This document shows, piece after piece, positions 1-64,000 of a stretch of DNA of 64,000 bases (position 1 is the first letter of the stretch; every line of letters begins with the position of its first letter). The DNA is taken from contig OZ024809.1 of NCBI GenBank assembly GCA_964017045.1, positions 10,377,012 to 10,441,011 on the forward strand, in the 5' to 3' direction. The position numbers were made by a program, and so were the translations under genes. The notes beneath the pieces are model-generated. The model searched no databases. It was given only the letters and a program-made list of their open reading frames with translations, and was not told the DNA's origin. The DNA is from Omphiscola glabra (Eukaryota > Mollusca > Gastropoda > Lymnaeidae).

Positions 1-190
1 CCAGTGTGTCCGTCTGTCCATAACTACTAATGGAAAACTGGCATCAGTGTGTCCGTCTGTCCATAACTACTAATAGAACACTGTCACCAGTGTGTCCGTC
101 TGTCCATAACTACTAATGGAACACTGGCACCAGTGTGTCCGTCTGTCCATAGCTACTAATGGAACACTGGCACCAGTGTGTCCGTCTGTC
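1..190. repeat. 43-bp minisatellite, about 4.4 copies
   Basis: Head-to-tail copies of a 43-bp unit containing GTGTCCGTCTGTCCATAAC followed by an ACTAATGGAACACTGG segment. The array starts at or before the window edge, so its true length is unknown. Copies differ by a few substitutions. Confidence 0.9.
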
Positions 191-536
191 CTCCGTCTAC
201 ACACACAGTCGTAGATGTTCTTCACCGGAAACGCCGTGCTCTACACACGTTCAAATATCTAGGCCAGTGTCTGGCTACATTGTCCAAGAAAAAGGAAAGG
301 GGGGGGGGGTCAAGGCACGGCCAGGTGTTATTGTGGCACAAAGCCACGACCTTGACACAGCCCCCCCCCCCCCCCACACACACACACCCTTTCATCTCTA
401 TGTTTTACGTTCAGCTTTCAGCGCCGGTACATGTGTTGAAGGTAGATTTGGCGTGTACGCTTTTGATGTACACATATCAACAGAGTACGAGTTTATTATA
501 TCTTCCGAACACCCTGATGTGTTTTATCCGTCTGAA

Positions 537-708
537 CAGTGGCGTAGCAAGGGGGGGGGTGCCGTTAGCCCCGGTGCGGCACCTTTTGTTCTCTTCATGC
601 GCAATGTGGAGGGTAGGCATTTTCAGCCAAAAAAGCAGGTGTTTTTTTTTTTTCGTGGAATGGGACGGCAAAACTCTTGACCCGGTACCAGCCTTAGCTA
701 CGCCACTG
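537..708. mobile_element. Short hAT-type non-autonomous element (MITE)
   Basis: About 172 bp bounded by inverted ends: CAGTGGCGTAGCAAG on the left and CTTAGCTACGCCACTG on the right. No transposase frame. The same end sequence recurs at 3728-3911, where an exact 8-bp target duplication supports hAT-type insertion. I see no clear duplication at this copy. Confidence 0.65.
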
Positions 709-1435
709 AGTAGCCTACTAGGTAACATAGTTCCTCATGGATGGCGCAATTAACACATCGACTGTGGAAGTCGCGACGTATGCCATTATCATTAGTGACA
801 AATGATTAGCCTGTTGTTGGGAGAGTTTCTATTGATTTAATCAATTATATATGGGTCATGCATCACCCCTCTTAACGGAGAGGAAGACACATTTTTTTAA
901 AGGTGCTTGAGCAGAATGAAGGTGTGTGTGTTTTGGGGGGGGGTGTGACCTCCGGAGGGGTATAATTGTTCCGGGGGGAAAAAAAGCTAACAAATGGTTT
1001 CAACGACCCATCGCACGTGGCTGGCGCGCGCCAAACGAGTATGACAATGTCACCTAGCACGTGCCCCTGTGGACAGGTGGTCGGCAACTTGAGGATCCTG
1101 CTTTAAAAAAAAAAGGGAAAGCTAAAAATAAACCAAGACACAGAGAATGGAACAACTGGCAACTTAAAGTAGTCTCCAAACACAATGAAAAGCACGAAGT
1201 TCTAAAAATACGGCCTTAAAATCCTACAAAAAGTCGTAATACTAAAATTCGCCACTAAAACACGATAGACCCTAATACCTAAAATATGCCCTTAAAAATT
1301 ATCGAAGATCCCTGATACCTAAACAGAGATCTAACTTTGGCAAAACAAAGCTTTCATTGGCACAAAACAAAGCTTTCATTGGCACAAAATAATTGTCCCA
1401 AATCTAAACAAAAATTAAAATACAATAGATAGGAA

Positions 1436-1614
1436 CAGAGGCGTAGCTAGAGTGTTTGGCGCCCGGGGGACAAGATTCATTTTAAAGAGCCTCCCTCTCT
1501 TTTTTTCAACTCTCAAACCCATTATTTTCAATAATAAAATAATATCAAAGCATATTTTGGCGCGCCTAACTAGTCTGGCGCCCATGGACATCTGCCCCAT
1601 TAGTTACGCCTCTG
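1436..1614. mobile_element. hAT-type MITE with 8-bp target duplication
   Basis: 179 bp with inverted ends CAGAGGCGTAGCTAGAG and TTAGTTACGCCTCTG. It is flanked by gataggaa (1428-1435) and gataagaa (1615-1622), a 7/8 match, as expected for a hAT insertion. The interior (GGCGCC...GGACA...GATTCAT, and later CTAGTCTGGCGCCC) is shared with a copy near 6258-6412. Confidence 0.75.
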
Positions 1615-1803
1615 GATAAGAATTATATTTATTTGGTGTTCATGGGATTACATTTTGTGTGTGGTGTTCTCGGATGTACATTGTTTGAGGTTCCCAAGCA
1701 TTACATCTAGTTAGGGTTCTCAGAATTACATTTAGTTGGGGTTCTCAGGAAATACATAAATTGGTGTTTTTCAGGAATTGCATTTATTTGGTATTCTCAA
1801 GAA

Positions 1804-2002
1804 CAGTGGTTCTCAACCTTCCTAATGCCACGACCCTTTAATGCAGTTCCTCAAGTTGTGACGACCCCCCAAACACAATTTTATTTTAGTTGCTACTTCA
1901 TAACTGTAGAGTATATGTGTTTTCCGATGGTCTTAGGGCGACCTCTGTGAAAGGATGGTTCGATCCCCTAAGGGGTCGCGACACACAGGTTGAGAACCGC
2001 TG
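1804..2002 (+). mobile_element. SPIN-like hAT non-autonomous element, copy 1
   Basis: About 199 bp from CAGTGGTTCTCAACC to GGTTGAGAACCGCTG, the characteristic ends of SPIN-type hAT elements, with internal GATGGTCTTAGG and GGGGTCGCGAC blocks. Flanks ctcaagaa (1796-1803) and ctcaagag (2003-2010) form a 7/8 target duplication. No transposase is encoded. Confidence 0.8.
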
Positions 2003-3681
2003 CTCAAGAGTCTTATCCTCGCAGTCGAAGCAGTATCTAGTGATTCCTCTGTCCCTATGCCGTATGTAAGATTTTAGTCTTAGTTCGATTTCTGAACTCC
2101 ACCATTTACACCCAACACAGGAAACCTCACAGTAGGAACAGGGAATTCTCGTTAAAGGATATATTTAATCTACTTGAGTGTATTTCAAAAGTTAAGATCT
2201 TCCATGTGCCCTGGACATTGGTCTCTGATCCCCTTCCACCCCCACCCCCAGTTTTACTCTACCATTCCGTAATGACTTCCAGACTTCTTCCTCTTCTCCC
2301 GTCTTCCATTATGACGTAAACACTTCCTCCCCACCCACCGGGCACCTCCTCCACCACTGTGCCCCTCCCTGGCCTCCCCAGCGTGGGTTCTGTCTGACTC
2401 GGCAATTTCAAGTGGTCGAGTTGTTAGCCCTAAGGCCTACGCTCCACATGTAGCCATGTACATCATACATCTGGACGGAAGCACGGACGCAACTCTTCGA
2501 ATTTCAGACATTTCTCTTTATTTATATTAATCGTTTCCCTTATTATCCTTTAGGTTCCATTCAAATATTGTGTCAGTACTGAATGGGAAGTGTGTGTGTT
2601 AAGGGGGGGGGGGGGGGAAATGCGTTGATTTTTGGAGATCCGGCGTATGGGTGTGTATGGCATAGGAGAGGTGGTGGCAGGGGTCTCCGGGCAGAAAGTA
2701 GGAGTACGTACATTCATGAACGAATTTTTCAATGTTTTCTGTTTCAAATTACAACTCACGCTCAGGAACTCGTCAGGCAATTATTCCCCGAAAGTCTTGC
2801 TACAAGACTAAGTTCCGAAAGTCTTGCTACAAGACTAAGTTGAAGGAATGACGAAAAATTCAAACAAGGATTTTCAGAAAAATAAGTACGATGAATATTA
2901 AATAACAACACATTTACATTTATTTGGATCAATAAAAATATATTTTTTTAAATCTTATCTTATCTTATGAGTATTACATCAATAAATGAATGGAGTCTAG
3001 AACTAAAAGTAACACATGGTAAAAAAATATAGTAATTTTAAATTCTTTCGATGAGGAAAGACAAATATTAAACAAATATATATATGATATATACAATGAT
3101 GAGTATCGAATAAAGATACATGAGGGTAAGCGATTGCACACAGATTAAAATCTCAAATGTAAAAAGTGGGGGGGGGGGGCGGGGGAGTTACAGAAAAACT
3201 TTTTTGTGACGCGTAATTTTATTTGGTAAGTCCAAATAAATGTTTAATAATGGACTAGATATCAGCGAATGGAACCAAGAGTCGCAAGAAGAAAATAACA
3301 AAATATGAATATCAGACGTATTTAAATTCATATATGGGCCTGCACTACACGCATGGTTTTTGTGCGACTTATTTTTCCTGTGACCTTTTTCCTTTTCCAT
3401 AATCGTTTAGACTTTTTAAACATTTCCTGAACCACCCCCCCCCCCCCGGCCCATTCCTCATCCCCCAAGGATATTAAGTACCCCTACTGTAATAAAATAA
3501 AAAAATATTTAAAATATTTGTTATGGTAAATTTTTCCATCCTTCTTTAACTTTCTAGAAACTAAAAAAAAAAATAGCCATATGATTCATCAATATGTAAA
3601 TATTACAAATAATGCATAAAATATATTCCACCCCCAAAACAAACAACAACAACAAAAAAAAACAACTAATGAAACTCGTAT

Positions 3682-4134
3682 CCGGAAATTTGATCGAAAG
3701 AAATTTGATCGAACGGAAATTTGGTCGCAGTGGCGTAGTGAGGGGGGGGCAAAGGGGGCATCATGCCCCGGGCGCTACTCACAAACGGGCGCCAAATGGT
3801 ATATTTTATTATAATATTGTATGGTTTTCGAATGGGGGGGCGCTAAAAAGGTATTGGGGGCGCTAAAAAGGTATTGTGCCCCGGGCGCGAGTTACGTTCG
3901 CTACGCCACTGTTTGGTCGAATCGTTTTTTTTAGTTTATACGTTAAAATTTTGCGTCAAATTTCTTTTTGAACGCATTATTTTGTTTGACTATATAGTAT
4001 AGTGCGTTCAAAAAGAAATTTGACGAAAGTTTTAACGTCTGAACTGAAAAAAAAGATTCGACCAAATTTCCGTTCGATCAAATTACCGTCGATCAATTTT
4101 CCGTCGACGAAATTTCTTTCGATCAAATTTCCGG
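3682..4134. mobile_element. Foldback element with long inverted arms, interrupted by a MITE
   Basis: The left arm (3682-3727 plus 3912 to about 3976) and right arm (about 4008-4134) are near reverse complements: both contain CCGGAAATTTGATCGAAAG, GGAAATTTGGTCGAATC and CAAATTTCTTTTTGAACGCA in mirrored order. A loop of about 30 bp separates them. The left arm is split by the 184-bp MITE at 3728-3911. The right arm has an extra segment of about 30 bp not present on the left. Confidence 0.75.
3728..3911. mobile_element. hAT-type MITE nested in the foldback element
   Basis: 184 bp with inverted ends CAGTGGCGTAGTGAGG and GTTCGCTACGCCACTG. It is flanked on both sides by the exact 8-mer tttggtcg (3720-3727, 3912-3919). 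Removing it together with one flank copy restores a continuous left arm of the surrounding foldback element, so it inserted later. Confidence 0.85.
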
Positions 4135-5499
4135 TAACCAATTAAACTATCTTTAATCTGCTATTACTAATAAAATGCATATACAGGACGTTCTCTCTTT
4201 ACGTCGAGGTTTCGTTTTTTCAACGACGATGAACGCTGAAATCCGCCGCTAAGCACCCAACCCACACGTAAACAACATGTGACGTATGCAATTTTTACAT
4301 TTCATTATAAAATGGAGTCGTAGTTTATTGACATATGAGTAGGCATAGTGATAGAGAGATTGACTTGACGCCGACTGACGGTCACGTGATTGAAGTCGCT
4401 TGCGTGCTGTTCCGTTAGCTAGGCTACATGATGCAATCGTACCCACTAATGGCGCGCTGAAAAAAAAAACAGCTGGAACATTTCATTAAAAAAATTATTA
4501 TTACTTTTTTTTTTGTTTTTTTGCTCCCTGTGGCAACCGCCGTAACATGGTATCAACCTATTTTTAAAAAAAAATTAATTAATTACACATTTCTGAGTTT
4601 TCCCGCAGCCTTGGTATTGAACCTGGTTGAGAACCATTGTTCTAAATAAAATCTCACAGCCCCGTTGACCATTCACCCTGTCAGCCGCCTCCCCCCCCCC
4701 TCCGCCTTCCCCCTTTCCGCCTCACCCCCCCCTCCAAACAAATTGCCCCACCATCTCCCTTTTTAAAAAAATGTCAGTCTACCATTCATTCAAAGGTTGG
4801 TCAAACTTAGCCAACATGTGTCTGGGAACATCGTCGTCATGGTCTGCAAAACTTGACGGAAGTGGTCTATCTTGGGGGCATGCCATTGTATCAAACGTTT
4901 CAAATGGCGCAATTCATTGTTTCTCCATCCGCAGCTTGGACACAGCAGACGTTGTTACAGTGACCATAAGCGGCGCCCCGTCCGGCGGGAAGAAAGAACA
5001 ACAAATACACGTATCTGGTAAGAACTGAAAGACCACCGGGTGGTCAACCCAGACATGTGAAGTGTCAGAACTTATCAACGACCAGGTGTCGGCCGGCTGA
5101 TCGTCACGAGAGCACAATGACCGCCCCCTCCTGCCACCTCCACGCTCAAGGCTCATCCGTCCTGGAGGACACTCTAGGCGTAAAGCTAATCCCATGTGTT
5201 AATGTCGTTAATCCCGCCAAGGATGTGCAGACGATGACCGGGGAGCCGCCAAGTCGGTATGATGAGGACATCACTTGATGATGTCACCGTCCGACATCCT
5301 GTGACGATTAAATAAGATTAAGATTACCTGTGTGTATCGATTGATAACCAGTTGTGACTAGGTGTGTGCAGTGTACAGACATTTTCATGACAAATGTGGG
5401 TGGGAGGGGGGGTAGAAGAGGTGGTGAGGGCATCGGAGCCCTCAGGGCTATCCCATTTACTCAGGAAGAAATAACTATTCTAGAGGTTTCTATCAATTA

Positions 5500-5862
5500 C
5501 TACACTCATGCCACTATGACATTCTGCAACTTACTGTACTCATACAACATTCTACCAATTACTGCACTCATGCCACTATGACATTCTGCAACTTACTGTA
5601 CGCATACAACATTCTACCAAATACTGTACTCATGCCACTATGACATTCTGCAACTTACTGTACGCATACACATTCTACCAAATACTGTACTCATGCCACT
5701 ATGACATTCTGCAACTTACTGTACGCATACACATTCTACCAAATACTGTACTCATGCCACTATGACATTCTGCATTTTACTGTACGCATACAACATTCTA
5801 CCAAATACTGTACGCATACAACATTCTACCAAATACTGTACTACTGTACGCATACAACATTT
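5500..5862. repeat. About 61-bp minisatellite, 5 to 6 copies
   Basis: Unit contains CATTCTGCAACTTACTGTAC, CATACAACATTCTACCAAAT and CTCATGCCACTATGA blocks. Terminal copies are shortened. Confidence 0.85.
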
Positions 5863-6257
5863 CACGGGATGAAATCTCTCAATATAGAAAACTAGTAATA
5901 ATGAATTTTATGAATTGCAACAATATTGAAATTACAACATAATCTTTTTAGAGCAATCAACAATTAACTGTACTATAGATTGTTAAAGGTCTCTACAGCA
6001 TTATGAGTGGTCTCCTGCAATGTGGGTCTCCATTGCATTATGGGTCTCTACAACATTATGTGTCTCTAATGCATTGTGGGTCTCTGTTGCAGTATGGTTC
6101 ACTGCTAACTATAATAGTGCAGTGGTCCGGGCGCTGTTAGAAAAAGAATAGTGAAGGGGAACGGTATGTGTAGGCGTGTCGGTAGGCATTGGGCATTGTC
6201 GGTAGGCATTGAGCATTGGAATATAGGCATTAACCGGAAAGTTATAAGACGACAGTT

Positions 6258-6412
6258 TTTGGCGCCAGGGGACACGATTCATCCGCCCCCCTCCCCCGCA
6301 CAGTACTGAAACCCAATTTTTTTTTTTATCGTAAACTGGCATATAGCCCAATTTGGCGCTTCAACTAGTCTGGCACCCGGGTACATCTGTCCCCCCATCG
6401 GCTACGTATCTG
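6258..6412. mobile_element. Degraded MITE copy related to the element at 1436
   Basis: Shares GGCGCC, GGGGACACGATTCAT and AACTAGTCTGGC blocks in the same order as the 1436-1614 element, and ends in GGCTACGTATCTG. The left inverted end is not recognisable. Confidence 0.5.
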
Positions 6413-6924
6413 AAAGTTTTAACTTACAGAAATGCATACTGGCGGGGGTCTGGGAATGCTCACCAAAATCACAGAGGTTCTTGACAGACTTGACCTAGAA
6501 GTAAAATTAAACAACGCCTAAAAACAAAGTTTTTTTTTTATAAATCCTTAATGAAACAGAATATCCCGCAATGGAGGGTGAGGCTAAAAATTTGATAGAA
6601 AGTGTTGTCATCGGCAGAGTCTATGTGCAAAGTTTCAGCTCGATAGGTTGACGGGACATGGATGAATTAGCCGTCCGAAGATTTGTGTCCTCCAGCTACG
6701 ACAAAAAGCGAAGTTAATACAAAGGATTCGAAAACGAGAGTACGTAATTTAAAAAACACATAATATTGAAGCTGATTTTAACAATTTAATTAAAGTATTC
6801 GATTACGAATAGGATATGACGTCAGAGTGTCAATGTGGGTTGGAAGCGCCGGCCTGTTTGATTTCAATATCTATAATACATGTATTCCCATCTCCACTCC
6901 ACTCCCTGAAAGTGTTCTAGAATT

Positions 6925-7103
6925 CAAAGGTTCTCAATCTGTGGGTCGCACGACCCTTTCCCAGGGGTCGCCTAAGACCATCTGAAAACACATATGCTCT
7001 ACATTTAAGAAGGAGCCACGAAAATAATTTTGTGTCTGGGGGTCGCCACAACATGAGGAACAGTATTAAAGGGTCGTGGCATTAGGAAGGTTGAGAACCA
7101 CTG
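6925..7103 (-). mobile_element. SPIN-like hAT non-autonomous element, copy 2
   Basis: About 179 bp, opposite orientation to copy 1. It begins AGGTTCTCAATCTGTGGGTC, contains GGGGTCGCCTAAGACCATC and ends GGTTGAGAACCACTG. TTCTAGA occurs just outside each end, offset by two bases on the left, suggesting an altered target duplication. Confidence 0.75.
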
Positions 7104-7302
7104 TTCTAGATTGACGAGCCTCACCTCGCGCGCGCATCTGTGTAGCGCCATTCTGACGTCTGCTCTCACCATTGGGACGGACAGGTGGTCGGGACACACT
7201 GAACACTTCCTCCCTTTAGACTTGCAGTTTGACCTTGTGTGAGTTGTGTCTACCGGCTAATGGGCAGTCCGTTTGAGTGATAGGCACAACAACCCACTAG
7301 CG

Positions 7303-7492
7303 GAGTGATTCTCAACTTTCCTAATGCCGCGACCCATTAATACAGAACCTCATGTGGTGGCGAGCCCCCCAAAACGCAATATTATATTCTTTTCTTTTTA
7401 AATATGAATTTTTCGATGGTCTTAGGCGACCCCTGGGTAAGGGGTCGTTCGACCCCACAAAGAAGTCGCGACTCACAGGCTGAGAACCGCTG
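7303..7492 (+). mobile_element. SPIN-like hAT non-autonomous element, copy 3
   Basis: 190 bp, same orientation as copy 1. Starts GAGTGATTCTCAACTTTCC and ends GCTGAGAACCGCTG, with internal GATGGTCTTAGGCGACCCC. Flanks cactagcg (7295-7302) and cacttgcg (7493-7500) form a 7/8 target duplication. Confidence 0.8.
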
Positions 7493-7849
7493 CACTTGCG
7501 GATACGGGAAGAAAGGTTGTGTGCCGTTGTTGATTACAAGGGGAGACATGATGGGGGTGGTAGAAAGAGGGTGGAGGGTATTTAAATTCTAAAATATCAC
7601 AATGTGATAAATCTAATTAGTTCTGATCAATATGGGTGATAATCATCCACTCTTGAGTATTCATGTATCCAGTCATTTGACACTGACCTTGGCCTTGGCG
7701 TCTCGCAGGCTACTGTAAGACACGAGGAACATCTACCAACACAATTCATGGCACCACAGTACTATTATGTACCGTCAAAGACCCAGTCTAACACAAGTGA
7801 AAAGACGATGTGACGATTCATCGCCTTAATGCTAATTAATAATATGGAT

Positions 7850-8150
7850 AGTGGAAGAACAAGTCATATAGCAGTGGAAGAACAAGTCATATAGCAATGG
7901 AAGAACAAGTCATATAGCAGTAGAAGAACAAGTCATATAGCAGTGGAAGAACAAGTCATATAGCAGTGGAAGAACAAGTCATATAGCAGTGGAAGAACAA
8001 GTCATATAGCAGTGGAAGAACAAGTCATAGCAGTGGAAGAACAAGTCATATAGCAGTGGAAGAACAAGTCATATAGCAGTGGAAGAACAAGTCATATAGC
8101 AGTGGAAGAACAAGTCATATAGCAGTGGAAGAACAAGTCATATAGCAGTG
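7850..8150. repeat. 23-bp minisatellite, about 13 copies
   Basis: Near-perfect array of a unit containing GTGGAAGAACAAGTCATATA. One copy lacks two bases. Confidence 0.92.
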
Positions 8151-8929
8151 GCAGTGGAATATTTCTTCATCATGTTAAATCACCCTTCTCTGCAGCTCCC
8201 TTTCTGATCCAGATATCCAAATCACTTCTACAACAAACGTCTCGTATGAATGGTGACCAGATTTTTAAAATTTATTTCGTATGTGAATGTATATTAGATG
8301 CAGTCGTGGGTGCAGAAAGAGAAAGATGCCCGGCAGATCGCAGGGGTACAAACAATAAAATAACGCCTTAAAATTAAGATGTCCGGGTTCCCAAAATGAA
8401 AATATACTAAACGGGTAGACGGGGCGTATCAACAATGAAAGCGGGGTAGAGAAATTAAAATGTCTTGCAAGGCACCACTAAGCTGCAAAACATATACAAA
8501 AAATGAACCTAGTGTCCAAGGGCGTCATTTCAGTTTTTTCAAAACGTGTGGGGGGGGGGGGGGGGGCAAAAACCAAAACTTGGTCGGCTTGTTAAGTTGT
8601 TTATTACTACTAGAGGCGCCACAGTGCATAGGAATTTAAATAAAACCTGCCCTACCTAAATGACGCCCCTGCTAGTGTCCTTTATGATACATAAAATCCC
8701 CTTATTATTATTGTCTTAATACTTTTATTTAGTAAATATATATATTAAAATGACCCTGTTGGTGGGGGGTTATAGTCTCCTTATATTCGTCATTGTATTA
8801 TTATGTAAAATGTATGAATCAATTGTACCCGAAATGCCATTTCCTTTATTTAAAATCATCTAATCCCATGTTTCCATCGAGTTGTTCAAGAAAGAAACAC
8901 GTTAAAAATAGACGATCGCAGTCCGAGTC

Positions 8930-9130
8930 ATAATCAGCTTGCGTAATGGTTAGATCGGGTCGGGGCCGTCTTTGTTTGGCCGGTAGAGCGAGGAGGAAAA
9001 AAAACAACTTCTGCTTGCAAACAAAGACCAAAGATGGAGGGAATGGATCGATAGCTAGTGGGGCGAATCGTGGAAAGGATTCTGAAACTTTCCCGCCAGA
9101 TTTCAGTGTGACGTAGTGGCCAGCCTCCTC
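8930..9130 (+). promoter_or_regulatory. Candidate POLA1 promoter with E2F-like site
   Basis: A locally CpG-rich island in AT-rich surroundings. It contains TTTCCCGCC (9089-9097), a consensus E2F site, and a TGACG CRE-like half site about 20 bp later. POLA1 is an established E2F target in animals. A good donor follows at 9167/9168. The promoter assignment is inference: no TSS signal is directly visible. Confidence 0.4.
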
Positions 9131-9167
9131 TCACGCGTGGAAGTGGACGCTAGATTTGGAGGGAAAG
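9100..9167 (+). other. Candidate non-coding first exon of POLA1
   Basis: Ends at GGGAAAG|GTAAAG. The 9168-10610 interval looks intronic (AT-rich) and ends with a strong acceptor, TTTCTGCCATTTCCTGGCAG, two bases before the first in-frame ATG (10613). The exon contains no ATG from 9090 onward, so the spliced leader would place ATG 10613 first. The exon's 5' edge is a guess. Confidence 0.35.
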
Positions 9168-10160
9168 GTAAAGAATGGGTACGACCACCACCCCACCCCC
9201 CAAAACCTCCCTAAACTGTCTGCCCGCAGGGGTAGAGCCAGGCCCAATAAATAGTGACCCAGTAGGTGCATGGCGCCAATTCGATCAGCTGCTTCTCACT
9301 AGCTCAAAGCTGTTTGTGAAATGTATCACTGTACTTACTGATACTGTGACAATCAGCTTTAAGGATTTCCTAAGTTAAGGTAGATAGTGTAGACTGTGAA
9401 ATCATGTGTGAAAGTGTATAAGGCTCAACGTATGCTTATAACAGGATTATGATGTGATTCTACTATTTCTAGCTAGGTATCGTTACTATAGGCCTTTATT
9501 ATCCTTGTGTTTGATTTTTAAAATTATTGCTAAGAGGCTTAAGGTCTAAATATCAGCCAAGCAAGTGATTCACGTTTCACTTATTAAGGGTAAGTAAAAA
9601 AAAAAAGTTATGGAGACTTCTTATTCAAGGCGTTAAGATTCCACGAGTAGTTTTAATCACTATAAACAGAAGATAATCTGACTAAAATTAAATCACTTTA
9701 TGTTCCTATTACTATTTTTTAAAATACAAAGGCAAAGGCGTTTTTCCAATAACTTAGATCTAAGAAAAATTGCTAATACTATATGTATATATTAGCTTAA
9801 CCTCCATATTTAAAGTTAAAATAATTTTATAGTTATAAGGAGTTTTACAATGAGAATGCTCTAAAAATATATATACAATAATTGTTATAGTAAGTTAAAA
9901 AGTTAAGAGTAAAATCTCGGATTTATAGGTGGGGTTAATGAATTAATGTCTAGGCATAGGCTTTAATGTCTTAACAGAAATCTAGAGATATTGATTTACA
10001 GCTGGTTTAATTTGACATTGTTCCCTTACTAAGTTTAAGAACGATATCAATCCCTTTGGCCTTTGTGTCATGCGTGAACAAAGAATAAGGGAAACAACAC
10101 AACTTTATTATTTTTGGTTCCATTTTTTTATTTACCAATGGCCCAGTAGAGGGTAGGGTC

Positions 10161-10168
10161 GCGCGAAA
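10161..10168 (-). promoter_or_regulatory. E2F-like site
   Basis: GCGCGAAA, reverse complement TTTCGCGC, fits the TTTSSCGC consensus and lies 445 bp upstream of the first POLA1 ATG. Together with TTTCCCGCC at 9089 and GCGGGAAA at 10632 it makes three consensus sites around the gene's 5' end. Function is inferred. Confidence 0.35.
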
Positions 10169-10612
10169 CACAAACGAGGCTTGCCAGTTAGGTCTTGGGC
10201 CATGAAAGTTATTTTTGGCCTAATACTTTATTGACTTGTGTAATTAAAAGGGTTAGTATGATACCAAAATGTATGGACAACTAGTCTCTAAAGCAAGACA
10301 TAAGTTAGGTAAACTGATTAATTTCTCAAATAAATTTTATGAATATATTTTGTTAACATCATTCATTTGCTTCCAACTTAATAGGCATAAACGCAACAAG
10401 GGTTAATTTAAGTACTACATCTGAGTCTTTTATATGGCTGATGTTACATACTCAATATAAAAGGCTGATATGTGTTATTATAAGTCACGATTGCTTGATC
10501 GAATTTCAAGTTATGTCACATTTTTTGGTATCTCTGACTTAGCAGCCTGAAAAATAATATAATTCACTCAGGAAATGTTCTTTGGTCTCATTTCTGCCAT
10601 TTCCTGGCAGTG

Positions 10613-13600
10613 ATGTACACAAAGGAAAACTGCGGGAAAATGACACCGACAAAGGAAGGAGCAGGAAATTCTCAAGAAAGTGACGGTAATTAATGCTTAT
10701 AATTTAGTATATGACTCACTAAGTGGCTTGATAAGTTCAATAGTTTATTTGTGAATTTTTTCGATCAGGTCAGTATTGTTTTAAAATGCATAGTTACAAT
10801 TTGTTTGTGACACACGGCCGAACTCGAGGTGCGCCTGGCTTCCTCTTGCTGTCTTTCTTTATCTGTTTGTTGATGAGTCAACGATCTTTGTCAGCGCTGG
10901 ACAATGTTGGTGACGGGTGCTCCGCAGGGCATGGAAAAGTCATCAATGTGATCGTCTTTATTTTAAGTGCATTGATTAATACCGTGTGAAAACTTACTAG
11001 ATATGTTAAAAATTTTTGTTTGATTAATAGTTTTAATACTTTTCTACTTCTTGGTTGAAGACAAAGGTTGGTGGATCTTAATTGATAATTCGGTAATTGC
11101 ACGCTACTGGTCCCTCTGTCGCTCACCCTAACCGGAACCCTAAATCTATCATAAACAAAGGGAAGTGACTCCCAATAAGGGGACCACAGAAGCACATTAG
11201 CGGATAATTCATTATAAATTTTTGTTGTTGATGGATTGACTTGTTCAATTCATGATTCTGTTGGCATAATTATAGATATCCTAAGGGATAATGGGAAGTA
11301 TAGTGTTCTAAGTGAACTTGAACCTCATTTTAAAAAAGTCTGATAAGAAAGCCTTTTATTATTTTAAGGTCAACAATTATATTATTATTATTATACATTG
11401 TAAGTAATGTTGGTACTCTTGCAGTTCAGGTGCGTCAATGCAAAGAGAATGTGTCAATGCAATGGGAATGCGCCATGTCATTTACATGTTTTTTTCTGTT
11501 TTGGATTCACTCCTTAGGTGTAGGCTTAGGAAAAGATTTAGTCATTTGGGGTTCAGGTTATGTTTAGGGATATTTTTAACATTTTATTCTCCTAATTTTG
11601 GCAACCAAGATAGCGGCTGTGTTATATGTCATGACATATTCTCATAGCATTTACCAGTATTTCTGATAGAATTTTGTATTATTGCGTATAGACTTGCGTG
11701 TATTCTTTATAAAATTTAGTCCAGACAGTATTAGTTAACTAATTACATCAACATTAAATTGTACAGCACTGACTTTTCTTTTTACTGATTTTTACGGCTC
11801 CCATTGGTACAAAGCAGGTAAATGATCTCTCCATTTTTAAAAAAATTCATCCTACATGTCAGCTTGCAATTATCTTTATACACCCCCAAACATGCCTACT
11901 GATAGGTGGAAGGCTGGGATGTTAAAAGACCCTTTAGAAATAACTTATAAACGAAAATAAGGGCAGTATAATTAAGTATTAGTTATCTATCACTGCCTGT
12001 ATTTTAATTTGATGAAGAATACACATAAGTTTACATATAATGTGAAATTTGATCAGAAATACACATGAACTGCAAGTTTACCCTAATGTTGATATTCAGA
12101 TTTGGAATAGGATTGCTGCTAACAGTTACTTATAGTAGTATAGTATATCATAGTACAGTTATTAACTTTTAAACAGTTGTTGTGATTAGGTCTACATGTA
12201 CATGGACATTTGATCTATTTTTATGTTAATATATGCATATAAATCACACAAGATTTTCATGATTAGACACCATATAATTTTCCACAGAATTTTCCCTGTG
12301 TTAAGTCTGTTTGAGTTTAGCAGTTTATGTTTAAGACCAATAGTATAAACTTTTACCACATAAAATATGTCACCTGTATGATAGTCTTTAATTATCAATG
12401 GATAGCAATGTATTAAAGGGTTTGTATTGAGTTAGCAACACATTTCTTTTGCAAATTTTATTAATTGGTATTATTAGATGTAACTTTATGGTGCAATAAA
12501 TGATAATCAGCAAAACCAACATACTTTTATTGGATTTTTCATAGCTGATTTTTTTAGCAGTCAGTTCATACCAGCCTGTTTTACAAGTAGTGCAATGTTT
12601 ATTATTATATTTTTCATTTCTATTGATATAATGCCTATCTTATATATATTTGTTATTCTTAGCTCAATTGGATTTCTTAACAACCAAAGCAGGCCTGCAC
12701 ATTTAACTAACTGCTGTCAGCTTTCACTTTGTGGCCCTCGAAGCAACGAAATATTCTCTAGCACCCCCCTTCCCCAAATTTATTATGGCCTGCCTTACAT
12801 TTGAGTTGTGCAGGCCTGAACCAAAGCATACATTGTATTACTGATAATTTTTATCAGTCAGTGCTTTCTGTCTTCATACCAGAACTAACAGAATTGTGTT
12901 GTTTTCTTAGGGGATGCTTGTTCTCTTGCGCAAAGTAGATCCAGACGACAAAAGATTGATAAGAAAGGCAGGCTATCTGCATTTGAAAAGTTGCGCCAAG
13001 CTAAAGAAAAAGGCATAAAAAATAAGTATGAGGTAAGTGATATGATATATATGTGGTTCAAATATATAAATGATATAACAATAAAATGTCAAAAAAGTCT
13101 TTCCAAAATACCTTTAATGATATTTCATGTATTATTCTTCTTCATGTAATTGATTCTCAGGTGGAGGAGGAGAAAAGTGTGTATGAAGTTGTTGACGAAG
13201 GAGAATACTCAGAACTTGTAAAGCAGCGTCAAGAGGATGATTGGATTGTTGATGATGGTAAAAAGCTTGTTCAGGAGTTAAAACGAAAGTGTTTCATGAT
13301 TTGTATGCTAGTTATTTAGGTAAACCATGCCCCGATTTTTTTCCATGAAAGTTTTTTAACTAAAGATTTCCTATTGCAGATGGTGCGGGATATGTTGAAG
13401 ATGGCAGAGAAATATTTGATGATGAAATGGAGGAGGAGGCACCAACAGCATCTAGTAAGGTTCATTCATCAGTAGACATTTTCACATTTCAACTAATAAA
13501 ATCATTGTGTGTGATGTTGTTGTAAACATCTAAATCATAATTGTGTGTTGTTGTTTTTAACATGTGTTTGAATTTTTTCATTAGAGAAGACAAAACAAGA

Positions 13601-14245
13601 TCATAAAAAGAACAAGAATATTGTGCGTCCTGGTACCAAACCGAAGCAGGATATCAAATCAATGTTTGCGGCCGCAGCTGTCAGCTCCAAGATGAAACCA
13701 GAGGTGTGTTTTTTTCCTTTATATAAGGATATCAAGTTGTTTCAACACCCCCTCCCCCCATTGATTTATTTTAATATGCTTAATATTTATATAATGTGTT
13801 TTTTTTTCCTTTTCAGAAGGATGTTAGTTTAGCAAATGATGATATCTTGGATGGTCTTCTGGGGGATTTAAATAAAACTTCAGTCCCTAAGCTCGGCAAG
13901 TCACAGGAGAAGACAGTTAAAAGGTAGGGTATTATATTAAATTATTTAGATTTAGATTTTTTATGAGTTATTTTCAAAATGGGATATCTTATGAGTATAC
14001 AACCGTTTGGTGATGTAATTACAGATCAGCCTACAATCCTTTTAAATTGGAACCTAAGCCGGCCAAACTGCAACCAGTGACTGCTCTCAGCAAACCAATC
14101 AAAAGAGAACTGGACTTTCCAATTGATGAGTTGCCTGTTAGAAAGATGGCCCCACTGCCAAAAAGTAAAGATTTTACAAAGATAAAAGTCGAGCCAGAAG
14201 ACCCCATCCCCTCTGTTAAACAAAGAAAAGATATAAACAAAACAG
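10613..14245 (+). CDS. POLA1: POLA1 N-terminal region (exons 1-7)
   Basis: Encodes the poorly ordered N-terminus. Conserved blocks in order: [13 protein letters not shown], then [36 protein letters not shown] and [13 protein letters not shown]. The last resembles the acidic DDIL-type motif by which Pol1 contacts Ctf4/AND-1 in yeast (inference). The exon 1/2 join gives [16 protein letters not shown], in register with other animal POLA1 proteins. Exon 7 is lysine/proline-rich and poorly conserved. Confidence 0.85.
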
Positions 14246-17200
14246 GTTAGCACACTATCCACCCCAGACTTCATTCTTGTGATGAAATCATTCCAGTCAG
14301 ATAAATCTATTTTTACCTTATGTGAGTTTGTTGACACAAACAGTTCACCCCTTTTGTTTTTGTGAACACATCTTATAAGGGGGAAAAAATCAACTTTTCC
14401 ACTCATGGTGTTAGGTGTGTGTTCATCCTGAGTTGTGTTCACTTGTCCAGTATAAAGGACTGCTTCATTTTTTACTTTTCAATTCTCACTCTTGACTGCA
14501 TTATGGATACTACTTTTTTTTCTGTGTTGAATTATCTCACTCTTGGTTGCACTGGGATACAAAGCTATTTTTTTTGTGTGTGGACTCAGTTACCCTGTTA
14601 TCAAGCTTCACTACTGACCAGGTTGCATACTTTGGATTCATTCACTTTTACAGTTATGTTAGTATCAAAGAGCTATTAGGACCTGATTCATTTTTGCTGA
14701 TGGGATTATGCAAGCTAGTTGAGATGGAAATATTTAGCATTTTTTATTGCCCTGTGCTTCCCGATGGCTGTTGGTTTGTTTTGTGTATTGTCATAGCTGT
14801 TCTAGACCTAGTTAAGGTTACAGCTGCTTAGCAGCTTGTTTACATTGCCTTTAAGCTGTAGGTCACCGAGGATTGTTAGCTTGTGCTATGGTTCATGCTT
14901 CATATCACAGCCAATAATCCCCAGTGAAGAGCAGCCGATAATCCCCAGTGAAGAGCAGCTGATAATCCCCCAGTGAAGAGCAGAATTTTATAAGATTACT
15001 GACTTGAAAGGTTGTCCACTGGGTTGTATTGGTTTGTGATTTGCTCAATTTCATATCACAGTCGATGCTTCCCCGGGGGCAGCTTTGATGTCATAAATGA
15101 ATTTAACTGCAGCAAGTATGTGGCCAACTGTTCTTACGGGCGTATTGGTCTTGTGATGTGTTTTAATGTCCCATATCACAGTCAATACACCCCTGAGACT
15201 TTTTGGAAATTCACCAGTGTACAGTATATAAGTTTAAACATTTATGTTGGGACGCCCCATGGTTTAAATATGGTCGTAGAGGTTTACAGGCTGTGATGTG
15301 TTCAAATACATTCATATCACAGCCAGTATACCCCTGTGAACAGTTTTATGAACTTGTATCTTGGCAATTGCTTGTAGTTGATGGTGTATGAAGATAAGAA
15401 AACTAACCAGATGTGAGTACACATTGAGAGCATTGTGGATCTACTACCCTGTCTGATGAATGTGATGTGCTTTTTTTGTCCATATCACAATCATTGGATG
15501 GGTGTGTGGGTTTTTCATTTACTTTTTGTGAAAAAGAATATCCAAGTTTCTACAAGGGACGACTTGTGCCCCTTCTTCCCTATTTGATGGATGTGATGTG
15601 TTGTAAGCCATATCACAGCCATTAGGTGGGCAGGAAGAGATATCCAGCATCATTATTACATCAACTCATCAAGTTAGATTTGAGTACAGCTTAAGGAAGT
15701 TGATTATACCTTTAGACATTTTGAGTGCACCTTGGAATCATCTAGTGGCTTTTTCTTGCCCTCTTATTGACATTGATATGTTGTTAGGCCATATCACAGT
15801 CATTAGGTGGGGAAGAAGAGTTACCATTCCGTATGAGCTGATGTTCACCAATTTTGTTGTGAGTATCGACAGTCCTAAAGATTTTATCACTATTCTACCC
15901 GTTTGATGGATGTGATTTGTTTTGATATCATATCACAGCCATTAGGTGGGCAGTATGGTTGCTTATTCTCAGCTTCGGGTTGTCTCATCCTGTACATGTA
16001 AATTTCTTTCATTGTACCGGATGTGATATTGAGTGATTGCATTGAGACCTGCACTCCATTATCTCATTTTCCCAATATTTGTACAGGAATGACAACAAGC
16101 AGATGTTTGTTTAATAATTCAGACTGGCTCATTATGCAGATGCTGAAACGAATACATTTTTCTTCCCACATAATAGTTGTGATTTGTTAATGTTTCATAT
16201 CACAGCCATTAGTGGGCAGAAAGGAGTGTCAATGTCAGCTTATTTATGAGTGCCCTTTTATTGCATTTTTATTACACTTTTCATTCATTCATTATTTCAT
16301 TACACAAACAATTTTTATCTCGATTTCAATTTAATACTTTTTCCATGACTGTCTTGATGACACCCATCTTTTATCTCCATGTTTTTTTGTTTTTTTTTGC
16401 TGATATCTTTGAAAGTTGGCATGCTATGTCACCTGTCAATGTGGATGTGTTTTTTTTCATCACAGCCATTTTGATGGGCAACATGGCTAGCAATACATCA
16501 CTTGGCTTACATCACTTACATCCATTTTCAATGCATTTGTACTGACATTGTTGAATTTGCATTTCCTGTCAATCTTGATGTGATGGTGTTGATGCTGACA
16601 TCACAGCCAGTTTGATGGGTAAAGCAAATTTGGGAACGTTGTTAGTAGCTTGTATGCTTTGTCCCGGGCAGTATGTATAATTGTTCATAATTGGTTTCGA
16701 AATACTTCTTTTGAGGTACTCTCGCCACTTGTCTGCTTGGCTGTGTTGGTGTTGCACTGCATCACAGCCAAACTGATGAGTGGTGGGAGTAACCTAGCCT
16801 GCAGATGAAAACAGCAAGGAAAAGGTTGCTGGAAACATCAGGCGGGTTGTGATCATGTTCCATTGAGAAATTTTCATATCACACTCGTTTGGTGGGCCCT
16901 GACGACTGTTCATTCATCAATACATTATTTTTTGCCCAAATTTTTTTTGCTTTGCCGGTCCACATCTTGTTTTCAAAATGTTTTATTAGGCTATTATATC
17001 TTGATTAACATCTTAAGGCTTCCATTATCAATATAAGAAGTGGGCCCAAAACTTTATTTTCAGACGTTGGTTCAGATGATTTAGCTGGCATAGACTTTGA
17101 TGATGAAGTAGAGTTTCCTGAAACATCCATCCTCGAGGAGGATAAACAGCATGAACTTGAAGATATTAAACCCAAAATCAGGTATGTAAATTTGTGCAGC

Positions 17201-20200
17201 CGTATTAATTTTTTCAAATTCTAGATTGTAGAAGATGGTCTTCAAAATACCTTAAGCTCTTTGTGATCACACTATTTGTTATCCCAAGCTAAGTAATTTA
17301 AGTTTTACCTTCAGATTTTATTTTTACCTCACTTCAATATTTATTCTGGTGAACTTTCTAGCTCTATGCAACTTGTTATCTGCAAAAGTGTTCATTCTCG
17401 AGTGATAGTGTTGACTTGTAATTGAAAAGAAAGAACTACAAAAAAAAAGACTTGAGGGATTTTTTTTTTTTTAAATTTATGTAATAAATCAGTATTGTTA
17501 GATAAATGGGAATTGTGTCCTGTATGGTGTTTTTATGAGTTTATAAACCATTTCCCCTCGGTTTGGAAACATAGAATTTTTTTTCTAATTTCTAGTGGAC
17601 CCCACAGATTTGGCAATAAGTATTACATCTCGTGGGTATACTGTTAAGAATTAATTTTTCATGATGAGAAACACTGGTCCTGAAAATAACCAGCTTTTTA
17701 AAAAAAAATGAAATCCTCTTTATTCAGGAACATTTTTTAGGATATTTATTGGATAGTAAAGTATATTTGTGTATGAAATTTATTATACAAATAAAAATTG
17801 TGTTGGGTGGGTGGGATAATTCACAACTCTTCAGGGGTGGGGGAAGACCCCAAAACCCTCAGCAAACTCACAAAAAAAAATGTATAGAAGCGGATGGTCA
17901 CTGCAAATAAGACTCCTTTATTAATGGCATCCTATGACTTTTATTGGTACAAAACATGCAGAAATTCTATGATACTACTTTTGAGACTTATTAACTTAAT
18001 TATTATGTAACCACATTTGAAAGATTTTTTTTTAGGATAGCACAGATTTTTTAGGCTAGCAAAATGAATTTTAACTGGATAGGATCCATATGGAGAACAA
18101 ATTAATAACATGATTTGGTACGGTAACTCCATACGGGATAAACCAAATCCACAATTTTATGTAACTGCCATGTCCTGGTTGGGTTTTTACATTTTACTTC
18201 AAGTCACTTCCTTTCCATTCTTCTTTGCCTTGTCACTATCAGGTTTTCATCTCTCTTTCTTTTTTAGGTAGAATATTTATATATACATTAAGTAAATTTG
18301 TTTTATATTTATTTGTATGTCTTGTACTGATGAAGGCATGTGCCGAAACATTTACTTGTGTATTGTAAAATTATTAAAGCTTAATATATATTGTAATATT
18401 GACACGGATTGTTCGTGTCTATTTAATGAATTTTAACTGCATTAGGGAAACGGTAAGTCTTCATACCATACCTTATTCTATAGAGAGGTTTAGTAAGTTT
18501 GAGGTTATCTTTGAAGCAGTGGCCTTTGGCAGATATAAAAATTTAAGAAATAAATCATCCAGCTTCAGTCCATGATACAAGTTGGATGCAGTGTAGCATT
18601 GGCATGCTTTGCACTAGTACACCTATGTATCAATCTTTTGGTAGAAACTTCATAACAGAAATTAGCAGGCTATTGGATTGAATGAATTTTAGCTTCTTAT
18701 AAAAACAATTATTGAAACAGTTCATATTTATTCTGCTTTAAGGGTTTATGGTAAAATTTTGTTATTTAAACAAATGTGCTAAAAATTGTGCCTAAGCTGG
18801 TGTGTATTTTGGTGCATTGTAGCCGCATTTTTAAATGTGGGTGATGCAGCTGTTTTAAAAGTTTTTATGAGTTAAACAAAAATATATGCATGACTATTAC
18901 AGACCTATTTACTGTTAGGTTTTAGGTTTACAATATACGTTTTACAATAGCCGAGAACCGTCAGAACTACAATTGTAAGAGACCGAATTGAAAATATATG
19001 CATTCCAGTAGTTCAGATTTTAAAAAATGAATTAAAAGCTACATCTTCAGTTTGCTAGTTTTAACTTACATTTGCAGGGAATGGATCGAGTGGTACTATT
19101 GTGGACCGTCTATAATTAAGTTTGCCCCGAGAGGGGAATGTAGTGGTGATTTAGATTTTGTGGTGAATATTAGGAAATTGACGCTGCCACTTTTGTTTAA
19201 AAGCGTGTTGTGCCGGGGGGGGGGGGGGGGATGTATTCTAGTCAGATTTTTAAAAAAAAATTATTCTGAAAACCCCAAAATAGCATATTTTGTAGGAATA
19301 ATTACCATGTACTCACTAGATACACTCATACTCACACTATATAAGACAACATATAATATATAATAATAATAATACAGTACTCGGTAGCATTACAGTAATA
19401 TTTAGTCCACTGTTCAAGTGCTTGGTGCTTGTGACATATATGTCCACTATGCCAGTGGTTCTAAAATTTCTCTGCCTATGCCAAATTTATGTTCACCAGG
19501 CTCCTTGTGGTAAATTCAAAGTACACTTTGAAATGACGCATACATAAAAGAAAGTGTTGGGATAATAATAAATACACATGTAGGTCACTAAGGCCCATCT
19601 GTTGCTACTCTAGTGGGTTACTGTTTGCACCACGGCCGAAAGATGTAACATCGGATTAATGTTGGAATAAATTTTTTTTGCAAAATCACTGAGGAAGCCA
19701 CAGCAACCCATTTCTTATGGCTGAACGTTGGCAGGTTACATTACCAGTGACAAACATGTGATATGCATGTTAACATAAATATTGATTGATATCTATAGCA
19801 GATACAAGTGATGGCAGATAAAAGTTACCTCTTTTTACATCAGCTTAGCTCAATTCCACTAGACACAGGATACTAGTAGTTTTTGTATAAATTATATGTA
19901 CGGTATGTTTATTTACTATAAAGGTACTGTATTGTATGATTTTTAGATGATATTGTAAGATTTTTGGAGTTGTGGGTGTACAGGTCTGCTATTTGATAAA
20001 ATTTGTGTAAATTTTTCATGGAGTGTAGCAGAATGCAGACCCCTTCTCTGCATTATAATTAACTTTTAAAGATATATTAGTTCTACCAAGATTTTATTTA
20101 GAACTTCAGTAGCAGCTTCAGTTAGGACAATGATTACTGATGTAACATTTCATTTTACACATTTGAATGAATTTCGTTACAATTGTTTTTTTTTGTTTGA

Positions 20201-23200
20201 TTTAACGCATTCATATCATTGTCATAGTGTGCATTTACTTTGTATTACCAAAAGAATTTTTATTGTATTATCTGCATTTACTAGATTTTTCACTGTTTTA
20301 TGCCCAATGGATGAGAACATCCACAATGGTCAAAATATTTGAAGCTTCACATTTTGTCAAGTTAAGGAATGGAAATCTGTACTGTGGAACATGTGTGCTA
20401 TATCCCTCTTTGCTACTCTTTGAAACTGTTTATTTGGTTGAGGGAATCTAAAAAGGGATATGTAGATGTCTTCCTTGATCATGAAATTCTCAAACACTTC
20501 TTGTTAAACATTTAACTCTGCATCTAAATATAGACATGAAGAGTCTATAGGCAACACTTGGCATCCTCTGGATCCTTTTAAAATATTTTTTATTACTTCC
20601 TAGCTATGCAAAGCTTTTGAGTTTTAATCTTTGAGGTTAGGAACAATTAGAACTGTCTTCTATTATAGTTTTCACATCATTCCAGGATATCTCTTCAGTC
20701 TGTCTCAATTCAACAGCAACACATTTGGTGAAATGGTCTTAATAAGACAAGTACTTGATAGTGACATCTGTGCTTGAACTTGTGAGCTAAGGAAAATTAA
20801 AAAAAATTATGTTTCATTATTCTTGGCAAGAGCTCAACATTGATAAATTATCTTTAAGCAGTGCCTCACAGGCAAATCAAATGTAATTGAAGCATTGTAT
20901 ATTCTATACTGGCTTAATCTTGGGTTTCTGTTTCTCCACCACGACTTGTTGGCATTGTGAGAAATTGTTTCTGCCTCACTCAGCCTTCTTGATAGAATTG
21001 CTCTTAAACGTAAGTGTCCTCATTGATAGTGTCCTCATTGTTCAGATGATAAACACCAGGTGGCTCCTGTTCTGGCACATTTATTAAATGATGTACATGT
21101 ATAAATTTATACATGCTAATGGAAGAATAATAAGAAAAGGTGTCAAGTTACAAGTAAAGGGGGTACACCAGCAAATTCCCAGAGGAAAAGGCTCAAAGGC
21201 AGACCTGGGGACGAGGCAGACCTAGGCCTAGATGCATTGATGTGGAAACAGATCCACAGCAGCTTGGAATCCATGGAAAAAGTCATTGTTTAGTTCATCT
21301 GAGTGGAAGAAAGTGGCGAGGCAGGCCAAAGCTATTAACACCATACCCTGCACAGTCTGTAACCCATTGGGATGGATTCATGGGTGCATCTTTGGTGTAC
21401 AAGATGGCTTCGCTAACTATATCGCCACAGGGATTTTATTTATATTCAAATCTTTATCTTCCTATGCAAAATGATTTTATTTATACTTTGCCAGGGTGTT
21501 TTAGAAATTCTAGAGAAAGCGTTAAATTTCAACTTTTGCCATTAACACACACCAATCATATGCTGATTTTAAAACATTTCATTTCATTTTTAAGATTTTT
21601 GCAAAGAAAGTTGCTTGCTATTTTATTTGCAAGCCCTTCCTTTGCTATATAATTTTTATAAATTCATTGTCTTTGCAAATAAAATTGACTTTACCTCTTC
21701 ATGGTTTTTTTTGTCTGTCTATGTGACTGCATATAAATCTGTGTCCCATACAGTGAGGATGTTTTAAATCTTGGTTGGGAGAATGTGTCTGAGATTTCTG
21801 AGGCTCCAGCAGATGTGCAAGTGGACTCGTCTCAACTGCCTTTGGTTAGTAACTCGGCCGGGGATCAGGTGCTTCGTTTTTATTGGCTGGATGCCTATGA
21901 AGACACCTACCATCAGCCAGGTTGGTTATCACGTTTTTTCAATAATTTAATATACACAACAGCTTGACTTGATCCAATCAACCCACCAAGCATTAGCAAA
22001 ACTAATAGCTCAAGGGCTGAGGTAAACTGTTTCATAATTTAGGCGCTATAGCTTGAAAAGAGCGCACTTCGGAGGACTTCCTTTTGTGTCCATCCACACT
22101 GGGAACTCTCAGTAGGTACTATGATGTAGAGCGCAGCCTCTTAAGGATACTTTTTTTTAAACAAGTTCTTTTAGATTACTTTTTGTCTTACTATAGATCA
22201 CATATCTTTTTGTCTCGCTCTCATTGTAAACACCACCTTCTCTCCCCAATCGCCCATCCCCATTTCTCCCATTTCACCCGCCAATTTAAAAAAACTATAA
22301 TTTTCTTTTAAAAAAACCTTTACAGTACAGTTCTCAAGTCAAATCACAAACTTAAAATTTGCAGATTTTAATCTTTTAACTGAATTTAAAACAGATACTG
22401 TTTTCCCGCCATTGGCAAGATAAAATCAATTTTTATTTTAAACTTTTAGACATGTTGGTGGTGTTGTTTTACCTTGATCTCAGCTTTTTAGCTTTGATCA
22501 AAAATTGAAATGTTTTACCTTAATCTCAGCTTTTTAGCTTTGATCAAAAATGGAAAGGAGAACTCAAATATGTTAAACTGGAAAATCAAAAGAAAGCCCT
22601 TTGTTTATGACTGGATAGTTACTAGTATTTCATAGATTACATGACATGAACAACAGGGTTGAACCAAAACACTCACATGAGAGCTGTTATTTCAGCCGAA
22701 GTGGTACTACCGGTAATCTATGGGAGCTAGCCATAGTGTTGCTACTTTTGCCAATCTATGGGAGCTAGCCATAGTGTTGCTACTTTTGCCAATCCAGTGT
22801 TTTGCTAATTTTTTGAATTTGTTGGAGCTAGCCAATACAAAGTGCTACTACTATTGCCAATCTATGGGAGCTAGCCATTACAAATTGGTTGCTACTTTTG
22901 CCAATCTATGGGAGCTAGCCATTACAAATTGGTTGCTACTTTTGCCAATTCAGAGTGATTCTTCTTTTGCCCTGAAATATTTCAATTTTATTATTAGAGA
23001 AAAAAAACATTTGCAAAATTTAGGAAAACAATTCTAACTCACTAGTAATGATTATGACAGACAATTTTAAATGATTTTTTTGTGAGGTTTATTTCTTAAA
23101 TGAGATTGCAAACCTACTTAACACAGTTGTTGCGGTCTTGAGGTTCATTACCTACAACTCCAAGATTAGAAACTCTTAAAGTTTTGACCCTGATAGACTA

Positions 23201-26200
23201 ATAAGAATTGTCTCCATATTTCTTCAAATAGATTACAATTAAACAATATACAAACTTGATAAAACAGATGGTAATATAATTGCAACAAGCTTTCATTTTT
23301 GTTTACTAGTAATTATTCCCTGTTTATTTTTTTAATGACATTTGTTAAATTTCATAGTCAATTATATATTTAAACCTACCTGTATTGAATAAACTTGAAA
23401 GTTGTTCCCCTTCTTTTGAAAGTTGTTCCCCTTCTTTTCTTTAAAATGGTTGGGCATGCAGTTCACTTATACTGGGATACCAGAAATTTGTTGAAAAGAA
23501 ATTTGCTTGATGGAAATAGTAATAATACAGATTTAATCCAATATGCTTATGCGCTGTTTGAAATACATTCAAGAATGGTTTACCAAAATTCTGTGCATAC
23601 AAAATTAAAAATTAAAATCTTTAAATAAAAGAGGAGGGACCAATATTGTAAATAGTTCTGAAGCTATTAATTTTTTTCCCAGGAGTTGTGTATCTTTTTG
23701 GTAAGGTTTATGTGGAGTCAATCAAGTCCTATGTGAGCTGCTGTGTGGCTGTTCGTAATATTGAGAGAAGGCTCTTCATTTTACCAAGGGTAAAGGTATG
23801 CTATTGGTTTCATTTTACCATATAAATCATTTAAACATCCATTGGAAAAGAAATTGTTTTTCTTCCTTCCAATATGAAATGACAAGATTTCTCTTCTGAC
23901 CAAAAAATAATAAATATAAATTATAGTTTGCACCTTATATTGCAGCGCATGAATTTGAAAACAAATGTGGAGACTTCTGAAGATGTCACAATACCGATGG
24001 TTTATGAAGAGTTTAACAGACTTGCAGACAAGAATAGAATTGACAAGTTTAGATCAATGGTAACATTCAGCCAATCCCAGTTAATTAAATTTTTAACTTG
24101 TAGTTGCAATGCAGTTACAGCTATTTTGATAAAACAACCTTTGAATTCTTAAAAAATTTCTTGATAAACAATTAAAATATGTTAGACAAAATGGAATCAC
24201 TTGATGAAAGTAAAGCACGAGGATTAGATGGCTGGTAGACCATTTAATTTGAGTGTTTCTCATACCCAAGGCATTGAAATTATAGGATCAGTTTGTCAGA
24301 CACGCAGTTGAAAAGGATAAGTACTGAGAGAATAATAATTAAAAACCTAACTCAAGAGATTAGTTAGCAGTAGAAAAATATTAAAGTAATATCTCAAGGC
24401 ATGTTACAAACTTACTGTCTTACATCCCAGAAGTATTTACAAAATTTATCAGATATTATTGAGTAAAAAAACGTTGAGTAAAAAAACGTTTTCTCTTTCA
24501 ATGTTCATTTTGCTAGAAAGTAAAGAAAAACTATGCTTTTGAAAAGCTGGATGTGCCAGTGGAATCAGATTATTTGGAAGTTCGTTACGCTGTAAGTGTG
24601 AATGTCCATCTTGTTCCTGTATGCTAACAATATTTTTCCAGACTGTAATAGTAAAAGTTGACTTAAAGCAAAATAAACCGCGTACAATGTACAATTTTGA
24701 GATGTGTACATTATATATACTGCATGTTTATTTTTTTACTATTAAGATAGTGTATTGAACTATTTTGTGATGATATTGTACGATTTTAAGAGTTTGAAGG
24801 TAAACAGGTCTGGTATTCATACTTTGAAGATTCTTTAACAGAGTTGTTAAATCTGTGGCAATAGAGGCTGACATTGCAGGCTATGCTAGTTTCATTTGAC
24901 ATTAAAGTTACTAGTTAAGGGATGATAAAAAAAGTCTAGAGTAAAATATGATACATGTGCATATGCAAAATTGTTTGATTTCTTTAAAAAGTTTTTGGCT
25001 GCCCTAATGCAGATAATGTATTTATCACTTAATACAGAATGAAAAGGATATCTCTAACATTTTAATAACAGATGTTGTTTTAATACTGTTGCACTTAGTA
25101 ATAAAATTGGAAAATTTTTACATTTTCATAATTAAATGTGCCAAACGTTTAGTGATAAAGTTAAATCTTTTTATGTAGTTGATTTGTGGGAAATATCCAT
25201 AAAGTTTGTAACCCAAATAAACATTAACAAAATTTCAATAAATTTATCAGGCTGACCTACCAACGTTGCCCTCAGATTTGAAAGGGGAAACATTTAGTCA
25301 TATTTTTGGAACCAAAACTTCGAGGTATGTGATTAAGACATGAGTAGTTAGTGTATTGTAGTGCATGTTAGAGGTTGTAAGGACCATGTCATACCTTGTT
25401 TCAGATATTACGATCAAGAATTTTTTGTTCAGTGGTGTTTCATAAAGTATTACTTACTTGACCATTAACAGTTCCAACAGATCTGACTACAACTTTATAT
25501 TCAAAATCCATTACCATAACAAAACTTGTCTAAAAAGCTTTAAAAAAATCAATGGTGCATGTCCCGAAAACAGCTGAATAATTTTAAAAAATAAAATGAA
25601 ACAAAAATTTAAGTTTAAGAGCTTTAGGCTGAAGAGGTCACAGGGTCGGTGGGTGATTAGTGAAAATATTTATTTCTTAATTAAAAAATAAAAATTACCA
25701 CCTCCATAAAATATTCATTTCTAAATACATTCTCATCATTTTAGTCACTTTAAATTTTTAAATATAAATAATTAATATGGAAAAAGATGTAAATAATATT
25801 ATATATTATTATTTAAGAAGCTCTTTCTTTTTAACTTATGGCATGTGCAAAACTTTGCAAAATGGTGATATTGGAATTTTTTATGTATCAGAAATCTGAA
25901 ACCATGCCAGTTATTATTAATACAAATAATTAATGCTATTCCATTTTTATTTACTTAACAGCCTAGAACACCTTTTGTTGAATCAAAAAATGAAAGGTCC
26001 AGCTTGGCTTGATTTGAAATTTCCACGTAAGTAAGAATTGTATTTAGAATTGTTTCAACTTTTTTTTTTTTTTTTTTTTAAATAAAAAGTTGAAACAATT
26101 CTAAATATAGAATTGTTCAAAATTTTTTTTTAAAGGGAACAATTGAACCAACAAAGCAGGTTACATGTACTTGAGTACACTATTTTTAAAATATTTCACT

Positions 26201-29200
26201 GAATTTTTCATCATTACAACATACAATTTAAATAAATCTTTTGACTGTTATATAAAACAGTACATTGAATTTATACTATTTTCTTATAATTTTTATCGTA
26301 TGGGCTAAATTTTATATTTTTAACACCCTGAGGCCCGCTTATTTAGTTTTTAGCTTTACAGTTGATAACTTTTTGTTTCCAGAGATTCCCTCTGCTGCTA
26401 CAAGTTGGTGCAAACTGGAGGTAAGTCATCTGATGCTCTGTGCCAAATGCTATTTAATTCAAATGGAAAAACTCTCCCTCATACACAAACTTCAGTTATT
26501 GATTTTAGGTTGTTAACAGGGTGGAGATAAGATTTTTTCCGTATCAATTTGGGCACACATGGCATTTTATGCTATGTCTCTCCTTCTTTTTACAGTTTAG
26601 CGTGTTAACTTTAATTAACCATTGAAATCCTTACACTTTTTTTACTAGAATGTAAAATTACAATTTATTACATGATGCACTGCACCAGGCTGTCATATCC
26701 AAGCCTGAACATGTTGTAATCAGTGAGACCAATCAACCCCCACCTCCATTGGTGGTTATGACCTTGAACTTGCAGACATTGCCCAACCCTAAGACTCGTC
26801 AGAATGAGGTAAATAGAAATGAAGTGACTTGAATTAATGAGAAAGATCAACTAAAATTGGTCATAAATATTTAAATGATTAAGTTTTTCTTAAGTTATTT
26901 TTAGATGTTTAATATGTAACTTATTCTTTAGTTTTTGTTTTGTAATGGTTATGTATTAAGTTGTGATGTAGAAGTTGGTTTTCAACTAAAAGCTAATATG
27001 AGTAAGTTAATTTTGCTGATTTTTTATTTGAAAATATATGTATGACAGTTAACAATACTATATAGTTAATTATAATTTAAGTGCACTCATAAAAATTGTT
27101 TTTAAAAGTACATAAGCAGAATTTGTTTAAACACTGATCCATATTTTAACATAGTTAATGTTACAATGAATATAAACTCTACATCAGATTGTGGCTGCAG
27201 CTTGCCTGATACATCATGACTTTTACATGGACAAGCCTGCTCCTAGCCAACGATTTCAGCAACATTTCTGTGGTAGGAACAGAAAATAGCTTAAAAACAG
27301 CTAACTTCTATCCAGTTGTTTTGTATTGGATAGTCAAAATGATTTCTTAAGTAAAGTTAGATTTTCCATTTTATTATACCAGGAGAAAAAAAATAGCATT
27401 TAAAAAAAAAAAAAAGGAAGGTTTCAATTTATTTTCAAATTTAACATGAATTTCCAACTTTCTTTTTATTTCAGTTATCAGCAAACCTTCAGATCTTATC
27501 TTCCCTTTTGATTTCAGGGAACAGGTTAAAAAAATGGTAAGATTTCTTGAAGCTGCCATTTTTTTATTATTTCAATTGTAGTCAAATTAGACATTTTTAT
27601 TTTTACCATGTACATCTCAAAGCATTGCAGTACAATTGTTTTTAACTATGGACATACATTTTAACTTTTAATATATAGTTTTAAAATTCATATAATTTTC
27701 CCTAGACCAATCGTATGAAAATTGACATCATGCCAGGTGAGAGAGGGCTGATTGGATTTTTGCTGGCTAGAATTCACAAAATTGATCCTGACTTAATTGT
27801 GGTAAGATTACATTTACATTTTCTTCAACATAAAACCCTGAATTTGTAAATATTCATATTTCACGCCTTTAGTTTGATTTGTATTTATCTAATTCTGTAT
27901 GTTTTCTCATTAGCTTGTAGAATGAAACTCTTGTTTTGAGTGTTCTTACAATTTTGCAATATTTTAATATTTGAATGTTTTAATTCAGGGACATGATATT
28001 TATGGCTTTGACCTTGACCTGCTCCTCCATCGCATCAATGCCAACAAAATTCCACATTGGTCTAAAATTAGCAGACTCAAGAGAACTGTCATGCCAAAGA
28101 TCAGTGTAGGTTTTTTTTTTTTGATTGACAATATTTTTAAAACTTGAATTCGTGGCTGACTTATTTATTCCACGGAGTACATTTCTACTCACAGTCATGC
28201 TAGATACACAAAAAATTACCAGTCTTCTATTTTGTTGCTATTTATTATACTACTTGTGATTTAAAATTAAAATAGCAAGAAAAAATTAAATACAGCTCAT
28301 AGCAAATGGACATATAAAAAGTTATGGATGGATCACACACACACACACACACACACACAACCCCCCCCCCCCCCCCCCCCCCCAAAAAAAAAGATTTGAC
28401 TGTTAATTTGATTCAGTGTTAATCAACCACTCACTCTTTAACAGCACAATCATGGGAGAGCAACTTTTGCAGAAAAGTCGGCAGTATGTGGGCGAATGCT
28501 GTGTGATGTGCAAATTTCGGCGAAAGAGCTGATTCGCTGCCGTAGCTATGACCTCACAGAATTGACCAGCCAGGTGCTGAAGAGCAAGCGTGTAGAGGTC
28601 AACTATGATCAAGTCAGAGAGATGTTCTCGTAAGTACATGTACACATTAAAATCTCCCAAACAAGTTTTATAAATTTCCTCAACATAATTTTTTAAAATG
28701 TACAAGCTTGAACAAGTCGCACTGTTTCATTAAAGGGCTAAAAAGAATGTAAAAAAAATGTGTTCGTTACATTTTTTTACAAGTGCTGTAAAGGTTGTAA
28801 CTTTGTGTATGAGGGAACTCTTTGCTGCACTAAAGCATTGTTGCTTAAGAGTTACTCAAGTCCAACCACTTGTGATCTTCTGAGTGAGCCAGTGTTTCAT
28901 GGTTGAATGAGCCCACCTTTTGCCCTTAAATGAAATGTACCAGATGCTCTTATGAGGATATGGCTTAAACTTATGTTTACATTCCAAGTGGTATTTTTGT
29001 TTGTGTGACTAATACCAGGCCATTAGCCTTTGTGATGATTCAATAATCCGAGCGTTCGAAAAGAATATCAAGAAAAACACAAGACACTAAGAAAAACTTC
29101 TCAGCAACAGTTAAAAATAATGTAAAGAATGAAAAACCCAATTAATCCTATTACTTTTAGTTCCTTTCTATATCCACTGGTGAATTTTTCAAGAAATATG

Positions 29201-32200
29201 ATTCATTGGAGAATTTTTAACTCATTCATTATAACTTTTTAAAAAGCAATATATGGGTAAAATTTCGCAATAACATTTCCAATTTTTACCAAGATGTGTT
29301 ATTATTTTACAGTTCAAGTCAACAACTTCTAAAATTGATTGAGCTAACTTTGATGGACTCGACCTACATCCTTCAAATCATCTATGAGCTCAACGCCATC
29401 CCCCTTGCCTTGCAGATCACAAACATTTGCGGGAATGTCATGGTGAGAACACTGTTAAGAGTTGATGTGACTAGACATTTATTCATTGAACTATTCTACT
29501 ACGGTCATGCCTGCAGTTGCCATTCATCTGCACCTGTGGTTAAAGGAAATATACAGTGGAGCAAGTTATGATGTTCAGGCTTGAAAAGAAAGGACAGGAC
29601 AATTCAAAGGAGGTGTTGACTGATTTATAATATTCAGGTGGTAAGCAGTAATTAGGTGGGTTTTTTTAAATTTGACTGTTATAGTGGGAACAAGATGGCC
29701 ATATCTAACTCTGCCGAGTCCCCTAAGTAAGGAGATAAAGTCATTCCCCTATGATTGTGGGTTGGTTTCTTTTTTTCTGAATCTTGACTGTGCATTGTGT
29801 GTAAGCACCTGACTCATTAAAACCCTCAACAGCACATAAGCTTCTTCTGGAAGTTTCAAACTGATATTTATAAAGAGTAAATCCGTTCTTTCATATGCTC
29901 CTGACATAATTGGATCAACTTCCTGACTTTTCTTCAACAAACTACTCAATTGTTTGAGTTATAAGATTAAATGATATTAAATGAACACCTGTTCTTAACT
30001 CAGTCTAGGACATTAATGGGAGGCAGATCAGAGAGGAACGAGTGGCTTTTGTTGCATGCATTCCATGAAAAGCATTACATCTGTCCAGACAAAGAATTCA
30101 AGAAAAATCAAACTGTGAGTGATTTGTTTTTAACAATAATAAAGTAAATATGTTCTCTTGATAAAATATATTTTTAAAAAAGGCCTACAGACTTGTGTAT
30201 TTAACTATGTCCTCATGAAATAGGGATAGAACCTTTTAGGTAGAATGATTGAGTACCTATTTTACAACACACATTACAATCGGTCTATTCCATTTTCTCT
30301 AGCCTCTAGTGATGGAAGATGATGAGGAACTTGATAAAGGTGGAACCAAAAAGGCAGCTGGTGGCAAACGTAAACCTGCCTATGCAGGTGGTCTCGTTTT
30401 GGAACCCAAGAAAGGTAACTCCGTCCTAGTCAAATCAGTAGCAATTTCTGTTATGTTTGTGTGATACTTTTTTGTGTGCCTTGATGCTGGTGGGATAGTT
30501 TTTGTGTGCCTTGATGCTGGTGGGATAGTTTTTGTGTGCCTTGATGCTGGTGGGATAGTTTTTGTTTCTTTTATAATTCTGCAGTCGTAATTTAACAAAT
30601 CAAGAATTGTGCGAAATATGCTATACAAAATCTGCGACCATTGGAGACTTACCACTTACATTGCCTGGCAATATGCAATTATAATTTGGTTGAACTGTTT
30701 GTCCCCAGGTTTCTATGACACATTCATTTTGCTACTAGATTTCAACTCCTTGTATCCATCTATCATCCAAGAGTACAACATCTGCTTCACAACAATATCC
30801 AGGGTTCCAGAGTCCCATACAGAAAATGTGAGCAACATTCACTTTTAATTAATGTTTGAAACCTTACACATCTCTCCGTTAGTCATGGCCATGGTTTAAA
30901 AAAAAATATTAAACAGGCTGTCAACACAATAAAACCCAAAGGCAAACTAATTGTTCGGTCAGCACTGAGTAATGAATTCCCCAATGTTTGCTGCCCACTT
31001 GTCCCTGCCCCAAATGTTTGCTGCCCACTTGTCCCTGCCCCAAATGTTTGCTGCCCACTTGTCCCTGCCCCAAATGTTTGCTGCCCACTTGTCCCTGCCC
31101 CAAATGTTTGTTGCCCACTTGTCCCTGCCCCAAATGTTTGCTTCCAACTTGTCCCTGCCCCAAATGTTTGCTGCCCACTTGTCCCTGCCCCAAATGTTTG
31201 TTGCCCACTTGTCCCTGCCCCAAATGTTTGCTGCCCACTTGTCCCTGCCCCAAATGTTTGCTGCCCACTTGTCCCTGCCCCAAATGTTTGCTGCCCACTT
31301 GTCCCTTCCCTAAAATGTTTGCTTCCAACTTGTCCCTGCCCCAAATGTTTGCTGCCCACTTGTCCCTGCCCCAAATGTTTGCTGCCCACTTGTCCCTGCC
31401 CCAAATGTTTGCTGCCCACTTGTCCCTGCCCCAAATGTTTGCTTCCAACTTGTCCTTGCTTTGTCAGAATAGCAGACATGCTTCCATTTAACCTGATTTT
31501 TTTTTTTTTTTTTGGAAGGCAGAATAGGTTTTAATTCATATCATTTATCAATTTGAATCAATATCTTTGCAGCAGAGTATTTTCATGCTTTTAATTTGAC
31601 CATCAAAATAATAATTTAAAAAATTATTCACCTACAGCACAGATTGAAATCCATCATTTTAGCCAATATTCTTTATTACAAATGCATAATTTTATGACTG
31701 CACATAGATGGAAGATAAATTAACTGGTATTTGTTGCTATGTACGTACGTATTAGTATTTTAAATTATTGCTGACTTTCTCAGCGCACACCACTGATTCA
31801 TAAAATTATTCAGTTTTGTCGGATATCAATCTAGAATAATCCAGAGTGGATGTTGTCCAACCCGCGCAAGAAAGGCAATACAGTGTAACCCCTTTTAAAA
31901 ACTTTTTACGACAACATCAACTAAAGCTTTACTTTGGCAGGAAAAAAGACAATATTATTTCAATTTTTTTTACCGTAATTTATCCTTAATTTTACAGTGT
32001 ACTAATATCGATACCCGGTGGGGATAATAATTCCCAAGTAAATCTTTCTTGTCTGCCCTGCTCTAATTGTACACTATGCTGTGCTTTCATTCTTTGCTCT
32101 CTCTTTGTGTGCTTGGTCACGTATGCACCAAATGCACACAAAAGAAAACATTCATTACCCACAGTGCTCTTTTCCAACTTATGGTTGTTCTACTAAGCCT

Positions 32201-35200
32201 CTGTGGACATATTGAGAGCACCATCTGGAATTATTATTATATTATGCACCTCTCCCCACATTTTACAAACTTAACAGATCGTGTGGCCCCAGCTGGTAAG
32301 AAATAATAATTTACCGGTATTAGTCTTTTTTTATTTATTTAAAAAACCGCAGGCAGACGATGACATCGCAAACATAATACTTCCAGACCCTGACCTTGAA
32401 CCTGGTGTACTACCCACTGAGATTAGAAAACTTGTAGACAGCAGAAAACAGGTAAAAAGACCACACAAAAAAAACTGCCATTCCTCGTCATCCAGCTTGT
32501 TTAAGATTATGAAATTTAGATAACAGCAGTTTGATAAAAACAGTGGAGTGAAAGAGTACGGCTGAAAATGTTTGTTATATTCTGTTTGTTTACCTGCTCA
32601 CAAAACAAGAATTTGAAACACGGAAGAAAGAAAAAGATCCTTTAAATACCAAGTCCTTCTTTGCTTCGTCATGAAATTTTTGAATATATCGATGGGAAGT
32701 CCTGACACATCACCCAATATTTTCTTAGGTCATGAATTCATTCATTCACTTTCAGGTGAGAGCCCTGATGAAAGGCGACGTGACACAAGAGCAGATGATG
32801 CAGTATGACATCAGGCAGAAAGCTCTAAAACTGACGGCCAACTCTATGTACGGATGTCTAGGATTCACATTTTCTCGCTTCTATGCCAAACCTCTGGCTG
32901 CTTTAGTTACTGGCAAAGGGAGAGAGGTAACATTCTAATTATCTCTCTTTTCAATGTTTTTTTTTTTTTACTTAAAATGTTTAAATAACATTCCAATAAT
33001 TAGAATTTCTAATGTAAAGGGTTGTCAAAAATGTATTATTGAATGATAGATGACAATTATTTTCCTTTTTTCGCCTTAATTTTTCCACATGCTCATATAT
33101 TTTACTACGGTAGTTAAAAACTTTTTGGTAAAACTTTATAGAATGTACAATATAAATTTGTGTAGGGCAGGGGTGGGCAAACCTTTTTGTGCGGATGTCC
33201 ACATTGACAACTGTAAAGTAAAGCAATTGGGGGGCTGCATGTATATTATTTCCAATTTTTACATGTGGACATACATTTCTCGGTATTAAAATTAAAATCT
33301 GTAAATTATCATTTTAGCATTACATGACAAAAGTTAAGATCTGTTTTAAAAAATAGAAAGTTAGAAAGAAATTTGATAAAAAATGTTAAAACAATCATAA
33401 CGGCACATGAAATTCTGTAAAATTCCACAAAATAATTAGAAAATTTGTTTTAAAAAAAATATTTCTAAATGCCTCAGAGGGCCGCATAATATCAGTTGGC
33501 TGGCCGCATGCGACCCTCAGGCCGTAGTTTGCCCACCCCCGGTGTAGGGCAGCTATTTTTGGATGCATTTTAATGGTCTTGTAATAATGTGGACATATAA
33601 ATAGTTTTAAAACTAAATTTTCTTAACATAATTTCAAATGTAAAAATTGTACTATAGACCAGTATTTCAAGTTGTGTGTTTCTACAAATTTACCATTTTC
33701 TGGCTTTGCCCACAGATTCTACTGAAGACCAAGGATCTTGTGCAAAGTGTGAGTTTGACTTTTTAAGCAATGACCTCTTAACGTTTTAAATTATAAAAGA
33801 TCTGGTATGAATCTCATTGTTGGTAAAGTTAGTGAAAAGATATATTATAGATTGAAAAAAATAAATTCTTGCTAGAAATTTAGATTCGGGCAATGTATAT
33901 ACTTCCTTCACTAAAATTGCATATTTATGTATATGAAATCCTTGATGGGTTTCCCCAGAGCTAGCATATGTTTCAGGCTTTCACTAAGTAATGTTACCAA
34001 ACTTAATGTTGATAAAATATAAATGTTAAAATATTACCTCCCTTCCTGGATGTTAGATGAATCTTGATGTTATCTATGGAGACACTGACTCCATTATGAT
34101 CAACTCCAACAGCACTGACCTGGATCAGGTTTACAAACTTGGCAATAAGGTCAGTAAATTTCTAGTATCTGAATTTATTTCCACAAAATTGTAAAACATT
34201 AAAGAATAGTTTTTTGTTGTTGTTTTTTTCTAACTGTAATTATCAGTAGGTTTATCCAAAGAACTAACTTTATTTAATTTTTTCCCCAAATTTTGTCATT
34301 CATTTTTTTTAAGGTAAAAAGTGAAGTCAACAAACTCTACCGCCTTCTGGAAATTGATATTGATGGTGTCTTCAAGTCAATGCTGCTTCTAAAGAAGAAG
34401 AAATATGCCGCTCTCAGTATCACCAGGGGGCCAGATGGGCAGGTGACCACTACACAAGAGATGAAAGGTTTGGACATTGTAAGAAGGGATTGGTGCGACT
34501 TGGCCAAGAAAGCTGGCGAGTAAGTCTGAGATAGCTATAGGATAAATGCACTGTACTTGTACTTTATAAATGTAAAAAGGAGCTTTAGCCAAATTAGTAG
34601 AAGCCATATTGAAAAATTATCCACTCACTTCAAAGGACCTTTAGTGTTGAAAGCAACATCTGGTAATTATTAATATAAAAACACCATATACACCAGTGCA
34701 CACTGTCCTTGTTTCCAAAATAACATAATTGCTTCAGGTAATAAATTTTAGGATCATAATAAATGAAACTCTGAAAGTATGCTTAAGTTGACCATTAGTG
34801 ACACAACATTTTATATGTTAAACCTGATATTAAAAGCTGTGTAATTTTTCAGGTTTGTTGTGGGTCAAATCCTGTCTGGGGAGTCAAGGGAGACAATTGT
34901 CGAGAACATTCACACCCGACTTACGGAAGTTGGAGATGAAGCAAGAGCCGGAAAACTTGAAATAGAGCTCTTCTACATCACCAAGGTAACCATGCAAACA
35001 TCTAATCAACATTGGGTAATGCAGTAATGATGAAAACCTTCTGGGGTGCGGGCATTTAATAAAGAAGTTTTCTATGCATTTTCAACACAAAATACAGTAG
35101 AAGTCCATTAGTCCGGCATCCAACAGTCAGGAATGCCCGATAGTCCGGCATCGCTCCGGAAAATTGTAAAAATTTTGGTTTTCTCCAAAAGTGTGTCTTT

Positions 35201-38200
35201 AAAGCAAATAAAAACGCTCGAGAGCTATTCGGAAGTTTTCGGGGTAGTTCGGGATCATCCGGAAGCGCTCGGTATTGTTTCGAAACAATTAGCGGTCGGC
35301 TAGTCTCAGCTGTCACAACAAATACAGATGCTGTGCAGCACAGTTAATCAATCACGAACGTATGTAACTTTTGAAACTGTTTTCATTAGAAATAAATTTT
35401 ATACTAAACGCCAAAAGACATTCATGACTTTTTTAAATCTAAGTGAAATATGTTTTACAGTACGTGTACATATATTATATGAAATGTAAAAGAAACTTTG
35501 TTGTATTTGCATACCGTATTTGTAGTTTAATTATTAACCTAATTGTTCTTATAATTACGATTTATGTATGTATGTAGTTAAAAAAACAAAGTACATTTGT
35601 TTTACGGCAAAGCCTACACTAAAAAGATGGGGCACCGCCCGATAGACCGGAATTTTTGGTAGTCCGGCACCGAGCCGGTCCCGAATGTGCCGGATTATCG
35701 GACTTCTACTGTACAATTATCACACTGGACAATGATTAACATTTAAATTTGAACTCAAAATGTATACGAATTAAATCAAATGACTTTATTGTTCTTCAGT
35801 CTACATGAATTAAATCAAATGACTTGATTGTTCTTCATTCTACATGAATTAAATCAACTGATTTTTGTGTTCTTCAGTCTACATGTTCAGTTTTTTAACT
35901 GTTGCAGTTTTAGTGCTGTGAGTCTTAAGTTTTTATTTGACATTTCCAGCAACTGACTAAAAACCCAGAAGATTACCCTGACATGAAAAGCCTGCCCCAT
36001 GTACAGGTTGCCTTACGATTTAACACTAAAGGTGGGAAAAAGCTGAGGGCAGGAGACACAGTGCCATACATAGTTTGTGAGGTGAGTACAATATGTAAAA
36101 AGAAAATTCAAGCCATTTTTATAAACAGTTAAGTGGAATGCTGTGAGCTGTTACATTTTAATTCTAAGATGTTAAAATTTTAACTAAATCTATTTCTAGG
36201 ATGGCACCACTTTATCTGCAACCCAAAGAGCTTATCATCCAGATGAACTTGCCAAGCAAGAAAATCTTAAAATAGGTGAGTTTATAAACATGCCGTCACA
36301 AACCAATCTTCAAGTGGAGTCATTTAAAAAAAAAACAACACAGTTTGTTATGAGTAGCCAGATACTCCTTAATAATTGAATGTATACAATTATCTATACT
36401 TAGATTCATCAAAATAGAACTTACAATGCATGGAGTTCATGAATTCTGTATATTTTTATAAGTACCCTAGATTACACATTTATTGGAATATTATGTAAAC
36501 TGTATTTTAAGTCATTTCTTTTGTCAGACTTAAAAAAAAAAATAAAATAATGTGAATCACAATACCTTATATAACTCTATATTTGTCCACAGATGTTAAG
36601 TATTACCTGGCTCACCAGATTCATCCAGTTGTTGCCAGGTTATGTGACCCTATTGAAGGCACAGACAGTGCACGTATTGCAGAGTGTCTTGGTAGGTCCT
36701 GCTGGTAAAATATTAAATTATAAGACAGTTCTAACTATTAACATCTTGGCAGTTTCTTTCATCTTAGCAATCTCTATTCTGGTAGTTGTCTGAAATTACG
36801 AATATAATAAATTTAATAATGGCTGTTACAGGTTTAGACCCATCTGGTTACCGCCGCACAACACGCCAAGAGGAAGAAGAGGAGGAGGATCTGGTAACTT
36901 TACAGCTCACCATAGAAGAAAAATTTCGTGATTGTGATAGAATTGTCTTCCCTTGCCCTTCAACTAAATGCAGCCGTCAGATCGTTTTAGATTCTGTGTT
37001 CACAGGAAATGTAAGCGGTTGATAAAAAAGCCTGTTAACATTAATCATTACAGATTATCATTTTGAATAAACAAATATGTTGTTAAGATTTTTGTTTTTG
37101 TGGATATACATTGTTAAATCCTGATGATTTTAAAATATTCTTTCCATTATGATAGTCTTAATTTGTTCCAGTGAAATGTTTCTCTTTATTATCTTGAAAC
37201 AGAACTGTGGCATAATGTTTGCTAATAATGTTCATACTGCTTGAATGTCAATGTTGATTCAACTGCATTTCTTGAAACTTGTTTTTTTTTGGTGTAGATC
37301 AAAGCTTTTGTATTGTGATCATGCTATTCAAAAACTAAATGTGTTGAAATGTTTATGAGCTACTAATGCATGATGAAATTTTAAGAACATACAGTGTAAG
37401 TGTATGCATTAAGTTTTTTTATTACCTTCCACTGTCTAATCATTGACAGGATGCAGCAATTCTGCCAGCTCTTCAGGTGTGTCCAAATACTGAGTGTAGA
37501 GAACCTCTCTGGAAGTCCAAGAATCAACTTAAAAACCTACTGCAACTTAAAATACAGCAACACGTCAACAGCTACTATCAGGTAAACACAGTGCAAATGT
37601 CAGGTAAACACAGTGCAAATGTCAGGTGAGCACAGTGCAGCTGTCAGGTGAGCACAATGCAGCTGTCGGGTAAGCACAGTGCAGCTATCAGGTTGCTGAG
37701 TTTAATAGGTGGACTTCTTTGGTCACTCAGAAATTAACATAAATATTCAGAACTGTAAAAAAAAGAATGGTCCAAAAAAAGTGTACCGAAACTGTCTAAG
37801 ACCTTTATAAATTATAATCAATAACAGACATCAAATTTTAATAAACTATATTATTTTTTTATGTCTCATGCAGGGTTGGCTCAAATGTGAGGACACGGGC
37901 TGTAACATAAGGACAAATAAGATGCCCCTAATCACGCGAAGAGGTCACCCAGTCTGTTCTGCCTGTAACAAGAGTTTCCTGCACCTAGAGGTAATTGAAG
38001 CTTGCCAAGCTATGAAAAGCAGTCACAGAAACATTGTTAAATTAATGACTTGTAAAAGAGATGCAGGAGAAAGAACATTTAAAATTACTACTCATCTAAG
38101 TTTTATCTCCCCAAAAATGTATATTGCGTTGTATAAGACTTTTTATATAAGAATTTGCTTTATTTAATTTGATTTTAATTAAATACAACACTTTTTCAAT

Positions 38201-38989
38201 GATGTTAATATTATTTTAGGAGATAGCACCCAATGTTTTAACTGACAATTATCTTGATTATGACAAAATTATGGGTTATTAAAATTTAAACATCAATTTA
38301 AGTTTTCAAGTCTAACTGTTCTTCTTTGACTCAAATTCGCTTACTATACCTGAGATTTTATTGCAATTACTACAATTTCTCTCCCCAATAGTACACTGAT
38401 TCAGCATTGTACAACCAAATTTGCTTCTATGACTACATATTTGATGTCCAAAAGGCCACAACTTATTTGAATGAGACTGAGAAAAGTAATTATAATTTCA
38501 ATTTTATTTTTACTTTAAAAAGAACTATTCATAAAGGATTTATCAAAGTTGAAAGACTGGCTAATGCTGATTTTCTAACCATATTTACTAACCTCTGCTG
38601 AAAGTTTGTAAATAAAATAACATTTTTTAACGCTTATCATTTTCCTTTGGAGACTTGCAGTTTTTCATTTCCACCTAATTTCATCAATTTGTTTCCATGA
38701 GTCTAGCTTGAAATAATTCTCAACCATTTAAAAAGTTTGTTGAAATGATAAGTAGATTTATACTGCCATTTATCTATATGGCATAACCTTTTTTAAAATG
38801 ACCATGTCCATATTCACATTTCTTTCAGTTTTTGCTCGCAAGATTAACCCTGAGATAATGGATGTGTATAGAGAGCTCAAACACATCACCTCTCGGTGGT
38901 TGGATAGAAGCGCCTATTCAAATGTGGATCTTGGCAAACTGTTTCAAAATCTTGGGCTTTTAAGGGTTAAACTTGAGAGAGGACTATAA
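10613..38989 (+). CDS. POLA1: DNA polymerase alpha catalytic subunit, 39 coding exons
   Basis: Family B replicative polymerase; with primase it extends RNA primers at origins and lagging strands in the nucleus. Exons: 10613-10685, 12911-13032, 13161-13257, 13380-13454, 13585-13703, 13817-13923, 14025-14245, 17064-17181, 21754-21920, 23683-23795, 23946-24059, 24517-24591, 25251-25324, 25962-26026, 26383-26420, 26689-26808, 27188-27272, 27475-27536, 27706-27801, 27989-28105, 28445-28629, 29313-29442, 30004-30114, 30303-30414, 30709-30827, 32353-32451, 32756-32926, 33716-33748, 34057-34149, 34314-34519, 34853-34985, 35950-36081, 36200-36275, 36593-36691, 36832-37010, 37450-37581, 37874-37990, 38392-38485, 38829-38989. 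All introns are GT-AG and all phases join; total 4440 nt, 1479 residues (human about 1462). Catalytic motifs: [10 protein letters not shown] (D876), KLTANSMYG (963-971), YGDTDS (D1015, D1017). No exonuclease D-x-E, as usual for alpha. The start could instead be ATG 10640 (residue 10), which directly follows an E2F-like GCGGGAAA. The short exon 8-9 junction means an extra exon in intron 8 cannot be excluded. Confidence 0.96.
10632..10639 (-). promoter_or_regulatory. E2F-like site abutting the second in-frame ATG
   Basis: GCGGGAAA (reverse complement TTTCCCGC) immediately precedes ATG 10640. If transcription starts close by, ATG 10640 would be the natural start and the protein 1470 residues long. 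Confidence 0.35.
14861..14929 (+). ncRNA. mir-2: miR-2-like hairpin 1
   Basis: Predicted mature 3' arm from 14903: TATCACAGCCAATAATCCCC. The 5' arm GTCACCGAGGATTGTTAGC pairs with it. The 3' arm tail is part of a 24-bp tandem repeat (14908-14983). Confidence 0.82.
14908..14983. repeat. 24-25 bp triplication of the hairpin 1 3' tail
   Basis: Three copies of a unit CAG-CCRATAATCCCCAGTGAAGAG. The first overlaps the predicted mature microRNA from its seventh base; copies 2 and 3 lack the UAUCACAG start. Confidence 0.85.
15011..15083 (+). ncRNA. mir-2: miR-2-like hairpin 2
   Basis: Predicted mature from 15054: TATCACAGTCGATGCTTCCC. The 5' arm TGGGTTGTATTGGTTTGTG pairs using several G-U pairs; loop about 8 nt. 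Confidence 0.8.
15131..15198 (+). ncRNA. mir-2: miR-2-like hairpin 3
   Basis: Predicted mature from 15174: TATCACAGTCAATACACCCC. The 5' arm GGGCGTATTGGTCTTGTGAT pairs almost throughout; loop about 11 nt. Confidence 0.85.
15271..15340 (+). ncRNA. mir-2: miR-2-like hairpin 4
   Basis: Predicted mature from 15315: TATCACAGCCAGTATACCCC. The 5' arm GGTTTACAGGCTGTGATGTG pairs with the seed side without mismatch. Confidence 0.85.
15441..15510 (+). ncRNA. miR-2-like hairpin 5, variant seed
   Basis: Predicted mature from 15483: TATCACAATCATTGGATGGG. The last seed base is A instead of G. The 5' arm GTCTGATGAATGTGATGTG keeps pairing by a matching change (ATTGTGA opposite TGTGAT), so the hairpin is preserved although the seed changed. 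Confidence 0.75.
15570..15640 (+). ncRNA. mir-2: miR-2-like hairpin 6
   Basis: Predicted mature from 15611: TATCACAGCCATTAGGTGGG. 27 of 29 stem positions pair counting G-U; the mismatch nearest the loop is the tenth position out from it. Loop of 8 nt. Confidence 0.9.
15750..15820 (+). ncRNA. mir-2: miR-2-like hairpin 7
   Basis: Predicted mature from 15792: TATCACAGTCATTAGGTGGG. The lower stem is CTTGCCCTCTTATTGAC against TCATTAGGTGGGGAAG. Closely related to hairpins 6, 8 and 9. Confidence 0.85.
15890..15960 (+). ncRNA. mir-2: miR-2-like hairpin 8
   Basis: Predicted mature from 15931: TATCACAGCCATTAGGTGGG, identical to hairpin 6 over the first 23 nt. The loop and 5' arm differ from hairpin 6, so this is not a recent perfect duplicate. 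Confidence 0.88.
16155..16227 (+). ncRNA. mir-2: miR-2-like hairpin 9
   Basis: Predicted mature from 16198: TATCACAGCCATTAGTGGGC, as hairpins 6 and 8 with one G deleted. The 5' arm CTTCCCACATAATAGTTGTG pairs well. Confidence 0.87.
16416..16489 (+). ncRNA. mir-2: miR-2-like hairpin 10 (miR-13-like 3' half)
   Basis: Predicted mature from 16458: CATCACAGCCATTTTGATGG. The TTTTGATG core is the same as in insect miR-13. The stem is less regular than in hairpins 3-9. Confidence 0.8.
16554..16630 (+). ncRNA. mir-2: miR-2-like hairpin 11 (canonical miR-2 3' half)
   Basis: Predicted mature from 16599: CATCACAGCCAGTTTGATGG, closest in the window to canonical miR-2. The 5' arm TTCCTGTCAATCTTGATGTG pairs; loop about 10 nt. 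Confidence 0.88.
16721..16790 (+). ncRNA. mir-2: miR-2-like hairpin 12
   Basis: Predicted mature from 16760: CATCACAGCCAAACTGATGA. The 5' arm CTCGCCACTTGTCTGCTTGG pairs with the GATGAGTGGTGGGAG side. Confidence 0.86.
16822..16909 (+). ncRNA. miR-2-like hairpin 13, variant seed, larger loop
   Basis: Predicted mature from 16877: TATCACACTCGTTTGGTGGG. Seed is AUCACAC and the loop is about 17 nt. Pairing of GGCGGGTTGTGATCATG with the 3' arm is weaker. It may be a divergent or decaying member. Confidence 0.6.
18320..18375 (+). other. Degenerate hammerhead ribozyme-like core
   Basis: CTGATGA (18327-18333), then a GGC/GCC mini-stem with a 4-nt loop, then GAAAC (18345-18349), then ACA...TGT able to form a short third stem. 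This is the conserved order of a type I hammerhead. Against it: an extra A before stem II, G at the cleavage position where H is required, and weak stem I. It is likely a retroelement remnant (Penelope-like elements carry such motifs) rather than an active ribozyme. Confidence 0.3.
21140..21400 (+). mobile_element. Decayed LINE 3' coding end
   Basis: Broken frames show KGRPGD, then [11 protein letters not shown] and, one frame off, W-x12-KKVARQ. This follows the GRPR...L-x-WR pattern typical of the last residues of non-LTR retrotransposon ORFs. Stops and frameshifts throughout. Confidence 0.4.
21754..28629 (+). CDS. POLA1: POLA1 N-terminal and inactive exonuclease-like domains (exons 9-21)
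   Basis: Starts with VDSSQLPLV and FYWLDAYED, the conserved entry to the folded core, then [54 protein letters not shown] and [12 protein letters not shown]. At exonuclease motif I the acidic D-x-E is replaced by TLNL; at motif II the usual asparagine is Asp ([10 protein letters not shown]). The domain is expected to be structural, without proofreading. Confidence 0.9.
22476..22552. repeat. 46-bp direct duplication
   Basis: Two adjacent copies of ATCTCAGCTTTTTAGCTTTG with flanks, in POLA1 intron 9. Confidence 0.75.
22714..22955. repeat. 38-bp minisatellite, about 6 copies
   Basis: Unit contains CTATGGGAGCTAGCCAT and GTTGCTACTTTTGCCAAT. Copies diverge and one is interrupted. Lies in POLA1 intron 9. 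Confidence 0.85.
26041..26107. repeat. Perfect 24-bp inverted repeat
   Basis: Arms 26041-26064 and 26084-26107 are exact reverse complements (TATTTAGAATTGTTTCAAC...), separated by a T-rich spacer of 19 bases. It begins 15 bases after the exon 14 boundary of POLA1. In the pre-mRNA it would form a stable hairpin beside the 5' splice site. Confidence 0.9.
28326..28392. repeat. (AC)n followed by a C homopolymer
   Basis: An AC microsatellite followed by a run of more than 20 C, then an A run, about 50 bp upstream of the exon 21 acceptor of POLA1. Confidence 0.95.
29313..34985 (+). CDS. POLA1: POLA1 polymerase core: palm, fingers, thumb start (exons 22-31)
   Basis: Motif [11 protein letters not shown] lies in exon 25, motif [15 protein letters not shown] in exon 27 and motif C YGDTDSIM in exon 29. 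Exon 28 is only 33 nt ([11 protein letters not shown]). KKKKYAAL and [14 protein letters not shown] follow in exon 30. All metal-binding aspartates are present, so the enzyme should be active. Intron 25 carries a 30-bp minisatellite and intron 27 a complete hAT-type element. Confidence 0.93.
30470..30565. repeat. 30-bp minisatellite, about 3 copies
   Basis: Unit GTGTGCCTTGATGCTGGTGG plus ATAGTTTTT, starting about 55 bp after the exon 24 donor of POLA1. Confidence 0.9.
30984..31456. repeat. 30-bp minisatellite, about 16 copies
   Basis: Unit AAATGTTTGCTGCCCACTTG plus TCCCTGCCCC. Because 30 is a multiple of three, several frames on both strands stay open for up to about 200 codons; these are repeat artefacts, not genes. 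One copy has a one-base insertion near 31311. Lies in POLA1 intron 25. Confidence 0.95.
33168..33541. mobile_element. hAT-type element with exact 8-bp target duplication
   Basis: 374 bp with inverted ends CAGGGGTGGGCAAAC and GTTTGCCCACCCCCG, flanked by gtgtaggg on both sides (33160-33167, 33542-33549). The right part carries GGCCGCATGCGACCCTCAGG, typical of Charlie-like hAT elements. No transposase. Inserted in POLA1 intron 27. Confidence 0.85.
35095..35711. mobile_element. Tc1/mariner-pogo-type non-autonomous element
   Basis: 617 bp with inverted ends CAGTAGAAGTCC and GGACTTCTACTG, flanked by TA dinucleotides as expected for this superfamily. Repeated TAGTCCGGCA/GCCGGATTATC motifs near both ends. 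No coding frame. Lies in POLA1 intron 31. Confidence 0.8.
35767..35886. repeat. 39-bp minisatellite, 3 copies
   Basis: Unit contains GAATTAAATCAAATGACTT and TGTTCTTCAGTCTACAT, about 65 bp before the exon 32 acceptor of POLA1. Confidence 0.9.
36593..38989 (+). CDS. POLA1: POLA1 C-terminal zinc modules and tail (exons 34-39)
   Basis: CysA pairs are C1294-x4-C1299 (exon 35) and C1323-x4-C1328 (exon 36). CysB pairs are C1361-x4-C1366 and C1384-x2-C1387 (exon 37). In the family this region binds the B subunit and primase. Human CysA starts C-x2-C, so the first pair here is two residues wider. The tail [11 protein letters not shown] and [18 protein letters not shown] matches the family end; stop TAA at 38987. 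Confidence 0.9.
37577..37692. repeat. 22-bp minisatellite over the POLA1 exon 36 donor, 5 copies
   Basis: Unit CAGGTAAACACAGTGCAAAT plus GT. The first CAG|GTAAAC is the real exon 36 donor (37581/37582). Later copies keep CAG|GTAAAC or CAG|GTGAGC, giving three further good donors at 22-bp steps. Using any of the next two would add 22 or 44 nt and shift the frame. Confidence 0.9.
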
Positions 38990-39700
38990 ATGGCTGTTAT
39001 TTCTAAATTAAGATTTTTTAAAATGCTTTCTTAACAGTCTGAGACACACAAGTGATTGCAGGAGTTAGTCCCGCCTGTAGTTTTTCCACCAGAAAATTAG
39101 TTGAAAAGGAGGGTTTTTTGTGTGCAGAAAATGTGAGTTTTTTTTATTCATCACAAATTTGAAGAAAGTATACAAAGTTAATTAACATGTCGTTGACAAG
39201 AATGTATTTAATATTTTCTGATCTCATCTAACTTGACATCTCCTTCAATCTCTGATCCATGGCATATGCTTGTGTGCATTTCAGAACCTTCATATGTAAG
39301 GATAAATGAACGCTGTTATTAATTCTATTTAATATTTTTTTCTCTATAAAGAGTTTTTGTACCCATGTGAAAACTGCCTTGTATATTTTGTGTTAGTAGT
39401 TTCAGACCAAAGCATATAATAACTTGTGCTCTAACTCTAAACTTATACACTAGCCACAATTAAAGAATTTTCCAATGTTTCTGCTCATTTTGAAGTTTTT
39501 ATTTTGAATTTTTAAATAAACTGCATGAAACTGGTTGATTTCTGTGATCTGCTCCAACCACTACTACATGCCACTGAGGCGACTTTTTGCTGTTCAAAAA
39601 TGTGCATTTAATGAGTAACCCATGTTACTGGATCATACTTGGTACTTCTTTAATTTCATTCTCAGTTATATTGTTTCTTTACATATTGAAATAAAATGGA
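38990..39700 (+). other. POLA1 3' UTR and poly(A) signals
   Basis: AATAAA occurs at 39515-39520 and 39690-39695 downstream of the stop codon at 38987-38989. Either could end the transcript. The exact cleavage site is not visible. Confidence 0.5.
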
Positions 39701-42700
39701 AATTTTTTTTAGTTTTGGTGTTCTTTTGATTGTCTCCCTCTTCTTATTTGTTTTGTCCATAATGTCTTGACTAAGAAATCTGACTAAATTGACACAAATG
39801 TAGAGTTTATACATCAGGTAGGCCTACATGTGAAACTTGCAAGGGGCACAGAAATTTGCATAACAAACAGTGAAAATCACGCTGTAGATGTTATGAAATA
39901 ACATGTTTAAAAAGTGCTCAGACCAGAGGGACAACTGGAAACCCACCTGTCCATATTTATTTATTATAATTGGTGACTTATTCCATGGTTAATATTATAA
40001 AACATTTTTTTTTGGCTTGGCCTTATTTAAAGTCTAAAGAAAGTGTAGTCCTACTCATTTTTTTGCAGCACATAAAAACATAAGACATTGATAGATTTCA
40101 CAGCTAGTAGTGCATCACAATTTTTAAATGAAGTGCGGAATCAATTATTACAAAACTTAGTTGATGGATCGTATATTTGGCGACCAGACATCCCTAAATT
40201 TGCATCCCCCAGCACGGCGTTCCCGAAAGGTCAGGAAATGAACATGCCTGTGGCATTTTCCGACGAAATATGTACTTTTCTCTGGTCAGGAACAAATGTT
40301 CGCACTGAAATAGTCTTTTCTGACTAGCAACATGTTGGGACATCAGATAAATCTCACTGTATGTCACTAATTATGGTTTGTGTATTGCCCGCTAGTCCCC
40401 CCCCCCCCCCTTTTTTTTTCCTAAACAAAAACCCCAACCCCGAATGACCAATCCCCATCGTAACCTATTTAAACATTATTTTGTAAAGCAGCATATAAAG
40501 TACCGTATGTTAAATCTAAATATAATCACATAAATAGAGACGTTTAATACTGGTATGTTAACTTTGCCACCAAAATAACACGAAGAACAGTAAAACGAAT
40601 AATGAATGTCAGAGCTTAATTTCTATTTACACATTAAAACTCAATTATTTTCCTTTTAAATTTAAAGTAGGCTATACTATGAAGTCAGCGTGTAGGTTGA
40701 AGCATTTTTTTTATATTTAAAAATTGTTTTTTTAACTGTCTTTAGCCTTTAGGTTTTTCTCCACTTTATTTAGCAGCTAATAATTAAGTACCTGTACTAT
40801 AGGCCTAATTAAGTGTTCGGAGCTGCAGACAGTAGAATAAGTACAAAGTGAAGATAAACCAATCGATGGAAGCATCTTGTAATTGTAAAATGGCCATAAA
40901 ACGCAACGTCAATCAAAACAATGCGAAAGTCCCGAAAAAAAATAACCATTCTGTTACTGAAAGGTAAATTGAGATCGCCTATTTTACATGGCAAGCGCAA
41001 ATATTTTTTTGTCTTTGTCTTTCAATTACCAAAACTTTCCGTCTGACTTTCCATTTTAAAAGTAATAAAGCCGGCATCGAAGGTGGCAGCCCAAACTCAA
41101 ACAGTACAGCCACAGCGGACAGCCTAACAAAAAAAAAAGTAAAAGACAAAACTCAAAAGTGCTACAAACTTTGTGTGCAAAGTCTTTAATAATAAATATC
41201 AAATTAGGTAATATGAAAATCCTGAAATCATCTATGGAATAGTCAACTTTCATCAATTTTTCACTCTCAAGAGTGAAGTAGGCTTTGGGCGGCTTTGGCT
41301 TTATAATCAACTGTTAACTCCATCTTCTTAAAAGTCTGAATCTGAACTGAAGTTGATTTTTAAATTTTGTAAACTAGCACTTCTATATTCTCTTGAACAA
41401 ATTATGTACAATGTAAGCTTAACATATTAAACCAGGATGAGTGAGCTCCCTTTTGTTTATTCTTGGATTGTTATTAGACTTAACTTTTATAAATTATAAT
41501 TAATATTTTATGGGGTAGGCCTATATTAATTAACTATATAATATTTAAAACGAGATTATGATAAAGCTAATTTTTATAGCATATAACTATGAGTAGGTAT
41601 TTTGAAAGTCACTTGCGCATCGCTTCTGCGCACTCGAAAAATTACGGAAAAACTTGTGGCCATTTAATAATCGCCTCTACGGTGACCTCGGATTTATGTG
41701 TTTTACGTCACAGTTTACTAATTATAACTTAATTTTGTCATCGATTACGTTTACTGTTTGTCTTCCGGTGACGCTCATACAATTTACCCAATGAGGGGAA
41801 CCCCCGTTTTTTTTTCTGAGTCACTTTTTGACTCTCGGTAAGCTTTATATGTCTTAAATACTTCTTTGGAGCTTTCATACATGATTGAAACCCAAAGACT
41901 CATGTGTATCATCTAATTTGGATTGCTAATAACTTTGAAATAGTCAATTATCCTAGCTCAATTGAATGTTACAGCACTCCACAAAAAAGGGTCAACCTTC
42001 ATCACCGGTAGAAAAAAAATGGCGACCGATTTTTTGTCTTCACCGGACTGATAGACGCGGCTCTAAATAACATTTAATAATAGTTAAATCCTTTTGTAAT
42101 CTTTAAACATCTGAATAAATCTAAGTAAATATATAAAACATACTTTAAAAAATCATAGAATTGGATAAGATAATACAAATAAATTGAAATTATGAATATT
42201 AAACTGATGGGAACTTGCTTTTTAATTAAAATAATAGAAATGCGAGAACTACCGGTGTCGTAGTCTAAGTCTACTTGCTAAATTAAGCTTAATTATTATG
42301 ACACTTAATTTTTAAAGGACAAATTTAAGTAATATTTTAAAATTAAATAAGGTATTTAATCATAAATTTTAAATTATTCTTAAGTACTTGTAATGACATG
42401 ACATAGAATTAGAAAAAAAAATGTCTAATTATAATTAATAATAATAATAAAATAAAAAAGAAACAAGTTTTAATTAATAGAAAATTTAAATTATTTAAAA
42501 GAAATAAGAAATTGTGTAGTGTAAATTCAGGATTATGATTTAATATGATAAGATGTTTTTCTAGGCTAATTTCAGATACAAGAGAAAATTTTTTATTGTA
42601 GAACTCGGTGGAATTTCTTCCAAGGAGGCCCGTTTGAATGTAGAGAAAAAATTATTTTGATTAATTTTTATTTATAATTACATTCGATTTTAGAGAAAAA

Positions 42701-43428
42701 AGACTACTTACCTTTTTATAAATATAAGAATTGTTTTAAAATTGAACACAAGTATATAATTCGTTCAAATTCAACAAACAAGTACCGGTAATTATTTTTT
42801 TTATCAGCAATGGTTTTTCCAATTTTTCTGTTCACATTTTGCTTAACATACACTCAAATAATTTGTTTCAAAATACAAAGTCTTGATGTTATTTAAAAGC
42901 TTTGTTGTTCATTGTGTTTAATATTACATTGAGAATGTTTCCTGAAAATATGGTAGCATTATCTTGTAAAATAAAAAAGTTTTGGGCAAATAAGTCAGGA
43001 ATTTGGTAAGTTGGTCACACTTTTTTGTAGTAAAATACAAAGATAAAGAAGGGGGTTAAAAAATTCACTAAAAAATTCATAACTTCAATTCTATAAAAGA
43101 TAGAAAGATGAAATTGGTATTTTTGTAAAGCTTATAGCTAGCCCTTCAATATGATATATCATTTATGACAATAGGACAATATTGAAAATTTTTGTCAAAG
43201 TACCTACTATGAGTGTAAGTTGAGGGAAGGGAGTGACAGTAAGTTGTTGACACTTCTTGCTACATTACTAGAAGGATAAAATAAAGTTGCTACATTCACC
43301 ACGCCACAAAATTAATGTACTGGCTGAAATTACGCCATTAAATTTTAATGTTTTATTCCCATTGTTGTTTCTTTCGGTTATTAACTAATACAGCAGAATC
43401 TCTCCTTTCCCCTCCCCATTTTAGCAGA
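39700..43428. other. Intergenic AT-rich region
   Basis: No gene recognised. A C-run lies near 40398. A small open frame at 40088-40327 has no recognisable relatives or clean splice context. The segment 41690-41780 is relatively CpG-rich, with TTACGTCAC (CRE-like) and CTTCCGG (ETS-like), so it could be a promoter, possibly for ALG9, but this is weak. Confidence 0.45.
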
Positions 43429-45440
43429 CATGTGTAGCTAGTGGGGTGCGGACTGCACCGGGTGACATTATCTCGTGGGTGACACCAAATTGAAAAATTG
43501 CATATTTATTGCTCCGTCTAACAGAATTTCATAAAATGATAGCCGTTCACATGTAAACTTTCAACACATGTAATTAATCCAAATGTGTGCGTTATTAAAA
43601 GTTCAGTGTTGATGCGTCCCAAATGAGGTGACCATATAAGTCAAATTAATGTACATTTAACATAGTAAAGCATTTTTTATTATATTTTAAAGGAAAATAA
43701 CTTAATTAAGTATAATAATGCTGGTATAACTTTATTAATCAGCAAAATCTTGATTCATACTCAGAAATAAAATATTTTTTTTTTGCAAGTTTCAACTGTT
43801 GGAGAAATGCGCATGATCAGAAAGAAATTGTCGAGAAAAAAGAGAATTTTGATATCTCCTTCTTTCATTTTTATAATGTAATTCTGTTCAAGTCCAATTT
43901 TTGGTGGTGATTTTTTATTCATGTACTGTAAACTAGAAAGACCATCACACATTTAAATTATCAAAAGAGAAATTAATTTAAAGAGCACATAATAACATTC
44001 GTAGTTGGAATAGAGGATTTGCTATGGAGCTGGAGCCAAATATATCAGCAAATATTTGGGCGCCGGTTCAGCTACAAGTGAAAACAATAGCTCCGGGCAG
44101 CTCCGGCTCCAGTCCGGAGCCGGCTCCAATGCCCTGATTCTGAGAAATAAAGCTTGCCATTGATACCAGATACGATGTGGTCGGGCTATTCTAAGTGCAG
44201 GAACCGAATCAGTAAAAATTAAAAACATAATAATGCATTTTTTACCCATTTATAGGTTTAAAAATAATATTTTACACAAACTTTCTAATATCTTTCAATA
44301 ATTAATTTTTTTTTAAAATGTCTTTTGAGACCAAATATATTGAAATCCAGAAATACTCAAAAATTAAAGTTTTACCGATTCGTCACTAGCAACGCCCCCT
44401 TAACATTTGAGCACAACTGTCATACAGCACTAGGTCTTTTATATGCTGTCTGTGATTTCGCCTTTATCTGCTACCTTTACCTTTGGGCTGATGTTCTTGA
44501 GGAAGTTAATCTTACACAGCAGTATCTGCAGACTAAAGGCTTTACTCTTGACAAAGTGGGGACCAACCTAGAGGCTTTAAGATTGTTTCTGCATGAGAAG
44601 AGCTGTCACTTGATGGAACATGCAACTGAAAAGGCACTTTTTTAAAAAATCAGACAAAAATGGAATTTTGGTAATGAGAAGATTAAGGTTTAAGAAGAGA
44701 ATGGCAGGAGAACAATTAATAAATGCTGGACTCCTCTCAGCGAGAAGAAACAATAGGGAGTTGCTTCAGTGTATTAACCGTTTTTATTCTGAACCCCAGA
44801 TCAAATCATCAGTGATAAAGGAGGTAGCAGACTTTTTTTGGGGCTCTACTATCAGCAAGTGAAGAAATGTTATTGGAGTTCCATTATAAAATTAACCTCT
44901 TCCTATGATGAATTATCAGATGATGCCCTTTTAAAAGAAATACCAAGGCTTAGAAGTCACCTATAGGCAGCTGATATTCAGATATTGAATTCCACAAAGC
45001 CATGGGCTGGTCAGTATTTGATGTTTTAAAATTCATAGCTGAATGGAATATCCTAGAATCTCTTCCAGTACTCTTGCTAAGCCTTCAGTTGTTTCTTACG
45101 ATCTGTGTGTCAGTGACTTCATGTGAGCTGAGCTGTTTAAAACTAAGGCAAAAGTGATACGTTGAAGGATGTTGATTTGATAAAGTGGTTGACAAGTTTT
45201 CAGCTTTGAAGACCTGGAAAGGAAAATTTTAAATAAAGTAAATTTAATTTTAAAATAACTAGGACTTAACATTGTTACAGTTCTTAAATACATTGACCTC
45301 CTGACCTTCAATTGATTTGTTTTTGCTCTTGTCATTGTTATCCTGTGGACTTATTTTAACAAGGAGAAATTCATCATGGAAGTTGGGGTGACACCATGAA
45401 TTTACCTCACCGGGTAACACCAACCCTAGCTACACCAATG
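43429..45440 (+). mobile_element. hAT-type DNA transposon remnant, about 2 kb
   Basis: Inverted ends share GTGTAGCTAG and ACCGGGTRACA blocks (left near 43429-43470, right near 45395-45440). Between them lies a decayed transposase-like gene (44457-45235). I see no clear target duplication. The element ends about 80 bp upstream of the candidate ALG9 start. Confidence 0.6.
44457..45235 (+). pseudogene. Decayed hAT-type transposase (DUF4371/ZMYM1-like)
   Basis: Two overlapping broken frames carry WADVLEEVNLTQQYLQTKG followed by ARRNNRELLQCINRFYSEP. Then, after stops, come ESLPVLLLSLQLFLTICVSV, TSCELSCLKLRQK and, after a frameshift, VVDKFSALKTWKG. The last three fit the C-terminal hAT dimerisation region. 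Several stops and frameshifts; not functional. Confidence 0.6.
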
Positions 45441-45521
45441 TGTGTTAGTACTACATTTTTAAAAAAAATTTTGGTTGCCATGACACATGCCCTCTTGGCT
45501 TAAGATGGTGGCCATGGTAGA

Positions 45522-45569
45522 ATGGGTGGGGGGCATCAAGAGTACAATTACCAAGATTATATGTCTAAG
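45522..45569 (+). CDS. ALG9: Candidate first coding exon of ALG9
   Basis: ATG in a good context (AGAATGG) encodes MGGGHQEYNYQDYMSK, then a donor AAG|GTATTT in phase 0. It would join the phase-0 acceptor at 46087/46088 and give a 598-residue protein, near the human length of 611. An alternative ATG at 45505 could join an acceptor at 46080 in another phase. The N-terminus is poorly conserved in this family, so this rests on splice phase only. Confidence 0.3.
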
Positions 45570-46087
45570 GTATTTCTCAGGAAAGATAATGTAATCAGAG
45601 AATCAGGTCACTTCAATGTTTTATTTGCATTAAATAAAAGGAGGGAGACTGCACAACACAAAAACAAAAATTTGTTTTATGTGAAACAATGCATAATTAA
45701 TATTTTATATTTTGTTATTTTCATCATATTCTGTGTTTACAAAAAATCTTTTTTTTTCTCCACTTTTCTCGATCTTCAATTTTAAAACCATTCAGATGCA
45801 GTCGAATATAGAATATAGAGCATCTCATAATTTTCATCATTTTGTTATTTTTGTAGCTTACTTATTTTTTTTCTACGTGTAAGCAAGTAAGTATAGTAAG
45901 ATCAGTCAACGTAACAAAACTTTAATATAAAATTTAGTTAAATAAAATAATTATAAGTAATATTTATTATAGTTGTCTGCCCCAATGCCTTCTGAACTCT
46001 ATACTACTACTTATCTCACCAGAGTACAGGCAAACTTCGTCTGTTTTTTTAAGGCACCCTTTTCCTACTTATATCACCAGTGTACAG

Positions 46088-49000
46088 TCAGTGACCTCAC
46101 GAACTGATCCTGAAGTAATCAGCTTTTTTGATGAACCATGGACGCCAACACCTGGAACTGCCTTCAAGCTGCTCATGTCTGCCAGGCTGTGTGCTGCATT
46201 GTGGAGCGTTGTGTCTGATTGTGACGAGACTTACAACTACTGGGAGCCAGTAAGATAACGACAGCTTAATCCACTACAGCCCGAATCAGTGCAACATGCT
46301 TAATTGGCAGTCCTCACTAATCTGTGTCTAGGAAAATCAGTCCTCACTAATCTGTGTCTAGGAAAATCAGTCCTCACTAATCTGTGTCTAGGAAAATCAG
46401 TCCTCACTAATCTGTGTCTAGGAAAATTAGTCCTCCCTAATCTCTGTCTAGAAGAATATTTGAAGTGAAGGCCAACCAACCGCAAAATAATTAAGTCTGG
46501 ACCATTTAGTGTAAAGTATTGAAAGGCTCAATGGTCAAAAAATTTTGTGAGACTCTACATACCATAATTAGATTTATTAATTCCCAAGTCCCAAAGCACT
46601 AACAGAACAAAATATCATTGCAGAATTTTTTTCTAAAGAATATTGCACTTAATTCTTTTAACCATGTCAGACTCGGTGATTGTATTGAACTGATTCATAA
46701 ACACGCATCCTTAAAGAAACTGAGGTCTTCTACACAGTCGTTACTTACAATTCCCAGTGTGGATGAACACAGAAAAAAGTCTTATGGAGGGTGCTCTTTT
46801 GAAGCAATAGCGCCATAATTATGGAATAGTTTGTCTCAATCTTTGAGGGGTATTGAAAAGGATAAAACATCATTTAAGAAACATTTAAAAACTTTTTTGT
46901 TTAAACAGATTTATGAAAACCAGAGCGCAGTGAGCATGCTAAAGTAGAATGGATACCAGCGCTATATAAATATCCAATCAATCATTCAAACCATGTCAGA
47001 CCTAGTGATTGTATTGACATTGTTGTTATTGCCTTATTTATTGATTTCTCAAAGTTTTCCCACAGGCCCACTTCTTGAATTATGGGAGAGGTTTTCAGAC
47101 GTGGGAATACTCGCCAGAGTACGCCATTCGCTCTTACGCTTACATCTTGCTTCACGTCCTCCCCATGAAGTTATGTTCTACGTTTCTGGGTGACAATACA
47201 GTACGTATCTCCAGTCATTTCAAATAACATCGATTCAATAATGCTAAAGTACAAGATATTATTATCTTTCAATCAGAAAAAAACCATAATGGTATGACCA
47301 GTATTAGATAAAAGACTTTACAGGGCAATAAGAATAAATAGAGAAAACTTGGATCTAGTCGGGCCATAGAAGAGCAAGATGCTTTAGATTTAACATTGTG
47401 ATACTTCATCATCTTCATCATTAGAGTTTAATTTATAAAATTTGAAAAAATGATCTTTTTTTAGATCTTTGTTTTTTACATGACAAGATGCATGCTTGGA
47501 GTTGTCTGTGCAATATCTGAGATGCTGTTCTATAGGTAAGTTTGTCTGTGTAATAATGTTGACATGTTAGATTAGAAACATTTTAACTTAATTTTGACTC
47601 AGTTCATGTTTTGTATAAAATAAAACTTATGTCATACTCAGTAAAAAAAATATCTTGTGAGCTGCAAGCGAAATGGAATGAATAATTAAATTTATCTTTG
47701 AAAACTCCAGAGGTGTGTGCAAGGTATTTGGACCCAATGCTGGACGCCTGACCCTCATACTTCTGCTGTTTTCTGCTGGAATGTTTGCCTCAGCCTCTGC
47801 CTTTCTGCCAAGTAGTTTCTCCATGTACATGACCATGATAGCTTATGGCAGCTGGTTTGTTGGCGATGTACATGTACGTAAATGGCTGGCTTGTTGGCAA
47901 TGTTCATGTATGTAAATGGCTGGCTTGTTGGCAATGTTAATGTACGTAAATGGCTGGCTTGTTGCCGATGTTGATGTACGTAAATGGCTGGCTTGTTGGC
48001 TGTAGGAAAATGATTGTTATAATTGAAATATATTTCTGGTAGTGCTCCATTGCTGTAGATAGAAAGCTAAGATAATTTATTCACTCTGTTATTCAACCAA
48101 ATTACTTTCAGGTGAGCATTTTGGCAATCGCCTGCAGCACCATCTTAGGTTGGCCATTCGCCGCAGCCTTAGGGTGAGTAACATACACTTTAATTTTCAA
48201 TTACATTTTGGGTTGGTAACATACAGTTTAATTCAATTACATTTTGGATTGGTAACATACAGTTTAATTCAATTACATTTTGGGCTGTATACAAGTGGAA
48301 AAAAGATATAGAAAATAATTCAATAATATTCTTATTTTTATATGTACACTACCATAAAAACAGCACAAAACCCCATAGATAAGTGTCGTCCCCCCCCCCC
48401 CCCCGGGAAAAGTGTATAAGTTTAGCAATTGACTTTTAAAATCATTTGTCAGGATCCCCATAGCTTTTGATGTTCTGGTCTTGAAGAAAGACTATGTGCA
48501 CTTTTTGAAATGGAGTCTTGTATCTTTATTGGTCTTCCTGGTAAGTATGTGGAGTTGTTTGTATGGATTATATGGTTACATGTTTGTATGGTGTTCATGA
48601 TTGTATGATGTACATGTTTGTACGGTATACATGCTTGTATGGTATACATGCTTGTATAGTGTTGTTCCAAACGCAAACTTGAATGGTATAACCATGTGAT
48701 AATAAAACAAGGGCTCGCCACAGAAATCATGCAGGGCACAACTAGAGGAGGGAGAAGAAGAGGAAGACAGAGAAAAAGAAGGGAAGATAACATCAAAGAG
48801 TGGACGGGACTAAAACTAGTCGACGCTATGCGTAGTGCAGAAGACAGAGAGGAATGGAGAAGGATAGTCTTCATGTCAGCTGTGGCGCCCCAATGGTCCA
48901 AAGACTAAGGGACATGATGATGATGGTGTTGTTATGTAGATGATGTGTAAATGTCATCTTTTCCCCTTGAATGAACTCTAGCTGACCCCAAGCTCGGAAC

Positions 49001-52000
49001 AGCATTTGGGGTGTGGCTAGCTAAAAATAGTCTCTTGACCTTGTTTACAACTAAATACAATTAATCGTCTGTATCCTTAGTATTCTGTAGAATTATGCAG
49101 AAATATCTGGAAAGGAAAACATTGTGTAAGGTCTTTCTAGAAAGATCAATAGAACAGACTATAAAAGGGGACGAGAGTTATTTTTGGGGGTGTGCTATCA
49201 TTTTATCACAAGATATTTTGAGCGTGTGTTATTTTTGCTACGAGACTTGTTTACTGTGTGTGTGTAGATTCCTTTTCATCACTGTACCTTTCTACAACAT
49301 TGTGTATTTTTCAACATTGTACCGGTACAAGCCAATCATTATTCTGTAAGGCGATAGCTTTAATTATGTTTCTTTTGAAATTTATCATTAACATATTAAA
49401 ATTTATTAATTGTAATTAGCCCTGGTCTGAGTATCGATTTCTTTGTTACAGTATTTAACCTATGGTATCGTCTTTTGTTGTGTACTGTTTTAGAACGAAC
49501 CATATACTTAATTAAGAGATTAATTTCTCCATACTGATAACAGTATGTAACAGTGTACCACGTGTTCATATTGCATACATGTTTGTGTGGTTTAGATTTT
49601 GTATGATGTGCATGTTTGTTTGGTGTACATGTGTGAATGGTGTAAATGTTTCATAGTGTACAAATTTGCATGGTGTATATGTGTGTATGATGTAAATGTT
49701 TGTGTATATAAATAATACAAGTTTGTGTGGTTTAAATTTTACAGTGTTTATGTTTTTATGGTTGTATGGTGTAAATTTAGGGTTGCAAGCTGCACATATT
49801 CATACGTTATTTGAGTTGTCACTATTTGCACGTTTAAATGAGGGATTAATGCTCAGGAAAATATCCATGTCCCATAAAACTCATTGACATATCACTAAGT
49901 TCACAACCTAATATTCACCTGACTTCACACATTCTATAAGTCCAATGTCTGATGCCATTTACCCCCCAGGTGCCCACAGTGCTGATTGACATGCATTTCT
50001 ATGGCAAGTTTGTGGTGGCCCCCCTCAATATCGTCTTGTATAACGTCATCTCTGGACACGGCCCAGAACTTTATGGTAACTCAGTTGTTTGTGTCAAGTT
50101 ATTGGCAGACGTCATTGTATCTGATCTCATCCAAACTTGGTGCTGTTGTTAGTTGTTTCAGAATAAAAAAATAAAATTTTTAAAAAACCTGAATTAAATT
50201 GGTTGAGACTTGAATTAGGTTTTGATCTTTTACAGAACAAGGATAATGGGAGCAGAGTTGTCCATATACTTTATAGAACAAGGATAATGGGAGCAGAGTT
50301 GTCCATATACTTTATAGAACAAGGATAATGGGAGCAGAGTTGTCCATATACTTTATAGAACAAGGATAATGGGAGCAGAGTTGTCCATATACTTTATAGA
50401 ACAAGGATAATGGGAGCAGAGTTGTCCATATACTTTATAGAACAAGGATAATGGGAGCAGAGTTGTCCATATACTTTATAGAACAAGGATAATGGGAGCA
50501 GAGTTGTCCATATACTTTATAGAACAAGGATAATGGGAGCAGAGTTGTCCATATACTTTATAGAACAAGGATAATGAGAGCAGAGTTGTCCATATACTTT
50601 ATGCTGTAACACACTGACTCATAACTCTTTCTCTTCTCATCCAGGTGTAGAGCCACTGTCCTACTATATTATCAATGGATTTCTCAACTTTAATTTTGCT
50701 TATTTCCTGGCTCTGGGCTCCCTGCCATTTCTTGTAAGTTTTAACATCCTTTACCCCAACATTTGGTAACATTGACCACCATTTGGTAACATTGACCACC
50801 ATTTGGTAACATTGACCACCGTTTGATAACATTGACCACCATTTGGTAACATTGACCACCATTTGGTAACATTGGCTACCATTTGGTAACATTGACTACC
50901 ATTTGGTAACATTGGCTACCATTTGGTAACATTGACCACCATTTGATAACATTGACCACCATTTGGTAACATTGACCACCATTTGATAACATTGATTACC
51001 ATTTGGTAACATTGACCACCATTTGATAACATTGATTACCATTTGGTAACATTGACCACCATTTGGTAACATTGACCACCATTTGGTAACATTGACTACC
51101 ATTTGGTAACATTGACTAACATTTGGTAACATTGACTACCATTTGGTAACATTGACTACCATTTGGTAACATTGACCACCATTTGGTAACATTGACCACA
51201 ATTTGGTAACACTCTCCACCATCTGGTAACGTTCCCCACCATCTGGTAACGTTCCCCACCATCTGGTAACATTCCCTACCATCTGTTTACATTCTCCACC
51301 ATCTGGTAACACTCCCCACCATCTAGTAACATTCCCCACAATCTTGTAACATTCCCCACTATTTGTTAACATTCCCCACTATTTGTTAACATTCCCCACT
51401 ATCTGGTAACATTCCCCACTATTTGTTAACATTCCTCACCATCTGGTAACATTCCCCACTATCTGGTAACACTCCCCACTATTTGTTAACATTCCCCACC
51501 ATCTGGTAACACTCCCCACTATTTGTTAACATTCCCCACCATCTGGTAACATTCAGAGCTAAGAATTTGTTGTTTGTGAATAGTCACTTTACTATGAAAC
51601 ATGTATATTTACTTTACTATGAAACATGTATATTTACTTTACTATGAAACATGTATATTTACTTTACTATGAAACATGTATATTTACTTTACTATGAAAC
51701 ATGTATATTTTCATGTGCGGTCCTGGGGATTGAGGTGCTGAGGGGAGCCAATTGCGAAGCTTTGTTGTTAAGCTTGGCTCATTCGTCATTGTGCGTAACA
51801 TGCTAATGTAATGGACTTGGATGTGGCTAAATGGCTGTGGGCAGCTACCACCAAGTTCACTTGTCAACCTGTACGGAAATCTAAATATAGATATTTTTAA
51901 AATTTGGGTCACTTAATCACAATCCAGACACAATCTGTGAATTTCTCTTGTACGGCAAGTATAGTGGGGTTTAAGTAAAAGGGCAAGTAGAGGGGATCAC

Positions 52001-55000
52001 TGCACACTAATAAATCAATTAATTATATTTGATCACAGCCAAGGTTTAAGCTATAAGGCCATTAGCACTGGGTCTCTCCAAGACATTTGATTTATTATCT
52101 TCTTTCCTTGGTTCAGGTTCTCACTTCATGGTTCCAGAGACCCAAAGCTCTTGCAAGTGAGTCTCGTGTTACTACTTTTAGAAACACAAGTATTTTTGGG
52201 GGCACCAGCAGAATAACATTCAGCCAGTTGCACATGGAAATGGATTTATTTTTTAAACAGTTTTTCTCCCCATTTGTTAATTTTTGTTAACATTAGAGTA
52301 TGGCAATTGTAAACCACAAGGTGCATTCCACCTCACCATAACCATGGCAGTAATTGAATGTCAGTGTTACGTATCGAATTGAAAATGTTAACGGATTGAA
52401 TCGCAAATGTTAACAACTATAACAGCATAAAGAAATAAGACCCAGCACTTATGACCAACTTATGCTGGTTGTCACACATGGTTGTCACACATGGTTGTCA
52501 CACATGGTTGTCACACATGGTTGTCACACATGGTTGTCACACATTGCAATCCAGTTTTAAATATTTCACTCAACAATTAACTGTTCATTCATAGTGTCTC
52601 TCATGTGAATGCTCATAAATTAATAGTTTTGACTATTGCACTGTACGAAGTGTTTAACAGTATGATACAAACCGAGTAGAAGAACTGGTCTTTTTTTTAG
52701 ATCACAACTTGACCACAACAATACCAACACAATAATTGACCAATCCAATGTCGTCCCCAGTGTCCACTATTTATTTGTCTCTGGCTCCCATGTACATCTG
52801 GATTCTTATTTTCTTCACCAGGCCTCACAAGGTAAGTCCATCCAATCCTTAAATCATCCACTGCTCTTTCCTCATCACATTAACCCAAACATCTTTTTTT
52901 TTTAATAGTTATTTTGTTTCTTTCAAATAATCATTTTAAACCATGATATCTTTGATTTTTCATTTATGATATCTTTGAATAGTGGTTTGATTGTCATGAC
53001 TATTTGCCATTGTTTTTATGTGAGAGACATAAGTTTGGGGCTGGTACAGAAATTTTTTTTTTTTTTTTTTTCCCTCTGCATGATTTCATCTGTAGTCCAC
53101 TCTGAGTTATGAGCTCCAGTGTAGAATCAAACCTCTACTTTACTTTTGAAATATTTCAGCATTGACATTATTCAGCATTGACATTATTCAGCATTGACAT
53201 TATTCAGCATTGACATTATTCAGCATTGACATTATTCAGCATTGACATTATTCAGCATTGACATTATTCAGCATTGACATTATTCAGCATTGACATTATT
53301 CAGCATTGACATTATTCAGCATTGACATTATTCAGCATTGACATTATTCAGCATTGACATTATTCAGCATGGACATTATTGTTGAAATGCTCACGATAAG
53401 TAAGTGTAAACTTAGATTTCCCCGCCAGCACTCAAGATGTGTTTGTATGTGTTTGGTTTTGGTCAAATGTACAATTTGCCTCACCACAGGAAGAGAGGTT
53501 TTTGTTTCCCATCTACCCTTTCTTTGCAATGGCTGCAGCCCTGGTCCTTGATTCAGTTCAGGTAATTCTTCTTGTCGGCTTGGTTCCGTTCCCTAGTCTG
53601 GTTGGTTCCGTTCCCTAGTCTGGTTGATGCTTGTTTATGGTGTCTGTGTCTGATCTTATCATCTTATAGGATAAGAGATCATTTGGGATGGGGGGGATAA
53701 GAGATCATTTGGGATGGGGGGGGATAAGAGATCATTTGGGATGGGGGGGATAAGAGATCATTTGGGATGGGGGGATAAGAGATCATTTGGGATGGGGGGA
53801 TAAGAGATCATTGGGATGGGGGGATAAGAGATCATTTGGGATGGGGGATAAGAGATCATTTGGGATGGGGGGATAAGAGATCATTTGGGATGGGGGATAA
53901 GAGATCATTTGGGATGGGGGGATAAGAGATCATTTGGGATGGGGGGATAAGAGATCATTTGGGATGGGGGATAAGAGATCATTTGGGATGGGGGGATAAG
54001 AGATCATTTGGGATGGGGGGGATAAGAGATCATTTGGGATGGGGGGGGATAAGAGATCATTGGGGGATGAACATTTTATATGGACAAATAACATTTTGAG
54101 ACTTTTCTTGTTCATTAAAATTTTTGTTGTTATTTTTTTTCTCTCTGAAGTAGACATTTATGGTAATATCTTACTGTCGTCTGTCTCAGCGATTGCTTGA
54201 CCTACTATTGCAAGGAGCATCTAAAGTGGGTCACTACACAGACAGAACAAATTGGGTCACTGCTGGCTTCTCGTTGCTCTTTGCTGCTGTGTCATTCTCT
54301 AGAATAATTGCAATATACCAAGGTGGGTGACCAATCATTGTACACATAATAGCCTATGATGCCATCAATGGAATTTTGATTTTTATAAAACTGTATGCAA
54401 AAATTATATTTATCTGAAGTTAGGTGTTGATCAATTCAGCATTGTACATATGTTACTAACATTGAGTCAATTCAGCATTGTACATATGTTACTAACATTG
54501 AGTCAATTCAGCATTGTACATATGTTACTAACATTGAGTCAATTCAGCATTGTACATATGTTACTAACATTGAGTCAATTCAGCATTGTACATATGTTAC
54601 TAACATTGAGTCAATTCAGCATTGTACATATGTTACTAACATTGAGTCAATTCAGCATTGTACATATGTTACTAACATCTCATTTAATACAGGGTAATGT
54701 GCACTCTTTGATTGTTTTGTTTAAAAACCCATTATTTATCCTTAATCACTTTAATTAACCAACCCTTCACAGCCCGACATTTTCCCCTGCAGGTTACCAT
54801 GCACCATTAGACATCTATGTGGAGCTGCACCGGGTGGCCCTCGACCCCAAGATCCACACACTGCCACCAGACAAGCCAGTCACTGTCTGTGTAGGCAAAG
54901 AGTGGTACAGATATCCAAGCTCATTTTTCCTGCCTAACAAAAAGTAAGTACATTTTTACATGTATAGCTTCATATAAGGAACATTACAGATTTTAAGAAA

Positions 55001-57055
55001 TTCCTATTCTAGTTTGGCTCCATGGGTTTGAACTACCAAATCTCAAAACTGCAATAATAAATCACAAACTGAACGTAGTTATATAATTTATAATACTTTT
55101 AAAATCATTAAAATTAATATTGAAAACTAGCGAGAACCCGGCTTGCGTTGCAATGCCACTCAAAGAAAAAAAGTGTTTGTGTTTTGATTACATTTTTGAA
55201 GTAACTTTTAAATAGAAAAAATATTTTTTGTTTCTTCCGTCTGGTGTGTATACAAATAAATTAGAAGGTTTTTTGACGCATGAGCAAGCAACATACAGCT
55301 GTCCACGTGAGAAGCATGGATTTTCAAAGTTTATTCCACACACTTGTAGCGATTGATCCACCCATGTAGTAGATCTGTTTGAAATTATTTTATATAGCTC
55401 ACATAAATTTTTTTTAAAAATACGGCCTCCGACCCAAAATTGTAAAATGGTTTTACTAATTCAGAATCCTACTTATTATGTCACATACAAACTGAAATGT
55501 CGCTTGTATTTGATTCAATTCCATCCACCCATGCAATAGCTCTGTTTTAAATTATATTTGTATAACTCATATAAGAAAAAATAATTTAGGGCCCACGGCC
55601 CAAAAGGAATATTTCAAAATGGATAACCTATTTCTGAAACCTTTTTACGGCATGCACATCAACTTACCAAAGTTTTATCGCACTCGGATGAATGGTATAG
55701 GAAAGCACGTATCCGTATTTTGTTTTACTATAACAAGAGTTATTCCATCCAACATATTAACATTTTAAAAAGCATTGAATTATATTTATTAATTTTACTT
55801 TTAAGAAGTTGAAAATACATAATCAGTTTTGTAACGCACGGTTATTAAATCAAAGAAACTCAAGAGTTTTGGCTAAAATAGGCGATTAGTGCTATGACTT
55901 TATTTGTGTGTTTATTTAGAAAAAAATTAATTTTAATTTTATTTCACAATATTAACAGCGCACTAAAAGCAACTGATGTTTGTGGTTTCCTGATAAATGT
56001 GATGACAGTTTAAATCTTTGATCATAATTTTTTTTTTCCATAACTTTCAACACAAATAAAATGCTTTAGATAATTTCTTAGTTGTTACTTTCAATGTTTT
56101 TGTAATTTATAATAATAATACTTAAACTTTTACTAAAATAAAAGCGGATATATAATATTTTTTGCTCATTTAAATCTAGTCGATTTCTGTAAAATAATAG
56201 AAAATAACTATGATTGTTTTTAAGAATCCGAATGTATTTAAATCTTTTTCGTTCCTTGGCGTTACGGTCAGCATAGCTCATTCTTATGTATAATGATCTT
56301 CTTTTCCCGCCTCAGCTGGCATCTACAGTTCCTGCAGTCAGAGTTTAAAGGAATTTTACCCAAAGCTTACGAATCAGGACCAGATGCAACAAGAGTTATT
56401 CCCTCCAACATGAATGATGTTAACAGAGAGGAGCCCTCTCGATATGTAAGTCCGATGTCATTTTTAGAAATTGTCTGATTTACATCTTAGTGACAATGTC
56501 TTGTTTCTAACATGCATCTGGGTGACAATGTCTTGTGCCAGTGTTTGTCATATATAAGAAGTGGACATTACTGTAAACACATTTTTATTCTGAAGACAAC
56601 TATCGTAGCTATGCTTTGATTGATGCCTTCCATTCACATTTCAGATAGACGTAAGTCGCTGCCATTACCTGATTGACAGGGACTCAGAGGACTGGACATC
56701 ACTAGAGCCAAGGTATTCAACACAAGCAGACTGGACGGTGGTCAAACAAGCTCCATTTATAGATGCCAGCAGGTAACTAGTGTAGCTATCAGACTAACAG
56801 GTGACTAGGGTAGCCATCAGACTAGCTGGTAACTACAGTAGCTCTTAGGCTAGCTGGTAACTAGTGTAGCTAGATTCCTTGACCAAGGGAACACTGTCCA
56901 TCCACAGGTCTCACAGAGTGTTCCGAGCCTTCTACATTCCGTTCTTCTCGACCCATCACTGCACTTACACATCTTACAGCTTGCTCAAAACCACCAGAAG
57001 CAAGAAATCTACTAGGCAGGTCAAAAGGTCAGGAGGGCACAAGGTGGACAAGTGA
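46088..57055 (+). CDS. ALG9: Dolichol-P-mannose alpha-1,2-mannosyltransferase ALG9, 16 exons
   Basis: GT22 family multi-membrane-span enzyme of the ER; adds the seventh and ninth mannoses to the dolichol-linked oligosaccharide. Exons: 46088-46249, 47066-47200, 47465-47535, 47711-47873, 48112-48173, 48453-48540, 49970-50075, 50645-50733, 52117-52156, 52761-52831, 53490-53561, 54190-54322, 54793-54943, 56316-56445, 56645-56772, 56908-57055. Phases all join: 1749 nt, 582 residues plus stop, 5' end open. Family landmarks in order: SARLCAALWSVVSDCDETYN with the acidic DE pair, YGRGFQTWEYSPEYAIRSYA, SASAFLPSSFSMYMT, ILGWPFAAALG, YGKFVVAPLNIVLYNV, YYIINGFLNFN, LAPMYIWILIFF, RPHKEERFLFP, VCVGKEWYRYPSSF, NMNDVNREEPSRY. 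The exon at 54190 could instead start at 54154 (adds 12 residues in frame); 54190 matches the family length better. Confidence 0.95.
46308..46452. repeat. 30-bp minisatellite, about 5 copies
   Basis: Unit CAGTCCTCACTAATCTGTGT plus CTAGGAAAAT, starting about 60 bp after the first confident ALG9 donor (46249/46250). Confidence 0.9.
46660..47017 (+). mobile_element. 5'-truncated LINE insertion with a 29-nt direct repeat
   Basis: The frame from about 46678 reads CIELIHKHASLKKLRSSTQS, then SYGGCSFEAIAP, a stop, LWNSLSQSLRG and FKKHLKTFLF. This is the characteristic C-terminal tail of non-LTR retrotransposon ORF2. Direct repeats AACCATGTCAGAC...TGATTGTATTGA at 46660-46688 and 46989-47017 (26/29 identical) look like a long target duplication. 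The second copy ends about 48 bp before an ALG9 acceptor. Confidence 0.7.
47840..48003. repeat. ALG9: 34-bp minisatellite including the end of ALG9 exon 4
   Basis: Unit GCTGGCTTGTTGGCAATGTT plus CATGTACGTAAATG. The first unit spans the last coding bases and the donor (GATGTACAT|GTACGT at 47873/47874); about four more partial or full copies follow. Later copies retain ATGTACGTAA, so donor-like sites recur every 34 bp. Confidence 0.9.
48171..48285. repeat. ALG9: 36-39 bp minisatellite starting at the ALG9 exon 5 donor
   Basis: Three copies of GGGTKRGTAACATACA plus TTTAATTCAATTACATTTT. The first begins with the real donor GG|GTGAGTAACATACA; copies 2 and 3 have GGTAACATACAG in its place. Confidence 0.85.
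48384..48405. repeat. C homopolymer run
   Basis: A run of about 16 C followed by GGG in ALG9 intron 5, close to the next exon's acceptor. Confidence 0.95.
48560..48665. repeat. Degenerate TGTATGGTATACATG repeats
   Basis: Loose tandem copies of a unit of roughly 20 bp built on CATGCTTGTATGGTATA. A similar stretch occurs at 49560-49760 in the same intron. Confidence 0.6.
48664..48908 (+). mobile_element. LINE ORF2 C-terminal fragment
   Basis: One open frame reads RKLEWYNHVIIKQGLATEIM, then GGRRRGRQRKRREDNIKEWT, then DAMRSAEDREEWRRIVFMSA and a stop. The GRQRKR-EDNIKEWTGL-AEDRE-WR order is typical of the end of RTE/CR1-like retrotransposon proteins. The 5' part is absent. It sits in an ALG9 intron on the sense strand and is unusually intact. 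Confidence 0.8.
49560..49760. repeat. Degenerate TG-rich repeats
   Basis: Diverged copies of a GTGTACATGTTTGTATGGTG-like unit in an ALG9 intron. Periodicity is approximate. Confidence 0.6.
50230..50601. repeat. 41-bp minisatellite, 9 copies
   Basis: Nearly identical copies of AACAAGGATAATGGGAGCAG plus AGTTGTCCATATACTTTATAG, ending about 45 bp before the exon 8 acceptor of ALG9. Confidence 0.95.
50752..51555. repeat. 20-bp minisatellite, about 40 copies
   Basis: Unit ACCATTTGGTAACATTGACC with a distinct second half (51210 on) using CATCTGGTAACATTCCCC variants. It begins about 20 bp after the exon 8 donor of ALG9. Each unit keeps GGTAACATT, a weak donor-like string. Confidence 0.93.
51584..51712. 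repeat. 25-bp minisatellite, 5 copies
   Basis: Near-identical ACTTTACTATGAAACATGTA plus TATTT units. Confidence 0.93.
52468..52545. repeat. 13-bp minisatellite, about 6 copies
   Basis: Unit GGTTGTCACACAT, in ALG9 between exons 9 and 10. Confidence 0.93.
53156..53372. repeat. 16-bp minisatellite, about 13 copies
   Basis: Unit ATTCAGCATTGACATT, almost without variation. The ATTCAGCATTG string also starts the 36-bp unit at 54437, so the two arrays share a seed sequence. Confidence 0.95.
53568..53626. repeat. 22-bp duplication
   Basis: Two copies of TTGGTTCCGTTCCCTAGTCT, starting shortly after the exon 11 donor of ALG9. Confidence 0.85.
53668..54068. repeat. 24-27 bp minisatellite, about 16 copies
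   Basis: Unit GATAAGAGATCATTTGGGAT followed by a G-run of 5 to 8. The copies differ mostly in G-run length. The G-rich strand is the transcribed-sense strand. Confidence 0.95.
54437..54678. repeat. 36-bp minisatellite, about 7 copies
   Basis: Unit ATTCAGCATTGTACATATGT plus TACTAACATTGAGTCA. TACTAAC in every unit resembles a branch-point consensus. It lies about 110 bp before the exon 13 acceptor of ALG9. The long open frame across it is an artefact. Confidence 0.95.
55127..55750. repeat. Dispersed repeat with internal duplication, class unknown
   Basis: Starts AACTAGCGAGAACCCGGCTT. It has two related blocks (55361-55451 and 55526-55623) sharing AGCTCTGTTTT-like, ATTATAT..ATAACTCATATAA and CGGCCCAAAA motifs. 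The start resembles end sequences at 59294 and 59640. I cannot assign a family. In ALG9 intron 13. Confidence 0.4.
56770..56872. repeat. ALG9: About 33-bp minisatellite over the ALG9 exon 15 donor
   Basis: The real donor AGCAG|GTAACTAGTGTAGC (56772/56773) begins an array with copies AACAG|GTGACTAGGGTAGC, CTGGTAACTACAGTAGC and CTGGTAACTAGTGTAGC. The second copy is itself a good donor. Confidence 0.85.
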
Positions 57056-57280
57056 TTTCACCATGTCCATTATGTTTATTTATAAAAATGTTGATAGTTT
57101 CCAAGTTCTTCCCCTTGGCACCACATATATATGTAATATGTAATAGTATGTATGGGAGCCATATTTTTAATTAGTATTTTATTTTACCAAAGTGACCACA
57201 TCCTGATAAATCCTGGTTAGAAACTTTATATTTTTTCTGAGGGATGATTTCACTTTTCTCCATTTCTAACCTCAACATCA
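57056..57280 (+). other. ALG9 3' UTR, proximal part
   Basis: Unique sequence after the stop codon (57053-57055), followed by minisatellites. No AATAAA is seen close by; one occurs at 59461-59466. The transcript end is unknown and the UTR may include repeats. Confidence 0.4.
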
Positions 57281-57283
57281 CTG

Positions 57284-57590
57284 GACCATTGGCCTGTTCT
57301 ATCGACCTGACCATCACTTGGCCATTGGCCTGTTCTATTGACCTGACCATCACTTGGCCATTGGAATGTTCTATTGACCTGACCATCACTGGGCCATCGG
57401 CCTGTTCTATTGACCTGACTGTCACTGGGCCATTGGAATGTTCTATTGACCTGACCATCACTGGGCCATTGGCCTGTTCTGTTGACCTAACCATCACTGG
57501 GCCATTGGCCTGTTCTATTGACCTGACTGTCACTGGGCCATTGGAATGTTCTATTGACCTCACTATCACTGGGCCATCGGCTGGTTTTAC
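57284..57590. repeat. 36-bp minisatellite, about 8-9 copies
   Basis: Unit TGTTCTATTGACCTGACCAT plus CACTGGGCCATTGGCC. As 36 is a multiple of three, both strands show long open frames (12-residue repeats such as LACSIDLTITGP); no start, splice or family support for a gene. Confidence 0.93.
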
Positions 57591-57879
57591 AGCTTGTAAT
57601 GGTAACCTATTTATTAGATACCTTCTTATTACGTTGTAATATTTCAAGTAATGCGCTGTACAAGATGTAGAATTAGTATGTAATAATGATGGGGTTGTCT
57701 CATGTTATATATGAATATTGACCAAAGTTGGAAGTGCTAAATTTTCATTCCAAAGTTCGGCTGTGTGCTTCCACTACTCATTTTTTTTTTTAAAATGTTT
57801 TTTTTTCTAGTTTATGTTTTTGATGAACTTGACATTTTTATGTGAGCCTTGCCAGATTGGCTAAGTGTTAACTGAAAAC

Positions 57880-58335
57880 ATTGATTTGAGAGTTGGGTTG
57901 ACACAGTGAGGCAGGTAGGTCAGAATAATGATTTGAAAGTTGGGTTGACACAGTGAGGTATGTAGGTCACAATAATGATTGAAAGTAGGGTTGAGACAGT
58001 GTGGTATGTAGGTCAGAATAGGGATTTGAAAGTAGGGTTAGACAGTGTGGTATGTAAGTCAGAATAATGATTTGAAAGTGGGGTTGACACAGTTTGGTAT
58101 GTAGGTCAGAATAATGATTTGAAAGTTGAGTTGACACAGTGAGGTATGTAGGTCAGAGTAATGATTTGAAAGTTGAGTTGACACAGTGAGGTATGTAGGT
58201 CAGAATAATGATTTGAAAGTTGAGTTGACACAGTGAGGTATGTAGGTCAGAGTAATGATTTGAAAGTTGAGTTGACACAGTGAGGTATGTAGGTCAGAAT
58301 AATGATTTGAAAGTAGGGTTGACACAGTGAGTAGC
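57880..58335. repeat. 46-47 bp minisatellite, about 10 copies
   Basis: Unit contains GATTTGAAAGTTGAGTTGAC, ACAGTGAGGTATGTAGGTCA and GAATAAT, with scattered substitutions. Confidence 0.93.
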
Positions 58336-58589
58336 TTTGAAAGAGGAAGTTTTATTTGAGATATTAATGACCTATTAAAACTGCTTTTATGGTCAGTGAC
58401 TACTATATTTATTGAATCTTAGAATTTACTGTGATTTGTTATTACTGTTCATGTGAACATGTTTAGTTATGTTTGTGTTGGATAAGCTGTATGGTCTCTG
58501 TTTCATGTATGTGATATAATTTGCTGTATCCATGATGAGAGCAACATCTAAACACCATAGAGCTGTTGCTTGTAGTGCAGCTGCTTTAC

Positions 58590-58965
58590 CATTGGTTGGC
58601 TGTGTGTGGCTTGCTTGCTCTGTCATTGGCTGGTTGTGTGTGCATTGCGTGCTCTGTCATTGGCTGGTTGTGTGTGTAGTGCTTGCTCTGTCATTTGCTT
58701 GTTGTGTGTGTAGTGCTTGCTCTGTCATTGGCTGGTTGTGTGTGCAGTGCTTGCTCTGTCATTGGCTGGTTGTGTGTGTAGTGCTTGCTCTGTCACTGGC
58801 TGGTTGTGTGTGCAGTGCTTGCTCTGTCATTGGCTGCTTGTGTGTGCAGTGCTTGCTCTGTCATTGGCTGGTTGTGTGTGCAGTGCTTGCTCTGTCATTG
58901 GCTGGTTGTGTGTGCAGTGCTTGCTCTGTCATTGGCTGGTTGTGTGTGTAGTGCTTGCTCTGTTA
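58590..58965. repeat. 34-bp minisatellite, about 11 copies
   Basis: Unit GTGCTTGCTCTGTCATTGGC plus TGGTTGTGTGTGCA. Open frames through it are repeat artefacts. Confidence 0.93.
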
Positions 58966-59279
58966 GTTCAACCAAAACTATTATTGTATCATTTTCAGTG
59001 TTGCTAGCAACTATTGTATTATTTTCATTGTTGTTGTAAGAAGCCATTAGTGGGAACAAGTTTATTTTCACGTTACTTATAACATTACTGAGTAGAGGTG
59101 TTTAGAGTCATGCCATCTGTTCTCTAATGACATGAAGCTCATTCTGACCACAATGTCACACTGTCAGTTGTTGCAATAATATTACATGAAAAAATAGAAA
59201 GCATTTCTTTTAAGTTTATTTTGAACTCAGGTCAGTTTTACCATCGTATTTATATCCCGTTGAGACATAGGACCCAATG

Positions 59280-59770
59280 ACTACTGAATGTTATATTGAT
59301 TGCTAGCTGAGCACCCGTGCTTGGCCATGTGTTGTACAGGATGAAAAGTGGGATAAGACTCTTCAAAATGTTCTAGTACAGTTTTTTAAAACATAAAGGC
59401 TTTTGTTTTTATCCAAAGTGCTGCAAATTAGTCTATATGATTGGCTGAGATTGAGAAGTTAATAAAACTATTATTCTGTAATACCGGTATACATTGACAG
59501 TCAAACAACATTCAGGTATCAGATTATTGGGCCGAAACCATTTGTACCCACCACCACACCTGGCATTTAGTGATACATGAACATGCAGACAACTTCCTTA
59601 GCTGTTCGTTAGATTTTTTATAAGGGTAAGCGTGTGAGGAATAGCTACCCGTGCATCGATATCGGGCAGTGTTAATTATTAATTAAAAAAATGTATATAT
59701 ATAAGGATTTTGTTCAGAAATTTCATTTTATAAGTGAAACAAAGTTGGGAGTAGATATATTCACAACAAA
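59280..59770. other. Unique or old-repeat sequence
   Basis: Contains GCTAGCTGAGCACCCGTGCT near 59302 and AGCTACCCGTGCATCG near 59643, similar to the start of the dispersed repeat at 55127. No gene seen. Confidence 0.35.
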
Positions 59771-59784
59771 GTGTGAGGAATAAG

Positions 59785-60185
59785 TATTGTTGGTAGTCAA
59801 ATACTGTTGGTAGTAAAGTGGCTGTTGGTAGTAAAGTGGCTGTTGGTAGTAAAGTGGCTGTTGGTAATCAAGTACTGGTGGTGGTCAAGTGCTGATGGTA
59901 GTCAAGTACTGAGTAATCAAATACTGGTGGTGGTCAAGTACTGTTAGTAATCAAGCACTAGTGCTAGGCAAGTACTGTTAGTAGTCAAGCACTAGTGCTA
60001 GGCAAGTACTGTTAGTAGTCAAGCACTAGTGCTAGGCAAGTACTGTTAGTAGTCAAGCACTAGTGCTAGGCAAGTACTGTTAGTAGTCAAGCACTAGTGC
60101 TAGGCAAGTACTGTTAGTAGTCAAGCACTAGTGCTAGGCAAGTACTGTTAGTAATCAAGCACTAGTGCTAGGCAAGTACAGTTAT
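59785..60185. repeat. About 37-bp minisatellite, 10 or more copies
   Basis: Regular part uses GTACTGTTAGTAGTCAAGCA plus CTAGTGCTAGGCAA. The left flank is a degenerate GGTAGT-rich version. CACTAGTGCTAG is partly self-complementary. Confidence 0.9.
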
Positions 60186-60850
60186 CAAAGTTAAATGTTT
60201 TACATGCATTATGCAGGAAACTAAAAGCCTTGCTTCATTGTATCACTCAAGCTGCCTCCTGGGAAGTTTTCACACTTGGTGCGTCCAAATGTCTCTCACC
60301 CCTTTCAAATTTTACTCCTTCCCTTGTGCTCCTTGTTCTTTTGACAAAAACGCACATAAGAACACAAAAAAAATAAAAAAATTAATATGCACCAAACCTT
60401 CTAAACAAATGAGAAATCATTGTGGAGAGAGACACTGCCTGGTTTTACTTCCACTTTTTAAAGAAATGATGGTGTCGAATTCAACACAACAATCCAACGT
60501 TGTTGCAAGACAGAAAGTGTGTGCGCCAGTTGGTGATACCAAAGAGACACTGTATAAGAACTGAAATGTAAGTAGTCTTTTTGGACGGCACATCCTTTGC
60601 AAAAAATGAAAAAAAAAAAAAAAGGCTCATGTTCAAATGCGGTGCAGTACACATAAAACGCCACATCAAAACACAAACCAAAAAAAAACATGCCCCACGA
60701 AACAAACCTTGGCATTTTTGTATGTGTTCAGCCTCTGGTCATTTTGGGCCAGTTTAAAGCTTCATGAGAAAAAGCAACAACAAAAAAAACCACGACAGTG
60801 CGCCCCTAGAGTATGAGAGGAATTAGGATGAAAAATGTCAAATTAATAGG
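60186..60850. other. No gene recognised
   Basis: AT-rich sequence with several A-runs. A 117-codon frame (60211-60564, plus strand) and overlapping minus-strand frames have no recognisable family features or splice context. Confidence 0.4.
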
Positions 60851-60851
60851 T

Positions 60852-63800
60852 CATGTCCTATAGATATTGTGTTCAATGAGTGAATGGTGTTGGCTATCAT
60901 GTCCTATAGATATTGTGTTCAATGAGTGAATGATGTTGGCTATCATGTCCTATAGATTTTGTGTTCAATGAGTGAATGATGTTGGCTATCATGTCCTATG
61001 GATATTGTGTTCAATGAGTGAATGGTGTTGGCTATCATGTCCTATAGATATTGTGTTCAATGAGTGAATGGTGTTGGCTATCATGTCCTATAGATATTGT
61101 GTTCAATGAGTGAATGATGTTGGCTATCCTGTCCTATAGATATTGTGTTCAATGAGTGAATGGTGTTGGCTATCCTGTCCTATAGATATTGTGTTCAATG
61201 AGTGAATGGTGTTGGCTATCCTGTCCTATAGATATTGTGTTCAATGAGTGAATGGTGTTGGCTATCATGTCCTATAGATATTGTGTTCAATGAGTGAATG
61301 GTGTTGGCTATCATGTCCTATATATATTGTGTTCAATGAGTGAATGGTGTTGGCTATCCTGTCCTATAGATATTGTGTTCAATGAGTGAATGGTGTTGGC
61401 TATCCTGTCCTATAGATATTGTGTTCAATGAGTGAATGGTGTTGGCTATCATGTCCTATAGATATTGTGTTCAATGAGTGAATGGTGTTGGCTATCATGT
61501 CCTATAGATATTGTGTTCAATGAGTGAATGATGTTGGCTATCCTGTCCTATAGATATTGTGTTCAATGAGTGAATGGTGTTGGCTATCCTGTCCTATAGA
61601 TATTGTGTTCAATGAGTGAATGGTGTTGGCTATCCTGTCCTATAGATATTGTGTTCAATGAGTGAATGGTGTTGGCTATCATGTCCTATAGATATTGTGT
61701 TCAATGAGTGAATGGTGTTGGCTATCATGTCCTATAGATATTGTGTTCAATGAGTGAATGGTGTTGGCTATCCTGTCCTATAGATATTGTGTTCAATGAG
61801 TGAATGATGTTGGCTATCATGTCCTATAGATATTGTGTTCAATGAGTGAATGATGTTGGCTATCCTGTCCTATAGATTTTGTGTTCAATGAGTGAATGAT
61901 GTTGGCTATCATGTCCTATAGATATTGTGTTCAATGAGTGAATGATGTTGGCTATCCTGTCCTATAGATATTGTGTTCAATGAGTGAATGGTGTTGGCTA
62001 TCATGTCCTATAGATATTGTGTTCAATGAGTGAATGATGTTGGCTATCCTGTCCTATAGATATTGTGTTCAATGAGTGAATGATGTTGGCTATCATGTCC
62101 TATAGATATTGTGTTCAATGAGTGAATGGTGTTGGCTATCCTGTCCTATAGATATTGTGTTCAATGAGTTAATGGTGTTGGCTATCCTGTCCTATAGATA
62201 TTGTGTTCAATGAGTGAATGATGTTGGCTATCATGTCCTATAGATATTGTGTTCAATGAGTGAATGGTGTTGGCTATCCTGTCCTATAGATATTGTGTTC
62301 AATGAGTGAATGGTGTTGGCTATCATGTCCTATAGATATTGTGTTCAATGAGTGAATGATGTTGGCTATCCTGTCCTATAGATATTGTGTTCAATGAGTG
62401 AATGGTGTTGGCTATCCTGTCCTATAGATATTGTGTTCAATGAGTGAATGGTGTTGGCTATCCTGTCCTATAGATATTGTGTTCAATGAGTGAATGATGT
62501 TGGCTATCCTGTCCTATAGATATTGTGTTCAATGAGTGAATGATGTTGGCTATCCTGTCCTATAGATATTGTGTTCAATGAGTGAATGATGTTGGCTATC
62601 ATGTCCTATAGATATTGTGTTCAATGAGTGAATGATATTGGCTATCATGTCCTATAGATATTGTGTTCAATGAGTGAATGATGTTGGCTATCCTGTCCTA
62701 TAGATATTGTGTTCAATGAGTGAATGATGTTGGCTATCATGTCCTATAGATATTGTGTTCAATGAGTGAATGGTGTTGGCTATCCTGTCCTATAGATATT
62801 GTGTTCAATGAGTGAATGATGTTGGCTATCCTGTCCTATAGATATGGTGTTCAATGAGTGAATGATGTTGGCTATCCTGTCCTATAGATATTGTGTTCAA
62901 TGAGTGAATGATGCTGGCTATCCTGTCCTATAGATATTGTGTTCAATGAGTGAATGATGTTGGCTATCCTGTCCTATAGATATTGTGTTCAATGAGTGAA
63001 TGATGTTGGCTATCCTGTCCTATAGATATGGTGTTCAATGAGTGAATGATGTTGGCTATCCTGTCCTATAGATATTGTGTTCAATGAGTGAATGATGTTG
63101 GCTATCCTGTCCTATAGATATTGTGTTCAATGAGTGAATGATGTTGGCTATCCTGTCCTATAGATATTGTGTTCAATGAGTGAATGATGTTGACTATCCT
63201 GTCCTATAGATATTGTGTTCAATGAGTGAATGATGTTGGCTATCCTGTCCTATAGATATGGTGTTCAATGAGTGAATGATGTTGGCTATCATGTCCTATA
63301 GATATTGTGTTCAATGAGTGAATGGTGTTGGCTATCATGTCCTATGGATATTGTGTTCAATGAGTGAATGGTGTTGGCTATCATGTCCTATGGATATTGT
63401 GTTCAATGAGTGAATGATGTTGGCTATCATGTCCTATGGATATTGTGTTCAAGGAGTGAATGGTGTTGGCTATCATGTCCTATGGATATTGTGTTCAATG
63501 AGTGAATGGTGTTGGCTATCATGTCCTATGGATATTGTGTTCAATGAGTGAATTATGTTGGCTATCATGTCCTATGGATATTGTGTTTAAGGAGTGAATG
63601 GTGTTGGCTATCCTGTCCTATAGATATTGTGTTCAATGAGTGAATGATGTTGGCTATCATGTCCTATAGATATTGTGTTCAATGAGTGAATGATGTTGGC
63701 TATCCTGTCCTATAGATATTGTGTTCAATGAGTGAATGGTGTTGGCTATCCTGTCCTATAGATATTGTGTTCAATGAGTGAATGATGTTGGCTATCCTGT

Positions 63801-64000
63801 CCTATAGATATTTTGTTCAATGAGTGAATGGTGTTGGCTATCATGTCCTATGGATATTGTGTTCAATGAGTGAATGGTGGTGGCTATCATGTCCTATAGA
63901 TATTGTGTTCAATGAGTGAATGATGTTGGCTATCCTGTCCTATAGATATTGTGTTCAATGAGTGAATGGTGTTGGCTATCCTGTCCTATAGATATTGTGT
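60852..64000. repeat. 46-bp satellite-like array, about 68 copies, continuing past the window
   Basis: Unit TATAGATATTGTGTTCAATG plus AGTGAATGGTGTTGGCTATC plus MTGTCC. Variation is confined mainly to three sites: TATRGAT, GAATGRTG and CTATCMTGTCC. Some rare variants repeat at multiples of the unit (GATATGGTG at 62841, 63025 and 63255), a sign of local multi-unit duplication. No unique spacers. Confidence 0.97.

Follow-up and report, generated by a model that had tools for sequence, protein, structure and literature searches.

Does an intron of a DNA replication gene hold a large cluster of working microRNAs, and would such a cluster be produced together with its host? This question is raised by thirteen stem-loops with a common seed in the DNA polymerase alpha gene (POLA1) of the snail Omphiscola glabra, within a 64,000-nucleotide stretch of contig OZ024809.1 that was analyzed as a whole (the window; all positions are those of the window). 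From the letters alone, the earlier note had read this locus as an unusually expanded miR-2 cluster of a gastropod, lying in sense orientation in POLA1 intron 7. The family membership, the size of the cluster and its gastropod origin are supported by the seed sites, the folds and the POLA1 matches.

The host gene is POLA1, and its best-matching protein is POLA1 of Lymnaea stagnalis, to which the exon cores are 90.7% identical (678 residues, drawn from 19 cores in the earlier portion of the gene). Over the same 678 residues, identity is 68.0% to Bradybaena similaris, 67.0% to Biomphalaria pfeifferi, 65.8% to Physella acuta, and 58.3% to Lottia gigantea, values that make a lymnaeid other than L. 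stagnalis the likely source. The window spans the entire coding part of POLA1, from exon 1 at 10613 to an end near 38983. Exon 7 (14025..14245, plus strand) was placed by tblastn with L. stagnalis POLA1 (80% identity, approximately residues 199–274), and its acceptor and donor were read; exon 8 (17064..17181, plus strand) was placed in the same way (90% identity), with its splice sites read. The intron between them, intron 7 (14246..17063, plus strand; 2.8 kb), has GT/AG borders and contains the entire cluster. These borders, together with the end of exon 7 at 14245 and the start of exon 8 at 17064, confirm the location and the sense orientation claimed before. All of the hairpins are on the POLA1 strand, the first about 620 nt past the start of intron 7 and the last about 165 nt from its end; the cluster therefore has the placement that defines intronic microRNAs, on the sense strand of one intron of a protein-coding gene. 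Among the papers listed by searches of the main text of open-licence articles, none linked POLA1 with miR-2 as its host.

Several other features accompany the gene. A POLA1 intron carries sixteen copies of a 30-nt repeat (30979-31459) in which several frames are open. Downstream of POLA1 and on the same strand, an ALG9-like mannosyltransferase gene starts at 46100-46258 (Pfam PF03901). An open frame of 82 amino acids at 48660-48908 presumably resembles the tail of a non-LTR retrotransposon protein, and a Pfam search with this frame returned a sub-threshold, unrelated match only. A 46-nt satellite of 68 copies occupies 60854-64000 and reaches the window end.

The motif YATCACA has 40 matches on both strands of the window, 20 of them on the plus strand, and 13 of these 20 fall within 14861-16909. 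The sequence TATCACAG has eight plus-strand matches in the window, all eight within the same interval. Based on the mean YATCACA count in shuffled sequence, approximately 0.48 sites were expected on one strand of these 2049 nt against the 13 found (Poisson P 7e-15, which conveys a rough size only, as the interval was chosen post hoc). All thirteen mature 5′ ends that had been proposed are exact, each being a plus-strand YATCACA site. The predicted mature sequences begin with UAUCACA in ten members and with CAUCACA in three (m10–m12). Bases 2-7 are identical throughout, and base 8 is G in 11 of the 13. The miR-2 seed AUCACAG (bases 2-8, on the 3′ arm) is exact in those 11, while m5 (AUCACAA) and m13 (AUCACAC) keep bases 2-7 only.

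Sorted by their mature sequences, the hairpins form three groups. Given as the plus-strand interval from predicted star to mature, with the mature 5′ end in brackets, the first group consists of m1 at 14868..14924 (14903), m2 at 15022..15075 (15054), m3 at 15137..15195 (15174), and m4 at 15279..15336 (15315). The second includes m5 at 15447..15504 (15483), m6 at 15579..15632 (15611), m7 at 15759..15813 (15792), m8 at 15898..15952 (15931), m9 at 16164..16219 (16198), and m13 at 16834..16898 (16877). The third comprises m10 at 16433..16479 (16458), m11 at 16566..16620 (16599), and m12 at 16729..16781 (16760).

Folding was judged by a rule that requires the upstream arm to pair with 15 or more of the 22 mature bases, at a free energy of −20 kcal/mol or lower. 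The claim that each site forms a hairpin with the seed on its 3′ arm holds for all thirteen under this rule, which was passed by 82 of 3000 random positions. Of the remaining 27 YATCACA sites, counted over the two strands, six lie antisense within the cluster range and 21 outside it; none of the 21 passes, and the only two of the 27 that do lie on the strand opposite m3 and m4. In mononucleotide shuffles of single hairpins (200 each), the fraction was at most 0.015 in 12 of 13 hairpins; m11 is weak when taken alone (0.095, narrow fold). Wider folds gave long stems in every case, with 16 to 21 of the 22 mature bases paired and the stem continuing for 5 to 18 pairs below the mature sequence. In an animal microRNA precursor the mature sequence is expected to lie on one arm with some 16 or more of its bases paired, and this pairing was found in all thirteen hairpins. 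Once cut with 2-nt overhangs, such precursors should also retain 8 nt or more of loop. With this geometry, eleven of the hairpins have loops of 10 nt or longer, and those of m10 and m12 measure 3 nt and 6 nt, respectively. On the predicted fold, m10 would be a questionable Dicer substrate, and its processing is doubtful.

Scans of the plus strand of intron 7 added no member to the thirteen. A seed scan that allowed one mismatch yielded two passing positions, 14364, which is not miR-2-like, and 15926, which falls five bases before the mature 5′ end of m8 and merely represents that hairpin. A scan for strong hairpins returned 16 folds that include all 13 members, and the remaining three (14356, 14785, and 15961) are not miR-2-like. 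On the minus strand, a CATCACA seed lies inside a strong antisense hairpin at 15152-15158 (within m3) and again at 15292-15298 (within m4); if this strand were transcribed, the resulting antisense microRNAs would have the miR-2 seed.

At the gathering score, Rfam returned zero matches, so that no member is confirmed as RF00047. Below gathering, nine of the 13 hairpins match RF00047 at E<=5 in a search of 6 kb (m4, m5, m6, m8, m9, m10, m11, m12 at 20.2 bits, and m13), and m1, m2, m3, and m7 have no match even at this level. At E<=1 in the full 64 kb there are six RF00047 matches, all in the cluster, with m10 at 30.1 bits. For m8, the scores against RF04054 (mir-2944) and mir-2 are nearly equal (29.4 and 31.1 bits, both below gathering). 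The RF00047 model seems to have a limited reach here, because m1 is unmatched though the RNA sequenced as its counterpart bears the name miR-2c. Elsewhere in the window, low-scoring Rfam microRNA matches arise from nested inverted repeats at 3673-4143 (four pairs, with arms of 35 to 52 nt and a complementarity of 82 to 89%), which may represent a MITE-like element. Searches of plasmid and viral contigs gave no match, as expected for an animal intron.

The relationships among the copies bear on how the array may have grown. The mean pairwise identity of the 13 mature 22-mers is 62%, with m6 and m8 sharing the same 22-mer, and mature distance increases with distance in order along the array (Mantel r 0.59; 0 of 20000 permutations). 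Within intron 7, blastn found nine pairs of similar segments, eight of which sit on hairpins and one of which is a 24-nt tandem repeat at m1. This repeat (3.1 copies by TRF, 14908-14983, plus strand) begins within the 3′ arm of m1, and through it the 3′ half of m1 has two more near-copies that lack a full seed. Among the thirteen hairpins the two arms vary in concert, with two to five pair types at each of mature positions 12-22, as measured on individually predicted folds, which lean to pairing. Swapping the arms is a fairer test, yet here too the arms were cut from those folds: duplexes with the own arm averaged −21.5 versus −14.8 with swapped arms, and none of 100000 permutations was as low. 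The own 5′ arm ranked first among all arms for six of the 13 matures, second for three, and third to fifth for four. Since seven matures thus pair better with the 5′ arm of another member, the arms are partly exchangeable inside a group. A model derived from a simple alignment of the hairpin sequences contained zero base pairs and was not used.

Counterparts of three members have been sequenced in Biomphalaria glabrata. A 2025 study tabulated 63 hemolymph microRNAs of this snail, and its two tables contain just three miR-2 entries, all on scaffold KE720464 and labelled 'PCG - Intronic' (PMC12261956). They are bgl-miR-2c-3p.1 (152823-153010, 10.4 RPM), bgl-miR-2c-3p (153508-153566, 52.8 RPM), and bgl-miR-2f-3p (153672-153843, 8.0 RPM), and the best miRBase hits given for them are lgi-miR-2c and mle-miR-2f (PMC12261956). 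As tabulated, they match, respectively, m1 (21/22), m4 (22/22), and m5 (20/22, with mismatches at the first and the last base), no other part of the window matching as well, and their order is that of the three hairpins. The alignments of these 22-nt RNAs cover the predicted matures over their full length and hence begin at the predicted 5′ ends. In total, m1, m4, and m5 have 63 of 66 bases in common with the B. glabrata RNAs, set beside the 67% identity of the POLA1 protein cores of B. pfeifferi, so that conservation across species was found for each of the three members comparable with these tables. The KE720464 trio thus resembles the present array in its near-identical matures, their order, and the intronic position in a protein-coding gene; it differs in that three members are listed there versus thirteen here (PMC12261956). 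Sequenced counterparts, all of low abundance (8 to 53 RPM), are therefore at hand for three of the 13 members among these entries. The same study describes discarding predictions made by MiRDeep2 only (PMC12261956), and additional miR-2 RNAs may therefore have existed in the B. glabrata sample. When the mature stretches of m1, m3, m4, m5, and m6/m8 were queried in full texts, they were found in one paper, PMC12261956.

These counterparts strengthen the reading of the locus as a microRNA array, and they also qualify its novelty, three of its members being already present, as B. glabrata RNAs, in the tables of the 2025 paper (PMC12261956). The counterparts are 95% alike and the paralogues within the array 62%, which suggests, by sequence comparison, that the array diversified before the two snail families split. 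Its enlargement by tandem duplication would likewise predate the divergence of Lymnaeidae and Planorbidae.

The canonical arrangement, with miR-71 and miR-2 in the same transcript, was not seen within the window. At up to 3 mismatches miR-71 was not found in the 64 kb, six matches to its short motifs do not extend as miR-71, and no Rfam match in the window is named mir-71. The canonical B. glabrata cluster is described as Bgl-miR-71, 2a-1, 2d, 2b, and 2a-2 in an intron on scaffold 1244 (PMC11353429), and miR-71 of this snail is also placed on KE720056, again as intronic (PMC12261956). We infer that scaffold 1244 and KE720056, both draft scaffolds, represent one place far from KE720464. As far as these accounts go, the canonical cluster is likewise an array of miR-2 hairpins, in B. 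glabrata also between two protein-coding exons (PMC11353429), but it combines miR-71 with four miR-2 members in B. glabrata or five in Strigamia maritima (PMC11353429, PMC4244043), whereas the POLA1 array has thirteen and no miR-71 in the window. The Drosophila clusters mir-13b-1/13a/2c and mir-2a-2/2a-1/2b-2 are similar in being arrays of miR-2 that arose by duplication and are free of miR-71, but they are described with three members each and with a loss of miR-71 from the genus (PMC3763532), which is a separate event. Duplicated lophotrochozoan miR-2 genes are recorded for Capitella teleta, one of them named miR-2-o36 (PMC8915122). Because miR-71 was not found in the window and is assigned to another scaffold in B. 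glabrata, the array in POLA1 looks like an additional miR-2 locus, free of miR-71 and distinct from the canonical cluster.

It is very unlikely that the hairpins represent a local family of inverted repeats or transposons, or mere chance, instead of microRNAs. The 24-nt tandem repeat in the m1 arm and the richness of the window in tandem repeats would be compatible with such an origin, but apart from that repeat the likeness between copies sits on the hairpins, the seed is fixed while the remainder diverges with compensation, and sequencing of the m1, m4, and m5 counterparts as 22-nt RNAs makes a repeat origin very improbable for these three, as far as the published tables extend. The microRNA identity of the hairpins is accordingly very likely. 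A more serious alternative, to which we give a substantial chance somewhat short of even, is that the array works only in part (for example, m1–m9), with m10–m13 or other members being duplicated relics that do not pass through Dicer and Argonaute. The short loops of m10 and m12, the weak shuffle score of m11, and the restriction of the tabulated counterparts to m1, m4, and m5 all point in this direction; the constancy of bases 2-7 in all thirteen members, the co-variation of arms across the set, and the long stems of m10–m12 in the wider fold argue against it.

The array may also be genuine but have a promoter of its own in or near intron 7, POLA1 being a mere address with no coupling to replication, and we regard this as possible but rather improbable. 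S-phase control of the POLA1 promoter is known for other animals. A scan for the E2F motif TTTSSCGC found 12 sites in the 64 kb, two of them near exon 1: one inside this exon and another 445 nt 5′ of its ATG. The latter (10161-10168, minus strand) is the sole TTTCGCGC, an E2F-like sequence, among the 12. Two such sites near exon 1 out of 12 are too weak to support the S-phase coupling suggested in the earlier note, which leaves room for a separate promoter. As reported for the intronic miR-71/miR-2 cluster of B. glabrata, its members changed unequally after infection (PMC11353429), which implies that a common intron does not force equal output. The location of the hairpins speaks for the host promoter instead, as they follow the POLA1 strand from about 620 nt after the start of the intron to about 165 nt before its end. 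For a possible feedback on POLA1, the 1.6 kb after position 38983 contain one CTGTGAT site and neither TGTGATA nor TGTGATG.

With good confidence, we favor the reading that POLA1 intron 7 holds thirteen sense miR-2 hairpins predicted to be processed from the POLA1 pre-mRNA to silencing 22-nt microRNAs, and a working, much enlarged cluster produced together with this DNA-copying gene is likely. In the proposed mechanism, the array would be expressed in this species by transcription from the POLA1 promoter, Drosha would release as many as thirteen hairpins from intron 7 of the pre-mRNA, and the 3′ arms would then serve Dicer and Argonaute as 22-nt microRNAs. All members would have targets in common via AUCACA, with differences added by base 8 and the 3′ halves, and messages with matching seed sites would be silenced. 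The members would jointly supply one dose of RNAs that share the AUCACA seed but have diversified 3′ halves, and S-phase coupling would follow from control by the POLA1 promoter. A bolder extension, which we consider speculative and on balance unlikely, is that gastropods have an ancient second miR-2 locus, expanded thirteen-fold and fixed in POLA1, whose replication-linked pulse of AUCACA-seed RNAs would serve as an S-phase dosage clock.

Expanded microRNA clusters may raise the dose or diversify the targets. In the present array the seed is frozen and the 3′ halves fall into three groups, with at least three members nearly unchanged in another snail family according to the B. glabrata tables. 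Its position in an intron of a replication gene raises the question of whether the genomic location of a microRNA family can link it to the cell cycle, and also that of how POLA1 is spliced when a single intron of 2.8 kb may contain as many as thirteen Drosha sites. A two-locus miR-2 complement of snails, if true, would bear on the naming and orthology of this family.
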